Shown one piece after another: positions 1 through 64,000 of a stretch of DNA of 64,000 nt. This DNA comes from Rhodanobacter sp. FW104-R8 (GTDB lineage: Bacteria > Pseudomonadota > Gammaproteobacteria > Xanthomonadales > Rhodanobacteraceae). The stretch lies in the NCBI RefSeq assembly GCF_001617365.1, contig NZ_LVJR01000029.1, positions 1 to 64,000 of the forward strand. The letters run 5' to 3'. A program made the translations under genes and the position numbers. The notes under the pieces were generated by a model, which was not told the DNA's origin, did not search any database, and was given only the letters and a program-made list of their open reading frames with translations. Positions within the stretch are counted from its first letter, which is position 1; each line of letters opens with the position of its first letter.

Positions 1-35
1 AGGTGTCGCAAGTTCGATCCTTGCATCGCCCACCA
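1..35 (+). tRNA. tRNA 3' end (partial, probably tRNA-Val)
   Basis: The window opens inside a tRNA gene. A T arm with 5-bp stem GCAAG/CTTGC and loop TTCGATC is followed by the 3' acceptor strand ATCGCCC (25-31), the discriminator A and an encoded CCA (33-35). The anticodon lies outside the window. The Val assignment is an inference from the acceptor strand and from the related decayed copy downstream, whose anticodon-loop-like segment reads TTCACAC (CAC). Identity is uncertain, but the tRNA 3' end itself is clear. Confidence 0.8.
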
Positions 36-43
36 CCGATCCA

Positions 44-68
44 GAAACCGGCCCCCGCGGCCGGTTTC
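44..68 (+). terminator. terminator-like hairpin after the tRNA
   Basis: A perfect 10-bp stem GAAACCGGCC (44-53) / GGCCGGTTTC (59-68) lies 9 bases after the tRNA CCA. The downstream T-run is short, so this is a probable intrinsic terminator or 3' processing hairpin for the tRNA transcript. Confidence 0.55.
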
Positions 69-89
69 GTCGTTCAAGTACCATCAAAT

Positions 90-160
90 GCGCAGCGTGC
101 GTGTAGCAACGGGCACTTCACACGGCAGGTGTCACACAACGATCCTTGTACCGCCCACCA
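90..160 (+). pseudogene. degenerate tRNA copy (Val-CAC-like)
   Basis: Positions 127-160 align with the tRNA 3' end at 1-35: both begin AGGTGTC and end in GATCCTTG...CGCCCACCA. In the second copy the T loop is damaged: the TTCGATC loop has become AACGATC and the stem is shortened. Upstream, 115-126 resembles an anticodon arm with TTCACAC, and the match fades towards about 90. This looks like a decayed tandem tRNA gene rather than a functional one. The 5' boundary is approximate. Confidence 0.6.
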
Positions 161-170
161 TCGAATCCAG

Positions 171-205
171 CGAACAAGGGCCCGGCATCGCCAGGCCCTT
201 GTTCG
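171..205. terminator. 12-bp terminator-like hairpin
   Basis: A perfect stem CGAACAAGGGCC (171-182) pairs with GGCCCTTGTTCG (194-205) around an 11-base loop, with TTT following on the plus strand. It lies between the decayed tRNA and the stop codon of the minus-strand GAF/GGDEF/EAL gene, so it could stop transcription from either side. Confidence 0.6.
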
Positions 206-225
206 TTTCGGCGGGCGCGTACCCC

Positions 226-3200
226 TCAGGGATGCAGGTTGCCGAGCACGTGTTCGACCAGCAGCGCGAGGAAGGCTTCGCGCTCGCGACGGTAGCCGGG
301 GTCGAACGGGCCGGCCATCGCCGCGACGTGCATCGTCCGGTGGCCGGCATTCATCGCCGCATCGAGCCCCGGGCGCTGCAGGTATTCGCCGGGGTCGCAG
401 TTGACCTGCGCATGCCGGGCCCAGAACGCCGGCTCGGCCGGCAAGGCAATGAACTGCTCCTCCCAGCGCAGCTCGCCGGCGAGCGCGCCCAGCCCGGTCT
501 GCGGCCATGCGGCGGAGCCCTGCCCCCACCGGTGATCCGCCAGCCAGGCGGGCAACGCGTCGACGGGCATCGGTCGCGCCAGCGCATAGCCCTGGCCGAA
601 ATCCGCGCCGAGGATCGTCGCAGCCTCGATCAGATCGGGCGACTCCAGCCCCTCGACGACCACTTCGAGCCGCAGGTCGTGCCCGATCCGGATCAGCTGG
701 CGGATGAAACGCAGGGTGCCCAGCGGATCCTGCCGAACCTGGCTGACGATGGCCTGGTCGATCTTGATCCGGTCGAATGGCCACTGGCGCAGGCGGATGA
801 GCGAGCTGTAGCCCGCACCGAGGTCGTCTTCGACCAGGCGCACGCCCAGGGCCTTGAGCGACTGCATGCCCGAATCCTGCGGCACGGCGGCATGCTCGGT
901 GCCGATCGGCGATTCGAGTATCTCGAACAGCAGCGCCTGCGCCGCACAGCCACTGCTGGCGATCACCGCCGCCGCCGCCTCGGCATAGCGCGGATCCTCC
1001 AGTGCGGCCGCGGGCGCGTTCACCGAAACGTCCAGCGCATGGCCCGCCTGCAACAGCGCTGCGCGGCAGGCGACGGCCTGGGCCAACCCCTGGCGGAACA
1101 GCACGAGCAAATCGTCCGCACCCAACGCGGGAAGAAACCTGGCCGGCGCCAGCAGCTCGCCCTCGTCGCGCAACCGTGCCAGCGCCTCGATCTCGGTAAT
1201 CCGGCCATCGGCAAGCCTGACCAGCGGCTGGTAGTGCATCTGCAGCGCGTCGGTCGCGACCATCGCGCGCCAGCGCTCGCGCACGAAGAACGGCAGCAGC
1301 TCGGTGCCCTGGCGCGGCGGCGCCAGGCGCGCCAGGGCGAGATCCAGCACGGTCTTGATCTGCTCGAGGAAAGCGCGCTGGTCCTCGCTGTGGAAACCGC
1401 CGGCGTACGGGCTGTACACGGTCAGCACCACCGCCGGCTGCAGCGGCGACGGGCACAGCGGAATGGCGACGTTGGAGACCACGCCGAGGCTCAATGCGAT
1501 GTCGCGCCAACCTGCCATCGACGGGTCGCTCGCGTAATGGGCGCACCGCTGGATCGTCGCCGTGCGCCAGGCGCGCCCGCTGGGACCCTGCCCTTCCGGC
1601 TGGTCCGCATCGACCCGGATCGGCGGTGCGTTGCCGCAGACCAGCGCGTGCAGGTATTCGGCAAACGCCGTTCCCGCCACTGCCTCGTAGGTCAGCTGGC
1701 CCGACGCATCCGGGCGCCCCGCCGAACAGGCGATGATTTCCTCGTGCGACACCAGGATGTCGGCCACACCCTGGATCAGTTCCAGGTAGCCCTCGGCCGA
1801 CCACGCCAGCGCATTGATCCTGGCCAGCAAGGCCACCCGGCGGCGCTGCAGCGCGCGCATGCTTTCCAGTTGCCACTGCCGCTCCATGCCCAGCCGCTGC
1901 AGCAAAACCGCCAGCGCGCGGCGTTCGGTCTGGCCGACGCCGGCCAGCGTGGTGGCCAGGATGTCGCGCAACTGCTCGATCGCCTCCAGCAGCCAGACTT
2001 CCTCGAGCCCGCAGGCCGCATGGAACAGGCCGGTCCGGGTCGCCCGGGCGCGGTGGCCGGCCATATCGAGGTCCGCCCGCAGCAGGGTCTGCAGATGCAG
2101 CAGCAGGTGCTGCTCGAACACCCGCACATCCGCGGCCGGAAGCAGGTCCAGCAACCTGGCGATGCCGTCATGCGAATGCAGCCCGGCATGGAAGATTTCC
2201 ACGATACCCGGCAACCGCGGCTCCCATGCCTGGCTGCAGCCGCCCAGCAGCATGGCGGCATGTTCGCCATAAGGCGAGGCGGCGGCATCCAGCTCGTCGG
2301 CCTGGTCCGTCACGCCATGGGGCGAAACCAGCGACCACCAGCGCGAGCGGTGCCGTTTGCGCGACTTCACCTGGTACATCGCCTGATCGGCACGGCGCAG
2401 CAGCTGCTCGCCGGTGGCCTGGACCTCGCCGGAGTACAGCGCGATGCCCAGGCTGGCGCCCACCGAGATGGCCTGGCCATCGATCGCCAGCGGACGCCGC
2501 AGGGCCCCGCTGACCCGCTCCAGCAGGCCGTCGAGATCCTCCTCGCGCTCGAGATCCTCGAATACCAGCACGAACTCGTCGCCGCCCAGCCGGGCCACGT
2601 AGTCGCCGGCGCGAAGCATCTGCCGGAACCGTTCCGCCACCTCGGCCAGCAGACGGTCGCCCACGGCATGGCCGTGGCGGTCGTTGATCGGCTTCAGATC
2701 GTCCAGGTCGAGCAGCCCCACCGCGACCATGCGCCCGCGGCGCCTGGCGCGATCCAGCACGATCTCGAGGTGCCGATCCAGCGCACGGCGGTTGGGCAGG
2801 CCGGTGAGATCGTCGTGCAGGGCCAGGTAGGTCTGCCGCTCCTGCTCCTGCAGCAGGGCGTGCCGCTGTGCGTGCTGGCGCAACGCCAGCCCGGTCGCGT
2901 CGGCGATCTCGTCCAGCAGGCGGCACATCTCGCCGTCGAAGGCATCCGGCTCGACGGTTACCACGACGAATACGCCGGTCGGCGCCCGCGCCGTGCCGAT
3001 CGCATCGGCGGGGGATGCAAACAGCGGCCAGCATCCCACCGCACCGGCGTGCTCGAGCAATTCCTTGCGGAAGGCCCTGGCGGACCGCGGCGCGCCGCGT
3101 GGGTGGCGCCGGATGACCGGCGCGCCCTGCATGAAGGCCTGTGTCGGCGTAAGCACGGTGGGACCGTCGTCGTGCCGCGGCGGCAGGGGCAGGCCGCGCA

Positions 3201-3957
3201 GGATGTCCGCGATCGGCCCGACCAGGGCCACCCGCCGCAGCATGTGGTCGGCGCCATCGGCCGCGAACACGTCGACCGCGGCGGCACCGGCAATGTCGGC
3301 CAGCGCCTGGGCCAGCGTGCGGTAGACCGATTCCGGATCAGGCTGCTCGAGCAAGGCGCGCTGGATCGTGCGCTGTGCATCACGGTAGCGGCTCATCCGC
3401 ACGCTGCGCTCCAGCAGCAGCTGGTGGTCCCAGAACCGGCCCAGCTCGTCGACCAGTCGCTGCGCCCAGTCGAGCAATTCCCGGCTCAGACCGGGCCCGT
3501 CGTCGCGGGAATAGGCGGCCAGTACCAGCTGGCCATCGTCCCGCGTCCTCGATGCGGCCACGATGCAGGAGCCGAAACCGTGCCGCTGCGCGGCGTCGCG
3601 CCATGGCGCGAACTCCGTCGCATCGACCGAAGTCACCCGGGCCTGCTCCTGGCGCAATACCATCGCCACCGGCCCGCGACCGCCGGGCTCGGATTCATCC
3701 GTGCTGAGGCGCAGCGCGGCGGCATAGTCCGCGGCGGGTCCCGCCGCCGCCAGGACCTCGACATTGCTGTGCCCCGGTTCGCGCCGCCCGATCCAGACCA
3801 GCGGAAGATCCATGGTCGAGGCCAGGATGCCCGCGATCGTGACCATGATCAGGCGTCGGTCGCGATCCGGCGCCGCACGCAGCAGCGCGAGGGTCTCCGC
3901 CACGCTCCGGTAGAAGCGTTCGCGAAGCTCGCCGCGTGCCTGTTCCTGGCTGTTCAT
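226..3957 (-). CDS. GAF/GGDEF/EAL c-di-GMP turnover protein
   Basis: This 1243-residue multidomain signalling protein has no obvious signal peptide or membrane segment, so it is probably cytoplasmic. By eye the order is GAF-like (about 35-190), GAF-like (about 210-370), GGDEF (about 380-540), a long helical region (about 590-730), GAF-like (about 740-890), EAL (about 905-1150) and a 90-residue tail. The GGDEF motif is intact at 458-462, and RAGD sits exactly five residues before it, matching an inhibitory I-site. The EAL domain keeps EALAR (from 924), EDDLGAGYSSL, RIKID and VEGLES, so both synthesis and hydrolysis of c-di-GMP are possible. The inputs to the GAF and helical domains are unknown. 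The gene stands alone beside a tRNA. Confidence 0.9.
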   Translation of the reverse strand: MNSQEQARGELRERFYRSVAETLALLRAAPDRDRRLIMVTIAGILASTMDLPLVWIGRREPGHSNVEVLAAAGPAADYAAALRLSTDESEPGGRGPVAMVLRQEQARVTSVDATEFAPWRDAAQRHGFGSCIVAASRTRDDGQLVLAAYSRDDGPGLSRELLDWAQRLVDELGRFWDHQLLLERSVRMSRYRDAQRTIQRALLEQPDPESVYRTLAQALADIAGAAAVDVFAADGADHMLRRVALVGPIADILRGLPLPPRHDDGPTVLTPTQAFMQGAPVIRRHPRGAPRSARAFRKELLEHAGAVGCWPLFASPADAIGTARAPTGVFVVVTVEPDAFDGEMCRLLDEIADATGLALRQHAQRHALLQEQERQTYLALHDDLTGLPNRRALDRHLEIVLDRARRRGRMVAVGLLDLDDLKPINDRHGHAVGDRLLAEVAERFRQMLRAGDYVARLGGDEFVLVFEDLEREEDLDGLLERVSGALRRPLAIDGQAISVGASLGIALYSGEVQATGEQLLRRADQAMYQVKSRKRHRSRWWSLVSPHGVTDQADELDAAASPYGEHAAMLLGGCSQAWEPRLPGIVEIFHAGLHSHDGIARLLDLLPAADVRVFEQHLLLHLQTLLRADLDMAGHRARATRTGLFHAACGLEEVWLLEAIEQLRDILATTLAGVGQTERRALAVLLQRLGMERQWQLESMRALQRRRVALLARINALAWSAEGYLELIQGVADILVSHEEIIACSAGRPDASGQLTYEAVAGTAFAEYLHALVCGNAPPIRVDADQPEGQGPSGRAWRTATIQRCAHYASDPSMAGWRDIALSLGVVSNVAIPLCPSPLQPAVVLTVYSPYAGGFHSEDQRAFLEQIKTVLDLALARLAPPRQGTELLPFFVRERWRAMVATDALQMHYQPLVRLADGRITEIEALARLRDEGELLAPARFLPALGADDLLVLFRQGLAQAVACRAALLQAGHALDVSVNAPAAALEDPRYAEAAAAVIASSGCAAQALLFEILESPIGTEHAAVPQDSGMQSLKALGVRLVEDDLGAGYSSLIRLRQWPFDRIKIDQAIVSQVRQDPLGTLRFIRQLIRIGHDLRLEVVVEGLESPDLIEAATILGADFGQGYALARPMPVDALPAWLADHRWGQGSAAWPQTGLGALAGELRWEEQFIALPAEPAFWARHAQVNCDPGEYLQRPGLDAAMNAGHRTMHVAAMAGPFDPGYRREREAFLALLVEHVLGNLHP

Positions 3958-4076
3958 CCGCCTGCCGATTTCCCCGAACGAACAAACGGTGCACCGATTG
4001 TCGGCCTACTTCATCATGGCAGCACGCATTAATCCACCGCGCCGACGGCACCCCGCACGGCCCGGACTGGTGCCGT

Positions 4077-5354
4077 TCACCCGGCCGGCGCGTGCTCCCC
4101 GCACGTCCGGGCGCGCTTGCGCATCAGCTCGCGCTCGCGCCGGTTCATGGCCAGTGCGGCCGCCCGCTCGAATTCCCGGCGCGCCTCGTCGACGCGGCCC
4201 AGCCGGGCCAGCAAATCGCCCCGCACCGCGGGCAGCAGGTGGTATCTCTGCAGGCTCGGCTCGTCGACCAGGGCATCGGCCAGTTCGAGGCCCGCTGCCG
4301 CGCCGCCCGCCATGCCCACGGCCACCGCACGGTTGAGTTCGACGATCGGCGACGGCGCCACCCGGGCCAGGGTCGCATACAGCGCGGCGATGCCCGGCCA
4401 ATCGGTTTCCCCGCTGGTCAGCGCACGCGCGTGGCAGGCGGCGATCGCCGCCTGCAGCGCATACGGGCCCAGCGCGCCACCCAGCTTCCGGGCCTGCTCA
4501 AGCGCGGCCAGACCGCGGCGGATCAGCAACCGGTCCCACAACGCCCGATCCTGCTCCAGCAGCAGGATCGGCTCCCCGCTCGCATCCACGCGTGCGCGTG
4601 AACGCGAGGCCTGCAGTTCCATCAACGCCACCAGGCCATGCACCTCGGGCTCGCGCGGCATCAGGCCGGCCAGCACCCGGCCCAGGCGCAGGGCGTCCTC
4701 GCACAAGGCCGGGCGCATCCAGTCGTCGCCGGCGGTGGCCGAGTAGCCCTCGTTGAAGATCAGGTAAATCACCCCGAGCACCGACGAAAGGCGTGCGGCA
4801 AGCTCGTCGCCGCGGGGCACCTCGTACGCCACCGCGGCCTTGGCCAGGCTGCGCTTGGCGCGAACGATGCGCTGCGCGATGGTCGGCTCGGGCACCAGGA
4901 AGGCGCGCGCGATTTCCTCCGTGGTCAGGCCGCCGAGCAGGCGCAGGGTCAGCGCCACGCGCGCCTCCATGGAAAGCAGCGGATGGCAGGCGGTGAAGAT
5001 CAGCCGCAGCAGGTCGTCGCCGAACGGGTCGTCCAGCGCCGCCTCGTCCGCGGACCTTGCACATTCCTGCTCGTGTTCCAGCTCGTGCATCAGCTGCTCG
5101 TGCTTGCGTTCGAGCAGCTTGCTGCGGCGCAGCCGATCGATCGCGCGATGCTTCGCGGTGGTCATCAGCCACGCGCCGGGATTGTCCGGCACGCCGGTAT
5201 GCGGCCACTGTTCCAGCGCCACCACCAGCGCATCCTGCGCCAGCTCCTCGGCCAGGCCGACATCGCGCAGCATGCGGGCGAGGCCGGCGATCAACCGGGC
5301 CGACTCGATCCGCCAGACGGCGTCGATGGTGCGATGGGTATCGGTCACGCTCAT
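4077..5354 (-). CDS. ECF42-type RNA polymerase sigma factor with TPR-like tail
   Basis: This 425-residue extracytoplasmic-function sigma factor has region 2 with the typical run NPGAWLMTTAKHRAIDRLRR (about 62-82). Region 4 reads LTTEEIARAFLVPEPTIAQR (about 143-162), the DNA-binding helix-turn-helix. A long helical extension of more than 200 residues follows (DUF6596/TPR-like), which distinguishes the ECF42 group. No anti-sigma gene is adjacent. As is known for ECF42, its neighbours are YCII/DGPF-domain proteins, here two genes upstream on the same strand (92-bp gap). The C-terminal extension is thought to replace an anti-sigma factor in this group. The inducing signal is not visible. Confidence 0.92.
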   Translation of the reverse strand: MSVTDTHRTIDAVWRIESARLIAGLARMLRDVGLAEELAQDALVVALEQWPHTGVPDNPGAWLMTTAKHRAIDRLRRSKLLERKHEQLMHELEHEQECARSADEAALDDPFGDDLLRLIFTACHPLLSMEARVALTLRLLGGLTTEEIARAFLVPEPTIAQRIVRAKRSLAKAAVAYEVPRGDELAARLSSVLGVIYLIFNEGYSATAGDDWMRPALCEDALRLGRVLAGLMPREPEVHGLVALMELQASRSRARVDASGEPILLLEQDRALWDRLLIRRGLAALEQARKLGGALGPYALQAAIAACHARALTSGETDWPGIAALYATLARVAPSPIVELNRAVAVGMAGGAAAGLELADALVDEPSLQRYHLLPAVRGDLLARLGRVDEARREFERAAALAMNRRERELMRKRARTCGEHAPAG

Positions 5355-5446
5355 GGCGACCGATCACACCATCCCCACCGCGCCGGCGCAAGGCCGTTCC
5401 TGCTTCCGGCCCACGCCCGCCTGCGAGGCCGGTCCCGCGGCCTCGC

Positions 5447-5905
5447 TCAGGACGCGGCGACGGGGCGGCGGCGGGGGCCGCCCCGCTCCGCGCCGTGCGC
5501 GCGCACGGCGGCGTCCCGGGTCAATTCCCGCTGCACGTCGACGGCAAGGTCGGCGAACTCCTGCACCCGCTGCACTTCGATGGTCTCGCCGGCCGCCGCC
5601 GGGCACCGCGAGGCCCAGGCGATGGCCTCGTCCCGCGACGCGACATCGACCATCCAGTAGCCGGCGGGCACGCCCATCGTTCCGCTGCGCGGACCATCGA
5701 CGAGCTCGGCCCCGCCGCCGGCGAAGAAGATGCGCGCGCCCATCGAGGGCGGGCACAACCCGTCCAGCGCAACCAGCACGCCGGCCTGCCACAAGGCGTG
5801 GTTGTACCGCGCCATCGCGGCCGCGCCATCGGCATCGGACCCGTTCCCCGGCGCCTCGCCCTCGACCGCGCCGGCGCCGGGGATCAGCCACATCATGAAA
5901 CGCAT
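5447..5905 (-). CDS. YCII/DGPF-domain protein (second copy)
   Basis: A 152-residue protein of the YCII-related DGPF family, starting at ATG (5903-5905) as MRFMMWLIPG with a GGGGAG ribosome-binding sequence just upstream. The open frame continues further up, but that part is an overlap with the preceding gene and has no family similarity. Family features are the ferredoxin-like start, AAMARYNHAL, and YWMVDVASRDEAIAWASRCP. The family signature Asp-Gly-Pro-Phe reads VDGPRSG here. Such proteins are associated with ECF42 sigma factors; their biochemical role is not established. It lies 49 bp after the first copy. Confidence 0.85.
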   Translation of the reverse strand: MRFMMWLIPGAGAVEGEAPGNGSDADGAAAMARYNHALWQAGVLVALDGLCPPSMGARIFFAGGGAELVDGPRSGTMGVPAGYWMVDVASRDEAIAWASRCPAAAGETIEVQRVQEFADLAVDVQRELTRDAAVRAHGAERGGPRRRPVAAS

Positions 5906-5954
5906 GGCGGTTGCTCCCCGGCGCGCCCTTGCCAGGACCGGCCCTCGACCCGGC

Positions 5955-6374
5955 TCATGACTTCGCCGCGATCTGCGCGCGCAGCCGCTCCTCCTGCTCG
6001 CGCAGTTCGGGCGTGAACTCGGCGCCGAAATCCTCGGCCTCGAACACCTGGCGGACCTCGATCTCGGCATCGTCGTCGAACGGCGCGCGCTTGAGCCACT
6101 CGATCGCCTCCTGCATCGACTTCACCTGCCACAGCCAGAAGCCGGCAATCAGCTCCTTGGTCTCCGCGAACGGCCCGTCGATGACCGTGCGCGCATGCCC
6201 CGAGAACTTCACCCGCACGCCCTTCGAACTGGGCTGCAGGCCCTCGCCCGCCAGCATGATGCCGGCCTTCACCAGCTCCTCGTTGTAGCGGCCCATCGCG
6301 GTCAGCAGCTGCTCGCCGGGCATCACGCCGGCTTCCGAGTCCGGGGTCGCCTTCACTATCACCATGCATCGCAT
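5955..6374 (-). CDS. YCII/DGPF-domain protein (first copy)
   Basis: A 139-residue YCII/DGPF protein starting MRCMVIVKATPDSEAG, with GAAGGAG ten bases upstream of the ATG. It carries the complete signature IDGPFAETKELIAGFWLWQV, followed by a helix with EAIEWLKRAPF. It is the first gene of a three-gene unit with the second DGPF copy and the ECF42 sigma factor, and divergent from recC. It probably acts in the regulatory circuit of that sigma factor, but the direct activity is unknown. Confidence 0.88.
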   Translation of the reverse strand: MRCMVIVKATPDSEAGVMPGEQLLTAMGRYNEELVKAGIMLAGEGLQPSSKGVRVKFSGHARTVIDGPFAETKELIAGFWLWQVKSMQEAIEWLKRAPFDDDAEIEVRQVFEAEDFGAEFTPELREQEERLRAQIAAKS

Positions 6375-6545
6375 CGTCGTGTCTCCTTCGAATGAGTGGG
6401 AGCCAGGCAGGCCATCCCGGCTCTATGCGAATGACGAACGGCGGACCGGCAAATCGACACGCCGCCCCGCCTGCCGGCCGCCATCGCAAACGATGAGCCG
6501 CGGCTCGGTATGCTGTGCGGGTTGCGTCAACCAGGGCAGGAAGGC

Positions 6546-9500
6546 ATGAGGGACAACCCGGGCGGACTGATCGTCCACCGCGGCAGCCGCACCGAGCGGC
6601 TGGCCGATGCACTGGCGCTGCAGCTCGAAGCGCAGCGGCCGGCCAATCCGCTGGCGGCACAGACCGTGGTGGTGGCGCATCCGGGGCTGCAGCGCTGGCT
6701 GCTCGGCCATCTTGCGCAGCGCAGCGGGCCGCATGGCGGGCACGGCATCGCCGCCAACATCGAGATGATCCTGCCGTGGCAATGGTTCGAGCGCGCGGCC
6801 CGCCGCGTGCTGGGCGACGAGGCGCTGATCGGCGGCGCGTACCGGCACGAACTGCTGCGCTGGCGCCTGCTGGCAGCGCTACCCTCGCTGAAGGCGCCGG
6901 AGGTCGCCGCCTACCTGGCCGGCGACGACGCCGCGCGGCGCGGCTTCCAGCTGGCCGAGCACCTGGCCGGCCTGTACACCCAGTACCTGATCTACCGGCC
7001 GGACTGGATCCTCGACTGGGAGCAGCATCCCGCGCAGCACGGCGGCGACTGGCAGGCGGCGCTGTGGCAGCGGCTGCGGGCTGCCATCCCGCAGCCACAC
7101 CGCGCGCAGCGCAGCGCCGCCCTGCTGCAGGCGCTGCGCGCCGGCGGCGGGCTGGCCGGCGACCCGCCGCTGCACGTGTTCGGCGTCAGCCACCTGCCGC
7201 CCGACGTGCTGGCGGCGCTGCAGGCGACCGCGCTGCACACGCCGGTGCACCTGTATTTCCCCGACCCCTGCCGCGAGCACTGGGTCTATCTGCGCAAGCA
7301 ACGCTTCCTGCTCGCCCACGCGGACGACCCGGAGGCGCTGTATTACGAGGTCGGCCATCCGCTGCTGGTGGCGCTCGGCCGCATCGCGCAGGATTTCTGC
7401 CTGAGCCTGGACGAATGCGACGCGATCGACGAGCGCGACCCGCTCGACGAGGCCGAGCCGCTCGGCCGGGCCAGCTCGCTGCTAGACCGACTGCAGTCGA
7501 GCATCCGCTGCCTGCAGCCGGAGCTGGTGGGCGCGCCGATCCGCGAGCAACGGGCCGGCGGTGCCAGCCTGGAGGACATCCTGCCCGCGCTGAGCCACGA
7601 CGCCAGCCTGCGCGTGCACGCCTGCCATACCCGTCTGCGCGAGCTGGAGGTGCTGAAGAATGCCCTGCTGCGCTTCCTTGCCGACGATCCCGCCTTGCAG
7701 CACCGCGACATCGTGGTGATGGCGCCGGACATCGGCGCGTACGCACCGTACCTGGCGGCGGTATTCGGCGAGCCGGCGCAGTACCGCAGCGATCCGTTGC
7801 ACATTCCCTGGCACCTGGCCGACGTCGGGCTGGCGCAGGCGCACCCGCTGATGAACGCGTTTTCGCAGGTGCTGGACCTGGCCGAGAGCCGCTTCACGGT
7901 CAGCGAGGTGCTGGACTTCCTCGACGTGCCGGCGGTGGCGCGGCGCTTCGCGATCGACGCCGGTGGCCGCGACGCGCTGGAGCGCTGGCTGCGCCGCGCC
8001 CGCGTGGCGTGGGGCCTGGATGCCGCGATGAAGGCCGCGGCCGGCGCGGCCGCGGTCGACGCGAATTCATGGCAGTTCGGCCTCGACCGCATGTACGCCG
8101 GGTTGATCGTGGGCCAGGACGCGGATGGCGAACTGCTCGACGGCATCCTGCCGCTGCAGGGTATCGCCGGCGGCACGGTGGAGGCGCTGGGCCAGCTCGA
8201 CCGCCTGCTCGGCGAGCTGCGCCAGGTGCGTCACGCCTTTGCCGGCGCGCGCCCGCTGGCCGCGTGGAGCGCATGGCTGCTGGAGCGGCTCGATGCGCTG
8301 TTCCTCGCCGACCCGCGCGATGCCGCCGAGCAGAACGCGCTCGACGCCCTGCGCCGGCTCACCGCCGGCCTCGCCGGCCAGGCCGCCGAGGCCGATGTCC
8401 ACACGCCGTTGCCATGGAGCGTGGTGCGCGAGGCGTTGCGCGGCGCGCTCGACGCCATGCCGGAGCGGCAGGCCTTCCTGCTCGGCGGGGTGACCTTCTG
8501 CGGGCTGGTGCCGCAGCGCTCGATCCCGTTCCGCGTGGTCTGCCTGCTCGGCATGAACGAGGGCGAGTTCCCGCGCCCCGGCCACGACGCCGGCCTCAAC
8601 CGGATCCTCGGCCAACCGCGCCGCGGCGACCGCGACACTCGCAACGAGGATCGCTACCTGTTCCTGGAGGCGCTGATGTCCGCGCGCGACGCGCTGCACG
8701 TCAGCTACGTCGGCGAAGGCGTGCACGACGGCAAGCCGCGCAACCCCGCCGCACCGCTGGCCGAGCTGCTGCAGTTCCTCGACGAACAGCACGGCCTCGC
8801 CGCCGACGCCAAGGCCGAACGGCCCTGGCACGTGCGCCACCCGCTGCAGCCGTTCGACGCGCGCTACTACGAGCGCGATGCGCAGGGCCAGCCCCGCCAC
8901 GATCCGCGGCTGTTCTCGTACGAACCGACGTTCCTCGCCGCCGCGCCGGCCGGTGCCGGCTTGCCGCCCTTCCTCGACCCGCCGCGAGCCGCGCCGGAAA
9001 CCGTGGCCGGCGGCGAGATCAGCCTCGGCGCGCTCAAGCGCTTCTGGCGCGACCCCGTGCGTGACGCCCTGCAACGCGGCCAGGGCATCAGCCTGCAGGC
9101 ACTGGACGACAACGGCTGGCCGGACCGCGAACCGCTGGAGACGCCACTGGAGAAAATCGAGCGGGTCGACCACCGCCTGCTGTTCGAGGCGCTCGCCGCC
9201 GGCCGCGACGAACTGCCGGTCGAACCGCCGGCATGGCTCGCCCGCTCGGGCATGCTGGCTGGCGGCGCGATCGGCGAGCAGACCTGGATACGGCTGCGCG
9301 ACTCGCTGCGCCCCCTGCTCGCGCAGGCGCAACCGCTGTTTGCCGGCGGCAGCGCACAACCGCAGGCGCAGGCGATCGACCTTGACCTCGGCGACGGCCT
9401 GCGCCTGACCGGCGTGGTCGATCGGGTGTTCCATGGCGCCGGCGACAGTCTGCTGTGGTTCGACGCCCGCCCGGGGCGCGCTGCCCATCTGAAGGATCTG

Positions 9501-9995
9501 CTGGCCTTCTACATCGACTGGGCCTGCCTGAAACTCGCCCGTGCCGATGACGGCAGCCGCCTGCAGGCCACGCTGCTGGAGCAGGTCTGGCGGACGCGGG
9601 GCGGCGGCAGCGTGCTGGTTGCCCAGAGAGCCGGCATGCTCGACGCCGTCATGGCGCAGGATGATGACCGGCTGCGCCATGGCCTGCGCCGCCTGATCGA
9701 GGCATGCCGGGCCGCCGAACAGCGACCGCTGCTGTTCTTTCCGCGTACCGCACAGGCCTGGGCCGCCAGCGAACCGGAGGACCGCCGCGCCAAGGCAATT
9801 GCGGCGTGGGAAGGCGACGGCTTCAACCCCGGCGAGCGCGACTACGCACCCGGCTACGCGGCCCTGCTGAGCCGCGGACTGGATCTTTTCGACGAAACCG
9901 GCCCCGCGCACCGTGCCTTCATCGCCGCCACCGAACTGGTCTGCGGCGTGCTCGATCCGGGGCACACGACGCTGTTGAAGGAACCCCGCCCATGA
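6546..9995 (+). CDS. recC: RecBCD exonuclease V subunit gamma (RecC)
   Basis: RecC is the Chi-recognising, non-catalytic helicase-like subunit of RecBCD, which resects double-strand ends for recombination repair. The start chosen is ATG at 6546 (MRDNPGGLIVHRGSRTERL), preceded by AGGAAGG; an upstream in-frame ATG at 6510 lacks a ribosome-binding site. The product is 1149 residues, normal for RecC. Recognisable stretches are VVVAHPGLQRWLLGHLAQ near the N-terminus, HACHTRLRELEVLKNALL in the helicase-like region and VVCLLGMNEGEFPR. It is the first gene of recC-recB-recD. A palindromic repeat separates it from recB. Confidence 0.95.
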   Translation: MRDNPGGLIVHRGSRTERLADALALQLEAQRPANPLAAQTVVVAHPGLQRWLLGHLAQRSGPHGGHGIAANIEMILPWQWFERAARRVLGDEALIGGAYRHELLRWRLLAALPSLKAPEVAAYLAGDDAARRGFQLAEHLAGLYTQYLIYRPDWILDWEQHPAQHGGDWQAALWQRLRAAIPQPHRAQRSAALLQALRAGGGLAGDPPLHVFGVSHLPPDVLAALQATALHTPVHLYFPDPCREHWVYLRKQRFLLAHADDPEALYYEVGHPLLVALGRIAQDFCLSLDECDAIDERDPLDEAEPLGRASSLLDRLQSSIRCLQPELVGAPIREQRAGGASLEDILPALSHDASLRVHACHTRLRELEVLKNALLRFLADDPALQHRDIVVMAPDIGAYAPYLAAVFGEPAQYRSDPLHIPWHLADVGLAQAHPLMNAFSQVLDLAESRFTVSEVLDFLDVPAVARRFAIDAGGRDALERWLRRARVAWGLDAAMKAAAGAAAVDANSWQFGLDRMYAGLIVGQDADGELLDGILPLQGIAGGTVEALGQLDRLLGELRQVRHAFAGARPLAAWSAWLLERLDALFLADPRDAAEQNALDALRRLTAGLAGQAAEADVHTPLPWSVVREALRGALDAMPERQAFLLGGVTFCGLVPQRSIPFRVVCLLGMNEGEFPRPGHDAGLNRILGQPRRGDRDTRNEDRYLFLEALMSARDALHVSYVGEGVHDGKPRNPAAPLAELLQFLDEQHGLAADAKAERPWHVRHPLQPFDARYYERDAQGQPRHDPRLFSYEPTFLAAAPAGAGLPPFLDPPRAAPETVAGGEISLGALKRFWRDPVRDALQRGQGISLQALDDNGWPDREPLETPLEKIERVDHRLLFEALAAGRDELPVEPPAWLARSGMLAGGAIGEQTWIRLRDSLRPLLAQAQPLFAGGSAQPQAQAIDLDLGDGLRLTGVVDRVFHGAGDSLLWFDARPGRAAHLKDLLAFYIDWACLKLARADDGSRLQATLLEQVWRTRGGGSVLVAQRAGMLDAVMAQDDDRLRHGLRRLIEACRAAEQRPLLFFPRTAQAWAASEPEDRRAKAIAAWEGDGFNPGERDYAPGYAALLSRGLDLFDETGPAHRAFIAATELVCGVLDPGHTTLLKEPRP

Positions 9996-10003
9996 ACCTC
10001 CTG

Positions 10004-10079
10004 GCAGGAGCGCACCCTGTGCACGAACGCTCTTCGCACGGGTCCACCCAAAGGCATCGCGCACAGGGTGCGCTCCTGC
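10004..10079. repeat. palindromic repeat, GTAGGAGC group (recC-recB gap)
   Basis: Perfect 19-bp inverted arms GCAGGAGCGCACCCTGTGC (10004-10022) and GCACAGGGTGCGCTCCTGC (10061-10079) surround a 38-base centre. The arms match those at 58074-58149, so it is a dispersed element of REP type. It fills nearly all of the recC-recB gap and would form a large mRNA hairpin just before the recB start. Confidence 0.9.
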
Positions 10080-10095
10080 AACGGTATCTCGCCCC

Positions 10096-13000
10096 ATGAT
10101 CGATGCCACCGCCCTGCCCCCGCTCGACTGGCGCCGGATGCCGCTGCACGGGCGCGTGCTGATCGAGGCCAGCGCCGGCACCGGCAAGACCTGGAACATC
10201 GGCGTGATCTACCTGCGCCTGCTGCTCGAGCGCGGGCTGCCGGTGGAGCAGATCCTGGTGACCACCTTCACCGACGCCGCCGCGCAGGAACTGCGCGAGC
10301 GACTGCGCCGCCGCCTGGTCGAGGCCGAGCGCCTGCTCGAAGCCGCGACCCGCGACGCGGCCAGCGCCGATCCCCTGGAAAGCTGGCTGGCCACGCTGTG
10401 CCCCGACGCGGACAGCACGCGCATCGCGCTACGCCGGATCCAGCTCGCCCGCAGCGACCTCGACCGTGCGCCGGTCTCCACCATCCACGCGCTGTGCCAG
10501 CGCATCCAGCGCAACTACCCGCTGGAGAGCGGCGCCGCCTTCGCCGACGACCAGCTGTTCGACGAGCAGCAACTGATGCGCGAATGCGTGGAGGATTTCT
10601 GGCGCCGTCGCTACCTCGCCGGCGAGGTCGACCCGCGCGAAGCCGAGCTGCTGCTGAGGGACGGCCCGGAGGGCCTGCTGCGCGACCTCGGCGGGCTGGC
10701 GAACCATGCCGACGCGCGGATCGAGGCCGGCGGCCTGGCCGAACTCGAACGCGCGCTCGCCGTACTGCGCACGGACGTGAGCATCGCCGAGCTGCAGCGG
10801 CTGGCAGACGACGCGACGCTGTACAAGCGGGCCAATGCGGCACTGCGCGGCCGGCTCGGCGAGATCGCCCAGGCGCTGCGAGACGACGACGAGGCGCAAC
10901 TGTCCAGGTCGCTCAGCGACGTGTTCGAGCCGGAAAACCTGCCAGCGCAGACGGCCGCCGCCCGCGCCGGTGAAATCGCCGACCATCCGCTGATCCACGC
11001 CCTGCAGGCGCTGCGCCCGCTGCTCGGCATGCGCGACATCCTCGTCCGCGGCGCGGTGTTGGCCGCGGCGGCACAGGCCTGCCGCGAGGAGATGCCGCGG
11101 CGCGCGCGCCAGCGCCACGTGATGACGTTCTCGATGCTGATCGACGCGGTGTATCAGCGGCTTTGCGGCGAACAGGCCGACGACGTGCTGGCCGACCGCC
11201 TGTTCGACGCCTTCCCGGTCGCCCTGATCGACGAGTTCCAGGACACCGACCAGCGCCAGTTCGCCATCTTCGAGCGGATCTACCGCGAGCGCGGCACGCT
11301 GGTGATGATCGGCGACCCCAAGCAGGCGATCTACAGTTTCCGCGGCGGCGACATCGCCGCCTACCTGCGCGCCAGCGAACAGGCCGGCCAGCGTTTCTCG
11401 CTGGGCACCAACCACCGTTCCAGCCGTGCCCTGGTGGAAGCGTTGAACGCCTGGTACGGCCATACCGAGGGCGGCTTCGGCCAGCCGCAGATCCGCTACC
11501 AGCCGGTCGCGCCGGCCGGCAAGGCGGACGACCAGCCGTACACCGTCGACGGCCGGCCGGTGACGCAGCCGCTGGTGTTCCACCCGTTCCGCGGCGATGC
11601 CGTGGACAACAGGAATCGCCCGCTGAAGGCCCTCGGCGAACTCGAATCGCTGGCGCTGGACGACTGCGCCAACCGCATCGCCGAACTGCTCAACGACCCG
11701 CGGCGGGCGATCGGCGGCCGCCCGCTGACACCCGGCGACGTCGCCGTGCTGCTGTCCACCAACAACCAGATCGTGGCGCTGCGCCAGCGGCTGGTCGCAC
11801 GCGGCGTGCCCTGCATGGGCAGCGGCCGCGGCAACATCTTTGCCGGCGAGGTCGCGCGCGAACTGGAGCTGGTCCTGTTCGCCGTGCTGCATCCCGACGA
11901 CGACCAGACCGTGCGCGGCGCGCTGGCCACCACCCTGCTCGGCGCCACGCTGGAACAGTTCCGCGACTGGCAGGCACAGCCCGCCGCATTCGAACACGAA
12001 CTGGAACGCTTCGAGGCGTGGCGCGCGCTGGTGCGCGGCCGCGGCGTGCTGGCCCTGATCGGCGAACTGCTGGCCGCGCGCGCCACCGCCCTGCTGGCGT
12101 TGCCGGAAGGCGAGCGCGTGCTCACCGACCTGCGCCACCTCGGCGAACTGCTCGCCGCGGAGGAAGGTGCGCGGCAAGGACTGGACGGCCTGTACGCCTG
12201 GCTGCAGGAGATGCGTCGGGAAGGCAGCGACGGCGATGCCGAAGCCGCCGACGAGCGCCAGCTGCGCATCGAGAGCGACGCCCGCCGCGTGCAGCTGCTG
12301 ACCATCCACGCCAGCAAGGGGCTGGAATTCCCCATCGTGTTCCTGCCGCTGCCGTGGCGCATCGGCAACCGAACGGGCATCTATGCGCCGAAGCTGCTGC
12401 GCTATCACGACGACGCCGGCCGACGTTGCGTGGACCTGGGCTCGATGCATTTCACCGAGCACCGCGCCCGACACTTCCGCGAGGAGCTGGAGGAACGCCT
12501 ACGCCTGCTCTACGTGGCGCTGACCCGCGCCGTGCATGCCGTGCACGTGTACTGGGTCGACCGCGGCCCGCTGCCCGACGGCGATGCGCAGGCATGGCAA
12601 TGGGCGGCGATCGACCTGCTGGTCGGACAGGCCCAGCATGCGCTGGCGCTGCCCGCGGGCGAAGCCTCGCTCGCGGCCATGGCCGGGGCGCTCGGCGGCA
12701 TGCAACTGTGCGCGCCGTTCGCCGACACGTTCACCCGCTACCGGCCACCGGCCGAAACCGCCGCGCCGCGCGCCACCCAGGCGCCGCTGCCGCCGTTGCG
12801 GCCGTTCCAGTGGCTGCACAGCTTCAGCGGCCTGACCCGCCATGCCGCCGCGGCGCTGATCGACGACAGCGGCGGCGCCGACGAAGCCGGCGCGGAGGAG
12901 CCGGCGATCGAAGCGGATGATGCCGCCGAAGATGGCCGCCTGCTCGCGCTCTACCCGCTGCGCGGCCCGCGCTTCGGCGACGCCGTGCACCGCGTGTTCG

Positions 13001-13680
13001 AGCTGGCGCAGTCCGGCCCGGTCTGGCCCGACCAGCGCCAGTTGTTGCACCGCCAGCTCGGCGCGCAGGCCGTCGCCGCCCCGCACCTCGCCCATGAGGA
13101 GGCGCTGGAGCGCGTCGGCCGGATGATCGACCGTGCGCGCCAGGCCGACCTGGGCGACGGCCTGCGCCTGCTCGACCTCGCACCCGACCAGCGCATTACC
13201 GAGTTCGAGTTCCAGTTTCCGGTACGGCAGGTGCCGCTGGCGCAATTGCGCCGGATCTGCGCGGACCACGGCCACGCCGACGCGGTGCCGGCCAGCCTCG
13301 ACGCCACCACGCTGAACGGCATGCTGACCGGCTTCGCCGACCTGATCCTCGCCTGGGACGGACGCTTCCACGTGCTCGACTACAAGACCAACTGGCTCGG
13401 CGCGCGGCTGCGCGACTACCAGGGCGACTCGCTCGAGGCCGCCATGGCCGAGCACCACTACCCGCTGCAGGCGCTGCTCTACACCGTGGCGCTGCATCGC
13501 TACCTGCGCCAGCGCATGGACGGCTATACGGCCGAACGCCAGCTCGGCGAAAGCTGGTACCTCTTCGTGCGCGCGCTGGGGCTGGCGCCCGGGCTGGGCG
13601 TGTGGCGCCGGCGCTGGCCGGCGCCCCTGATCGAGGCGCTCGACGACGCCTTCGCCGGTGCGCAGGAGGCCGTGGCATGA
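10096..13680 (+). CDS. recB: RecBCD exonuclease V subunit beta (RecB)
   Basis: RecB is the 3'-5' helicase and nuclease subunit of RecBCD. The product is 1194 residues. Walker A is ASAGTGKTWNI (about 26-36), the start of a UvrD-like helicase; LIDEFQDTDQRQFAIFERIY is the Walker B region, followed by GDPKQAIYSFRGGDI, and TIHASKGLEFPIVFLP and LLYVALTRAVHAV are later helicase motifs. The C-terminal nuclease shows GDAVHRVFE, then HVLDYKTNWLG with the catalytic Asp and Lys, then YPLQALLYTVALHRYL. It ends ATGA, overlapping the recD start by four bases. Confidence 0.96.
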   Translation: MIDATALPPLDWRRMPLHGRVLIEASAGTGKTWNIGVIYLRLLLERGLPVEQILVTTFTDAAAQELRERLRRRLVEAERLLEAATRDAASADPLESWLATLCPDADSTRIALRRIQLARSDLDRAPVSTIHALCQRIQRNYPLESGAAFADDQLFDEQQLMRECVEDFWRRRYLAGEVDPREAELLLRDGPEGLLRDLGGLANHADARIEAGGLAELERALAVLRTDVSIAELQRLADDATLYKRANAALRGRLGEIAQALRDDDEAQLSRSLSDVFEPENLPAQTAAARAGEIADHPLIHALQALRPLLGMRDILVRGAVLAAAAQACREEMPRRARQRHVMTFSMLIDAVYQRLCGEQADDVLADRLFDAFPVALIDEFQDTDQRQFAIFERIYRERGTLVMIGDPKQAIYSFRGGDIAAYLRASEQAGQRFSLGTNHRSSRALVEALNAWYGHTEGGFGQPQIRYQPVAPAGKADDQPYTVDGRPVTQPLVFHPFRGDAVDNRNRPLKALGELESLALDDCANRIAELLNDPRRAIGGRPLTPGDVAVLLSTNNQIVALRQRLVARGVPCMGSGRGNIFAGEVARELELVLFAVLHPDDDQTVRGALATTLLGATLEQFRDWQAQPAAFEHELERFEAWRALVRGRGVLALIGELLAARATALLALPEGERVLTDLRHLGELLAAEEGARQGLDGLYAWLQEMRREGSDGDAEAADERQLRIESDARRVQLLTIHASKGLEFPIVFLPLPWRIGNRTGIYAPKLLRYHDDAGRRCVDLGSMHFTEHRARHFREELEERLRLLYVALTRAVHAVHVYWVDRGPLPDGDAQAWQWAAIDLLVGQAQHALALPAGEASLAAMAGALGGMQLCAPFADTFTRYRPPAETAAPRATQAPLPPLRPFQWLHSFSGLTRHAAAALIDDSGGADEAGAEEPAIEADDAAEDGRLLALYPLRGPRFGDAVHRVFELAQSGPVWPDQRQLLHRQLGAQAVAAPHLAHEEALERVGRMIDRARQADLGDGLRLLDLAPDQRITEFEFQFPVRQVPLAQLRRICADHGHADAVPASLDATTLNGMLTGFADLILAWDGRFHVLDYKTNWLGARLRDYQGDSLEAAMAEHHYPLQALLYTVALHRYLRQRMDGYTAERQLGESWYLFVRALGLAPGLGVWRRRWPAPLIEALDDAFAGAQEAVA

Positions 13681-15707
13681 ACCTCCCGCTGCCGCAAGCC
13701 GCCAATGCCGACGCCGACGAGCGCGCGATCGACCAGGGCCTGGCGCAATGGGTGCTCGGGCGCACCGGCTCCGCTCCGCTGGCTGCCGCCGTGCGCGCAG
13801 CCAGCCGTGCCGAAGGCCACGGCCATTCCTGCGCCACGCTGACCGACCCGGATACCGACGCCGGCTTCGACGCCGACGCCCTGGGCGAGTTGCGCCGGCA
13901 CGACTGGGTCGGCGACGGCAGCTCGTTCACCCCGTTCGTGCTCGATACGCAGGGGCGTTTCTACCTGTGGCGCAACTGGCAGCATGAAACCAAGCTCGCC
14001 GAGGCGATCCTGCGGCGCTGCGCGCAACGCACGCTGCCGATCGCCGCCGATACCCTGGCCAGCGACCTGGACACGCTGTTCGCCGGCATGCCGCGCGGCG
14101 CCACCGACTGGCAGCGCGCCGCCGTGGCCGCCGTGCCCGGCGCGCGCTTCTTCGTGCTCACCGGTGGCCCCGGCACCGGTAAGACCACCACCGTGGTGCG
14201 CATGCTGCTGATGCTGCTGCAGCACGCGCAGGCCTGCGGCCTGCCGGCGCGGCCGTCGATCGCCCTCGCCGCGCCCACCGGCAAGGCCGCCCAGCGCCTG
14301 GTGCAGGCCATCGCCAGGGGCAAGGCCGAGCTGCAGGCCGCCTTGGCCGACGACCGCCCCGTAGGGCGGGCACTGCCCGCCGCTCTTCACCACCCCAACG
14401 AAGACCAACCGCCGGCGGACAATGTCCGCCCTACAGCGCTGGGCGACGACCCCGTAGGGCGGGCACCGCCCGCCGCTCTTCACCACCCCAACGAAGATCA
14501 AGCGCCGGCGGGCACTGCCCGCCCTACGGAGCTGCTTCGGCCCAACCTGCCGAATCTGCTGCAGCACATCCCGCACGCCGATGCGCGCACGCTGCACCGC
14601 CTGCTCGGCTACCGGCCGATGGACGACAGCTTCGACCGCGGCCCGCACAACCCGCTGGCCGAGGACATCGTGGTGGTGGACGAGGCGTCGATGGTGGACC
14701 TGGCAATGATGCGCCAGCTGCTGCAGGCGCTGCGCCCCGAGGCGGTACTGATCCTGCTCGGCGACCCGGGCCAGCTGGCCTCGGTCGATGCCGGCTCGGT
14801 GCTGGCCGACATCGTCGCCGGCGCACCGCGCAACCGGCTGCCGCCAGCGCTGGCCGGCCTGCTCGCGCCGCTGCTGCAGCAAGCGCCCGGCAGCGCCGGC
14901 GGCGACACACCGCTGGCCGGCCAGGTACTCACGCTGACCCACAGCTGGCGCGCCGGCAGCGGCCTGCAGCGCGGCGTCGAGGCGTTGCGCGACGCGCCCG
15001 ACCCGGCCTGGCTGGACGCGCTGCTGGGCAAGCGCAGTGACGGCGACCTGCACCTGCGCCACTGCCCCAACCCGCATGCCCTGCGTGCCTGCGTCGACGG
15101 CTGGATCGATCGGCATGCCGCACTGTTGCAGGCATTGCTGACCTCGCCCATCGACGCCGGCACCGCGCTGCAGAACCTGCATCAGCTGCAGATCCTCTGC
15201 GCACTACGCGACGGCCCGTTTGGCGCGCAAGGCCTCAACGAATTGATCGCGCGCCGACTCGCCACCCGTTTTGGTATCGACAGCGGCCACGCCTGGTACC
15301 ACGGCCGTCCGGTGATCATCACCCGCAACGACTACGCCCGCGGCCTGTTCAACGGCGACGTCGGCATCGCGCTGCAAGGCGCAGAGGGACTGCACGTGTG
15401 GTTCGAGCTCAGCGACCGCGACGGCAACGCCGGCCTGCGCAGCTTCTCACCACGCGCCCTGCCCGCGCACGAAAGCGCCTGGGCGATCACCATCCATCGC
15501 AGCCAGGGTTCGGAATATCGCGACGTGGCCGTGATACTCCCACCGGACGAAGACAACCATGTACTCACCCGCGAACTGGTCTACACCGCCATCTCGCGCG
15601 CCAGAAGCCACGCCGAGATCTGGGCTACCGATGGCTCGCTGCGCGCGGCACTGAGTCGCCCGATCCGGCGTCAGGGTGGCCTGCGGAAGCGGCTGCAGTC
15701 GTCCTGA
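13677..15707 (+). CDS. recD: RecBCD exonuclease V subunit alpha (RecD)
   Basis: RecD is the 5'-3' helicase subunit. The start is the ATG at 13677, overlapping the recB stop as ATGA. The product is 676 residues. Motifs are GGPGTGKTTTVVRMLL (Walker A, about 163-178), APTGKAAQRLVQAI (motif Ia), TLHRLLGYRP, VVVDEASMVDLAMM (Walker B), GDPGQLASVDAGSVL, TIHRSQGSEYRDVAVI and LVYTAISRARSHAEIW. Between APTGKAAQ and TLHRLLG, residues about 229-284 come from two in-frame copies of a dispersed palindromic repeat. That segment is Pro/Ala/Asp-rich and probably a flexible loop on the helicase surface. All catalytic motifs remain intact, so the protein is probably functional. Confidence 0.95.
   Translation: MNLPLPQAANADADERAIDQGLAQWVLGRTGSAPLAAAVRAASRAEGHGHSCATLTDPDTDAGFDADALGELRRHDWVGDGSSFTPFVLDTQGRFYLWRNWQHETKLAEAILRRCAQRTLPIAADTLASDLDTLFAGMPRGATDWQRAAVAAVPGARFFVLTGGPGTGKTTTVVRMLLMLLQHAQACGLPARPSIALAAPTGKAAQRLVQAIARGKAELQAALADDRPVGRALPAALHHPNEDQPPADNVRPTALGDDPVGRAPPAALHHPNEDQAPAGTARPTELLRPNLPNLLQHIPHADARTLHRLLGYRPMDDSFDRGPHNPLAEDIVVVDEASMVDLAMMRQLLQALRPEAVLILLGDPGQLASVDAGSVLADIVAGAPRNRLPPALAGLLAPLLQQAPGSAGGDTPLAGQVLTLTHSWRAGSGLQRGVEALRDAPDPAWLDALLGKRSDGDLHLRHCPNPHALRACVDGWIDRHAALLQALLTSPIDAGTALQNLHQLQILCALRDGPFGAQGLNELIARRLATRFGIDSGHAWYHGRPVIITRNDYARGLFNGDVGIALQGAEGLHVWFELSDRDGNAGLRSFSPRALPAHESAWAITIHRSQGSEYRDVAVILPPDEDNHVLTRELVYTAISRARSHAEIWATDGSLRAALSRPIRRQGGLRKRLQSS
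14361..14527. repeat. two palindromic repeats in frame inside recD
   Basis: Two 74-bp copies, 14361-14434 and 14454-14527, each start GTAGGGCGGGCAC and end GCCCTAC or close to it. A 19-bp spacer separates them, giving a 93-bp period (31 codons). They share the centre CTCTTCACCACCCCAACGAA. The same ends occur in the intergenic elements at 33351-33415 and 39341-39410. The reading frame passes through both copies without a stop, giving the near-identical peptides VGRALPAALHHPNEDQ and VGRAPPAALHHPNEDQ. Confidence 0.93.
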
Positions 15708-15731
15708 GGCCCACAACTGCCACCAACCCAG

Positions 15732-15816
15732 TCTCCTGCTTGTCCCAAAGGGGCGTCCTTCGGTCGCAGGAGAGTCAGGGAGGGGTTCGCTCTTGATCTT
15801 CTGCGATGCTCCCCGT
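15732..15816. repeat. hairpin repeat, CTCCCCTGC group (after recD)
   Basis: Inverted ends TCTCCTGC (15732-15739) and GCAGGAGA (15766-15773) are followed by a tail GGGAGGGGTTCGCTCTTGAT that recurs at 49512-49575 and, in variant form, at 27098-27205. It fills most of the gap between the convergent recD and pilE genes. Confidence 0.7.
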
Positions 15817-15836
15817 CCACAGGAAGCACAGCTACA

Positions 15837-16289
15837 TCACCAGCACTGATCCACGGTGCCCGTACCGGTCACATTGCGCTTCCCTGTCTGGTCCAACGAG
15901 AGCGTGCCGCACTGGGTGTCAGCGGCCAATTGCGCGTTGACGGGGACAGCTTTGACCGTGTAGGTGGTTTGACCCGGCGTGCCGTCGTTATACGTGTAAT
16001 ACGCCGCGGTCTGCGTATCGCAGTCCAACTTCGTGAACGGATTGGCAACGGCTGCAGCATCCTGGTCGTAGCGAAGGTTGGTGGTGTAGTACCGCTCCAT
16101 GTAATTGGCGTACTGCGACAGGCATGCCTTCGCCGCGGAACGTCGGGTCTTGACGACCTGATTGGTATACGAGGGGTAGGCAATCGCAGCCAGGATGGCC
16201 ACGATGGCCACCACGATCATCAGTTCGAGCAGGGTGAAACCCCGCGCCGAGCAGCGGTACTTCATTTGCCAGCAGAATGATCCGTTCAT
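15837..16289 (-). CDS. pilE: type IV pilin-like protein (PilE-type minor pilin)
   Basis: A pilin with the prepilin cleavage context SARG/FTLLELMIVVAIVAIL, giving the usual hydrophobic N-terminal helix with Glu at mature position 5. The mature part has two C-terminal cysteines (ADTQCG and VDQCW) in the expected D-loop position. The start at 16289 (MNGSFCWQ) is favoured by GGGGGAG upstream; an internal ATG at 16265 would give a more typical 9-residue leader. The product is about 150 residues. It is the last gene of the minor-pilin operon and is separated from pilY1 by a strong hairpin. It is probably assembled into the pilus tip complex or fibre after PilD processing. Confidence 0.88.
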   Translation of the reverse strand: MNGSFCWQMKYRCSARGFTLLELMIVVAIVAILAAIAYPSYTNQVVKTRRSAAKACLSQYANYMERYYTTNLRYDQDAAAVANPFTKLDCDTQTAAYYTYNDGTPGQTTYTVKAVPVNAQLAADTQCGTLSLDQTGKRNVTGTGTVDQCW

Positions 16290-16380
16290 GACGTCGCTTG
16301 CTCCCCCATCGGCCAACCAACTTTACCTTCGCCTCATCGAAATCAGATGGGCGCGTCGAATATCTAGATCAGCGGCAGAT

Positions 16381-16419
16381 CTCATCACTCGCCAGAGTGA
16401 CATTCTGGCGAGTGATGAG
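16381..16419. other. 16-bp perfect hairpin between pilY1 and pilE
   Basis: CTCATCACTCGCCAGA (16381-16396) pairs perfectly with TCTGGCGAGTGATGAG (16404-16419) around the 7-base loop GTGACAT. No T-run follows on either strand, so it is not a standard intrinsic terminator. Placed between pilY1 and pilE, it could stabilise the upstream mRNA segment or set differential expression. Confidence 0.8.
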
Positions 16420-16466
16420 CGATCGGTCGATGAACTTCTCCCGGCTGGATGTCGTGCCGACGCTGA

Positions 16467-19400
16467 TCAATTCCTGATTTCCCTCCAGGAGATCCGCGAC
16501 GGAACATCGTTGCTCGGTGGATTCACCTGGCTGAGAGCGGCGCTGCCCGTCACGGTCTGGGTGACGATATAGGTTTGCCCGCCGTACGTCACCGTGGTCG
16601 GACTACCCACCGCATCGAGCCGGATGCCAGCGACAGCCGAACCGTCGGAAGCCGTGCCGAACGCTCCGCTCGCATTCGGGAAAAAGCCCCCGGGCAGCGC
16701 TCCACCCGACGACGGGTCGAACGCCATCGTCCAGCCGCTCTGCAGTCCGGGATTGCATTTCGCGGCCGAAATGACCGGCGGGATGGCCGAGCTGACCACG
16801 ACCGCGCCACCCACGATGGCCGGGTTGTAGATGACCTGCTCCTGGGTGTCGGGAAAGTCGAACAGCCAGCCATATTGGGTATTGCCCGTCGTGCAGGTCG
16901 TGCTGCCCTGCCAGCACACCACCTTGCTCGTGCTCAGGGTGCGATAGCCGAGTACCAGACTGGTGCCGCCCGGGCCAGCCGTCGTTGCCACCACGGTCTG
17001 TGCCAGCAGCGCGCTGCGGGCTATCGCCTGGGTACCCGTCAGACTGGCGTATTGCCTCTTCAGGCTTGCTGCCGCGTTCCAAGCCGTCATGTCCCAGTCC
17101 CAGATGCCATAGAAGGTCTGGGTACCGGTCGCATAGACATCCGGACTGGTGGCGGTGAGCGGCGTCTTCTGGCCGGTACCGAACAGCACCATGACCCGGT
17201 TCACGCTGCCTGTCTTGATAGCCGCGATGGTGGTCGCGGTCGTGATGGGCTGGAGCTTGGGCGTGGCGCTTCCGTCCTTGGCCACGAACAGCGGAGTTGC
17301 CGCTGCATTGCCGAATTTCGAAACGCCCCAACTCGTGGCCGTCTTGCTGGTGACATCGAAGCGCCAGACATTTCCCTGCTGGTCGCCGGCATACAGGTAA
17401 TCCGCGATGTGGTCGCCATCAAGGTCCGCCGAAGCGACATAGGCGATGCCGTTCGCGCTGGTGGCCGAGCCCACGCCCGTGTCGAGAAACTGGAACGTGA
17501 CCGCACCGGTGCTTGAGACCAGGCCGATATAGACGCCGGCACTCTTGCCGCTGCCCAGTCCGTTGCCGAAGATGATCGCCCACTGCCCGTTGTGCATCCG
17601 GGTGATGATCGGCGAACCGACGGTTTGCCCGAGATTCGACAGCCCGGTGGTGGCACTGGTCCAGTCGCCGATGACCACCGACGAAGCGGTGCTTTCCGTG
17701 AACTTGGTCGGATCGGTGATATCGAGTGCGTAGATTTCCGAGCCGCCGGTTCCCACGCCACCCACCAGCCACGTGTGCCACGCGTTTCCGTAGAACAGAT
17801 CGCCCGCCGTCGGAGTGGCGTCCACGAAATAGTTGTGCACGTAGGTGGGGTTGGTGAGGCTGACCGTCGCCGCGCTGGAAAGCACCGCCGAAGGCATGAA
17901 TCCGAGAACTTCCTTGCCGTCGTTCTTGGTGGCGTCATAGGTACCGTCGGTCTTGTTGGCGCCCGCTTCGAAACCGTGCAGGAACCCGTCGTTGCTGCCC
18001 ACGTAGACCACGTTCAGGCGCGTCGCGTTGGTGCTGGCGAAGGCGCTGTAGGCCTGGGCACTGCTGCCATTCTCCGGTGGGCTGACCGAGCTCCCGTAGA
18101 GGCCATCGCTGAACACATCAGGATTGGCAGCCGCGACCGGAGCGCCCACCCAGGTCGGGCTGGAGTTGACGATATCGCCCAGCACCGCGGTGCGTGCCCG
18201 CAGCGTGCCGGGAGTCGGGCTAGCCAACTGCTCGACCGTCCGGTCGCCGCGCAGCCAGGCAACACGGTTCGCACCTGAAGCATCGGTGCTGTTCAAGGCT
18301 GTCTGCTGGGCCGTGGTGAGACTGGTCCATTGCAGCGGCAAGGCTGTACTGCCGACGCTGTCCCAGGTTAACAGCGTGCGTGCGGCAGGCCCCTGCACCG
18401 CAACGCTGGTCGTGGGATTGCCTGACGCATCCGTTCCCATCGCCGCGCATGGTCCGCCGGTAAGCACACACCTGGCGTCCCAGTTGGCGGTCGATGCAAC
18501 GCTGAGCTTCCCGCCGATGGTGACCAGCGAATCGGATACGAGCGAACCCCACCAGTTGTCCGACGAATATGACGCCAGGTAGATCTGCGACCCGGTCTTC
18601 ACCTGTCCCGACTGCACCGTGTTCGCGCTCGCACTGCTGTTGGACTGCAGCGGTGACGCCTGGAAACAGGTGATTTCATGGACGTTGTTGCTGCCGCCTG
18701 TACCCGAGGAAAAACCGAAACGGAAGGATGTGGGCAACGGGCCGTTGTCCGTCGTAATCAACCTGTTTGCCAATACCGGCTGAAAAGCGCCGTTATTGTA
18801 GCTGAATGAAAAATTCAACAAGCCCGCCGGAGAAAGCGTCAACTTGTAGGTGATCGGCCATGCATTCTTGGTGGTGTCAGTGGGGGCAGACGGGGTGGAT
18901 CGTACCTTCGTGGCCTCATTGGCAATCAGGGTGCTGTCAGGCAGCACCCGATAGCCGCCAGCGATCGCGTTGTAGTTGTATGGAATTGCCGCATAGGCCG
19001 TCGGACTCTGTATCGTTGTTCCATTGTCGTCTACGTACGTCGTAAAGGTTTTTACATATTGTCCCTTACTGCAAGCAGCGGTGACCTTCGCCTTATTCGG
19101 GCTGCTGTCATTGTAGTAAGCAGGATTCTGCGTTTTGAGCCACGCCCAATTCGTGTTGCCGGCACCCCGCAATCCGATCCGCTCAGGCTGATACTGTCCA
19201 CTAGTACCAAAGGAATTGGTGCCATACGCCTTCGTGCCACCGCTAGCGTTCGAATTGAGGATGCCGGTACTGGTGTTATCGGGTTGATTGAGATAATTGC
19301 CATACTCATCGATACCCAGGCCCAGATAAGCATTGGCCATACCATCGTAGGTGGGATTGACGTTGGAACAACTGTAGCCGAGGCTGCCACCCAGTCCACC

Positions 19401-19835
19401 GGCTACCGTAGGAGCAACCGCGGTACCGTCGGTCAGCATGAATGTGATGCCGTCCGCACCATTTTTTGCAGTGCCTCCGCTGTCGCCACCGTATGTATAG
19501 GTGGTGAACGTGACCTGCATGCCCTGGCTCAACGGAAACGTGAAATTCGAGAGAATCGCGCCGGTCTGGTTACCCAAAGCAGGGGTGAGGCGAAGCGCGC
19601 CGGAACCTGCCGCGTCCACGGGGGCGGTCACCCCTATATTTGCGCAGCCCGGTATGACCCCCGTGCTTTTAGCCGCTGTACCCGCCGTGAGGCAGGCATC
19701 ATTCAACGCAAGCCAACTCAACGTGCTCGTGGCACCCGAGAAATTGTCCTTGTAGGTGGTGGTCTGTGCCGTGGCCGCACAGCTGAACAGCAGGCCTGCG
19801 AACAGGGATACCAGCTTGGTGAGTTTGATGGACAT
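16467..19835 (-). CDS. pilY1: PilY1-type pilus tip adhesin with lectin-like N-terminus
   Basis: A secreted type IV pilus biogenesis factor of 1122 residues. The start ATG at 19835 is preceded by GGGAAAGG, and the signal peptide is MSIKLTKLVSLFAGLLFSCA with cleavage near AQ/TTT. Residues about 25-250 resemble an L-type lectin-like fold (DNFSGATSTLSW, then GADGITFMLTDGT). The C-terminal half is the PilY1 beta-propeller, with GSNDGFLHGFEA, YALDITDP and the calcium-binding loop DLDGDHIAD at 804-812. In the family, PilY1 primes pilus assembly with the minor pilins, opposes PilT retraction and binds surfaces. The lectin-like part would be the variable adhesive domain. It follows pilX after 187 bp in which no site was recognised. 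Confidence 0.92.
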   Translation of the reverse strand: MSIKLTKLVSLFAGLLFSCAATAQTTTYKDNFSGATSTLSWLALNDACLTAGTAAKSTGVIPGCANIGVTAPVDAAGSGALRLTPALGNQTGAILSNFTFPLSQGMQVTFTTYTYGGDSGGTAKNGADGITFMLTDGTAVAPTVAGGLGGSLGYSCSNVNPTYDGMANAYLGLGIDEYGNYLNQPDNTSTGILNSNASGGTKAYGTNSFGTSGQYQPERIGLRGAGNTNWAWLKTQNPAYYNDSSPNKAKVTAACSKGQYVKTFTTYVDDNGTTIQSPTAYAAIPYNYNAIAGGYRVLPDSTLIANEATKVRSTPSAPTDTTKNAWPITYKLTLSPAGLLNFSFSYNNGAFQPVLANRLITTDNGPLPTSFRFGFSSGTGGSNNVHEITCFQASPLQSNSSASANTVQSGQVKTGSQIYLASYSSDNWWGSLVSDSLVTIGGKLSVASTANWDARCVLTGGPCAAMGTDASGNPTTSVAVQGPAARTLLTWDSVGSTALPLQWTSLTTAQQTALNSTDASGANRVAWLRGDRTVEQLASPTPGTLRARTAVLGDIVNSSPTWVGAPVAAANPDVFSDGLYGSSVSPPENGSSAQAYSAFASTNATRLNVVYVGSNDGFLHGFEAGANKTDGTYDATKNDGKEVLGFMPSAVLSSAATVSLTNPTYVHNYFVDATPTAGDLFYGNAWHTWLVGGVGTGGSEIYALDITDPTKFTESTASSVVIGDWTSATTGLSNLGQTVGSPIITRMHNGQWAIIFGNGLGSGKSAGVYIGLVSSTGAVTFQFLDTGVGSATSANGIAYVASADLDGDHIADYLYAGDQQGNVWRFDVTSKTATSWGVSKFGNAAATPLFVAKDGSATPKLQPITTATTIAAIKTGSVNRVMVLFGTGQKTPLTATSPDVYATGTQTFYGIWDWDMTAWNAAASLKRQYASLTGTQAIARSALLAQTVVATTAGPGGTSLVLGYRTLSTSKVVCWQGSTTCTTGNTQYGWLFDFPDTQEQVIYNPAIVGGAVVVSSAIPPVISAAKCNPGLQSGWTMAFDPSSGGALPGGFFPNASGAFGTASDGSAVAGIRLDAVGSPTTVTYGGQTYIVTQTVTGSAALSQVNPPSNDVPSRISWREIRN

Positions 19836-20022
19836 GGCCTTTCCCGTTGTCTCTAGACTGGCGCCGATCAATGTTCGGCTATGTGACGACCTTGATGCTG
19901 GTGGATGCCGGTGGATCACTGGAGCCTCGGCACCCCTGTTCACAACTGACTAAGCCACATACGAGGGCATCGCAAGCCCCTGGCACGTGTCGAATGACGT
20001 CAGGCAAGCGCACACCACGGCG

Positions 20023-20730
20023 TCATCGCCTGAACATGGTCTGGAATGTCACGGTTGCCCGATCCGTCCCGGCTGTCGTCGGGCCGCTGCTGACGGTGAT
20101 GCGATAGTAATCGGCGGTATTCGACAACCCGCATGGGGCATAACCGGAGCAGCCCGAAAGCTGCTGGACGGTGGGCGTCGGTGCGTTGAAATTCCCCATG
20201 TACTCGATGACGTACTTCGGCTGACCGGCAGCCAGGCCGCCTCCACTGTTTGCATTGAATGACCCGACAGGCACGGAAACGATGTCAGCGGGCGGGAGGG
20301 TTGTGTCCGTCAGTGGGTTGGCCAGGCACACGGTTCCGCTGCCCGGCGAGCAGTTGCGAATGGTCGCCGGCAGGGTGGCCGTCGTCACCGGCGTCGGCAC
20401 GCCCTGCACCGTGATCTGGGCTTGTCGCAGCGCCGCTTCGCCCACCTGGAAGGCGATTTGCCGGTCGCTGAAATTGGAAGTCATTTTCTGCTGCATGATG
20501 GTGCCGCGAACCGCCGCCAGCCCGACCAGGGTGAGCACCACCAGCAGGATCAACGCCACCACCAGCGCCACGCCGCGCTGGCCGGCGCGGGGTGACGACA
20601 GGCCATGTCGACCTTGTGCGAACAACGGCTGCACCCTTGCCGGATGGGCGGCACCGGAAGTCACGCCCGCCGCGATATCGAAGCAGCGTCGAAACGGTTT
20701 CGACGGAAGGGATGCGAGAGCGTGGCTCAT
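20023..20730 (-). CDS. pilX: minor pilin PilX
   Basis: A 235-residue minor pilin with GQRG/VALVVALILLVVLTLVGL. As usual for PilX the Glu at mature position 5 is absent. It contains the family run QQKMTSNFSDRQIAFQVGEA after the helix. The start at 20730 is coupled to pilW (TGAGATG), which leaves an unusually long leader of about 52 residues before the cleavage site. An in-frame GTG inside the leader could be the real start. It works with PilV, PilW, FimT/FimU and PilY1 in pilus initiation. Confidence 0.87.
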   Translation of the reverse strand: MSHALASLPSKPFRRCFDIAAGVTSGAAHPARVQPLFAQGRHGLSSPRAGQRGVALVVALILLVVLTLVGLAAVRGTIMQQKMTSNFSDRQIAFQVGEAALRQAQITVQGVPTPVTTATLPATIRNCSPGSGTVCLANPLTDTTLPPADIVSVPVGSFNANSGGGLAAGQPKYVIEYMGNFNAPTPTVQQLSGCSGYAPCGLSNTADYYRITVSSGPTTAGTDRATVTFQTMFRR

Positions 20731-20731
20731 C

Positions 20732-21754
20732 TCAGTTCACCCGGTTGCGCGCGGTGGTGGTGGCGGTAAATATGCGTGTGATCGGCTTGGCGTCGGTGCC
20801 GGCGTTCTGGTTGGTACTTTGCAGCGTCAACTGGACCTGCACCGCAGTCACCGCCCCCCAGTTAGTGATCGTGCTTGCCGCCCCGAAACTGGCATTGCCC
20901 GACTGCAGATATTTGATGCTCATATCGGTGACATTGCGCACCATCTCATCGGCGGTCGTGGCGATGGATCCGGCATTGTTGACCAATCTCACGCGATATA
21001 GCGAAAGGCCGCCAGCCACCCCCGGTGTATTGCCGATATACCAGTCCACGGCGGTCAACTTGGCGATCAGCGCGTTGGCCCCGAAGGTGTAGGGAGTGCC
21101 GGTGGCGCCCAGGATCTTGGAGGAGTTGCCGGGCGTGCCGGCAGGGGCGTCGTACCCGACAGTCTTGGCCGTGCTGCTGTAGCTGCTGGACTGGAACACC
21201 GCCGCATTCCCGGGATCGCACACGATCATCACATCACCCGACAGCAGGTCCGGGCTGGTTTCGTTGAGCGTGAACAGGGTCGTCGTATGGTTGTCGGAGA
21301 GCACGCTCAGGCCGGAATTGGTGGCACCGATGAGCTCCAGCGAATCGCCAGTCGCGCGCTGCCCAGCGCCTGTCCCGGAAGGCGCCGCCGGATCGGCCTG
21401 GGCACTGCCGTAACCTTTCATGGCATTGTTCCAGTTGGCCCACCAGGCGGTGCCCTTGTTCGCGAGGACGTTCGCGATGTCTCCGCCACTATCGCAACCG
21501 ATGAGTCCGGCGTTCCGGATGTCCTGCGCCATCATCTCGAACGCGGTGCGCGAGCCATCCTGTACCTCGCCCAGCGCCTGATTGGTGCGATAGGACTGCT
21601 GGTTCGCCAGGAACACGCTGACCACGCCGCCGATGACGATCAGGCCCAGCAACATGGCGATCATCAGTTCGATCAGGCTGAAGCCGACCGATGGCTTTGC
21701 CGACCGGAGCTCGCGCCGGATCAGGCCGCGATGAGTGGTGCAACACTTGCTCAT
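20732..21754 (-). CDS. pilW: minor pilin PilW
   Basis: PilW-family prepilin of 340 residues, starting MSKCCTTHRG with its ATG overlapping the pilV stop (ATGA). The cleavage region is KPSVG/FSLIELMIAMLLGLIVIG. The following YRTNQALGEVQDGSRTAFEM and MAQDIRNAGLIGCD match PilW. The C-terminal part is beta-rich and ends in FTATTTARNRVN. It is a component of the tip/priming complex. One base separates it from pilX. Confidence 0.92.
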   Translation of the reverse strand: MSKCCTTHRGLIRRELRSAKPSVGFSLIELMIAMLLGLIVIGGVVSVFLANQQSYRTNQALGEVQDGSRTAFEMMAQDIRNAGLIGCDSGGDIANVLANKGTAWWANWNNAMKGYGSAQADPAAPSGTGAGQRATGDSLELIGATNSGLSVLSDNHTTTLFTLNETSPDLLSGDVMIVCDPGNAAVFQSSSYSSTAKTVGYDAPAGTPGNSSKILGATGTPYTFGANALIAKLTAVDWYIGNTPGVAGGLSLYRVRLVNNAGSIATTADEMVRNVTDMSIKYLQSGNASFGAASTITNWGAVTAVQVQLTLQSTNQNAGTDAKPITRIFTATTTARNRVN

Positions 21755-22266
21755 AGCATGGCCCTGGTGGTGACTGCCTGGGCACTGGTACCACCCGCCC
21801 CGCCCCGGCTGTCGTCGAAGGTGATGGTGATGGTGCAATCGCCGGAGCTGCTGCAGTTGATCGCACCGATGGTGTTGGCCGTCTTGCCGAGGTCGGCACC
21901 GAGCTGGTTGCACCACTGGATGAGCTGCGCATTGGACAACGAGGCGGTCGTCGCCACCGCCGGACAGGCACTGGCCTTCGTGGCGGTCGTGTTGTAGGCG
22001 CCACCCCTGGCACTGGCGGCGTCTGCCCGCATCGCGTCCAGAATCGAATAGCTGTCGATCGTTGCCATGCTACGCGCCATCGCGCTGTTGTTGGTGGACA
22101 GCGACAGCGCCTGCAACGCCGCGATGCCGAGGAAGGCGATGGAAAGCACCAGCACGGCCACCAGCACCTCGATCAGGCCGACACCGGACTGGCCGGCATG
22201 CAGGCGCGCGGCCCGCTGCCCGACCACATGCACGGGGCGCATGGCCGGAGTGGGGCGATTCGTCAT
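21751..22266 (-). CDS. pilV: minor pilin PilV
   Basis: PilV-family prepilin of 171 residues. The start at 22266 (MTNRPTPAMRP) overlaps the fimT stop as ATGA. The cleavage context is AGQSG/VGLIEVLVAVLVLSIAFLG, followed by the typical GIAALQALSLSTNNSAMARS and DAMRAD. It ends in a beta segment with paired Cys (CSSSGDC). It acts with the other minor pilins of this operon. Confidence 0.92.
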   Translation of the reverse strand: MTNRPTPAMRPVHVVGQRAARLHAGQSGVGLIEVLVAVLVLSIAFLGIAALQALSLSTNNSAMARSMATIDSYSILDAMRADAASARGGAYNTTATKASACPAVATTASLSNAQLIQWCNQLGADLGKTANTIGAINCSSSGDCTITITFDDSRGGAGGTSAQAVTTRAML

Positions 22267-22886
22267 GGGCAGGCTCCCGATTTGGTGGTGGTCACGAGAA
22301 TCGACCCGGTCGTCATCGTGATCACGCGATGGTTGTCGCTGCTCATCTGGCCGGTGCAGATGTCCGCGACCGTGCCGGTGTAGGGGCTGGTGGTGCCCAC
22401 GGCCTGCCCCAGCCCCTGTCCGCCGAAACGGATCGCCACCACATCGCCCGACAACTGCACGGTCGTGTCGATGCCGGTCGTGCCGGCCAGCACCGGGTTG
22501 GCGCCGGCACCGGCCATCGCGTAGACCGCGCCGGTCTGGGTGCTGCACGCCGCGCCAAGGGCGTCGGCGCTGTTGACGCTGGCCGAGTTGCTGCACAGCT
22601 GCGTGTTCGCATTGCGCTTGATGGCTTCCATCCGCGCCACGTTGATCGCGTTGACCACGTCGTTGGCGGTGGTGGTGAGCTTGTTGGAAAGGGTCAGCGA
22701 CCTGAAGCTCGGCACGGCGATCACCAGCAGCATGACCGCGATGGCGAGGGTGATCATCAGCTCGACCAGGGTGAAGCCGTACTGGCATCGCCGTGCCGCT
22801 CCGCGCCACGGCGGGCCATCACCGGCCATACCCGACTTCCGCAACCCGACCAGCGAAGCACCTCGCTGACGCGACAAGACCCGCAT
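22263..22886 (-). CDS. fimT: GspH/FimT-type minor pseudopilin
   Basis: A 207-residue FimT/FimU (GspH-domain) prepilin, first gene of the pilus operon. The ATG at 22886 has AGGGAGAA just upstream. The cleavage site is QYG/FTLVELMITLAIAVMLLV, then FRSLTLSNKLTTTANDVVNA and RMEAIKRN, typical of GspH domains. The leader of about 37 residues is long; an internal Met at residue 20 is an alternative start. Upstream lie an 11-bp direct repeat and a CRP-like palindrome. Confidence 0.9.
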   Translation of the reverse strand: MRVLSRQRGASLVGLRKSGMAGDGPPWRGAARRCQYGFTLVELMITLAIAVMLLVIAVPSFRSLTLSNKLTTTANDVVNAINVARMEAIKRNANTQLCSNSASVNSADALGAACSTQTGAVYAMAGAGANPVLAGTTGIDTTVQLSGDVVAIRFGGQGLGQAVGTTSPYTGTVADICTGQMSSDNHRVITMTTGSILVTTTKSGACP

Positions 22887-22951
22887 GGCATTCTCCCTGA
22901 TACCCCTGCGGTCACTCTGTACCGAGGCGCCCGGTTCCGGCCAGCCTGCAG

Positions 22952-22983
22952 CCGACGAGCGGTAGCAATTGCCCGACGAGCGG
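22952..22983. promoter_or_regulatory. 11-bp direct repeat upstream of fimT
   Basis: CCGACGAGCGG occurs at 22952-22962 and again at 22973-22983, spaced 21 bp start to start, about two helical turns. The palindrome GCAATTGC lies between the two copies. Same-face spacing in a promoter region suggests a pair of binding sites, but no regulator can be named. Confidence 0.45.
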
Positions 22984-23001
22984 CCGGCGGGGCGCCGGAA
23001 G

Positions 23002-23017
23002 GGTGATCGGGATCACA
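23002..23017. promoter_or_regulatory. candidate CRP/Clp binding site
   Basis: GGTGATCGGGATCACA fits the CRP-family consensus TGTGA-N6-TCACA with one mismatch and has a fully symmetric core GTGATC/GATCAC. It lies about 115 bp upstream of the fimT start and after the stop of the TPR-GGDEF gene. In Xanthomonadales the CRP homologue Clp responds to c-di-GMP, so the context suits pilus control. Confidence 0.5.
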
Positions 23018-23055
23018 GGCGGCCGTGCGGCGCGGCCGCCGGTCAAGGCAGCTCG

Positions 23056-24954
23056 CTAGGGCGCCGCCTCGACCCGGTTCCTGCCGTTGTCCTTGGCGTG
23101 ATACAGCGCCGCGTCGGCGCGCCGCACCAGGGAGGCCATCCCCGATTCGGCCGGCCGCAGCTGGGCGACACCCAGACTGATCGAGAGCTGCAGCTCGATG
23201 CCGGCAACCGTCGGCCTCGCGGCGGCCACGGCAGTGCGCAGGCGTTCGGCTACCTGCAGGCCGCCCTCGAGATCGGTATCGGGCAGCACGACCAGGAACT
23301 CCTCGCCGCCCAGGCGGCCGAGCCGGTCGAACTGGCGCAGTGCGCCCTGGCAGGCCTGGACGATCTGCTCCAGCACCTGGTCGCCGATCTGGTGGCCATG
23401 GCTGTCGTTGACCTGCTTGAAGTGGTCGATGTCGAACATGACCACGGTCAGCTCGTGATGCTTGCGGCGGGCCTCGTCCATGGCCATGTGCAGCGTATGC
23501 TCGATGTGGCGGCGGTTGGAGATGCCGGTCAGCGCATCGGTGAGCGCCAGCCGGTGCAGGCTGCGGCTCCGGCGCAATTGCCGCCACGCCAGCCAGAACA
23601 TCAGCAGCAGCAGAGAGCCGGCGAGCAGGATGGCCAGGCTCTGCCAGCCGCGGATGCGCTCCAGCGCGGCCAGCTGCTGCTCCTTGAGCGCCTTGTCGGC
23701 GGCAAGCTTGCGGTTCTCCAGTTCACGCCGCTCGGTGTCGAACTGGTAGCCCATCAGCGTGGTGATCTGGGTCTTGGCCATCCGCGCCAGTGCGGCATCG
23801 GCCTGCATCTTGAGCTTCAGGTCGGCCAGCGCTGCCGCGGGGTTGCCCAGCGCCTCCTGGTTCCTCGAACGCGCCTCGTACAGCTCGGCCAGGTAACGCA
23901 TGTTGTCGCCCTGCCTCACGTTGGTCTCGGCGACGTCGAACTCGCGCGCGGCCAGTTCGTGCTGGCCGAGACCCGCGTGGGCCTTGGCCGACTGCAGGGC
24001 CAGCATGCCGGTGCTGGACTTGTCCGAAACGACCTGGAACTCGTTGCCGGCAAGCGCCAGCTGCTGCAGCGCCTCGGTGTACTGGTGCCGGGCATTGCTG
24101 CTCTCCGCCAACGCCAGCAGCGCGGATCCCACGCTTTGCCGCGAGCCGGTCGCGCGCGCGATCGCCAGGGCCTGCTGCAGCGGCGCCACGGCAGCCGCGG
24201 CATCGCCCCGCTCGATCGCCAGGAACCCCGTCTGCATGTCTACCGCCATCTCCTCCTGCCTGTCCTGCTTGCGCCGCGCAAAGACCATCGACTGCTGCAG
24301 ATAGTCGGCGGCCTTGTCGTACTCCCCCAGTCGGCGATAGATGGTGGCGATGCTGATGAGGTTGAATTGCGCGGCCGTCGTATTGCCCACGGCTTCATAG
24401 AGGCGCTGCGCCTCCAGGAAATCGAACAGCGCCTTGGCCTGCTCGCCGAGCAGCGACAGGGCGCTGCCGCGCCAGGTCAGCCCGTCGGCGACCAGGCGAT
24501 TGTTCTCCAGGCGTCGGGCAATCCGGATGCCGGCCTCGTAGGCCGGCAGCGCGTCGCGCTCCGTGGTGACCCGGCCCTGGTAAAGGCCGCGGCATATCTG
24601 GAAGTTGGCCTCCACCTCCGGGTCGCCCGCCTGGTGGGCCTGCTCGATGCCGCGGCCGGCGTAGGCGTAACCGCCATTCGCGTCGTTGTCGAATGCCAGG
24701 AAGCAGTAGATGTAGTCGTACCGGCGCTGCCGGTAGGCGTCGTCCGGCGGCAACAGGGCGCGCAGGCGCCCGAGGGTCTGCTCGACCGCTCCCCGGGTGT
24801 TGAGGATCACCTCACCGTTGTCCAGCCGCCGCATGAGCTGGTCGAATGCCGCCGTATCGCGTACCGATGCCTGCGTTGCCGGTCCCGCATGCACGCAGCA
24901 CGTCGCCGTCAGCAGCAACAGCAAACCCGGCAAAGTTCGAAATAGTCCGGACAA
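23056..24954 (-). CDS. TPR-domain membrane diguanylate cyclase
   Basis: A 632-residue protein with an N-terminal signal sequence (TLPGLLLLLTATCCVHA), a helical TPR-like sensor region (about 30-420) and one transmembrane segment (WQSLAILLAGSLLLLMFWLA, about 433-453). The C-terminal GGDEF domain carries GGEEF at 549-553. An I-site RQFD sits five residues before it, so cyclase activity with product inhibition is expected. The TPR part should face the periplasm and the cyclase the cytoplasm. The start appears to be TTG at 24954, since no ATG or GTG precedes the signal sequence. Same strand as the pilus operon and directly upstream of its control region. Confidence 0.88.
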   Translation of the reverse strand: MSGLFRTLPGLLLLLTATCCVHAGPATQASVRDTAAFDQLMRRLDNGEVILNTRGAVEQTLGRLRALLPPDDAYRQRRYDYIYCFLAFDNDANGGYAYAGRGIEQAHQAGDPEVEANFQICRGLYQGRVTTERDALPAYEAGIRIARRLENNRLVADGLTWRGSALSLLGEQAKALFDFLEAQRLYEAVGNTTAAQFNLISIATIYRRLGEYDKAADYLQQSMVFARRKQDRQEEMAVDMQTGFLAIERGDAAAAVAPLQQALAIARATGSRQSVGSALLALAESSNARHQYTEALQQLALAGNEFQVVSDKSSTGMLALQSAKAHAGLGQHELAAREFDVAETNVRQGDNMRYLAELYEARSRNQEALGNPAAALADLKLKMQADAALARMAKTQITTLMGYQFDTERRELENRKLAADKALKEQQLAALERIRGWQSLAILLAGSLLLLMFWLAWRQLRRSRSLHRLALTDALTGISNRRHIEHTLHMAMDEARRKHHELTVVMFDIDHFKQVNDSHGHQIGDQVLEQIVQACQGALRQFDRLGRLGGEEFLVVLPDTDLEGGLQVAERLRTAVAAARPTVAGIELQLSISLGVAQLRPAESGMASLVRRADAALYHAKDNGRNRVEAAP

Positions 24955-25147
24955 TACGCCCCCAAGAAAGTCGATTCAGACTCTCCCTGTCCGGACAGCG
25001 CGGGCCGTCGACTCGTTGTCGGCCGCGCTCCGGAAAACCTGAGTATGCGTGACCTGCCCGCCGGGACCGCGGCCCGACAGCAGCCTGACGCACGGCCGGC
25101 ACCACCGATCCATGGCCGGCAGACGCCGCCGGCGCCGCAATCGTCGC

Positions 25148-25176
25148 TTGCACCATCGCGGCTCGGCCCGTAATAT
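25148..25176 (+). promoter_or_regulatory. sigma-70 promoter of tRNA-Thr
   Basis: A -35 TTGCAC (25148-25153) and a -10 TAATAT (25171-25176) are separated by 17 bp, ending 12 bases before the tRNA-Thr 5' end. The rest of 24955-25147 shows no gene. Confidence 0.7.
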
Positions 25177-25188
25177 TCTCGGCTCTTT

Positions 25189-25264
25189 GCCGGAATAGCT
25201 CAGTTGGTAGAGCGGCGCATTCGTAATGCGTAGGTCGTAGGTTCGATTCCTATTTCCGGCACCA
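25189..25264 (+). tRNA. tRNA-Thr (anticodon CGT)
   Basis: A full 76-base cloverleaf: acceptor GCCGGAA/TTCCGGC, D arm with AGCTCAGTTGGTAGAGC, anticodon arm GCGCATTCGTAATGCGT with anticodon CGT, T arm GTAGG/CCTAT around TTCGATT, and encoded CCA at 25262-25264. It closely resembles tRNA-Thr(CGU) of other gammaproteobacteria. Confidence 0.97.
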
Positions 25265-25276
25265 GTCCTTGCACGA

Positions 25277-25313
25277 CCAAGGCCCCGGGAAACCGCGCTT
25301 CCCGGGGCCTTGG
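25277..25313 (+). terminator. terminator of tRNA-Thr
   Basis: A perfect 15-bp stem CCAAGGCCCCGGGAA (25277-25291) / TTCCCGGGGCCTTGG (25299-25313) lies 12 bases after the tRNA. Only TTG follows rather than a long T-run. The remaining sequence up to the ispH stop (25314-25483) contains nothing recognised. Confidence 0.75.
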
Positions 25314-25483
25314 TTGCATCTGATGGCACGCGGCATTGCAGGCGTCCGTCCCCCGGTTCCCGACGTCTTTCGCAGCCCTACGCCCGAAGAATGCTCCCTC
25401 GGCACGGCAACGGGCAAGTACGCCGCGCATGTGGACCCGCGGCAGCGCCATCGTTGCGCCGCCGGGGACTCGCCGCTACGGGA

Positions 25484-26446
25484 TTACAGGCTGGCGGAGC
25501 CGTTGCCGCCGACCATGCGCAGCTCTTTGGGCAAGGCGAAGGTGATGTCCTCCGGCTCGCCGTCCAGCTCGCGCACCTCGCCGACGCCCCACGACTGCAG
25601 GCGGGCGATCACATCGCGCACCAGCTTCTCCGGGGCCGAGGCGCCGGCGGTGAGGCCGATCCGCCCGACGCCGTCGAGCCAGCTGCGCTCGATGTGCTCC
25701 GCGCCGTCGATCAGGAACGAGCGCACACCCTGCTTCTCGGCCAGCTCGCGCAGGCGGTTGGAGTTGGAGCTGTTGACCGAGCCGACCACCAGCATCAGGT
25801 CGACCGCGTCGGCGAGCCGGCGCACGGCGTCCTGGCGATTCTGCGTCGCGTAGCAGATGTCGTCCTTACGCGGCCCCTCGATGTCGGGGAATTTCGCGCG
25901 CAGCGCCGCGATGATCGCCTTGGTATCGTCCACCGACAGCGTGGTCTGGGTGACGTAGGACAGCTCACGCGGGAATTTCGGCGTCAGGGTGGCGACGTTC
26001 TCCACCGACTCCACCAGCAGGATCTCGCCGGTATTGGCCCGGTTCCACTGCCCCATGGTGCCCTCGACCTCGGGATGCCCGGCATGGCCGATCAACACCA
26101 CGCTGCGGCCCACCCGGCCCAGTCGCGCCACTTCCATGTGCACCTTGGTGACCAGCGGGCAGGTCGCGTCAAACACCTTCAGGTGCCGCTGCCCGGCTTC
26201 CTCGCGCACCGCCTGCGACACGCCGTGCGCGCTGAAGATCACGGTGGCGCCGTCGGGCACCTCGCGCAGTTCCTCCACGAACACCGCGCCGTCGGCACGC
26301 AGCTTGTCGACCACGTAGCGGTTGTGCACCACCTCGTGCCGCACGTAGATCGGCGCCCCGTAGGATTCCAGCGCGCGCTCGACGATGGCGATGGCGCGAT
26401 CGACGCCGGCGCAGAAGCCGCGGGGGTTGGCGAGCAGGATGTCCAA
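25484..26446 (-). CDS. ispH: 4-hydroxy-3-methylbut-2-enyl diphosphate reductase (IspH)
   Basis: IspH (LytB) makes IPP and DMAPP from HMBPP in the last step of the MEP isoprenoid pathway, using a [4Fe-4S] cluster. The product is 320 residues, normal for the family. Cluster cysteines appear in [13 protein letters not shown] (near 12), [11 protein letters not shown] (near 96) and [11 protein letters not shown] (near 198). [11 protein letters not shown] and [12 protein letters not shown] are family motifs. The start codon is TTG at 26444-26446 with CGAGG upstream; no ATG is available before the conserved N-terminus. It is the last gene after lspA. Confidence 0.96.
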
Positions 26447-26467
26447 GCTGACCTCGATTCAGGATCC

Positions 26468-26545
26468 TGTAGGAGCCCGCTTGCGGGCGATGCCTTTTCC
26501 TTGGGGCTCCAAAGCAAGAGCATCGCCCGCAAGCGGGCTCCTACA
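26468..26545. repeat. palindromic repeat, GTAGGAGC group (lspA-ispH gap)
   Basis: Perfect 25-bp inverted arms lie at 26468-26492 and 26521-26545, with outer ends TGTAGGAGCCCGCTTGCGGG and its complement, around a 28-base centre. The outer TGTAGGAGC matches the element at 58074-58149, but the inner stem differs. It occupies most of the 112-bp lspA-ispH gap. Confidence 0.92.
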
Positions 26546-26558
26546 CACAGGGATGCGA

Positions 26559-27059
26559 TTATCGCACGTCGCCCTGCCCCTTGCCGGCGAACAGGCCGAA
26601 CGCGATCAGCATCACGGCACCTACCGTGATGCCGCAGTCGGCCAGGTTGAATACCGGGTAGTTCCACTGGCGAAAATGCACGTGGATGAAGTCGGTGACC
26701 TGTGCCGCATGCAGGCGGTCGATCAGGTTGCCGACCGCGCCGCCCACGATCAGCGCCAGCGGCAGCGCGGTGCGCCAGTCGCGCCGCGGCGTGCGCCGCA
26801 GCCAACCCACCAGCACGGCGCTGATCGCCACCGCCAGCAGCACGAAGAACCAGCGCTGCCAGCCGGCGCCGTCGGCGAGGAAGCTGAACGCGGCGCCGGT
26901 ATTGAACGCCAGCGTCCAGTTCAGGAAACCCGGGATCACCGGATGCGGCACGCCGGCCGGCTGCAGCGCCGACAACGCCCACCACTTGCTGAGCTGGTCG
27001 AGCACGATGACGGCGGCGGACAGCCAGAGCCAGGGGAGTGCGTTGGGTTTCGGGGTCAT
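26559..27059 (-). CDS. lspA: lipoprotein signal peptidase (signal peptidase II)
   Basis: LspA cleaves the signal peptide of diacylglyceryl-prolipoproteins in the inner membrane. The product is 166 residues with four hydrophobic segments. The conserved blocks are VLDQLSKWWA, FNTGAAFSFL, VGGAVGNLIDRL and FNLADCGITVGAVML; the Asp residues of NLIDRL and NLADCGI are the expected catalytic pair. It sits in the conserved ileS-lspA-ispH order. Confidence 0.96.
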   Translation of the reverse strand: MTPKPNALPWLWLSAAVIVLDQLSKWWALSALQPAGVPHPVIPGFLNWTLAFNTGAAFSFLADGAGWQRWFFVLLAVAISAVLVGWLRRTPRRDWRTALPLALIVGGAVGNLIDRLHAAQVTDFIHVHFRQWNYPVFNLADCGITVGAVMLIAFGLFAGKGQGDVR

Positions 27060-27097
27060 AGGGCGCGGGGACTCGGTGATGGGGCGATCTTCGGCTC

Positions 27098-27205
27098 CTC
27101 CCCCTGCAATGCAGGGGGAGGTTGGGAGGGGGTTCGCTTTTGACCTTGGGAGATCAGATCAAGAGCCTACCCCTCCCCGGCCCTCTCCTGCTTTGCAGGG
27201 GAGGG
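27098..27205. repeat. compound inverted repeat (ileS-lspA gap)
   Basis: Two hairpins, CTCCCCCTGC (27098-27107)/GCAGGGGGAG (27111-27120) and CCCTCTCCTGC (27181-27191)/GCAGGGGAGGG (27195-27205), face each other. Their tails (GGGAGGGGGTTCGCTTTTGA and the complement-like GATCAAGAGCCTACCCCTCC) are also inverted. It looks like two copies of the CCCTCCCCTGC repeat head to head. Confidence 0.85.
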
Positions 27206-27218
27206 AGTTACGTCAAGG

Positions 27219-30080
27219 TCAGAACCAGCGGCGATCCTCGCCCGGCCCTTCGACGTTGCCGACGCAGCGCCCGCACAGCTCGGGGTGCCCGGCGTGGCTG
27301 CCCACGTCGTCGCGCCGATGCCAGCAGCGCACGCACTTGTCTGCGCCACTGACCGTGGCCGAGACCCAAGCGTCGGCGCCCTCCAGCTCAGTCAGCACCG
27401 CGTCGGCCGGCTGGCCACCAGCCAGGTCGAGACGCACCTCGGAGGTGATGAAGAAGAACCGCAGTTCACTGGCCGCAGGGGCGTAGCGCGCCACCGTGGC
27501 CTCGTCGGCATGGATCGCCAGCTTCGCCTCCAGTGCGGCGCCGATCAGCTCGGCCTTGCGCATGCCCTCGAGCACGCGCGAGGCGGCGTCGCGGATCGCC
27601 AGCAGGTCGGTCCACCAGCGCCGCTGTTCCGGAGAGGCCTGGGTGGCGGCGAGGCCGTCGTACCAGGTCTCGAACAGCACGCTGTCGCCGCGCTTGCCCG
27701 GCAAAGCCTGCCAGATCTCCTCGGCGGTGAAGCTAAGGATCGGCGCCAGCCAGCGCACCAGTGCCTCGGCGATGCGGTACATCGCGCTCTGCGCGCTGCG
27801 CCGGCCGCGGCTGTCGGTCGGCATGGTGTAGAGCCGGTCCTTGGTGATGTCCAGGTACAACGCGCCCAGTTCGTTGGTGCAGAAGTTCTGGATGCGCGAC
27901 ACCACCTCGGGATAGTCGTAGCGCTCGTACGCGGCCGTCACCGCCTGCTGCACGTCATGCGCCTGCTGCACCGCCCACTGGTCGAGCAGCACGCTGCCAT
28001 CCACCGGCAGCAGGTGCCGCGCCGGGTCGAAGCCGTCCAGGTTGCCGAGCAGGAAACGCGCGGTGTTGCGGATGCGGCGGTACGCATCGGAGACGCGCTT
28101 GAGGATCTCGTCGGAAACGGTCATCTCATTGCGGTAGTCGGCCGAGGCCACCCACAGGCGCAGCACGTCGGCGCCCAGCGTGTCCATCACCTTCTGCGGC
28201 GCCACCACGTTGCCCAGCGACTTGGACATCTTGCGGCCGTTCGCATCCACGGCGAAGCCGTGGGTAAGCACCTCGTCGTACGGCGCGCGGCCGAAGATCG
28301 CCGACGAGGTCAGCAGTGACGACTGGAACCAGCCGCGATGCTGGTCAGAGCCTTCCAGGTACATCACCCTGTAGTGCGACGCCGTGCCCTGCTGCAGTTC
28401 CGGGCGCTGGCCGATCACCGCGAAATGGGTGACGCCGGAGTCGAACCACACGTCCAGCACGTCGGTGACTTTCTCGTAGTCGCTGGCCTGGTCGCCGAGC
28501 AGCTCGGCCGCGTCCAGCGTGAACCACGCGTCGATGCCGCCCCGCTCCACCTTCTGCGCGACCTGCTCCAGCAGCGCGACGGAATCCGGGTGCGGCTCCT
28601 GCGTGGCCTTGTGCACGAACAGCGCGATCGGCACGCCCCAGGTGCGCTGGCGCGAGATGCACCAGTCCGGACGCCCGGCCACCATGCCGGCGATGCGCTC
28701 CTCGCCCCAGCCCGGCACCCAGCGCACGCTCCTGATCGAGGTGAGCGCGGTCTCGCGCAGGTCCGCCTGCTCCATCGAGACGAACCACTGCGGCGTGGTG
28801 CGGTAGATCACCGGGGTCTTGTGCCGCCAGCAGTTCGGGTAGCTGTGCTCGATCTTCGCGAACGCCAGCAGCACGCCGCGGCGGCGCAACAGTTCGACGA
28901 TGGCGTCGTTGGCCTTCCAGATGTGCATGCCGGCCAGTTCGAGGCCGTCGGCGGCCGGCGTGTCGGCGCGGTAGTTGCCGTGTGACCCGATGTAGTTGAG
29001 CAGGCCGATGCCGTACTCGCGCGCCACCACGAAATCCTCGACACCGTGGTCGGGCGAGGTGTGCACCGCGCCGGTGCCGTCCTCGGCGCTGACGTGCTCG
29101 CCGAGGATCACCGGCACGATGCGCTCGTAGAACGGGTGATGCAGCTGCAGGCCTTCCAGCGCCCTGCCTTCGGCATGCCCCAGCACGGTCGCCTGGCCGA
29201 TGCCGTAACGCTGCGCCACCTTGTCGACCAGCGCGCTGGCGACCACCAGCAGCGTGCGCTGCCCTTCGCGCGCCGGCCCTTCGACCAGCGCGTATTCGAG
29301 ACCGCCGCCGAGCGACACCGCCTGGCTTTCCGGCAAGGTCCACGGCGTGGTGGTCCAGATCGGGATGGCGACGATCGCATCGCCGGCATCCACGCCGAAC
29401 CGGGCCGCCAGCGCCTTCGGGTCGACCGCGTCGTACGCCACGTCGACGGCGGGCGAGACCTTGTCGCCGTACTCGATCTCCGCCTCGGCCAGTGCCGAGG
29501 CGCAGTCGAAGCACCAGTACACCGGCTTGGCGCCGCGCACCACGTGGCCGTTGGAAACGATGCGCGCCAGCGCGCGCAGCATGTCGGCCTCGTACCTGAA
29601 ATCCATCGTGCGGTACGGATGCTCCCAGTCGCCGAGCACGCCGAGCCGCCTGAAGCCGGCGCGCTGGTCGTCGATCTGCTGCTGGGCGTACTCGCGGCAC
29701 TTCTGGCGGAACTGGGCGGCGTCGAGCTTGTCGCCCGGCTTGCCGTACTTCTTCTCCACCGCGATCTCGATCGGCAGGCCGTGGCAGTCCCAGCCCGGCA
29801 CGTAGGGCGCGCGCTGGCCGGCCAGCAGCTTGGACTTGACCACCATGTCCTTGAGGATCTTGTTGACCGCGTGGCCGATGTGGATCGAGCCGTTCGCGTA
29901 CGGCGGGCCGTCGTGCAGCACGAACACGCTGTCGCGATGCGCCGTCTTCTGCTGGATCTGCGCATAGCGGCCGACCCGCTCCCACTCGGCCAGCCAGCCC
30001 GGCTCGCGCTTCGGTAAATCGCCGCGCATCGGGAAATCCGTCTGCGGCAGGTTGATCGTGCTCTTGTAGTCGTGGGTCAT
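27219..30080 (-). CDS. ileS: isoleucyl-tRNA synthetase
   Basis: Charges tRNA-Ile with isoleucine; class I synthetase of 953 residues. The start is ATG at 30080 ([20 protein letters not shown]), where the family similarity begins; the open frame extends 20 residues further without support. The HIGH motif lies in [13 protein letters not shown], and KMSKS in [10 protein letters not shown]. The editing domain is present in between ([14 protein letters not shown]). The C-terminal zinc finger [12 protein letters not shown]...CGRCVGN is intact. It lies between ribF and lspA in the usual order. Confidence 0.97.
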
Positions 30081-30174
30081 TGGCCTGGATGCCGTCGCTG
30101 AAGTGTCGCGGCCCGCCGAACGGCGGACACAAGGATGCAAAGTTAAACGATACGCGTGCGCACCGGAATACGGC

Positions 30175-31128
30175 TCACGCCTCGGCCAGCCGCGGATTCA
30201 TGCCGAGCAGTTCGCGCGCCGTGCGCGAATCCAGCGCCATCTGCGCCTTCAGCGGCTCCAGCCCGTCGAACTTCCGTTCGTCGCGCAGCTTGGCGACGAA
30301 CTGCACCGCCATGCGCCGGCCGTACAGGTCGCCCTCGAAGTCGAACAGATGCACCTCCAGCAGCGGCTCGGCGACCTGGTTCACGGTCGGGCGCACGCCG
30401 AGGCTGGCCACGCCGGGCCAGCTGCACTCGCTTTCGCCCAGCCCCACGCGCACCGCGAAGATGCCCTGGATCGGGCTGACCCGCTGCTGCAGGTGGATGT
30501 TGGCGGTGGGGTAGCCCAGCGTGCGGCCGAGCTGGTTGCCGTACTCCACCTTGCCCTCGATCACGAACGGCCGGCCCAGCAGCGGCTCGGCCCCGGCGAA
30601 CTCGCCCGCCGCGAGCAGGGCGCGCACCCGGCTGGCCGAGACGCGGGCGCCGTCGAGCTGCACCGCCGGCATGGTGCAGGCATGGAAGCCGAGTTCGGCG
30701 CCCATCCGTTCCAGCAGCGCCACGTCGCCCACGCGCCTGTGGCCGAAGCGGAAATCGCCGCCCACCCATACTTCGCGCGCAGCCAGCCGCTCGACCAGCA
30801 CGCGTTGCACGAACGCCTCGGCCGACATCGCGGTCAGCGCCCGGTCGAAGCGCAACAGCAAGGTGTGCTCCATGCCGGCGGCGGCGAAGCCGCGCAGCTT
30901 CTCGCGCACGCTGGACAGCCGCGGCACCGGCTCCGGCGAGAAGAACGCCCGCGGCAGCGGCTCGAAACTCACCACCACCGGGCTGCAGCCCAGCGCTTGC
31001 GCACGCTCGTGCACCTGCGCCAGCAACGCCTGGTGGCCGCGGTGCAGGCCGTCGAATGCGCCGACGGCGATCACGCTGCCGCGCGGCGCCAGGCAGGGGC
31101 CTGCGAGATCCCGGGAAAGTCTCATCAT
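30175..31128 (-). CDS. ribF: bifunctional riboflavin kinase/FAD synthetase
   Basis: RibF phosphorylates riboflavin to FMN and adenylates it to FAD. The product is 317 residues, normal for the family. The N-terminal nucleotidyltransferase shows [16 protein letters not shown] with the HxGH-type motif, and [13 protein letters not shown]. The C-terminal flavokinase shows [26 protein letters not shown] and [17 protein letters not shown]. Two adjacent ATG codons (31128 and 31125) are possible starts. It is followed by ileS after 94 bp. Confidence 0.96.
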
Positions 31129-31176
31129 CGCGTGAGTATAACGGCCAGGCCGCCCGCGAAAGAGCCTCGGGCGGCT

Positions 31177-32787
31177 TTACGCCCCTCGCAGGTCGCGCAG
31201 GCGGAAGCCGCCGGCAAACAGCACGGCCACGTAACTGGCCCCGCCGGCCAGTACCAGCGCCGCCAGATGCCACAGCCGGGTCAGCACCGACACACCGTGG
31301 GTCCAGTCCGGCCACAGTCCGCGGCCCAGCAGCAACACCGCCACCATCACCGCACAGGCCGCCGCCAGCCGCAGCAGGTGCCGCGACCAGCCCGGCTGGC
31401 GCTGGTAGACCCCGGCCTGCTTCAGCCAGTGCCACAGCAGCCACAGGTTCACGTAGGCGGCCACCGCGCTGGCCAGGCCCAGCGCCATGTGCAGGCCGGG
31501 CAACCGGGCCAGGCCGTCCAGCCAAGACAGCTGCTTCAACTCGGCCGGCGCCCATAGCTCGAACAGCACCGCCAGGAACACCACGTTAAGCAGCATGTTG
31601 GCGAGCAGCGAGGCCACACCCGCACGCACCGGGGTACGCGTGTCCTGGCGCGCGTAGAACGCGGGCAGCAGCACCTTGACCAGCGCGAATGCCGGCAGGC
31701 CGAAGCTCAGCGCGGTGATCGACAGCGTGGCCATGTGCGTGTCGTGCGCGCTCCAGTGGCCGTGCTGGAACAGCGTGGCCACCAGCGGCCCGGCCAGCAG
31801 CATCAGCGCGAACATCGCCGGCACCGCGATCAGCAGGGTGACGCGCAGGCCCCAGTCCAGCGCGCGCGAGAAGCCCGCCGTGTCGGTGCTGACGTGATGG
31901 CGCGACAGCGACGGCAGGATCACCGTGCCCAGCGCCACGCCGAACACGCCCAGCGGCAGCTCCAGGAAGCGGTCCGCCTGCGACAGCCAGCTCTGCGAGC
32001 CGACCACCAGCAGCGAGGCGATCACCGTGTCGAACAGCAGGTTGATCTGCGCCACCGACGAGCCGAACAGGGTCGGCACCATCAGCCGCATGATCCGGCG
32101 CACCTCCGGGTGGTTCCAGCCCCAGCGCGGCAGGGTCAGCAGGTCCAGCCCGCGCAGCGCCGGCAACTGGAACAGCAGTTGCAGGATGCCGGCCGCCAGG
32201 ATCGCCCAGCCCATCGCCATGATCGGCGTCTGCAGCCGCTTCGACAGCCACAGCGCGCCGGCGATCATGCACAGGTTGAGGATCACCGGAGTCAGCGCCG
32301 GCAAGCCGAAGCGATGGAAACTGTTCAGCGCGCCACCGGACAGCGCGGTCAGCGACACGAACAGCAGGAACGGGAAGGTCAGCCGCAGCAACTCGACGGT
32401 CAGCTCGAACTTCCGCGGCTCGTCGATCGCGCCGGGCGAGAACAGCACCGTCACCTGCGGCGCGAAGATGATGCCCAGCGCAGTGATCAGCAGCAGCACG
32501 CCGCCCAGGGTGCCCGACACCCGCGCCATCAGCTCCTTCAGCTGCGCGTGCGTGCCCTTCTCCTTCACTTCCGTGAAGACCGGCACGAAGGCGGTGGAGA
32601 ACGAGCCCTCGGCAAACAGCCGGCGCATGAAGTTGGGAATGCGGAACGCCACCCAGAACGCGTCGGTGGCGCCGTTGGCGCCGAACGCGGCGTTGATCGA
32701 CATGTCGCGCACCAGGCCGAGCACCCGCGAAACCATCGTCATGCTGCTGAACGAGAGCAGTCCGCGGAGCATGCTGGGGGACTTCAT
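31177..32787 (-). CDS. murJ: lipid II flippase MurJ
   Basis: MurJ exports lipid II across the inner membrane for peptidoglycan synthesis (MOP superfamily). The start is ATG at 32787 (MKSPSMLRGLLSFSSMTMVS); a longer open frame upstream overlaps the rpsT promoter and is not supported. The product is 536 residues with about 14 hydrophobic segments. Conserved blocks are SRVLGLVRDMSINAAFGA, DAFWVAFRIPNFMRRLFAEG and FSTAFVPVF near the N-terminus. It is first in murJ-ribF-ileS-lspA-ispH and divergent from rpsT. Confidence 0.95.
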   Translation of the reverse strand: MKSPSMLRGLLSFSSMTMVSRVLGLVRDMSINAAFGANGATDAFWVAFRIPNFMRRLFAEGSFSTAFVPVFTEVKEKGTHAQLKELMARVSGTLGGVLLLITALGIIFAPQVTVLFSPGAIDEPRKFELTVELLRLTFPFLLFVSLTALSGGALNSFHRFGLPALTPVILNLCMIAGALWLSKRLQTPIMAMGWAILAAGILQLLFQLPALRGLDLLTLPRWGWNHPEVRRIMRLMVPTLFGSSVAQINLLFDTVIASLLVVGSQSWLSQADRFLELPLGVFGVALGTVILPSLSRHHVSTDTAGFSRALDWGLRVTLLIAVPAMFALMLLAGPLVATLFQHGHWSAHDTHMATLSITALSFGLPAFALVKVLLPAFYARQDTRTPVRAGVASLLANMLLNVVFLAVLFELWAPAELKQLSWLDGLARLPGLHMALGLASAVAAYVNLWLLWHWLKQAGVYQRQPGWSRHLLRLAAACAVMVAVLLLGRGLWPDWTHGVSVLTRLWHLAALVLAGGASYVAVLFAGGFRLRDLRGA

Positions 32788-32946
32788 GGGGCAGTCTTTG
32801 ACCTTCGCGGGACCGGGCGCACGGGGCGCGTAGTGTGACAGCCGCGGCGGGCAGGATGACAGCCCGTCCTGTGGCAAAATACCGGCACCGCGGCCCGCCC
32901 GGCCAGGCGACACCCGCCCGGGGCCTGCGCCTGGCCGCCTAAATGA

Positions 32947-32975
32947 TTGACGCATAGGCGAATCGACCGCATAAT
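32947..32975 (+). promoter_or_regulatory. rpsT promoter
   Basis: A -35 TTGACG (32947-32952) and a -10 CATAAT (32970-32975) are spaced by 17 bp, placing the transcript start about 40 bases before the rpsT start codon. Confidence 0.75.
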
Positions 32976-33021
32976 TGGCGTCTTTTTCCACCAACCCAAC
33001 ACTGCATCCCGGAGTTCTACC

Positions 33022-33285
33022 TTGGCCAACATCAAGTCCGCGAAGAAGCGCGCGCGCCAGTCCGAACAGCGCCGCCTGCGCAACATCAGCGCACGCTCCA
33101 TGGTCCGCACCGCCCTGAAGAAGGTCGTCAAGGCCATCGAGGCCAAGGACAAGGCCGGCGCCGTCGCCGCGTTCACCGCCGCCCAGCCGGTGATGGATCG
33201 CTACGCCGCCCGCGGCCTGATCCACAAGAACAAGGCCGCCCGCCACAAGAGCCGCCTCAACGCGAAGATCCGCGAACTGGCGTAA
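33022..33285 (+). CDS. rpsT: 30S ribosomal protein S20
   Basis: S20 binds 16S rRNA early in 30S assembly. The mature sequence begins [18 protein letters not shown], so the start codon is TTG at 33022, with CCCGGAG eight bases before it. The product is 87 residues, as usual, and ends [19 protein letters not shown]. The S20 gene of E. coli also uses UUG, which is tied to autogenous control, so the weak start here is probably conserved for that reason. It has its own promoter and terminator. Confidence 0.96.
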
Positions 33286-33310
33286 GCCGGAGCGCGACCC
33301 GCGTCAAATG

Positions 33311-33336
33311 AAAAAGCCGGCGCAAGCCGGCTTTTT
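33311..33336 (+). terminator. rpsT intrinsic terminator
   Basis: Stem AAAAAGCCGGC (33311-33321) / GCCGGCTTTTT (33326-33336) with a GCAA tetraloop and TTTTTT, 25 bases after the rpsT stop. A textbook rho-independent terminator. Confidence 0.93.
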
Positions 33337-33350
33337 TGTGTCTTGTCTTT

Positions 33351-33415
33351 GTAGGGCGGGCACGGCCCGCCGCTTTAAGTTCATCTGGCAAGAACCGGCG
33401 GGCCGTGCCCGCCCT
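33351..33415. repeat. palindromic repeat, GTAGGGCGGGC group
   Basis: GTAGGGCGGGCACGGCCCGC at the left end pairs with GCGGGCCGTGCCCGCCCTT at the right end around a short centre. It is the same type as the elements at 14361-14527 and 39341-39410. It lies between the rpsT terminator and the end of the feo operon. Confidence 0.9.
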
Positions 33416-33432
33416 TGTGGTACCGTCGCACG

Positions 33433-33731
33433 TCACCGCCGCGGCCGGAATTCCAGCGGCATCGATTCACCCGACCGTGCCGCCGCCGGCCGCTTCGGGC
33501 CGCAGGCGCCGCAGGTGCTGCAGCCGTCGCTGCAATCCCCGGTCGCTTCCTTCGGCTGCAGGCGCCGGGCGAAGGCCCGCACCCACGCGCTGCGCCCGGG
33601 CCGGCCGCAGCGGATCGACGCGGCCGCCAGCCAGCGGTTGGTCAGTTTCGGCGCCAGCTTGCGGAACACGAGCAGCACGCTGGCCAGCACCACTAGGCCG
33701 ACCACCACGTACTGCATCAGCAGGCCGCCAC

Positions 33732-33735
<4 letters not shown>
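33433..33735 (-). CDS. small FeoB-associated membrane protein with Cys cluster
   Basis: A 100-residue protein whose ATG (33733-33735) overlaps the feoB stop as ATGA. It has one transmembrane segment near the N-terminus (LMQYVVVGLVVLASVLLVF), a basic stretch, then a C-terminal cluster CSDGCSTCGACG. The layout resembles the small Cys-rich proteins often encoded after feoB (FeoB-associated/DUF6587-like). Coupled translation points to a role in the FeoB ferrous-iron transporter, perhaps iron handling at the inner face. Family assignment is by context and layout only. Confidence 0.75.
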
Positions 33736-35563
<1,828 letters not shown>

Positions 35564-35567
<4 letters not shown>

Positions 35568-35809
35568 GCCGCCACCCCGGTGCGCACGCTGATCCGGGCC
35601 GCCTCGGCGCGACGCAGGGCAAAGCGGGTGAAACCGATCTGGACCAGCAACGGGTCGCCGCCCATCGGCCCCACCGCCACCACGCGCACCGGCTCGCCGT
35701 CGACGAAGCCCAGGTCGCGCAGGCGCTGTGCGATCGGGTCGGCCGCATGCGCATCGTCGACGCGGTCGACCACGGCAGGCGCACCCTTGGGCAAATCGGA
35801 CAGACGCAC
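35564..35809 (-). CDS. feoA: ferrous iron transport protein A (FeoA)
   Basis: A small SH3-like cytoplasmic partner of FeoB, 81 residues. Similarity begins VRLSDLPKGAPAVV, so the start is probably GTG at 35807-35809; the frame is open further up but runs into the promoter. Family features are RLRDLGFVDGEPVRVVAVGP and GDPLLVQIGFTRFALRRAEA. It is first in feoA-feoB-Cys protein, behind a Fur-like operator. Confidence 0.92.
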
Positions 35810-35823
35810 AGGCTGGATTCTCA

Positions 35824-35845
35824 AATAAGAATAATTCGCATTATA
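35824..35845 (-). promoter_or_regulatory. Fur-box-like operator with -10 element
   Basis: On the minus strand AATGCGAATTATTCTTATT (35842-35824) is close to the 9-1-9 Fur palindrome AATGAGAAT-N-ATTCTCATT, with two mismatches. It overlaps a perfect -10 TATAAT (35845-35840) and ends 15 bases before the GTG of feoA. Repression under iron sufficiency is expected. No good -35 is visible. Confidence 0.7.
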
Positions 35846-35925
35846 AACCCACACCCGGCCCGCTGCACCACAGCCTGTTGTCGCACCCCGGTTTATCATC
35901 GGGTTATTTGCAGCAGGGACGACCG

Positions 35926-36732
35926 ATGACCGATTCCATCCTCAGCGAACGCCGCGGCGCGGTCGCCTGGCTCACCCTGAACCGCCCGCAGATCCACAAC
36001 GCGTTCGACGACGCACTGATCGCCGCGCTGACCGACGCACTGGCGGCCGCCGACGCCGACCCGGCCGTGCGCGCGGTGGTGCTGAGCGGCAACGGCAGTT
36101 GCTTTTCCGCCGGTGCCGACCTCAACTGGATGCGCGGCATGGCGACCGCCAGCGAGCAGGAAAACCGCGAGGACTCGCTGCGCCTGGCGCGGCTGATGCG
36201 CAGCCTGCAGTTCCTGTCCAAGCCGACCATCGCCCGCGTCAACGGCGCCGCCTACGGCGGCGGCGTGGGTCTGGTCGCCTGCTGCGACATCGCGATCGGC
36301 GTGGATACCGCCAAGTTCGCGTTGTCGGAAGTGAAGCTGGGCCTGGTGCCGGCGGTGATCTCGCCGTACGTGGTCGCCGCGATCGGCCTGCGCGAGGCGC
36401 GCCGGCTGTTCGTCACCGGCGAGGTGTTCGACGCCGCCACCGCGGCGCGGATCGGCCTGCTGCATGCGGTGGTATGCGCAGGCGAACTGGACGAGGCGAT
36501 CGAGCGCCAGCTCCACCTGCTGAGCAAGGCCGGCCCGCTGGCCCAGCGCGAGGCGAAGCGGCTGGCCTTGCGCATCGGCGGCGCCGACCCGGCGCAAGCC
36601 GAGCGCATCGATGCCGCCAACGCCGAACTGATTGCCCGCCTGCGCGTATCGCCGGAGGGTCAGCACGGCCTCGGCGCCTTCCTCGACAAGCGCGCGCCGG
36701 CATGGGTCGGTGCCGCGGGAAACGTGCCATGA
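35926..36732 (+). CDS. enoyl-CoA hydratase, LiuC-like (methylglutaconyl-CoA hydratase)
   Basis: A crotonase-family hydratase of 268 residues with start MTDSILSERRGAVAWLTLNR at 35926. Oxyanion-hole segments are SCFSAGADLNWMRGMA and AAYGGGVGLVACCDIAIG; the second carries the crotonase signature. SEVKLGLVPAVISPYVV follows. SAGADLNWM is typical of LiuC. With the biotin-dependent carboxylase alpha subunit and HMG-CoA lyase nearby, hydration of 3-methylglutaconyl-CoA in leucine breakdown is the likely reaction. Its stop overlaps the next ATG (ATGA). Confidence 0.85.
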   Translation: MTDSILSERRGAVAWLTLNRPQIHNAFDDALIAALTDALAAADADPAVRAVVLSGNGSCFSAGADLNWMRGMATASEQENREDSLRLARLMRSLQFLSKPTIARVNGAAYGGGVGLVACCDIAIGVDTAKFALSEVKLGLVPAVISPYVVAAIGLREARRLFVTGEVFDAATAARIGLLHAVVCAGELDEAIERQLHLLSKAGPLAQREAKRLALRIGGADPAQAERIDAANAELIARLRVSPEGQHGLGAFLDKRAPAWVGAAGNVP

Positions 36733-37247
36733 GCGGGCCGGTCATCAACCTTGACCAGATCGAACTGCAGTCGGTCGATCCCGCCATGACACCCACCGGC
36801 AAGAACGCCGCGGACTACGACATCCGCTGGGGCGAGATCGCCAGCCGGATCGGCGCACGCAAGCTCGGCTACAACCTCACCGTGGTGGCGCCGGGCAAGC
36901 GCAACTGCCCGTTCCACAACCATCGCGTCGCGGAAGAAATGTTCTTCATCCTCGAAGGCAGCGGCGAGCTGCGCTACGGCGACGCGCGCTATCCGCTGCG
37001 TGCCGGCGACATCATCGCCTGCCCGCCCGGCGGCCCGGAAACCGCACACCAGATCATCAACACCGGCAGCGTCGAACTGCGCTACCTGGCGATCGGCACC
37101 AACGAAACACCGGACATTTGCGAATACCCGGATTCCGGCAAGTACCTGGTGTTCGACGACAGCCTGCGCGATGCGGACGACCAGCCGCGGAAATTCCGAG
37201 TGCTCGGGCGGCAGCAGGATTCGCTCGACTACTGGGACGGCGAATGA
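36729..37247 (+). CDS. cupin-domain protein
   Basis: A 172-residue single-domain cupin with start at 36729 overlapping the hydratase stop. The metal-binding core reads CPFHNHRVAEEMFFILEGSG, with His and Glu ligands, followed by PLRAGDIIACPPGG and the second motif AHQIINTGS. The C-terminal part (ICEYPDSGKYLVFDD) is typical of a widespread cupin group of unknown substrate. It is translationally coupled within the leucine-degradation genes. No specific function can be assigned. Confidence 0.85.
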   Translation: MSGPVINLDQIELQSVDPAMTPTGKNAADYDIRWGEIASRIGARKLGYNLTVVAPGKRNCPFHNHRVAEEMFFILEGSGELRYGDARYPLRAGDIIACPPGGPETAHQIINTGSVELRYLAIGTNETPDICEYPDSGKYLVFDDSLRDADDQPRKFRVLGRQQDSLDYWDGE

Positions 37248-37349
37248 CTCCGGCGCGGCGTGCCATGCTGCGCCGCGCATCGGCCCCGGCACCGCAATCT
37301 GTTAGTTTGAGTGGCTTTGCATCGACACCAACGGCTTCGGGAACCCCGC

Positions 37350-39340
<1,991 letters not shown>

Positions 39341-39344
<4 letters not shown>

Positions 39345-39410
39345 GGCGGGCACGGCCCGCCGTACCCGGCGTGACGCATCGTTGAGAGCCGGCGGGCAAT
39401 GCCCGCCCTT
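39341..39410. repeat. palindromic repeat, GTAGGGCGGGC group, supplying a stop codon
   Basis: It starts GTAGGGCGGGCACGGCCCGC and ends GGCGGGCAATGCCCGCCCTT. It is the same type as at 33351-33415 and inside recD. Its second to fourth bases (39342-39344) are the stop codon of the carboxylase gene. Confidence 0.92.
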
Positions 39411-39456
39411 GCCGTCCCGGCGAGCGGCAACTTCACCTCCCTACCGGAGCTTTCGC

Positions 39457-40359
39457 ATGAACCCGTCCAATCACGTCCGCATCGTCGAAGTCGGCGCCCG
39501 CGACGGCCTGCAGAATGAGAAGACCCTGCTGCCGGCCGAGGTGAAGATCGCGTTGATCGACCGGCTCTCCTCCACCGGCCTGCAGACGATCGAGGCCACC
39601 AGCTTCGTCAGCCCGAAATGGGTGCCGCAGCTTGCCGACGCGGCCGAGGTGTTCCACGGCATCCGCAAGGTGCCGGGCGTGAGCTACCCGGTGCTGGTGC
39701 CGAACCTGCAGGGCTACCAGCGCGCGCGCGAAGTCGGCGCGCGTGCGGTCGCGGTGTTCACCGCCGCGTCGGAAGCGTTCAACCGCAAGAACATCAACGC
39801 CTCGATCGACGAGTCGATCGAGCGCTTCATCCCGGTGATCGAGCAGGCCCAGGCCGACGAGGTGACGGTGCGCGGCTATGTCTCCACCGTGCTCGGCTGC
39901 CCGTACCAGGGCGAGGTACCGATAGCCGACGTGGTGCGCGTGGCGCGGCGCATGTACGAGCTGGGCTGTCACGAGATCTCGCTGGGCGACACCATCGGCG
40001 TCGGCACGCCGGCGAAGGCGCGCGCGATGCTGCACGCGGTGGCGCAGGAAGTGCCGATGGACGCCCTGGCCGTGCACTTCCACGACACCTACGGCCAGGC
40101 GCTGGCGAACATCCTGGCCTGCCTGGAAGAAGGCGTGCGCGTGGTCGACAGCGCCGTCTCCGGCACCGGCGGCTGTCCGTACGCGAAAGGCGCCACCGGC
40201 AACGTGGCCAGCGAGGACGTGGTCTACATGCTGCACGGCATAGGCATGGAGACCGGCATCGACCTCGACCTGCTCGTCGCCACCGGCGCCTGGCTGGCCG
40301 CGCAACTGCACAAGGAAACCGCCAGCCGGGTCACCCGCGCGCGCACCGCCGCGGCCTGA
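39457..40359 (+). CDS. hydroxymethylglutaryl-CoA lyase (LiuE-like)
   Basis: Cleaves HMG-CoA to acetoacetate and acetyl-CoA, the last step of leucine degradation. The product is 300 residues, with start ATG at 39457 and CGGAGC upstream. Family features are VEVGARDGLQNEKTLL near the N-terminus, EATSFVSPKWVPQLADA, VHFHDTYGQALANI (metal-binding His pair) and the signature SGTGGCPYAKGATGNVASED with the catalytic Cys. An upstream open stretch in frame is only repeat sequence. Confidence 0.95.
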   Translation: MNPSNHVRIVEVGARDGLQNEKTLLPAEVKIALIDRLSSTGLQTIEATSFVSPKWVPQLADAAEVFHGIRKVPGVSYPVLVPNLQGYQRAREVGARAVAVFTAASEAFNRKNINASIDESIERFIPVIEQAQADEVTVRGYVSTVLGCPYQGEVPIADVVRVARRMYELGCHEISLGDTIGVGTPAKARAMLHAVAQEVPMDALAVHFHDTYGQALANILACLEEGVRVVDSAVSGTGGCPYAKGATGNVASEDVVYMLHGIGMETGIDLDLLVATGAWLAAQLHKETASRVTRARTAAA

Positions 40360-40413
40360 ACACTCCGCGAAAAGCTCGCTATCATCGGCGCTTCGGCTGA
40401 CCGGACCCAAGCG

Positions 40414-41733
40414 ATGCGCGCAAGCCTGACGACCTGGTGGCAAACGGCGGCGATCCTGCTGCTCCTGCTGTGTTCCCTGTGCGCGACCGCCGCCACGCCG
40501 AAGGGCGACTGGCTGCTGCTGCCCGAACGCGTGTGGACCGGTGACGGCGATGCCGCGCATAGCGGCTGGGCGGTGCTGGTGCACGACGGCGCGATCGCCG
40601 CGGTGGGGCCGGCCGCATCGATCCAGGCGCCGGCCGGTGCGCAGCGCGTCGAGCTGCCCGGCGCCACGCTCACGCCCGGCCTGATCGACCTGCACTCGCA
40701 CCTGTTCCTGCATCCGTACAACGAAACGCTGTGGAACGACCAGGTGCTGACCGAGCCGCAGGACTACCGCACGCTGGAAGCCGCCGCCCACGCGAAGACC
40801 ACCCTGCTGGCCGGCTTCACCACCCTGCGCGACCTCGGCACCGAGGGTGCCGGCTACGCCGACGTGTCGGTGAAGCGCGCCATCGACGAGGGCCTGATCC
40901 CCGGTCCACGGCTGTTGGTGGCCACCCGCGCGATCGTCGCCACCGCCAGCTATGGCCCCGGTCCGCGCGGCTTCCGGCCGGACATCGAGCTGCCCGGCGG
41001 CGCGCAGGAAGTCAGCGGCGTGGATGCCGCGATGGCGGCGGTACGCGAGCAGGCTGCACGCGGCGCCGACTGGATCAAGATCTATGGCGACTACCGCGTC
41101 GGCCCCGATGGCGCCACCGTACCTACCTTCACGCCCGCCGAATTGAAGGCACTGGTCGAGACCGCGCACCAGATCGGCCGCCCGGTCGCGGTGCACGCGG
41201 CCAGCGACGCCGGCGTGCGCATGGCGGTGGAAGCCGGCGTGGACAGCGTCGAACACGGCTACGGCGCCAGCGAGGCGACGTTCAAGCTGATGAAGCAGCG
41301 CGGCATCGCCTACGAGCCCACGCTCACCGCGGTCGCCGCCACCGCCGAGTATTTCCAGCACTACGTGCCGGGCCAGAGCGCACCGACCGAGCGCATGCGC
41401 GAAGCGGAGCGCGCGTTCCGCACCGCGCTGAAGCTGGGCGTGACGATCGGCAACGGCAGCGACGTCGGCGTGTTCACGCATGGCGACAACTGGCGCGAAC
41501 CGGCCGCGATGGTGGCCTACGGCATGACTCCGGCGCAAGCGCTGCACGCGGCCACCAACGTGGCGGCGAAAATCCTGCGCCAGTCGCAGCACCTTGGCCG
41601 CATCGCGCCCGGCCTGGCGGCCGACCTCGCCGCGTTCAGCGGCGATCCGAGCACGCAGATCGACGCCCTGAAGAAACCGGTCTTCGTGATGAAGGACGGC
41701 ATTCCCTACCGCACCCCCGACATGACCCGATGA
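40414..41733 (+). CDS. secreted metal-dependent amidohydrolase
   Basis: A 439-residue amidohydrolase-superfamily protein with an N-terminal signal peptide (AAILLLLLCSLCATAA). Metal ligands are visible as DLHSHLF (HxH), DWIKIYGDY (Lys, probably carboxylated), AVHAAS, HGYG and GNGSDVGVF (Asp). The layout matches the imidazolonepropionase/Xaa-Pro dipeptidase-like group of exported hydrolases seen in Xanthomonadales; the substrate is probably a dipeptide or cyclic amide but is not evident. It lies 54 bp after the HMG-CoA lyase gene. Confidence 0.85.
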   Translation: MRASLTTWWQTAAILLLLLCSLCATAATPKGDWLLLPERVWTGDGDAAHSGWAVLVHDGAIAAVGPAASIQAPAGAQRVELPGATLTPGLIDLHSHLFLHPYNETLWNDQVLTEPQDYRTLEAAAHAKTTLLAGFTTLRDLGTEGAGYADVSVKRAIDEGLIPGPRLLVATRAIVATASYGPGPRGFRPDIELPGGAQEVSGVDAAMAAVREQAARGADWIKIYGDYRVGPDGATVPTFTPAELKALVETAHQIGRPVAVHAASDAGVRMAVEAGVDSVEHGYGASEATFKLMKQRGIAYEPTLTAVAATAEYFQHYVPGQSAPTERMREAERAFRTALKLGVTIGNGSDVGVFTHGDNWREPAAMVAYGMTPAQALHAATNVAAKILRQSQHLGRIAPGLAADLAAFSGDPSTQIDALKKPVFVMKDGIPYRTPDMTR

Positions 41734-41746
41734 CCGGCACGGCTCC

Positions 41747-42235
41747 ATGACCAGCGCTTTCCTGATCCGCCCGATCGAGCCCTCCGACAACGCGGCGATG
41801 GCCGCGATCATCCGCAGCGTGATGCCCGAGTTCGGTGCCGACGGCCCCGGTTTCGCGATCCACGACGCCGAGGTGGACACCATGTACCAGGCCTATGCGC
41901 AGCCGCGCTGCAGCTATTTCGTGGTCGAGCGCGACGGCGTGGTGATCGGCGGCGGCGGCGTGGCGCCGCTGGAAGGCGGCGAGCCGGAGGTGTGCGAGCT
42001 GCGCAAGATGTACTTCCTGCCCGCAGCGCGCGGCATTGGCGCGGGCACGGCGATGATGCAGCGCTGCCTCGACGCGGCGCGCACGCACGGCTTCAGGCGC
42101 TGCTACCTGGAAACGCTGACCGGCATGGATGCTGCCCAGGCGCTGTACCGGCGCAGCGGTTTCACTCCGCTGTGCGCGCCGATGGGCGGTACCGGCCATT
42201 TCAGTTGTGACCACTTCTTCATCCGCGAGTTGTGA
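41747..42235 (+). CDS. GNAT-family N-acetyltransferase
   Basis: A 162-residue GNAT acetyltransferase. The acetyl-CoA binding segment is ELRKMYFLPAARGIGAGTAM, with the Q/RxxGxG/A-type motif in ARGIGAG, followed by the later ALYRRSGFTPL. The N-terminus MTSAFLIRPIEPSDNAAMAAI is typical of the fold. The substrate is unknown. It starts 13 bp after the amidohydrolase stop, so the two are probably co-transcribed. Confidence 0.88.
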   Translation: MTSAFLIRPIEPSDNAAMAAIIRSVMPEFGADGPGFAIHDAEVDTMYQAYAQPRCSYFVVERDGVVIGGGGVAPLEGGEPEVCELRKMYFLPAARGIGAGTAMMQRCLDAARTHGFRRCYLETLTGMDAAQALYRRSGFTPLCAPMGGTGHFSCDHFFIREL

Positions 42236-42244
42236 GGTCACGGC

Positions 42245-42847
42245 ATGGCGAACCACGATCCCCGCGTCGACGCCTATATCGCGAAATCCGCCGCATTCGC
42301 CCGGCCGATCCTGGAACACCTGCGCACCCGCGTGCACGCCGCCTGTCCCGAGGTGGAAGAAGGCATCAAGTGGGGCATGCCGTTCTTCAGCTACAAGGCC
42401 GCGCCGATGTGCATGATGGCCGCGTTCAAGCAGCACTGCAGCTTCGGTTTCTGGCTGTCGAAGGAAGTCGCCGGCGGCAGCGACGAAGACGGCATGGGCC
42501 AGTTCGGCAAGCTCGCCACACTGAAGGACCTGCCATCGGACAGGCAGCTCGCCGCCCACCTGAAGAAGGCGATGGCGCTGAACGAAGCCGGGGTGAGGAA
42601 GGCGCGCCCGAAGGCCGCCGCGAAACCCGCGCCGACGCTGCCGGACGACCTGTCCGCCCTGCTCGCCGAGCACCAGCACGCCACCGCACGCAAGGCGTGG
42701 GCGAGCTTCCCGCCCGGCGCGCAACGCGAATACATCGAGTGGATTGGCGAAGCCAAAACAGACACCACCCGCCGGAAACGCCTGGCCACCACCCTGGAGT
42801 GGCTGGCCGAAGGCAAGCGGCGCAACTGGAAGTACGAGACATGCTGA
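42245..42847 (+). CDS. DUF1801/YdeI-OmpD-associated protein
   Basis: A 200-residue protein. The N-terminal half matches DUF1801 (VEEGIKWGMPFFSYKAAPMC, HCSFGFWLSKEV); the C-terminal part resembles the YdeI/OmpD-associated helical domain (HATARKAWASFPPGAQREYI, EWIGEAKTDTTRRKRL). The middle is an Ala/Pro/Lys-rich linker. The function is unknown; this domain combination is common in soil bacteria. It sits nine bases after the GNAT gene. Confidence 0.85.
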   Translation: MANHDPRVDAYIAKSAAFARPILEHLRTRVHAACPEVEEGIKWGMPFFSYKAAPMCMMAAFKQHCSFGFWLSKEVAGGSDEDGMGQFGKLATLKDLPSDRQLAAHLKKAMALNEAGVRKARPKAAAKPAPTLPDDLSALLAEHQHATARKAWASFPPGAQREYIEWIGEAKTDTTRRKRLATTLEWLAEGKRRNWKYETC

Positions 42848-42857
42848 GAGCCCGTTC

Positions 42858-43421
42858 ATGATCCGCATCGCCCGCGACGAAGACGCCGCCGCCATCCACG
42901 CGATCTACGCGCCGTCGGTCAGCGACGGCGTGGCCACCTTCGAAACCGAGCTGCCCGGCGTCGACGCCATGCGCGAACGCCTGCGCGCGCGCCTCAGGCA
43001 CTACCCGTGGCTGGCGTGGGAGGAGGACGGCGAAGTGCTGGCCTACGCCTACGCCGGGCGCTTTCGCGAGCGCGCCGCCTACGACTGGATCGCCGAAACC
43101 TCGATCTACGTGCGCCACGATGCGCACCGCCGCGGCATCGCGCGCCGGCTCTACGGCGTGCTGCTGGACGTGATGCGGCTGCAGGGCCTCACTCAGGCCG
43201 TCGGTGTGATCACCCTGCCCGGCACCGCCAGCGTGGCGATGCACGAAACGATGGGTTTCGCCCCCGCGGGGGTGTGGCGCCAGTGCGGCTACAAGCTGGG
43301 GCAATGGTGGGACGTGGGCGTCTGGCAGAAGGAACTTCAGCCGGCCGCCACTCCGCCGCAACCCGTGACGCCGTTCCAGGCACTTGCCGATACGCCGGCG
43401 CTGCACGCCCTGCTGGGCTGA
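42858..43421 (+). CDS. GNAT acetyltransferase, phosphinothricin-acetyltransferase-like
   Basis: A 187-residue GNAT protein with start MIRIARDEDAAAIHAIYAP at 42858. YAPSVSDGVATFETELP near the N-terminus, AYDWIAETSIYVRHDAHRRG and LYGVLLDVMRLQG match the pat/methionine sulfoximine acetyltransferase group, ending in GYKLGQWWDVGVWQKEL. The likely role is N-acetylation of a glutamate-analogue or methionine-derivative toxin, but chromosomal members vary. It ends the plus-strand run; a hairpin follows. Confidence 0.87.
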   Translation: MIRIARDEDAAAIHAIYAPSVSDGVATFETELPGVDAMRERLRARLRHYPWLAWEEDGEVLAYAYAGRFRERAAYDWIAETSIYVRHDAHRRGIARRLYGVLLDVMRLQGLTQAVGVITLPGTASVAMHETMGFAPAGVWRQCGYKLGQWWDVGVWQKELQPAATPPQPVTPFQALADTPALHALLG

Positions 43422-43437
43422 ACCGGCCGCAACGAAA

Positions 43438-43468
43438 ACGGCGTGCCTGCAGGTCGCAGGCACGCCGT
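43438..43468. terminator. terminator between convergent genes
   Basis: A perfect 13-bp stem ACGGCGTGCCTGC (43438-43450) / GCAGGCACGCCGT (43456-43468) with loop AGGTC. On the minus strand it is followed by TTTTCG, so it best serves the RcnB-like gene, but it may act in both directions. Confidence 0.85.
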
Positions 43469-43495
43469 CGGCCCCGGTGATGCGCCGGCTGGCGC

Positions 43496-43996
43496 CTAGT
43501 GGTTGAGCAGCAGGTCGACGATCACGCCGGTGGCGATCGCCACCAGCAGGTAGTCGCCGCTGTCGCTGCGCACCCAACGGTAGCCGCGTGGCGGTTCGCG
43601 CAGGTCGTACTGGCGCCAGTCCGTCACCACGTAGCGGGTGCTGCGGTATTCCTCCGGCAGGTAGCCGCCGCGCTTGTACCACCCCTCGTGGCGGCCGCGA
43701 TCATGCCAGTTCTTGTAATGGCCATAGGCGTGGCCGCGACCATGGCCGTTGCCCTGGTTGTCGCCGTCTTCGTCGCGCACGTAGCGGCCGCCGTCATCGT
43801 CGCGGTAACCATCGCCCCGCTCGTAGCGGCCGCGGTCATGGCCATTGCCGCGGTCGCCATCGTCCTGCTCATACCCATCATTGCCATTGCCGTGACCATG
43901 GCCCCGGCCATGGCCGTTGCCCTGGGCCAGCGCGGAGCCACTGGCCAGCATCAGCATGGCACCCAGAACGGCAGACAGACTCAGTAGCTTCTTCAT
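43496..43996 (-). CDS. RcnB-family periplasmic protein
   Basis: A 166-residue exported protein with signal peptide MKKLLSLSAVLGAMLMLASG and cleavage after ALA. A low-complexity Gly/His/Asp/Asn/Arg-rich stretch follows (about 25-95; a possible metal-binding or disordered segment). The C-terminal RcnB-like domain (PF11776 type) shows LPEEYRS, VTDWRQYDLREPPRGYRWVR and YLLVAIATGVIVDLLLN. E. coli RcnB affects nickel/cobalt homeostasis, but many family members have unknown roles. The start ATG at 43996 is chosen over the longer open frame because of the signal peptide. Confidence 0.85.
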   Translation of the reverse strand: MKKLLSLSAVLGAMLMLASGSALAQGNGHGRGHGHGNGNDGYEQDDGDRGNGHDRGRYERGDGYRDDDGGRYVRDEDGDNQGNGHGRGHAYGHYKNWHDRGRHEGWYKRGGYLPEEYRSTRYVVTDWRQYDLREPPRGYRWVRSDSGDYLLVAIATGVIVDLLLNH

Positions 43997-44194
43997 GCAT
44001 TGCTCCCCATCCTCGATGGAAAAAGGCCTGCCCGGACGAACCCGGCCTGCCCGGTGGTTCGGGTCCAAGATGGCCGCCGCCGCCCCAACACGGCGTGAAT
44101 CCCCTGCCACGGCAGATTTCGCGTTCAGCCTGCAGCAACCCGCGCCGGTCGGCTACCATGGCGGCCTTTCGACGTTGGCTACCAAGGATTCCCT

Positions 44195-44962
44195 ATGCGG
44201 CTCGATCAGGTCAAGGCAATCATCACCGGTGGCGCCTCCGGTCTCGGCCACGCGGTGGCGCAGCATCTGGTGGCGAACGGCGGCAGGGTCGCACTGTTCG
44301 ACGTCAACGAGGACAAGGGCCAGGCCGCCGCGAGGGAACTGGGCGGGGCCGCGCGTTTCTTCCGCACCGACGTCGCCTCCGAGGACGGCGTGGCCACCAA
44401 CGTGGCTGCCGCGCACCACGCGATGGGCGGCCTCAACGTGGTGATGAACTGCGCCGGCATCCTCGGCGCCGGCCGCGTGCTGGGCAAGGAAGGCCCGATG
44501 CCGCTGTCCACCTTCGCCACCACCGTGATGGTGAACCTGGTCGGCAGCTTCAACGTGGCCAAGGCCGGCGCGGCATTGATGCAGGGCAACGCGGCAGGCG
44601 AGGACGGCGAGCGCGGCGTGATCATCAACACCGCCAGCGTGGCCGCCTACGAAGGCCAGATCGGCCAGGCCGCCTACTCCGCCTCCAAGGGCGGCGTGGT
44701 CGGCATGACCCTGCCGATGGCGCGCGAGCTGGCGCGCTTCGGCATCCGCGTGGCGACCATCGCGCCGGGCATCTTCTGGACCCCGATGGTCGACGGCATG
44801 CCCGAAGCCGTGCAGCAATCGCTCTCCGCCTCGATCCCGTTCCCCTCGCGGCTGGGCCAGCCGGCGGAGTTCGCCTCGACGGTCGCCTTCATCCTCGGCA
44901 ACCGCTACATCAACGGCGAAACGATCCGGCTGGACGGCGCGGTGCGGCTGGCGGCGAAGTAA
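44195..44962 (+). CDS. short-chain dehydrogenase (3-hydroxyacyl-CoA dehydrogenase type 2-like)
   Basis: A 255-residue SDR with NAD-binding ITGGASGLGHAVAQHL, DVNEDK (acidic residue after beta2, favouring NAD), NCAGILGAG, the catalytic Ser region NTASVAAYEGQIGQAAYSASKGG with the YxxxK motif, and IAPGIFWTPMVDGMP. The overall sequence resembles type-2 3-hydroxyacyl-CoA dehydrogenase (HSD10 group) in fatty and branched-chain acyl degradation. A 198-bp divergent gap to the RcnB-like gene holds no clear promoter. A dispersed repeat begins at the base after its stop. Confidence 0.88.
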   Translation: MRLDQVKAIITGGASGLGHAVAQHLVANGGRVALFDVNEDKGQAAARELGGAARFFRTDVASEDGVATNVAAAHHAMGGLNVVMNCAGILGAGRVLGKEGPMPLSTFATTVMVNLVGSFNVAKAGAALMQGNAAGEDGERGVIINTASVAAYEGQIGQAAYSASKGGVVGMTLPMARELARFGIRVATIAPGIFWTPMVDGMPEAVQQSLSASIPFPSRLGQPAEFASTVAFILGNRYINGETIRLDGAVRLAAK

Positions 44963-45025
44963 GTGCGTTCATCCATGGGCGCGAAAGTCAAAAAGCGGCC
45001 ATCCATGGCCGCACTCTTCAAATAG
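44963..45025 (+). repeat. 63-bp GTGCGTTCATCC repeat, copy 1
   Basis: It begins GTGCGTTCATCCATGGGCGC directly after the SDR stop and includes the hairpin GCGGCC-ATCCAT-GGCCGC. It differs from the copy at 60516-60578 at about nine of 63 positions. No other copy was seen in the window. Confidence 0.85.
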
Positions 45026-45046
45026 ATCACTACTTCCCGGGCACTC

Positions 45047-45610
45047 ATGAAAGCTTCCGACGTCAAGAAAGGCAACGTGGTCGAACACGACGGCACCGTC
45101 TACCAGGTGCGCGACATCGAGCGCAGCGCGCCTACCGCGCGCGGCGGCAATGTCACCTTCCGTTTCACCATGTATTCGATCCCGGGCGCACGCAAGTTCG
45201 ACCTCAGCCTGCGCGCCGACGACGACCTGAAAGAGATGGACCTGGTGCGCCGCGCCGCCAACTTCTCCTACATGGACGGCGACGCGTTCGTGTTCATGGA
45301 TGCCGAGGACTACACCCAGTACCTGCTTTCGCCCGAGCTGGTCGGCGACAACGCCGGCTACATCGTGGAGGACGTCGAGGGCTACTACGTGCAGCTGATC
45401 GACGACGCCCCGGTGGGCCTGCAGGTGCCCACCAGCGTGGTGCTGACCGTGGTCGACACCGCGCCGGAGATGAAGGGCGCCAGCGCCACCAAGCGCACCA
45501 AGCCGGCCAAGCTCGGCACCGGCATCGAGATTCAGGTGCCCGAGTACATCACCAACGACGAAAAGGTGTGGGTGAACACGCTGACCGGCGAGTTCGCCGG
45601 CAGGGCCTGA
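45047..45610 (+). CDS. efpL: elongation factor P-like protein EfpL (YeiP)
   Basis: A 187-residue EF-P paralogue with the three EF-P beta-barrel domains (start [20 protein letters not shown], end [20 protein letters not shown]). The loop that in EF-P carries the modified Lys reads SAPTARGGN (27-35), the EfpL/YeiP form with an Arg tip, so it is not the canonical EF-P. EfpL rescues ribosomes stalled on proline and some other motifs. The gene stands alone between two repeats. Confidence 0.93.
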
Positions 45611-45616
45611 GGGCAG

Positions 45617-45771
45617 AAGTGAGGGGAGAGGAGTGAGAAACGAGAGATAAAACGGTTCGAGGTTGCCCCGCTTCTCGTCCCACGCAGGCCGTGGAGCATC
45701 GGATCGGGCGGCACGGTAACCTTGCCCGAGTCACGAGTCCTCTCTCGCTTCTCACTCCTCTTCACTCACTC
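45617..45771. repeat. 155-bp element with 31-bp imperfect inverted ends
   Basis: The left end (45617-45647, AAGTGAGGGGAGAGGAGTGA...) and the right end (45741-45771, which reads GGAGTGAGTGAAGAGGAGTG on the minus strand) are imperfect inverted copies around a 93-bp centre. It fills the efpL-FUSC gap. No open frame is evident inside. It could be a MITE-like remnant. Confidence 0.75.
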
Positions 45772-45782
45772 CTGGCCCTCCC

Positions 45783-47882
45783 ATGTCCTCCAGCGCCTAT
45801 TCGCTACGCGCCCATGCGATCGAGAGCCTGACCCACATCAAGCGGCCGGACGTGCCGCTGCGGGTGGTGCTGCGCAATACCGCGGCGGTGGTGCTGCCGC
45901 TGGCCGTGGGCATGGCCACCGGCTACCCGCAGATCGGGCTGGGCGTGGCCGCCGGCGCGCTGGACACGATGTTCTCCGACCAGCCCGGGCCGTACCGCCA
46001 GCGCCTGCGGCAACTGCTGCTGGCGTCGCTGGCCGCCGGCCTCGCCGCCCTGGTGGGTTTCCTGATCGGCGGCCTGCTGCTGCCGATCCTGCTCGCCACC
46101 GCCGCCTGCGGCTTCTTCGGCGGCCTGCTGGTGGTGTTCGGCACGGATACCGCGCGGGTCGGCATGACCAGCATGATCCTGCTGGTGATCACCGCGTCCA
46201 CGCCGGCCTCCCTCGGCCACGCGCTTGGCGGCGCCGCGCTGATCTTCGCCGGCGGCCTGCTGCTCACGGCGTTCTCGCTGGCGGCGTGGCCGCTGCAACG
46301 CTACTGGCCGGAACGACTGGCGCTGGCCGAGGTGTATGCCGGGCTGGCCGCGGTGGCCCGGCAGCCGTCGCACGACGAAGCCGACGTGCCCGCGCTGACC
46401 GAGGCGATGACCACGCTGCAGCACACCCTGCTCGGCCGCGACCGTGCGCATGGCCGCGCGATGGAGGCATTCGGCGTGCTGCTGGAACTGGCCGAGCGGA
46501 TCCGGCTGGAACTCACCGCGATGACCGCGCTGCACGCCGACCCGACCATCCACGCGATGTTCCGCGGCGACGCCGCCCGCGTGCTGGCGGCGATCGCCGA
46601 CGCGCTGGAACGGGGCGACTCGCCCGAACAGGCCGGCCGCGCACTGCAGACCCTGCGCGCCAGCGAGTACGCCCTGCTCGACGGCAGCGATCGCGCCAGC
46701 GGCCTAGCTGCGCACATCCACGCGCTGGCCGGCCAGCTCGCCGCCGCCGTGCGCAACGCCGACTGGGCCGGCAGCGGCGGCGAACTGCGCGCCAGCGAGG
46801 CGGAGACGCGGCTGCCCAGATCGCTGCGCAGCAATTCCAGCTGGGCCACCCTGCGCGCCAACCTCACCCCGCGTTCGGTAGCGTTCCGCCACGCCGTGCG
46901 CATGGCGGCCTGCCTCACCGCCGCACTGTGGTTCTCGCGCCTGCTGCACTTGCCGCACGGCTACTGGCTGCCGATGACCGCGGCGATCGTGTTGCGTCCG
47001 GACTTCGCCGCCACCTTCAATTTCGGCCTGCTGCGCGTGCTCGGCACCGTGCTCGGGCTGGTGCTCACCACCGTGCTGTTGCGCATCGCGCCGGACGAGC
47101 CATGGGCGCACCTGGCCCTGATGGCGGTGCTGTGCATGGCGTTCCGCTACCTGGCCGGCGCGCACTACGGCATCGCGGTGGCGGCGCTGACCGGCACCGT
47201 GGTGATCCTGCTGTCCTTCGACGGCGTCAATCCCGGGCTGGCGGTGGCGGACCGGGTGCTCAACACCGCGCTCGGCTGCGGCATGGCCATGCTCGCCTAC
47301 GTGGCCTGGCCGACCTGGGAACGCGGCCGCGCCCGCGCCGCGCTGGCGGTGATGCTGGGCGCCTACGCCAGCTACCTGCGCGCGCTGGCGCAACCCGGGC
47401 AGACCGGCGCGCACGACGACACCCGCACCGCGGCGCGCACCGCGCGCACCAATGCGCAAGCCTCGATCGACCGCATGCGCACCGAGCCGGCCACGCCACC
47501 GGAACTGCTGGCGCTGGCCCGCGCGCTGTTCGCCAACGGCAACCGCCTGGCGCGCACCGCGATGACGCTGGAAGCCACCCTCGACGACCTCGCCGCGCTG
47601 CCGGCAGCCTCCGCCATCCGCCACTTCGTCGAACAGGCCGCCGACGCGGTGCAGGCCATCGCCGCGGCGCTGCGCGAGCAGCAGCCGCTCGGCGCCCTGC
47701 CCGAGCTGCGCGCCATGCAGCGCGAGCTGGTCACGTCGATGCAGGAAGGCGGCGACCGCGTCGCGCTCGAGCTGCTGGCGCGGATCAGCGACCGCCTGGT
47801 CGACAACGTCAACACGCTGGCCCACGTCATGAAGCGCGGCGCGCAGGAGCCTGCCGCCGGAGCGAACCAGGCATCGGCGTAA
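45783..47882 (+). CDS. FUSC/YccS-family inner-membrane transporter
   Basis: A 699-residue protein with two hydrophobic blocks, each of about five to six transmembrane segments (about 30-165 and 370-500), separated by a soluble helical region: the YccS/FUSC plan. LWFSRLLHLPHGYWLPMTAA and LRPDFAATFNFGLLRVLGTV are the characteristic FUSC segment. The family includes aromatic-acid and fusaric-acid exporters, but the substrate here is unknown. No clear ribosome-binding site precedes the ATG, because the inverted repeat runs up to it. Confidence 0.88.
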   Translation: MSSSAYSLRAHAIESLTHIKRPDVPLRVVLRNTAAVVLPLAVGMATGYPQIGLGVAAGALDTMFSDQPGPYRQRLRQLLLASLAAGLAALVGFLIGGLLLPILLATAACGFFGGLLVVFGTDTARVGMTSMILLVITASTPASLGHALGGAALIFAGGLLLTAFSLAAWPLQRYWPERLALAEVYAGLAAVARQPSHDEADVPALTEAMTTLQHTLLGRDRAHGRAMEAFGVLLELAERIRLELTAMTALHADPTIHAMFRGDAARVLAAIADALERGDSPEQAGRALQTLRASEYALLDGSDRASGLAAHIHALAGQLAAAVRNADWAGSGGELRASEAETRLPRSLRSNSSWATLRANLTPRSVAFRHAVRMAACLTAALWFSRLLHLPHGYWLPMTAAIVLRPDFAATFNFGLLRVLGTVLGLVLTTVLLRIAPDEPWAHLALMAVLCMAFRYLAGAHYGIAVAALTGTVVILLSFDGVNPGLAVADRVLNTALGCGMAMLAYVAWPTWERGRARAALAVMLGAYASYLRALAQPGQTGAHDDTRTAARTARTNAQASIDRMRTEPATPPELLALARALFANGNRLARTAMTLEATLDDLAALPAASAIRHFVEQAADAVQAIAAALREQQPLGALPELRAMQRELVTSMQEGGDRVALELLARISDRLVDNVNTLAHVMKRGAQEPAAGANQASA

Positions 47883-47946
47883 CCCCGCGCCGCGCCATGT
47901 GCGGGCGCAACGCGACGCCACTGTGCGGAGGTTTTACACTGCGCGG

Positions 47947-48981
47947 ATGCTCAAGATCGACACCCACGCGCACATCCTGCCCCGCGACTGGCCGAACCTG
48001 GCGGCCAAATACGGCGACGACCGCTTTCCGGTGATGACCCATACCGACGGGCGCCACCGCATCTACAAGGACAGCCGCTTCTTCCGCGAAGTGTGGGATT
48101 CCGCGTTCGACCCGCAGACCCGGATCGACGACTACGCCCGCTTCGGCGTCGACGTGCAGGTGATCTCCACCGTGCCGGTGCTGTTCTCGTACTGGGCGCC
48201 CGGCCACCAGGCGCTGGAGCTGCATCGCCACCTGAACGACCACATGGCCGGCATCTGCCGCGACCATCCGCGCCACTACGCCGGCATCGGCACGGTGCCG
48301 CTGCAGGCGCCGCAGCTGGCCATGCGCGAGCTGGAACGCTGCATCGACGAACTGGGCCTGCAAGGCGTGCAGATCGGCTCGCACTGCGGCGACTGGAACC
48401 TGGATGCGCCGGAGCTGTTCCCGTTCTTCGAGGCCGCCGCCGACCTCGGCGCCGCGGTGCTGGTGCATCCGTGGGACATGATGGGTGCGGCGTCGATGCC
48501 CAAGTACTGGATGCCGTGGCTGGTCGGCATGCCGGCCGAGCAGTCGCGCGCCGCCTGCTGCCTGGCCTTCGGCGGCGTGCTGGAGCGGCTGCCGAAGCTG
48601 CGCGTGATGCTGGCCCACGGCGGCGGCAGCTTCCCTGCCACCATCGGCCGCATCGAGCACGGCTTCCGGATGCGCCCGGACCTGGTCGCCACCGACAACC
48701 CGCGCAACCCGCGCGAATACCTCCAGCGTTTCTACTTCGACTCCTGCGTGCACGACGACCGCTCGCTGCGCTATCTGCTGGATGTGACGGGTGCCCGCCA
48801 GGTGATGCTAGGCACCGACTATCCTTTCCCGCTGGGGGAGCAGGAACCCGGCAGCGGCATCGAGGCGCTGGGCCTGGACGAAGCCGATCGCGCGCGACTG
48901 TTCCACGGCACCGCGCTGGAATGGCTGGGACTGCCCCGCCACCGTTTCGCCCCCGATCCCATCTCCGAGGAATCCGCATGA
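47947..48981 (+). CDS. aminocarboxymuconate-semialdehyde decarboxylase (ACMSD)
   Basis: Decarboxylates 2-amino-3-carboxymuconate semialdehyde in the kynurenine route of tryptophan breakdown. The start is ATG at 47947 (MLKIDTHAHILPRDWPNLA), where the metal-binding HxH lies. The product is 344 residues, normal for ACMSD. Other features are VHPWDMMG (metal His), LAHGGGSFPATIGRIEHG, YFDSCVHDD and LGTDYPFPLGE (metal Asp). The kynureninase gene two genes on supports the assignment. Its stop overlaps the next ATG. Confidence 0.92.
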   Translation: MLKIDTHAHILPRDWPNLAAKYGDDRFPVMTHTDGRHRIYKDSRFFREVWDSAFDPQTRIDDYARFGVDVQVISTVPVLFSYWAPGHQALELHRHLNDHMAGICRDHPRHYAGIGTVPLQAPQLAMRELERCIDELGLQGVQIGSHCGDWNLDAPELFPFFEAAADLGAAVLVHPWDMMGAASMPKYWMPWLVGMPAEQSRAACCLAFGGVLERLPKLRVMLAHGGGSFPATIGRIEHGFRMRPDLVATDNPRNPREYLQRFYFDSCVHDDRSLRYLLDVTGARQVMLGTDYPFPLGEQEPGSGIEALGLDEADRARLFHGTALEWLGLPRHRFAPDPISEESA

Positions 48982-49499
48982 GCCTCCTGCGCAGCACCAC
49001 TCTCGCAATCGCCTTCGCCGCTGGCCTGCTGGCGGTCGGCGGCAGCCGCGCCGCCGACGTCAGCATGGCCGGCGGCAGCATCCACTTCAGCACGCCGGGC
49101 GGCTGGCTCGGCATCATGGAAACCGAGGGCGACCCCGAGGCCCGCGTGTTCCAGGTGCCCGACCCCTCGCCCACCGGCAGGAACAGCCTGGCCCGCGTCA
49201 CCGTGACGGTGAAGCAGGTGCGCGACATCAGCGGGTTCCAGCAGTACATGGGCGATGCCACCGCCAAGGCACTGGCCCTGCCGGGCTACAAGGCCGCCGC
49301 GGTGCCGCCCAGCCCCAACAGCAACCTCTACACCGCCCAGGAAAACGGCGCCGAGTTCAGCTACGTCGAGCACTACTGGTTCAAGAACGGCCAGGCAATC
49401 CAGCTGCGCTGCATGCGCCCCAGCCAGAGCCAGGCCGGCGCCGCCTGGAAAGCCGAGTTCGACAAGGGCTGCAACGCCATCGCCGCGCAACTGAAGTAA
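48978..49499 (+). CDS. exported protein of unknown function
   Basis: A 173-residue protein with ATG at 48978 overlapping the ACMSD stop (ATGA). The signal peptide is LRSTTLAIAFAAGLLAVGGS, cleaved near SRA/ADV. The mature part (IHFSTPGGWLGIMETEGDPE, then a Cys pair at LRCMRP and KGCNAI) looks like a small alpha/beta domain of the kind found in secreted proteins related to PsbP or DUF-type lipid binders; no firm family match was made. Translational coupling puts it in the kynurenine unit. Confidence 0.75.
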   Translation: MSLLRSTTLAIAFAAGLLAVGGSRAADVSMAGGSIHFSTPGGWLGIMETEGDPEARVFQVPDPSPTGRNSLARVTVTVKQVRDISGFQQYMGDATAKALALPGYKAAAVPPSPNSNLYTAQENGAEFSYVEHYWFKNGQAIQLRCMRPSQSQAGAAWKAEFDKGCNAIAAQLK

Positions 49500-49511
49500 A
49501 CCCGCATCGCT

Positions 49512-49575
49512 CCCTCCCCTGCTTCGCAGGGGAGGGCTGGGGAGGGGTTGCTCTTGATCTTCGCGCACGCTCTCC
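49512..49575. repeat. hairpin repeat, CCCTCCCCTGC group
   Basis: Perfect 11-bp stem CCCTCCCCTGC (49512-49522) / GCAGGGGAGGG (49526-49536) with loop TTC, followed by the tail GGGGAGGGGTTGCTCTTGAT shared with 15732-15816. It lies between the exported protein gene and kynU. Confidence 0.85.
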
Positions 49576-49624
49576 CCCTTCCCGTACGCGGGGAAGATGA
49601 GCCAACACCTCGAAGAGATACCCA

Positions 49625-50920
49625 ATGTCCGCAAGTTTCGAAGCCACCCTCGACTGGGCCCAGGCCCGCGACGCCGCCGACCCGCTGCGCGCCTTCCGCG
49701 ACGAGTTCCTGATCCCGCCGCACGAAGGGCACGACAGCCGGCCGTCAGACAGCGTGTACTTCTGCGGCAACTCGCTGGGCCTGCAGCCGCGTGCGGTGCG
49801 CGAGGCGGTCAACGCCGAGCTGGACTACTGGGGCGAACTCGCGGTGGAAGGCCACTTCAAGGGCCGCCTGCCGTGGATGGACTACCACGAGTTCGTGCGC
49901 GACGACCTCGCCGCCGTGGTCGGTGCCCGGCCCGCTGAAGTGGTGGCGATGAACACCCTGGGCGTGAACCTGCACCTGATGATGGTGAGCTTCTACCGCC
50001 CCACGCCCGAGCGCCACGCCATCCTGATCGAGGCCGGTGCCTTTCCCACCGACCGTTACGCGGTGGAGTCGCAGGTCCGCTTCCACGGCTTCAGTCCCGC
50101 GCTGTCGCTGATCGAGCTGGAGGCCGACGAACCGAACGGCACCACCTCGATGCAGGCGATCGAGCGCGCGCTGGCCGAGCACGGCGAGCAGATCGCGCTG
50201 GTGCTGCTGCCCGGCGTGCAGTACCGCACCGGCCAGGCGTTCGACCTCAAGGCGATTAGCGCGCTGGGGCACCGGCACGGCTGCACGGTCGGCTTCGACC
50301 TCGCCCACGCGGTCGGCAACCTGCCGCTGCAACTGCACGACAGCGGCGCCGACTTCGCCATCTGGTGCAGCTACAAATACCTGAACAGCGGCCCCGGCGC
50401 GATCGGCGGCGCCTTCGTGCACGAGCGCCACGCCACCGCCGCGCTGCCGCGCTTCGCCGGCTGGTGGGGCCACGACAAGACCACGCGCTTCCAGATGGGC
50501 CCGGAGTTCCACCCCACCCCCGGCGCCGACGGCTGGCAGCTGTCCAACCCGCCGATCCTCGCGCTGGCCCCGCTGCGCGTGTCGCTCGAGATCTTCCGCC
50601 GCGCCGGCATGGATCGCCTGCGCGAGAAATCGCTGCAGCTCACCGGCTACCTGGAATGGCTGGTGCAGACCCAGCTGGCCGACGTGCTGCAGGTGGTAAC
50701 CCCGGCCGAGCCTGATCGCCGCGGCGCCCAGCTGTCGATCCGCGTGACCGGCGGCCGCGAACGCGGCCGCGCCCTGTTCGAATACCTGATGGCCCACGGC
50801 ATCATCGGCGACTGGCGCGAACCCGACGTGATCCGCATCTCGCCCGCGCCGCTGTACAACCGCTTTGCGGATTGCCTGGCGTTTGCGGAAGCGGTGCGGG
50901 AGTGGAGCCGCAGCGTCTGA
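49625..50920 (+). CDS. kynU: kynureninase
   Basis: A PLP enzyme that cleaves (3-hydroxy)kynurenine to (3-hydroxy)anthranilate and alanine. The product is 431 residues. VYFCGNSLGLQPRAVREAV is the N-terminal motif; EAGAFPTDRYAVESQV, FDLAHAVGNLPL (PLP-binding Asp) and WCSYKYLNSGPGAIGG (Schiff-base Lys) follow. It belongs with ACMSD upstream to the tryptophan-kynurenine pathway; the dioxygenase and monooxygenase genes are not in the window. Confidence 0.96.
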   Translation: MSASFEATLDWAQARDAADPLRAFRDEFLIPPHEGHDSRPSDSVYFCGNSLGLQPRAVREAVNAELDYWGELAVEGHFKGRLPWMDYHEFVRDDLAAVVGARPAEVVAMNTLGVNLHLMMVSFYRPTPERHAILIEAGAFPTDRYAVESQVRFHGFSPALSLIELEADEPNGTTSMQAIERALAEHGEQIALVLLPGVQYRTGQAFDLKAISALGHRHGCTVGFDLAHAVGNLPLQLHDSGADFAIWCSYKYLNSGPGAIGGAFVHERHATAALPRFAGWWGHDKTTRFQMGPEFHPTPGADGWQLSNPPILALAPLRVSLEIFRRAGMDRLREKSLQLTGYLEWLVQTQLADVLQVVTPAEPDRRGAQLSIRVTGGRERGRALFEYLMAHGIIGDWREPDVIRISPAPLYNRFADCLAFAEAVREWSRSV

Positions 50921-50956
50921 ACCGGCTGTGGCTCGGAACAAGCCGCCACCACCGGC

Positions 50957-52147
50957 TCATCGCCCGGCAAACACGATCGCCGGCTGCAACTTCACCACCG
51001 GGCGCACGCTGATCAAGGCCGCCGCCACGCTCACCAGGACGACGCCCAGCAAGCCCGCCAGCGGGGTGAACCACATCATGCGGAATGGGAAACCCAGCCG
51101 GGCGACGACCTCGCCGGCGATGCCGCACAGGCCCAGGCCCATGCCGGCGCCAAGCAATGCGCACACCGCAGCCTGCACCAGCACCATCGCGGTCAGCACC
51201 CTGGATGACGTTCCCAGCGCCTTGAGCACGGCGTACTGGCTCTGGTGCTCATAGGTAAACATGTAGAGCATGACGCCGGTGACGCCGAACCCCATGGTCA
51301 TCGCCAGCGTCAGCATCGCCGCGATGTCGCCGACATCCTCGGAGTTGACCAGGAACCAGCGGACCGTATCGGACTTGAAGTCGGCCGTCGCACGCGCGCG
51401 CAGGCCGGTGCGCTGCTCGATGCGCCTTGCCAGCTCCCGCGGCGAGACGCCTGCCGCAGCCTGCACCATCACGAAGGTCAGCGTATGCGGTTCCACCGGC
51501 AGGATGCGCAGCGCATTGGACAGCGTGGTATAGAGCAACGGCCGCGGCGGGTAGCGCGGCAAGGTCGAGGACTGGCCCAGCACGCGCACCAGATGCTCGT
51601 TGACCAGCAACTCGTCGCCGCCACGCAGCTCGCGCGTCGGCGCATCCAGGTGCGCGCCGTCGTGCGGCCACTGGTCCCGCGCAAACGCTGGCGTCTCCAG
51701 CTTGCCGGTCGTACCGCCCGCGTCGACGATCACCGCATTGCGCGCGCGCAACTCGCCCGGATTCCGCCCGGGTACCACCGGCACGCCGGCCAGCGACGCG
51801 TCGTCCACACCGATCACCTGGAAGGTCTGGAACTGCCCGTTCGCGAAGCGCACGTCCGCCGTGCCCAGCGCCAGCGGCACCGCGCGGCCGACGCCCTGGA
51901 CGCTGCGCACCCGGTCCAACACGGACGTCGGCATGTTGATGGTCTGCTCCACGGACTCGACCGCCGGGTCCATCACCCACACATCCGTGGCGCCATTCTC
52001 GGCAATCAGGGCGAATCCATCGGTCATGAAGCCGCAGAAATACGAGGCGGCGAAGGTGACCAGGAAGGAGGTGAACGCGATCCCGAACAGCAGCCCCACG
52101 AACTTCGCGCGATCCGCCGCCAGCATCTTCAGCGCGATCCGAAACAT
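50957..52147 (-). CDS. ABC transporter permease (FtsX/DevC type)
   Basis: A 396-residue permease with four transmembrane segments in the MacB/FtsX arrangement: one near the N-terminus (FVGLLFGIAFTSFLVTFAAS), a large periplasmic domain, and three near the C-terminus (from IAAMLTLAMTMGFGVTGVML). It is third of an exporter of ATPase, membrane fusion protein and permease. The start overlaps the adaptor stop (TGATG). DevC-like or MacB-like exporters move lipids, peptides or drugs; the substrate is unknown. Confidence 0.87.
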   Translation of the reverse strand: MFRIALKMLAADRAKFVGLLFGIAFTSFLVTFAASYFCGFMTDGFALIAENGATDVWVMDPAVESVEQTINMPTSVLDRVRSVQGVGRAVPLALGTADVRFANGQFQTFQVIGVDDASLAGVPVVPGRNPGELRARNAVIVDAGGTTGKLETPAFARDQWPHDGAHLDAPTRELRGGDELLVNEHLVRVLGQSSTLPRYPPRPLLYTTLSNALRILPVEPHTLTFVMVQAAAGVSPRELARRIEQRTGLRARATADFKSDTVRWFLVNSEDVGDIAAMLTLAMTMGFGVTGVMLYMFTYEHQSQYAVLKALGTSSRVLTAMVLVQAAVCALLGAGMGLGLCGIAGEVVARLGFPFRMMWFTPLAGLLGVVLVSVAAALISVRPVVKLQPAIVFAGR

Positions 52148-53085
52148 CAGCGCTGTCCGGCCGCCGCTTTTGCCGGCGCAGCCGGCACCTCGATGAAAGC
52201 GTCCATCTGCTGGCCGAGGTACACCGGCAAGGTGCCGCGCTCGAAACTGTAGATCGCCTGCAGCACGCGGACATCCGTGCGCTCGGTGCTCTGCCCCGTC
52301 AGCGAGGTTTTGGGGGTGACGTATGGCTCGATGTACTCGAAGCGCAGCGGAATGGACAGCTGTGGATTGCCGCGCACGAACGCGCGTGCCTGCGTCCGTG
52401 GACGAACGCGCCAGGCATCGTTCTCGTCGATGTCCACGCGCAGATACATGCGCCTGTCGTCGCCGATCAGCACCAGCGGCTTGGCCACCTCGCCCGCAGG
52501 CGCAAACTCGCCCACCCGCACGTTGACCTGCAGGACGCGCCCTGCGATGGGGGCATGGGCTTCCGATCGCCCGATGTCGACCTCGATCTGCCGCACTGTC
52601 GCCGAGGCCGTCTCCACCGCCGAGGCGGCCGCCTCCATGTCGTCCCTGGCATTGGTCAGAGCCTCGACGCTGATGGCGGCCTTGTCGAGCTGCTGCAGGC
52701 GCGTGAGGTAATCCAGCCGGTGCGAGGGCTTCGCCAGCGCCGCCTGGGTCAGCCGGACATTGGCCTTGGCGACGCCGAGTCGCGCCTGCAGGTCACGGTC
52801 ATCGATTCTGAAGAGCGGAGCGCCAGCCCCGACCTCGTCGCCCGGCCTCACGTAGATCGCGCTCACCACGCCGGGAACGGCGGTGCCGATCGAGACATTG
52901 CCCAGGCCGGTTTCGGTGATGCCTGTTCCGACGACGTAGTCGGTAAAGGGCACCTGCTCGACCGGCTCCGCGGAGGTCGTCACCACGGCCGAGTCGCCGG
53001 AGCGCAAGACGACAGCGACGGCAATCGCCACACCGATTATCGCCAGGCCAGCCAGCAGGTAGATCCGCTTCTCGAAGGGCGCCAT
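52147..53085 (-). CDS. HlyD-family membrane fusion protein
   Basis: A 312-residue periplasmic adaptor. The start is ATG at 53085 (MAPFEKRIYLLAGLAIIGVA), with one N-terminal membrane anchor. The biotinyl-lipoyl-like halves are VPGVVSAIYVRPGDEVGAGA and HAPIAGRVLQVNVRVGEFAP, surrounding a coiled-coil hairpin (about 105-180). A beta-barrel region follows (MYLRVDIDENDAWRVRPRTQ). It should link the permease to an outer-membrane channel encoded elsewhere. Both flanking junctions are TGATG overlaps. Confidence 0.9.
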   Translation of the reverse strand: MAPFEKRIYLLAGLAIIGVAIAVAVVLRSGDSAVVTTSAEPVEQVPFTDYVVGTGITETGLGNVSIGTAVPGVVSAIYVRPGDEVGAGAPLFRIDDRDLQARLGVAKANVRLTQAALAKPSHRLDYLTRLQQLDKAAISVEALTNARDDMEAAASAVETASATVRQIEVDIGRSEAHAPIAGRVLQVNVRVGEFAPAGEVAKPLVLIGDDRRMYLRVDIDENDAWRVRPRTQARAFVRGNPQLSIPLRFEYIEPYVTPKTSLTGQSTERTDVRVLQAIYSFERGTLPVYLGQQMDAFIEVPAAPAKAAAGQR

Positions 53086-53810
53086 CACGGCTGCACTTCC
53101 TGCCGCTCGCCATCGCTGACCTCGACGACCCGTCCGTCTTCCATGCGCGCCATGCGGTCGGCGTACCCGAAGGTGCGGTTGTCGTGCGTAACCACGATGA
53201 GGGCCCGGCCGGGCGCACGGGCCACTCCGCGCAGAATGTCCATCATCTCGTGTCCCGTCTTCGCATCGAGGTTGCTGGTCGGTTCGTCGCACACCACCAG
53301 CTTCGGATCGTGCACCAGGGCACGCCCGATGGCGACGCGCTGCTGCTGTCCGCCGCTCAGCTTGCGCGGCAGCGCGTCGGCCCGTGCCGCCAGCCCGACC
53401 TCTTCGAGCACGGACCTGGCGCGCTTCTCGGCCGCCTCCCGCGCCATGCCGGACAGCAGCAGGGGCACCGACACGTTTTCCACCGCCGTGAGCGCAGGCA
53501 GCAGGTTGAAGGCCTGGAACACGAAGCCGATGGCCTCGCCGCGAAAGCGCGTGCGCTCGCTCTCCGGCATGCAGCCAACGTCACGGCCAAGCACTTCGCA
53601 CGTGCCGTCGTCCTGGTCGAGGATCGTCGTGATGATCGAGATCAAGGTGGTCTTGCCGCAGCCCGAGGGGCCCACCAGCATCAGCAATTCCCCGCTGCGC
53701 ACATCGAGATCGACGCCACGCAGCGCATCCACGCGCTCGTCGCCCGAACCGTAGCGCTTGGTCAGGCCGCGGCAGCGCACGGCGAGTTCCTGGTCTGAGT
53801 GGGTCGTCAA
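53085..53810 (-). CDS. ABC transporter ATP-binding protein
   Basis: A 241-residue LolD/MacB-type ATPase. Walker A is LVGPSGCGKTTLISII, the Q-loop is VFQAFNLLPALTAVEN, the ABC signature is LSGGQQQRVAIGRAL, Walker B is LVVCDEPTSNLD and the switch His is in VVTHDN. The start is probably TTG at 53808-53810, with GAAGG upstream: a -10-like TACAAT at 53847-53842 lies inside the longer open frame, so the longer form is unlikely to be translated. It heads the three-gene exporter. Confidence 0.9.
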   Translation of the reverse strand: MTTHSDQELAVRCRGLTKRYGSGDERVDALRGVDLDVRSGELLMLVGPSGCGKTTLISIITTILDQDDGTCEVLGRDVGCMPESERTRFRGEAIGFVFQAFNLLPALTAVENVSVPLLLSGMAREAAEKRARSVLEEVGLAARADALPRKLSGGQQQRVAIGRALVHDPKLVVCDEPTSNLDAKTGHEMMDILRGVARAPGRALIVVTHDNRTFGYADRMARMEDGRVVEVSDGERQEVQP

Positions 53811-53841
53811 CGACTGCCGCCTTCGGAAGTACCTGCGCCGG

Positions 53842-53847
53842 ATTGTA
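53842..53847 (-). promoter_or_regulatory. -10 element of the ABC exporter genes
   Basis: TACAAT on the minus strand, 32 bases before the TTG start of the ATPase. The best -35 at 17-bp spacing, CTGTCG, is weak, so an activator may be needed. Confidence 0.4.
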
Positions 53848-53973
53848 GCCCGCCGTTCGGAATGCGACAGGCATGGATGCCACGCAAGAAATCGCGCGCA
53901 CGCGCGGCCCGCATGGATTGGGTGATACGAGCGACAGGACGAATCCACCGTCGAAAGCGGACAGCCAAATGCC

Positions 53974-55236
53974 CTATGCCCGGCCCTGCGAATGCCGCAC
54001 CTGCCCTACTCCGCGCACCACGAAGCGCTCCACCGTGAGCGCCTCGGCGCCCATCGGGCCGTAGGCGTGCAGGCGCGTGGTGGAGATGCCGATCTCGGCG
54101 CCGAGGCCGAGTTCGCCGCCGTCGCTGAAGCGCGAGGAGGCGTTGACCATCACCACGGCAGAGCGGATCGCCTGCACGAAGCGTTGCGCGGCGGCTTCGG
54201 CGGCGGTGGCGATGACTTCGGTGTGGTCGGAGCCGTAGCGGCGGATGTGGGCGATGGCGGCGTCGAGATCGTCGACCACGCGCACGGCGAGGATCAGGTC
54301 GAGGAATTCGGCGGCGTAGTCGTCGTCGGTCGCCGCATGGATGCCGGGCACCAGCGCGCGGCTGCGCTCGTCGCCGCGCAGTTCGACGCCGCGCACGCGC
54401 AGTGCCTGCGTGGCGCGTGGCAGGAACATGTCGGCCACGTCGCGATGCACCAGCAGCGTTTCCAGCGCGTTGCACACGCCGGGGCGCGAGGTCTTGCCGT
54501 CGACCAGCAGGTTCAACGCCAGGTCGAGGTCGGCGGCGCGGTCCACGTACAGGTGGCAGACACCCTTGTAGTGCTTGATCACCGGCACCCGCGCGTGCTC
54601 GGCGACGAAGCGGATCAGGCCTTCGCCGCCGCGCGGGATGGCGAGGTCGACGATGTCGCTCAGCTGCAGCAGTTCGACCATCGCTCCGCGGCTGAGGTCC
54701 TGCAACACCGTCACTGCGGCCTCGGGCACGCCGTGCGCGCGCAGCGCGGCGTGCAATGCCGCGGCGATGGCGAGATTGGAATGGATCGCCTCGGAACCGC
54801 CGCGCAGGATCACCGCGTTGCCGGCCATCAGGCACAGCGCCGCGGCATCGGCGGTGACGTTGGGGCGTGCCTCGTAGATCATCGCGACCACGCCCAGCGG
54901 GATGCGCACGCGTTCGATCGACAGCCCGTTCGGGCGCGTCTCGCGGCGGGTGACCACGCCGACCGGATCGGGCAGTTCGGCCACCTCGCGCAACGCGCCG
55001 GCGATGCCGGCCACGCGCGCCTCGTCCAGCCGCAGGCGGTCGAGCATGGCGCCCTGCACGCCTTTCGCCACGGCCTGGCGCATGTCCTCGGCGTTGGCGG
55101 CCAGCACCGCGGCGGACTGCGCTTCCAGCGCCGCGGCCATGTCGCGCAACAGCGCGCGCTTCGCCCCGGTGTCGAGTATGGCGACCACCTGGGCGGCATC
55201 GCGGCAGGCCAGCGCCTGTTCCCTGATCGTGCTCAT
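53974..55236 (-). CDS. proA: glutamate-5-semialdehyde dehydrogenase (gamma-glutamyl phosphate reductase)
   Basis: Reduces gamma-glutamyl phosphate to glutamate semialdehyde in proline synthesis. The start is ATG at 55236, overlapping the proB stop. The product is 420 residues. Family features are [62 protein letters not shown], the catalytic Cys region [15 protein letters not shown], and [10 protein letters not shown]. It is the last gene of the arginine/proline operon. Confidence 0.96.
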
Positions 55237-56393
55237 GACTCGATTTCCTGCCCGGATGCCACCGGGCGGTTCATGGTGACGAGATCGTCGCGATGCACCA
55301 CCTCGTCGCCGTAGCTGTAGCCGAGCGCGCCGTCGATCTCGCGGCTGTGCCGCCCGGCCAGCCGGCGCACCTCGGCGGCACCGTACTGGCTGAGCCCGCG
55401 CGCGATGGCGATGCCGGCGGCATCGACGATCTCGACCAGGTCGCCGCGGTGGAACTCGCCGTCGGCACCCACCACGCCGCCCGGCAGCAGCGAGACGCGG
55501 CCGCCGGCCAGCGCCTTCGCGGCGCCGGCGTCGACGCGGATACGGCCCGGCGCCGCGGGTGCGTGGCGCAGCCAGTACTTGCGCGCCTGCAACCGCATGG
55601 CGGCCGCGGCGATCAGGGTGCCGCGCAGCTGCCCGCGCTGCAGCGCCTGCACGGTGGCCGTCTCGCGGCCGCTGAACAAGGCCGTGGGGATGCCGGCCGC
55701 GGCGGCCTTCGCCGCCGCCTGCAGCTTGGTGCGCATGCCGCCGGTGCCGACCGCGCTGCCGCTGTCGCCGGCCATGGCGGCGATCTCCGGCGTGAGCGCG
55801 GCAACGTGCACGATCGGCACGGCGGCGGGATCGCGCCGCGGATCGGCGCTGTACAGCGCATCGACGTCGGAGGCGATCAGCAGCAGGTCGGCATCGACCA
55901 GCGCGGCCACGATGGCGGCGAGGTTGTCGTTGTCGCCGAGCTTCAACTCGTCCACCGAGACGGTGTCGTTCTCGTTGACCACCGGCAGCACGCCGAGCTG
56001 CAGCAGCTCGCGCAGGGTGGCGCGCGCGTTGAGGTAGCGGCGGCGGTTGCGCAGGTCGTCGTGGGTCAGCAGCACCTGCGCCACCGGCCGCGCGCTCAGG
56101 GACTGCCACAGCGCGACCATTGGCGCCTGGCCCAGCGCGGCCAGCGCCTGCCGTGCGGCCAGTCCGCCGCCGTGGCTCGCATGCTCGCGCAGCAACGCGC
56201 GTCCCGCCGCCACCGCGCCGGAGGACACCAGCACCACCTCGCGGCCTTCGGCGTGGCTGGCGGCGATGAAGGCGGCCAGCGCCTCGGCATGGCGCGGAGT
56301 GAGGCCGCCGCCGTCGGCGGCGAGCAGGTTGCTGCCCACCTTCAGCACCGCGCGGCGCCAGCGCGGCAGCGCCTGCTCGGCCAGCGTGCTCAT
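55233..56393 (-). CDS. proB: glutamate 5-kinase
   Basis: Phosphorylates glutamate in the first proline step. The product is 386 residues. The amino-acid kinase domain shows [59 protein letters not shown] and [14 protein letters not shown]-terminal PUA domain follows (about 290-375). The start overlaps the stop of the small cupin gene, and the stop overlaps the proA start. Proline feedback is usual for the family. Confidence 0.96.
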
Positions 56394-56752
56394 GCGGCGC
56401 CCTCCGCCCGCGGCGCCAGCGTGCGGTCGCCATGGCTCTTCGGCGCGGAGACCACGAGGAAACGGACGTCGACGGCGCTGTCGTTGCGCATCTGGTGCGC
56501 GGCGCCGGGCGGCACGTGCAGCCCCTCGTCGCGCCGCAACCGATGCGTCACGCCGTCGACTTCCAGCATGGCCGTGCCTTCCAGCACGTAGAAGAACTGG
56601 CGCGCCCGCACATGCCGGTGACGCTGTTCAGCGGTACCCGGCGGCATGCGCTCCTCGATCACGCTGAGGTCGCCGCCGGCCAGCAGGTGCCAGCCGTCGC
56701 AGGCGTCACCCCAGTGGTAGTGCTGCGCGTTCGCCGTGCTGACCGCCGCCAT
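56390..56752 (-). CDS. small cupin protein within the arg/pro operon
   Basis: A 120-residue single-domain cupin. The core is [20 protein letters not shown] with His/His/Glu ligands, then [19 protein letters not shown]. The stop overlaps the proB ATG; it starts 12 bases after argH. A cupin at this place has no known step in arginine or proline synthesis; a sensing or side-reaction role is possible. Confidence 0.85.
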
Positions 56753-56764
56753 GTCGTGCCCTCT

Positions 56765-58060
56765 TCAACGATCGAGTTGATCCATACGCGCCCGCAGTTC
56801 ATCCAGCCGCAGGTCGTTGCCGGCGCCCGGCGAGACGCGGGCGGCGAGGCTGCCTTCCGGCGTGCGTCCCCGCCCCGCGGATGCCGCGGTTTCCGCGGCG
56901 GCGCGATACGCATCGCGGAACGGCACGCCGGCGGCGGCCTGCTCGATCGCCACGTCGGTGGCGTACATCGCCGGCTCGATCGCCGCGCGCATCGCCGCTC
57001 CGTTCCACTCAAGCCGCGCCAGCAGGTCGGGCACCAGCTCCAGCGCCATCAGGCCGTGGCGCACGCCGTGGAAGATCGAACCCTTGGAGAACTGCAGGTC
57101 GCGCTGGTAGCCGGAAGGGAGCGACAGCAGCTGCTCGATCTCGGTGCGCGCGGCGGCCACGCTGGCGTAGCTGGCGCGCAGCAGTTCGATCACGTCGGGG
57201 TTGCGCTTGTTCGGCATGATCGAGCTGCCGGTGGTGTACTCGGCCGGCAGGTGCACGAAGTTGAATTCGGCGGTGGTGAACAGCGACAGGTCCCACGCCA
57301 GCCGGCGCAGGTCGAGCAGGGCGCCGGCAATCGCCTCCAGCACCGCCATCTCGAACTTGCCGCGCGACAGCTGCGCGTAGATCGGGCTGAGCTGCATGCG
57401 CGCGAAGCCGAGCGCCCTGGTGGTGTGCTCGCGGTCCAGCTTCAGGTTCACGCCGTAGCCGGCGGCGGTGCCGAGCGGGTTCGCGTCGATCAGCACCAGC
57501 GTCTGCCGCGCCCTCAGGGCATTGTCGATGAAGCCCTCGGCGAACCCGGCAAACCACATCGCGGTGGAGGACACCACCGCGCGTTGCAGGTGGGTGTAGC
57601 CCGGCAGCGGCAGTGCCGGTTGCGCGGCGCGCTCGAGGCAGACTTGCGCGATGGCACGGCAATGCGCTTCGAGCGCGGCCAGCTTGTCCTTCAGCCACAG
57701 CCGCGTGGCGACCAGGATCTGGTCGTTGCGGCTGCGCCCGGTATGCACGCGGCGGCCGGCATCGCCGAGGCGCTCGGTCAGGCGCGCCTCGATGGCGGAG
57801 TGGCCGTCCTCGTAGCGCTCGTCGAGCACGAAGCTGCCGTTGCGGAAGTCTTCGGCGAGCGCGTCCAGTTCGCGCTTCAGCGCCGCCGCCTCGTCGGCGC
57901 TGACCACGCCGATGTTGGCCAACCCTTCCACATGCGCCTTGCTGGCGGCGATGTCGTGCAGGAAGAACTCGCGGTCGAGCAGCACGTCGTCGCCGGCGAG
58001 GAACTGCATGATCCTCGCGTCGATCTGGATGCCGGATTTTTGCCACAGCGGCTGAGTCAT
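56765..58060 (-). CDS. argH: argininosuccinate lyase
   Basis: Cleaves argininosuccinate to arginine and fumarate, the final arginine step. The product is 431 residues. Family features are [31 protein letters not shown], and the superfamily signature [19 protein letters not shown] with the catalytic Ser. It is shorter than E. coli ArgH and resembles the Xanthomonas form. A palindromic repeat separates it from argC. Confidence 0.95.
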
Positions 58061-58073
58061 CGTGGGAGATCCT

Positions 58074-58149
58074 GTAGGAGCGCACCCTGTGCGCGATGGC
58101 TTGATGGTTGGCTCCGGGCGAAGCGGTCGCGCACAGGGTGCGCTCCTAC
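58074..58149. repeat. palindromic repeat, GTAGGAGC group, supplying the argC stop
   Basis: Perfect 23-bp arms at 58074-58096 (starting GTAGGAGCGCACCCTGTGCG) and 58127-58149. It matches the recC-recB element. On the minus strand its TAG (58148-58146) is the argC stop codon. It fills the argC-argH gap. Confidence 0.93.
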
Positions 58150-59105
58150 GGCTCCACCGGAATGGCGGTGTACTCGTCCACGCCGATCGCGCGGTTAATG
58201 TTCTGCATCGCCTGGGTGGCGGCGCCCTTGAGCAGGTTGTCCAGTGTGGCCACGATCACCACGCGCTTGCCGTCGGCCGACAGCGCGAAGCCACCGATCT
58301 CGGTGTGGTGCTTGTGGGCGATGCGGCTGACCCATGGCGCCTCGTCCAGTACCGATACCAGCTTCTCGTCGCCATAGGCATGCCGGAAGCGCTGCAGCAC
58401 TTCCTCGCGCTTCATCGGCCGCGAGAGATACAGGTTGCTGGTGACGGTGAGCCCGCGGAAGTGCGGCGCCACGTGCGGCATGAATTCCACCGGCACGCCG
58501 AGCTGGAACGAGGCTTCCTTCTCGTGCATGTGGCCGGTGAGCGCGTACGGCATCAGGTTGTCGCGCAGCTTGTCCGGATCGTTCTTGTCCGACGGCGTGG
58601 TGCCGGCGCCGGAATAGCCGGAGACGCCGAAGCACACCGGCGGCGCGGCCAGCAGGTCCTTCAGCGGCGCGACGGAAAGCTGCATGGCGGTGGCGTAGCA
58701 GCCTGGGTTGCTGATCCGTTTCTCGCCCCGCCACTTGCCGCGGGTGAGTTCGGGCAGGCCGTAGTACCAGGTCTTGTCGAAGCGGTAGTCGGCGGAGAGG
58801 TCGAGGATCAGCGTGTCCGGCTTCGCCGCGCCGATGGCCGCCACGAACGGCGCCGCCTTGCCGTTCGGCAGCGCCAGGATCACCACGTCGGCGCCCTGCG
58901 CCGCCACGGCGGCCGGGTCCAGGCTGGCGTAGCGCAGTCCGCCGGCGAAGCCGTCGACGTGGTCGGCCACGCACTGGCCGTCCAACTCGCGCGAGGAGAC
59001 AAAAGCCAGCTCCAGCGCGGGATGCGCCGCGATCAGGCGGATCAGCTCCACGCCGGTATGGCCGCGCGCGCCGACGATGCCGATGCTCTTTTTGTCGTTT
59101 GTCAC
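58146..59105 (-). CDS. argC: N-acetyl-gamma-glutamyl-phosphate reductase
   Basis: Reduces N-acetylglutamyl phosphate to the semialdehyde. The product is 319 residues. Family features are [46 protein letters not shown] with the catalytic Cys, [14 protein letters not shown], and [12 protein letters not shown]. The start codon is GTG at 59103-59105, where the conserved N-terminus begins. The last codons run into a palindromic repeat that provides the stop. Confidence 0.95.
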
Positions 59106-59130
59106 CGCTTCACTCCTGCCAAGCTTTTGC

Positions 59131-59156
59131 CCCTCCCCCTGCTTTACAGGGGAGGG
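59131..59156. repeat. hairpin repeat, CCCTCCCCTGC group (argB-argC gap)
   Basis: CCCTCCCCCTG pairs with CAGGGGAGGG around CTTTA. It is a short, tail-less copy of the repeat at 49512-49575. It lies between the fused argB/A stop and the argC start and could form a local mRNA hairpin. Confidence 0.75.
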
Positions 59157-59166
59157 AGTCGTTGTC

Positions 59167-60501
59167 TCATCCCACCAGCGTCGGCTGGCGTTGCGCGCAA
59201 TGCGCCACGCAGCGGGCGATGGTGTCGAAGTTGCCGTCCAGCCCGTACCAGAACACCTTCCAGCGCGGCTGCTTGAGGCAGCCGTCGGACTCGGCGTAGT
59301 AGAAGATGTTGACCTGGTTGTTGTGGCGCGAGCGCCAGAACAACTGCGGATTTTCCTCGCGCATCACCTGCCACACCGCGCGGCCCAGGCCTTCGCCCTG
59401 CGCGTCGTCGAGCACGGCGAACTTGTCCAGGTACGGCAGGCCCTGCTCGTTGTCGACATGTTCCATGGTGAGGATCATCGCGGCGCGGTAGTTCTCGCTG
59501 ACGTAGATGCGGAACGCCCTGGTGCGCTCGAAATAGTCCGGCACCAGGGTGCGGCCGAAGCTGGATTCGATCAGCTCGCGCATGCGTGCGCGGTCCACGC
59601 CTTCCCAGGAATCGAAGCGCAGCACCTTCTCGCCACGCCGCACCAGGGTGCCCGAACCCTTGTGGGTGAACAGTTCCTTGGCCAGCTCGGACGGCCGGGT
59701 GATCGACACCGACGAGGTCAGCGGCAGGTCGGCCAGCAGGTCGGCGATCTGCTCGATCTTCAGGCGCATGCCGCCGCTGATCCACGGCTGCGCCATCAGG
59801 TGGTCGAACTCGGTGCTGAGGTTGATCGAGTCGATCACCTTGCCCTGGCCGTCGAGCAGGCCGCCGGTGCCGGTGAGGAACACGATCTTGTACGGCTGCA
59901 GCACGCGCACCAGTTCGTTCGCGGCGACGTCGGCGTTGACGTTGAGGATCTGCCCCTCGTCGGTTTCGCCCAGGCTGGCGATCACCGGGATGGAGTTCGC
60001 GCGCAGGCTGGCCTCGATCGGCGCCAGGTTGATGCTCTCCACCTTGCCGACCAGCCCCAAGGTGTCGCGGTCGAGGTAGCTGGCCATGAACACGCCCGAC
60101 GGCACCGCGGTGGCGCGGGTGTCCATCGACTGCAGCGCCTCGACCAGCTTCAGGTTCTGCTGCATGAACACGCGCCGCACGATGCCCAGCGCCTTTGGCG
60201 AGGTCACGCGCAGGCCGCCCACGGTCTGCTTCCCGATGCCGGCGGCGGCCAGTTCCTCGTCCAGCTGCGGGCCGGCGCCGTGCAGCACGATCGGGGTCAG
60301 TCCCACCTGCTGCAGGAAGGTGAGCGAGGAGGCGAGGTCGGCCAGCTCGTCGCGCAGCACCGCGCCGCCGACCTTGACCACGGCGAAGCGCTTGGCGTCC
60401 AGCTCGGAGAAGCGCTTGAGGTATTGCTGGATTTCCTTCGCGCTGCCCATGCTCGAGAGCAGGCGCACGATCGTCTTGCGGGTGTGCTTGTGCGTTTCCA
60501 T
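59167..60501 (-). CDS. argB: fused N-acetylglutamate kinase/synthase (ArgB/A)
   Basis: Xanthomonas-type bifunctional protein of 444 residues: an amino-acid kinase domain (about 1-290) followed by a GNAT-like acetyltransferase domain (about 295-444). Kinase motifs are [50 protein letters not shown] and [16 protein letters not shown]. The acetyltransferase part has [20 protein letters not shown] and LGRAVWQVM. The start at 60501 ([18 protein letters not shown]) has CAGGAA nine bases upstream and matches where the family begins. An alternative ATG at 60525 overlaps the argE stop (ATGA) but lies in repeat sequence. Confidence 0.92.
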
Positions 60502-60515
60502 GGTTATGTTTTCCT

Positions 60516-60578
60516 GTGCGTTCATCCGTGAACGCGAGAGTCAAAAAGCGGCCGTCCCTGGCCGCACTTTTCAACAAG
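60516..60578 (+). repeat. 63-bp GTGCGTTCATCC repeat, copy 2, coding for the ArgE C-terminus
   Basis: It matches 44963-45025 at about 54 of 63 positions. Read on the minus strand it encodes the last 18 residues of ArgE (from LVEKCGQG to RVHG) and its stop codon, and it contains the possible upstream ATG of argB. Confidence 0.88.
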
Positions 60579-61655
60579 ACGAAAAGCAACTTCTGCGTAG
60601 TGTTGGAGCTGGTCGAGCGCGACCCATTCGTCGGCGCTGTGCGCCTGGGCGATGTCGCCGGGGCCGTACACGAAGGCGGTGTAGCCGGCGGCGGAGAACA
60701 GCGCCGCCTCGGTCCAGAAATCCACCGCGTTGCCCACGGGGATTCCCAGCTCGTCGGCGAGATCGCGCGCGGCCAGCCGGCGCGCCTCGGCGGTGGCGGT
60801 GTCGCCCGCCGGCAGCGAGGGGCCGCGGAAAGTCTCAGCGAACTCGGCCGGCATGGGCTCGACCAGGGTGCGGAAACGTTCCAGCAGGCCGTCGGGATGC
60901 ATCGTCGGCAAAGGCCGCATGCCGAAGCGCACCTCCGCACTGGGTGCGATCATGTTCGCCTTGATGCCACCCTCGATGCGGCCGATGTTGAAACGCAGGC
61001 CGGTGAGTCCGCCGAAACGCTCGTGCGCCTGCGCCGCCACGAAATCCAGCGCCGCATCGCCCCAACGCACCGCCTGGTGCAGCGCGCTGTCGCCAGGCTT
61101 CTGCTCGCCCGAGGCGTGGCCGGCGTGGCCGGCGAAGCGCATCAGCACCGACTGGATGCCGCGATGCGCCAGCACCGCCTCGCCCTTGGTGGGCTCGGCC
61201 ACGATCACCGCATCGTAAGCCGGCTTGTCCGCGAGGAAGCCGGCGATGCAGCGCGGATCGTTGGCCTCTTCGTCCGTGGTGAACAGCAGCGCCATGTCGC
61301 CGCTGCCGGCGTTCGCCACCGCCAGCAATGCCGCCGCCGCACCCTTGATGTCGCAGGCACCGAGGCCGATGGCGCGGTCCGTCGTCACGCGCAGCTCGTG
61401 CGGGCTGGCCGTCCACGCCGGCGAGTCGGGCACCGTGTCCAGGTGCACGTTGAACAGCAGCTTCGGCTGGCCGCGCATCGCATGCAGACCCACGGCGCCG
61501 GCGCCGTGGTCGGTAACCGCGACGTCGAAGCCGGGCAAGTGCGCGCGGATATAGTCGAAGATGCCCCCCGTGGTGATCGCGCGCGGAGGGTTGCGGGTAT
61601 CGAACGACACCAGCGCCTTGAGGTGTTCCAGTGTGGATTGCAGTAAGTCGCTCAT
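60522..61655 (-). CDS. argE: M20 deacetylase (acetylornithine or acetylcitrulline deacetylase)
   Basis: An M20 zinc peptidase-family deacetylase of 377 residues. Metal ligands are in [11 protein letters not shown] (His, Asp), [14 protein letters not shown] (Asp) and [10 protein letters not shown] (Glu pair). The dimerisation domain shows [20 protein letters not shown]. In Xanthomonas the corresponding gene at this place acts on N-acetylcitrulline, working after acetylornithine carbamoyltransferase; which substrate applies here cannot be read from the sequence. The final 18 residues and the stop are supplied by a dispersed repeat. Confidence 0.9.
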
Positions 61656-61668
61656 TTCGTCATTGCGC

Positions 61669-62040
61669 TCATTGCGGGTTCGCGGAATAGAACCACGCCG
61701 ATTGGATCAATCCCTCGCATACCTCGAACACCGCCATGTTCTCCAGCGGCGGCTCGCCAAGGCCATGGATCAGCTCGTGGTCGAACACCTTGTTGCCGAC
61801 CACGGTGCGCGAGATCAGCTCCGCCTTCAGCTTCGGATTGTTGAAGCGGTGCTCGGCGTAGAAAGCGGCCAACGCCGGCTTGCCCTGTACCGACGGCGTT
61901 TCCGTAGGCATGCGCCACGAACGGAAGTCGTCCGAAAAACAGGCCAGGAAGGCTTCGAGATCGTGGGGGTTGCACGCTTCGAACTGCCGAACCACAGGAG
62001 CGGCGATATCAGACATGCAGGAGTCCGCGTGGGAATTCAT
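61669..62040 (-). CDS. SnoaL/NTF2-like protein
   Basis: A small NTF2-fold protein of about 123 residues (MNSHADSCMSDIAAPVVRQF). The fold is suggested by ACNPHDLEAFLACFSDDF, a beta stretch with AELISRTVVGNKVFDHELIH, and a C-terminal VCEGLIQSAWFYS. The start at 62040 overlaps the GNAT stop (ATGA); an ATG at 62016 is an alternative. It may be a polyketide-cyclase-like or nonenzymatic binding protein; the function is unknown. It lies between argG and argE. Confidence 0.82.
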   Translation of the reverse strand: MNSHADSCMSDIAAPVVRQFEACNPHDLEAFLACFSDDFRSWRMPTETPSVQGKPALAAFYAEHRFNNPKLKAELISRTVVGNKVFDHELIHGLGEPPLENMAVFEVCEGLIQSAWFYSANPQ

Positions 62041-62489
62041 GGGATGGCCACCGCGCTTCCGGCGGCCTGGGTGTAGAGATCGGGGCGAAGGATTTCCATC
62101 AGACGTTCGGGCCGGGCGGACGGTGCGAAGCCGAATTTCTCGTACAGACTGTGCGCATCGGCCGTGGCGAGCATGAAGCGCCGCAAGCCCTGCAATTGCG
62201 GATGCGCCATGACCGCCGCCACCAGCGTCTTGGAGTGGCCATGCCCACGGTGCTCCGGCAGCACGAACACGTCCGCCAGATAGCCGAACGTGGCGCCGTC
62301 GGTGACCACCCGCGCGAACGCCACCTGGCGTCCGTCGACATAGCCGCCGAAACACAGCGATCCGGCGACGGCCCGCTCCACCGTTGCGCGCGGGATGTCG
62401 CGGCTCCAGTAGGCCTCGGTGGAAAGGAAGCGATGGATCAGCCCGATGTCGAGGCTGTCCTTGTCCGTGCTGACCTGCAGGATATTCAC
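62037..62489 (-). CDS. GNAT-family acetyltransferase
   Basis: A 150-residue GNAT protein. The acetyl-CoA site is LADVFVLPEHRGHGHSKTLV (RGHGHS being the Q/RxxGxG-type loop), followed by ATADAHSLYEKFGF. Its N-terminus (MNILQVSTDKDSLDIGLIHR and YWSRDIP) is typical of the widely distributed small GNATs. Its start overlaps the DinB-like stop and its stop overlaps the NTF2-like start. The substrate is unknown. Confidence 0.88.
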   Translation of the reverse strand: MNILQVSTDKDSLDIGLIHRFLSTEAYWSRDIPRATVERAVAGSLCFGGYVDGRQVAFARVVTDGATFGYLADVFVLPEHRGHGHSKTLVAAVMAHPQLQGLRRFMLATADAHSLYEKFGFAPSARPERLMEILRPDLYTQAAGSAVAIP

Positions 62490-62992
62490 CGGCCGACACC
62501 TCCGTGCTCACGACGCCATGGCTCCGCCGCATGTAGATAGACATTGATCGTGTCGGCGGGGCGCGGCAGCGACAATGCATCGAGGATCTGCCCGACCGCG
62601 CCGCGGTGATAGGCGCCATGCACGATCAGGTGCTGCAGCATCTCGGCGCGCGACATATCGCCTGCCTTGCCGTCGGTGAAACGGAAGCGGATGCGCTCGC
62701 CCAGTTGTTCCGGAGGTAGTTCGCGCGCATAGCCGGCCAGCCACGCGTCGCCGGCGCGGATGCTTTCCGTCAACGCCGGCAGCTCCGGCGTATCCTCGGT
62801 GTTGGTGGCGGCATGCGGGTTCGGTTCGCCTGACAGATGCGCCGCAAAGATCCGATCCACCACGAACGTGTGGTTCATCACGCGAATGGCCTTGCGCCGC
62901 TGCTCGGGGAAACGCTCACCGTCGATGGCGAGCATCGCCTCCAGCATGCTGGCGTTTGCCCACGCCTTGTACGCGAACAGGGACGCGAACAT
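62486..62992 (-). CDS. DinB-family protein
   Basis: A 168-residue four-helix-bundle protein of the DinB/YfiT type. Candidate metal-binding His residues are in RVMNHTFVVD, and in HLIVHGAYHRGAVGQILDAL near the C-terminus. N-terminal LFAYKAWANASMLEAM is typical. Members include thiol transferases with bacillithiol or mycothiol. The start lies one base after the argG stop. The function here is unknown. Confidence 0.87.
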   Translation of the reverse strand: MFASLFAYKAWANASMLEAMLAIDGERFPEQRRKAIRVMNHTFVVDRIFAAHLSGEPNPHAATNTEDTPELPALTESIRAGDAWLAGYARELPPEQLGERIRFRFTDGKAGDMSRAEMLQHLIVHGAYHRGAVGQILDALSLPRPADTINVYLHAAEPWRREHGGVGR

Positions 62993-62993
62993 G

Positions 62994-64000
62994 TCAGCGG
63001 TTGACCTCCGCCCACAGCGTGCTGCTCATGCCGAACAGCTTGATGAAGCCCTCGGCCTCGGCCACGCCCCAGTCGGCCGATTGCGCATAGGTGGCGCCCT
63101 TGGCGTTGAGGATGTGCTTCGACGCGACGGCCACGGCGTTGACCACGCCGCCGTTCGTCTCCAACGTAACCTCGCCGTTGACGGTGGACTGGCTGGAAGC
63201 GAGGAAGGCCTCCAGGTCGGCCTTCAGCGGGTCATGGAAGAAGCCCTCGTACACCACCTCCACCCACTTGCGCGCCACGTCAGGCTTGAAGCGGTTCTGC
63301 TGCTTGCTCAGCACGGCCTCTTCCAGCGCACGATGCGCCGTCAGCAGCGAGATCAGGCCCGGCGCCTCGAAGATGATGCGGCCCTTGAGGCCAATGGTGG
63401 TGTCGCCGGTATAGAGGCCGCGGCCCACGCCGTAGGGCGCGAACAGCGCATTGAGCTTCGCCAGCAGCTGGTGACCGGCGAGCTTCTCGCCGTCCAGCGA
63501 CACCGCCTCGCCCTTCTCGAAGCCGATCTTCACGCGTAGCGGCGCGGCCGGCCATTCGGCGCGCGGCTTGCACCAGCCGCGCGCGCCCTCGCCCGGGGCT
63601 TCCCACTTGTCGATCTCGCCGCCCGACATGGTGACGCCCAGCAGGTTTTCGTTGATGGTGTAGGCCTGCTGCTTGGCGCGCACGCCGAAGCCGCGCTCCT
63701 CCAGGAACTTCTGCTCGTAGGCGCGCGTCTGCGTGTGCTCCTTCTGGATCTCGCGGATCGGCGCCACGATCTCGTAGTCGCCGAGCGACTTCACCGCGAG
63801 GTCGAAGCGCACCTGGTCGTTGCCCATGCCGGTGCAGCCGTGCGCGATGGCCTTCGTGCCCAGTTCGGCGGCGCGCTTCAGCGCAGCCTCGACGATCAGG
63901 TAGCGGTCGGACACCAGCAGCGGGTACTGGCCCTGGTAGCCCTCGCCCGCCCACACGAAGGGCTTCACAAAGCCAGCCCAGATCGCCGGGCCGCCATCCA
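62994..64000 (-). CDS. argG: argininosuccinate synthase (5' part outside the window)
   Basis: About 335 C-terminal residues of ArgG, which joins citrulline and aspartate using ATP. The frame stays open to the window edge, reading [14 protein letters not shown] there. Family features are [55 protein letters not shown] and [20 protein letters not shown]. The initiation region and ATP P-loop should lie beyond base 64000. It is upstream of the DinB, GNAT and NTF2-like genes within the same strand run that leads to argE. Confidence 0.95.

Follow-up and report, generated by a model that had tools for sequence, protein, structure and literature searches.

How a RecD subunit comes to be encoded in part by repeated DNA is the question raised by the recD gene of Rhodanobacter sp. 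FW104-R8, which we analysed within a 64,000-nucleotide stretch of contig NZ_LVJR01000029.1 (the window). The gene (13677 to 15707, + strand) encodes a 676-amino-acid exodeoxyribonuclease V alpha subunit and lies downstream of recC and recB. In a profile search the product scored 433.8 bits against the equivalog model TIGR01447 (cut-off, 310), and it has the fold and the conserved motifs of RecD; the catalytic motifs are retained, as an earlier note on this DNA had stated. The recC gene, which ends at 9995, matches TIGR01450 above the cut-off, and recB, which starts at 10096, has its best match to TIGR00609 at 677.3 bits, just below the cut-off of 696.

The earlier note had described two near-identical 74-bp elements with a 93-bp period, placed between motif Ia and TLHRLL of RecD and crossed by the reading frame without a stop, and this description was borne out. 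The elements are class A REP dimers at 14361 to 14434 (inverted arms at 14361 to 14381 and 14414 to 14434) and at 14454 to 14527 (inverted arms at 14454 to 14474 and 14507 to 14527). They are 92% identical, and the 676-codon frame passes through both. GTAGGGCGGGC opens each copy and GCCCGCCCTAC or a near variant closes it; the right arm of copy 1 differs. A class A dimer consists of a GTAG head and an imperfect palindrome in which GTAGGGCGGGC-NNN-GCCCGCC arms face each other, and its RNA fold has a z score of -7.8.

The match between the two copies is 91 bp long, extending beyond the repeat into the host flanks by about 10 bp on the left and 7 bp on the right (units 14351 to 14441 and 14444 to 14534, 89% identical, together spanning 14351 to 14534). 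Because host flank is included, the most plausible origin of copy 2 is tandem duplication of an insert that was already tolerated in frame, which agrees with what had been proposed from the period; an independent second insertion is less likely. In the recD of a relative, G243, a near copy of the pre-loop host codons GAG CTG CAG GC stands before the second (class B) dimer (locus L150), hinting at a duplication step.

Both dimers and the intervening bases encode 58 residues (228 to 285) of an expanded loop that, by loop-length comparison, comprises residues 221 to 297, from KAELQ to IPHADARTLHRLL (14337 to 14567, + strand). From the proline of motif Ia to HRLL there are 111 amino acids, compared with 45 to 51 in 12 insert-free relatives of the genus. 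Extra residues are thus present as had been claimed, but the figure of about 55 was low, the loop being 63 residues longer (111 versus 48) than in insert-free relatives. In the AlphaFold model the insert has pLDDT below 50 at residues 233 to 263 and 265 to 284, which predicts disorder; the blocks that contain motif I (GGPGTGK) and motif Ia have mean pLDDT values of at least 90. A RecD with some 58 repeat-coded residues, predicted to be disordered, would be expected to remain a working helicase.

With up to 2 mismatches allowed, a search of the genome for the repeat unit found 117 matches to the class A arm and 5 to a backwards control; a few near-perfect palindromes are scored on both strands. 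This abundance upholds the suggested origin from mobile-type DNA. The repeat has the structure, the high copy number and the location mainly outside genes of the GTAG-superfamily REP/BIME elements. Among the matches are the two positions for which similar ends had been noted, each now recognized as a class A dimer outside a coding frame by our survey test (33351 to 33417 and 39341 to 39411). For the arm of a second family, class B, the genome holds 125 matches at up to 3 mismatches and the control none; one class B dimer (10004 to 10079) separates recC from recB and another lies at 58074 to 58149. A dimer of a further family, class D, is found at 26469 to 26544. The window also contains a 64-nt repeat, 86% identical between its copies at 44963 to 45026 and 60516 to 60579, which possibly represents another dispersed repeat family.

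Few of these elements lie in genes. In a survey whose genic-cluster rates are estimates for both genomes examined, given the sensitivity of its coding score, the arms left out and the elements within 30 codons of the end of an open frame, which it misses, 2 of 107 clusters in the source genome are genic and in frame, one in recD and the other in the gene for an Lhr-type helicase. The clusters come from the window and from 100 stretches fetched around repeats, drawn from 100 of the 117 class A and 100 of the 125 class B arms listed, with 15 of these 200 (ten spots) left out. In G243, recD is the sole clear in-frame genic case among 96 clusters (68 stretches); Lhr is also hit, out of frame. Tried on 28 loci with a known insert, the coding score finds 19 at the cut-off used (0.15) and 27 at a cut-off of 0, where the source genome still yields recD and Lhr only and G243 gains one doubtful case (L333) beside a RAYT gene; lower cut-offs bring weak cases. 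At L333 the open frame of the RAYT gene continues through the adjoining REP dimer (1223 to 1296). Single weak arms inside genes at two other G243 loci (L311 and L329) were taken as chance, and one arm in the window (29802 to 29822, 3 mismatches) was scored as genic at first and dropped at a stricter limit.

Of the possible phase choices, 44 of 78 are free of stops in class A dimers, as are 63 of 123 in class B; dimer length is divisible by three in 8 of 26 class A and 5 of 41 class B dimers. By these figures, a good part of the insertions into genes could leave the frame readable, yet few insertions in genes were found. At two loci (L183 and L228) open frames stop at a REP head, the TAG of which appears, from the coordinates, to act as the stop codon.

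Among the nearest relatives that carry a name, the majority are Rhodanobacter. The 45 genomes of the genus that we searched include 43 with a RecD match, and the loop was compared in the 26 of the close RecD type, the other 17 being left out. REP DNA fills the loop in 14 of the 26, and the loop is empty (45 to 51 residues between the motif ends) in 12; the reading frame is open in all 26. The fillings belong to three unrelated REP families: class A in the source genome, G246 and G243; class B in G010, G019, G248, G005, G244 and G243, in which A and B stand in a row; and class C in G004, G014 and G110. The remaining three of the 14 (G009, G021 and G035) retain just a degenerate right arm of class A. 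Among 19 loops fetched from other genera of the family (L129 and L131 to L148), 17 were readable, L138 and L141 being unread by the loop pattern, and all 17 are empty, with 47 to 51 residues. The occurrence of three REP families in the same loop across species goes beyond the earlier note, and for REPs inside repair genes as such there is published precedent. The comparison with relatives that the note had called for also bears on whether the segment could be an ordinary RecD feature, the outcome that the note had named as refuting its reading; the loop would then be family-specific and disordered, with a chance likeness to a repeat. Loop length does vary among RecDs; nevertheless, we rejected this reading as having next to no chance of being right, because the repeat is present in high copy, the families differ between species, and close relatives, sisters among them, have empty sites.

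A tree of 31 rows built from recD without the loop requires 10 changes of insert label, and sister pairs differ, one example being G003, which is empty, and G246, which has class A. A single-clade origin was rejected for class A (p = 1.7e-24), class B (p = 1.3e-12) and class C (p = 6.9e-6), and, with G243 removed, again for class A (p = 7.7e-32) and class B (p = 1.3e-5). Holding the source genome and its three remnant-bearing relatives (G009, G021 and G035) as one clade gave p = 0.035; within class A, parsimony does not separate gain from loss. In four pairs with repeat-derived loops, and with few changes to count, pN/pS was 0.30 to 0.75 in the loop and 0.21 to 0.36 in the flanks. These data directly support the identity of the repeat, its reading in frame, the empty sites of relatives and the several origins.

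Insertions of several families lie within a few codons of one another in recD. Every class A or B head has the phase GTA GGN, with GCA in place of GTA by mutation in G019 and G244, and the three heads of class C share the reading xGT GGG AGC. Such closeness and uniform phase would be expected if the DNA of the recD and Lhr loops were a preferred RAYT target that concentrates insertion. We regard this attraction as improbable, since the upstream bases of copies elsewhere are biased only modestly, the recD flanks match the class A bias poorly, and a single site is common to three families.

In one clade, comprising G010, G019 and G248 (support, 100/100; loci L019, L020 and L056, respectively), the spacer of the dimer differs in orientation. 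The G248 spacer resembles the reverse complement of the G010 and G019 spacer; the comparison with G010 scored 18, and shuffled sequences reached 4 at most. Both loops keep the reading frame, which gives the core ENMLPHGDTF in G010 and EKSRRVAACF in G248. The simplest reading of these sequences would be that the G248 spacer was inverted in place; its source may instead be the insertion, in the opposite direction, of a sister element, as other class B dimers can also have similar spacers.

The second in-frame genic site of the source genome is a class B dimer (L233, G000:C14:22303-22376) in a helicase identified as Lhr type by matches to DEAD_assoc, WH3_Lhr and WH4_Lhr. This gene was read in 39 of 40 matched genomes, G016 having a fragment only, and the site carries repeats in 13 of the 39: class B in ten (one broken, one a single arm), another REP family in two (G031 and G236) and an unrelated palindrome in one (G014). 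In G243 (L307) the frame is broken where the REP sits, and extra DNA disturbs the right arm. The palindromic repeat of G014 (L371) is CCCTCTCCCC...GGGGAGAGGG; by eye it resembles the window at 27169 to 27207 and 49510 to 49548. The model of Lhr is of low quality as a whole (mean pLDDT, 59.5); in it the insert lies within a low-confidence turn between two predicted strands.

The filling of these sites by class B tracks the supply of class B repeats. Class B arms, counted in the 45 genus genomes, number 62 to 500 in the six genomes with class B in recD and 0 to 113 in the other 20 (p = 4.5e-4; p = 0.0037 with the G010 clade collapsed, which is the only handling of kinship in the copy-number tests). 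For Lhr the counts are 27 to 500 in the ten genomes with class B and 0 to 78 in the other 29 (p = 2.0e-5; G004 included). Copy number alone is not the whole story for class B in recD: the source genome (G000; 113 arms), G004 (82) and G027 (57) have many arms yet none in recD.

PF01797 (Y1 transposase) matches occur in 36 of the 45 genomes, and the source genome has none. Twenty stretches were fetched around such matches in relatives, and seven of them, one per genome, contain an NF047646 RAYT with adjoining REPs, of class B in G019, G248, G244, G243 (where they are close on just one side) and G027, and of class C in G004 and G014. In all six genomes with both a recD insert and a REP-flanked RAYT, the recD insert includes the class of the RAYT: class B in G019, G248, G244 and G243 (the last also with class A) and class C in G004 and G014. 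The seventh, G027, has a class B RAYT and an empty recD, but carries class B in Lhr. G004 has class B in Lhr beside its class C RAYT, two of its four Y1 matches having been fetched. The other 13 stretches were without a REP-flanked RAYT, among them those of G010 and G005 (class B), G110 (class C) and G246 (class A), all of which have recD inserts. Because the source genome has no Y1 match and the 20 stretches include no class A RAYT, movement of its class A elements by a RAYT is argued by analogy. The class B link to copy number, the match between REP and RAYT family, and the predicted disorder are supported directly.

We consider it probable that RAYT-mobilised REPs have been kept in a permissive recD loop and were duplicated in the source genome, the RAYT movement, the neutrality and the retained helicase activity being parts that we infer. 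The segment consists of two REP dimers of the GTAG type (BIME/REPIN). One dimer would have been moved into recD by a RAYT transposase and would have survived because it landed in frame within a loop tolerant of extra residues, and this dimer, with some host flank, would then have been tandemly duplicated at the 93-bp period. By in-frame insertion and duplication RecD would thereby have acquired a stretch of roughly 58 repeat-coded residues, predicted to be disordered. Different REP families would have entered the same loop in other lineages of Rhodanobacter.

A possible alternative is selection for a repair enzyme with altered properties. The REPs in RecD and Lhr might be kept for an effect on repair, recombination or phage-DNA degradation: both in-frame genic clusters of the source genome lie in DNA-repair helicases, each site has been hit repeatedly, recD is again the only clear genic case in G243, and the authors of PMC3733652, who report a similar bias in other species, doubt pure chance. 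Even so, we think such retention unlikely, as inserts decay (G009, G021 and G035), are wholly different in sequence and are missing from 12 of 26 relatives, class B tracks copy number as expected of passive supply, and Lhr is broken in G243. A bolder version, in which repeated landings in the RecD and Lhr loops bring REP-coded, sometimes invertible peptides that alter repair or phage-DNA processing, we hold to be distinctly unlikely. If true, amplification of a REP family would feed back on the machinery that handles DNA ends, and the inversion of the loop core that separates G248 from G010 and G019 would amount to a protein switch that operates slowly. Passive retention in a permissive loop remains our preferred reading, under which short mobile DNA repeatedly adds protein sequence at one spot.

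Whether REPs in repair genes reflect chance or have meaning has been debated without a test. Rhodanobacter recD offers a testable case of whether in-frame REPs in repair genes are harmless passengers or alter DNA repair, with a ready comparison among related species in which the RecD loop is empty, holds one of three families, is filled twice or has its core inverted, together with the Lhr site. In our literature search no paper combined any two of recD, "REP element" and Rhodanobacter. Elements of a comparable kind are known. Rickettsia palindromic elements, as described in PMC3733652 only, are likewise palindromic repeats in frame in coding genes, from a different family and host. REPINs and RAYTs (PMC3116915 and PMC2817692) share the inverted REP doublets with spacers and the RAYT genes flanked by their own REPs; those studies treat extragenic elements, and the word "Intragenic" is absent from both main texts. 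Di Nocera et al. (2013; PMC3733652) reported GTAG-headed palindromes inside repair genes, including recBCD genes; in recB, two Xanthomonas species carried unlike REPs at roughly one position. The authors judged chance hard to believe and speculated, without experiment, on altered activity. REPs in repair genes are therefore a known kind. The words "recD" and "Rhodanobacter" are absent from the main text of that paper, the gene list of which is in its supplement. From these sources, the Rhodanobacter sites in recD and Lhr, their occupation by several families and the inverted spacer look new, and, the 2013 supplement aside, no precedent for the link with copy number and RAYT class was found in the literature searched. 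Common to the elements of Di Nocera et al. and those of the source recD are GTAG-headed palindromes, mostly in dimers or groups, in repair genes; in contrast to that report, the present case comprises one recD loop with three families traced on a tree, a comparison with copy number and RAYTs, empty sites, a duplication and an inverted spacer.
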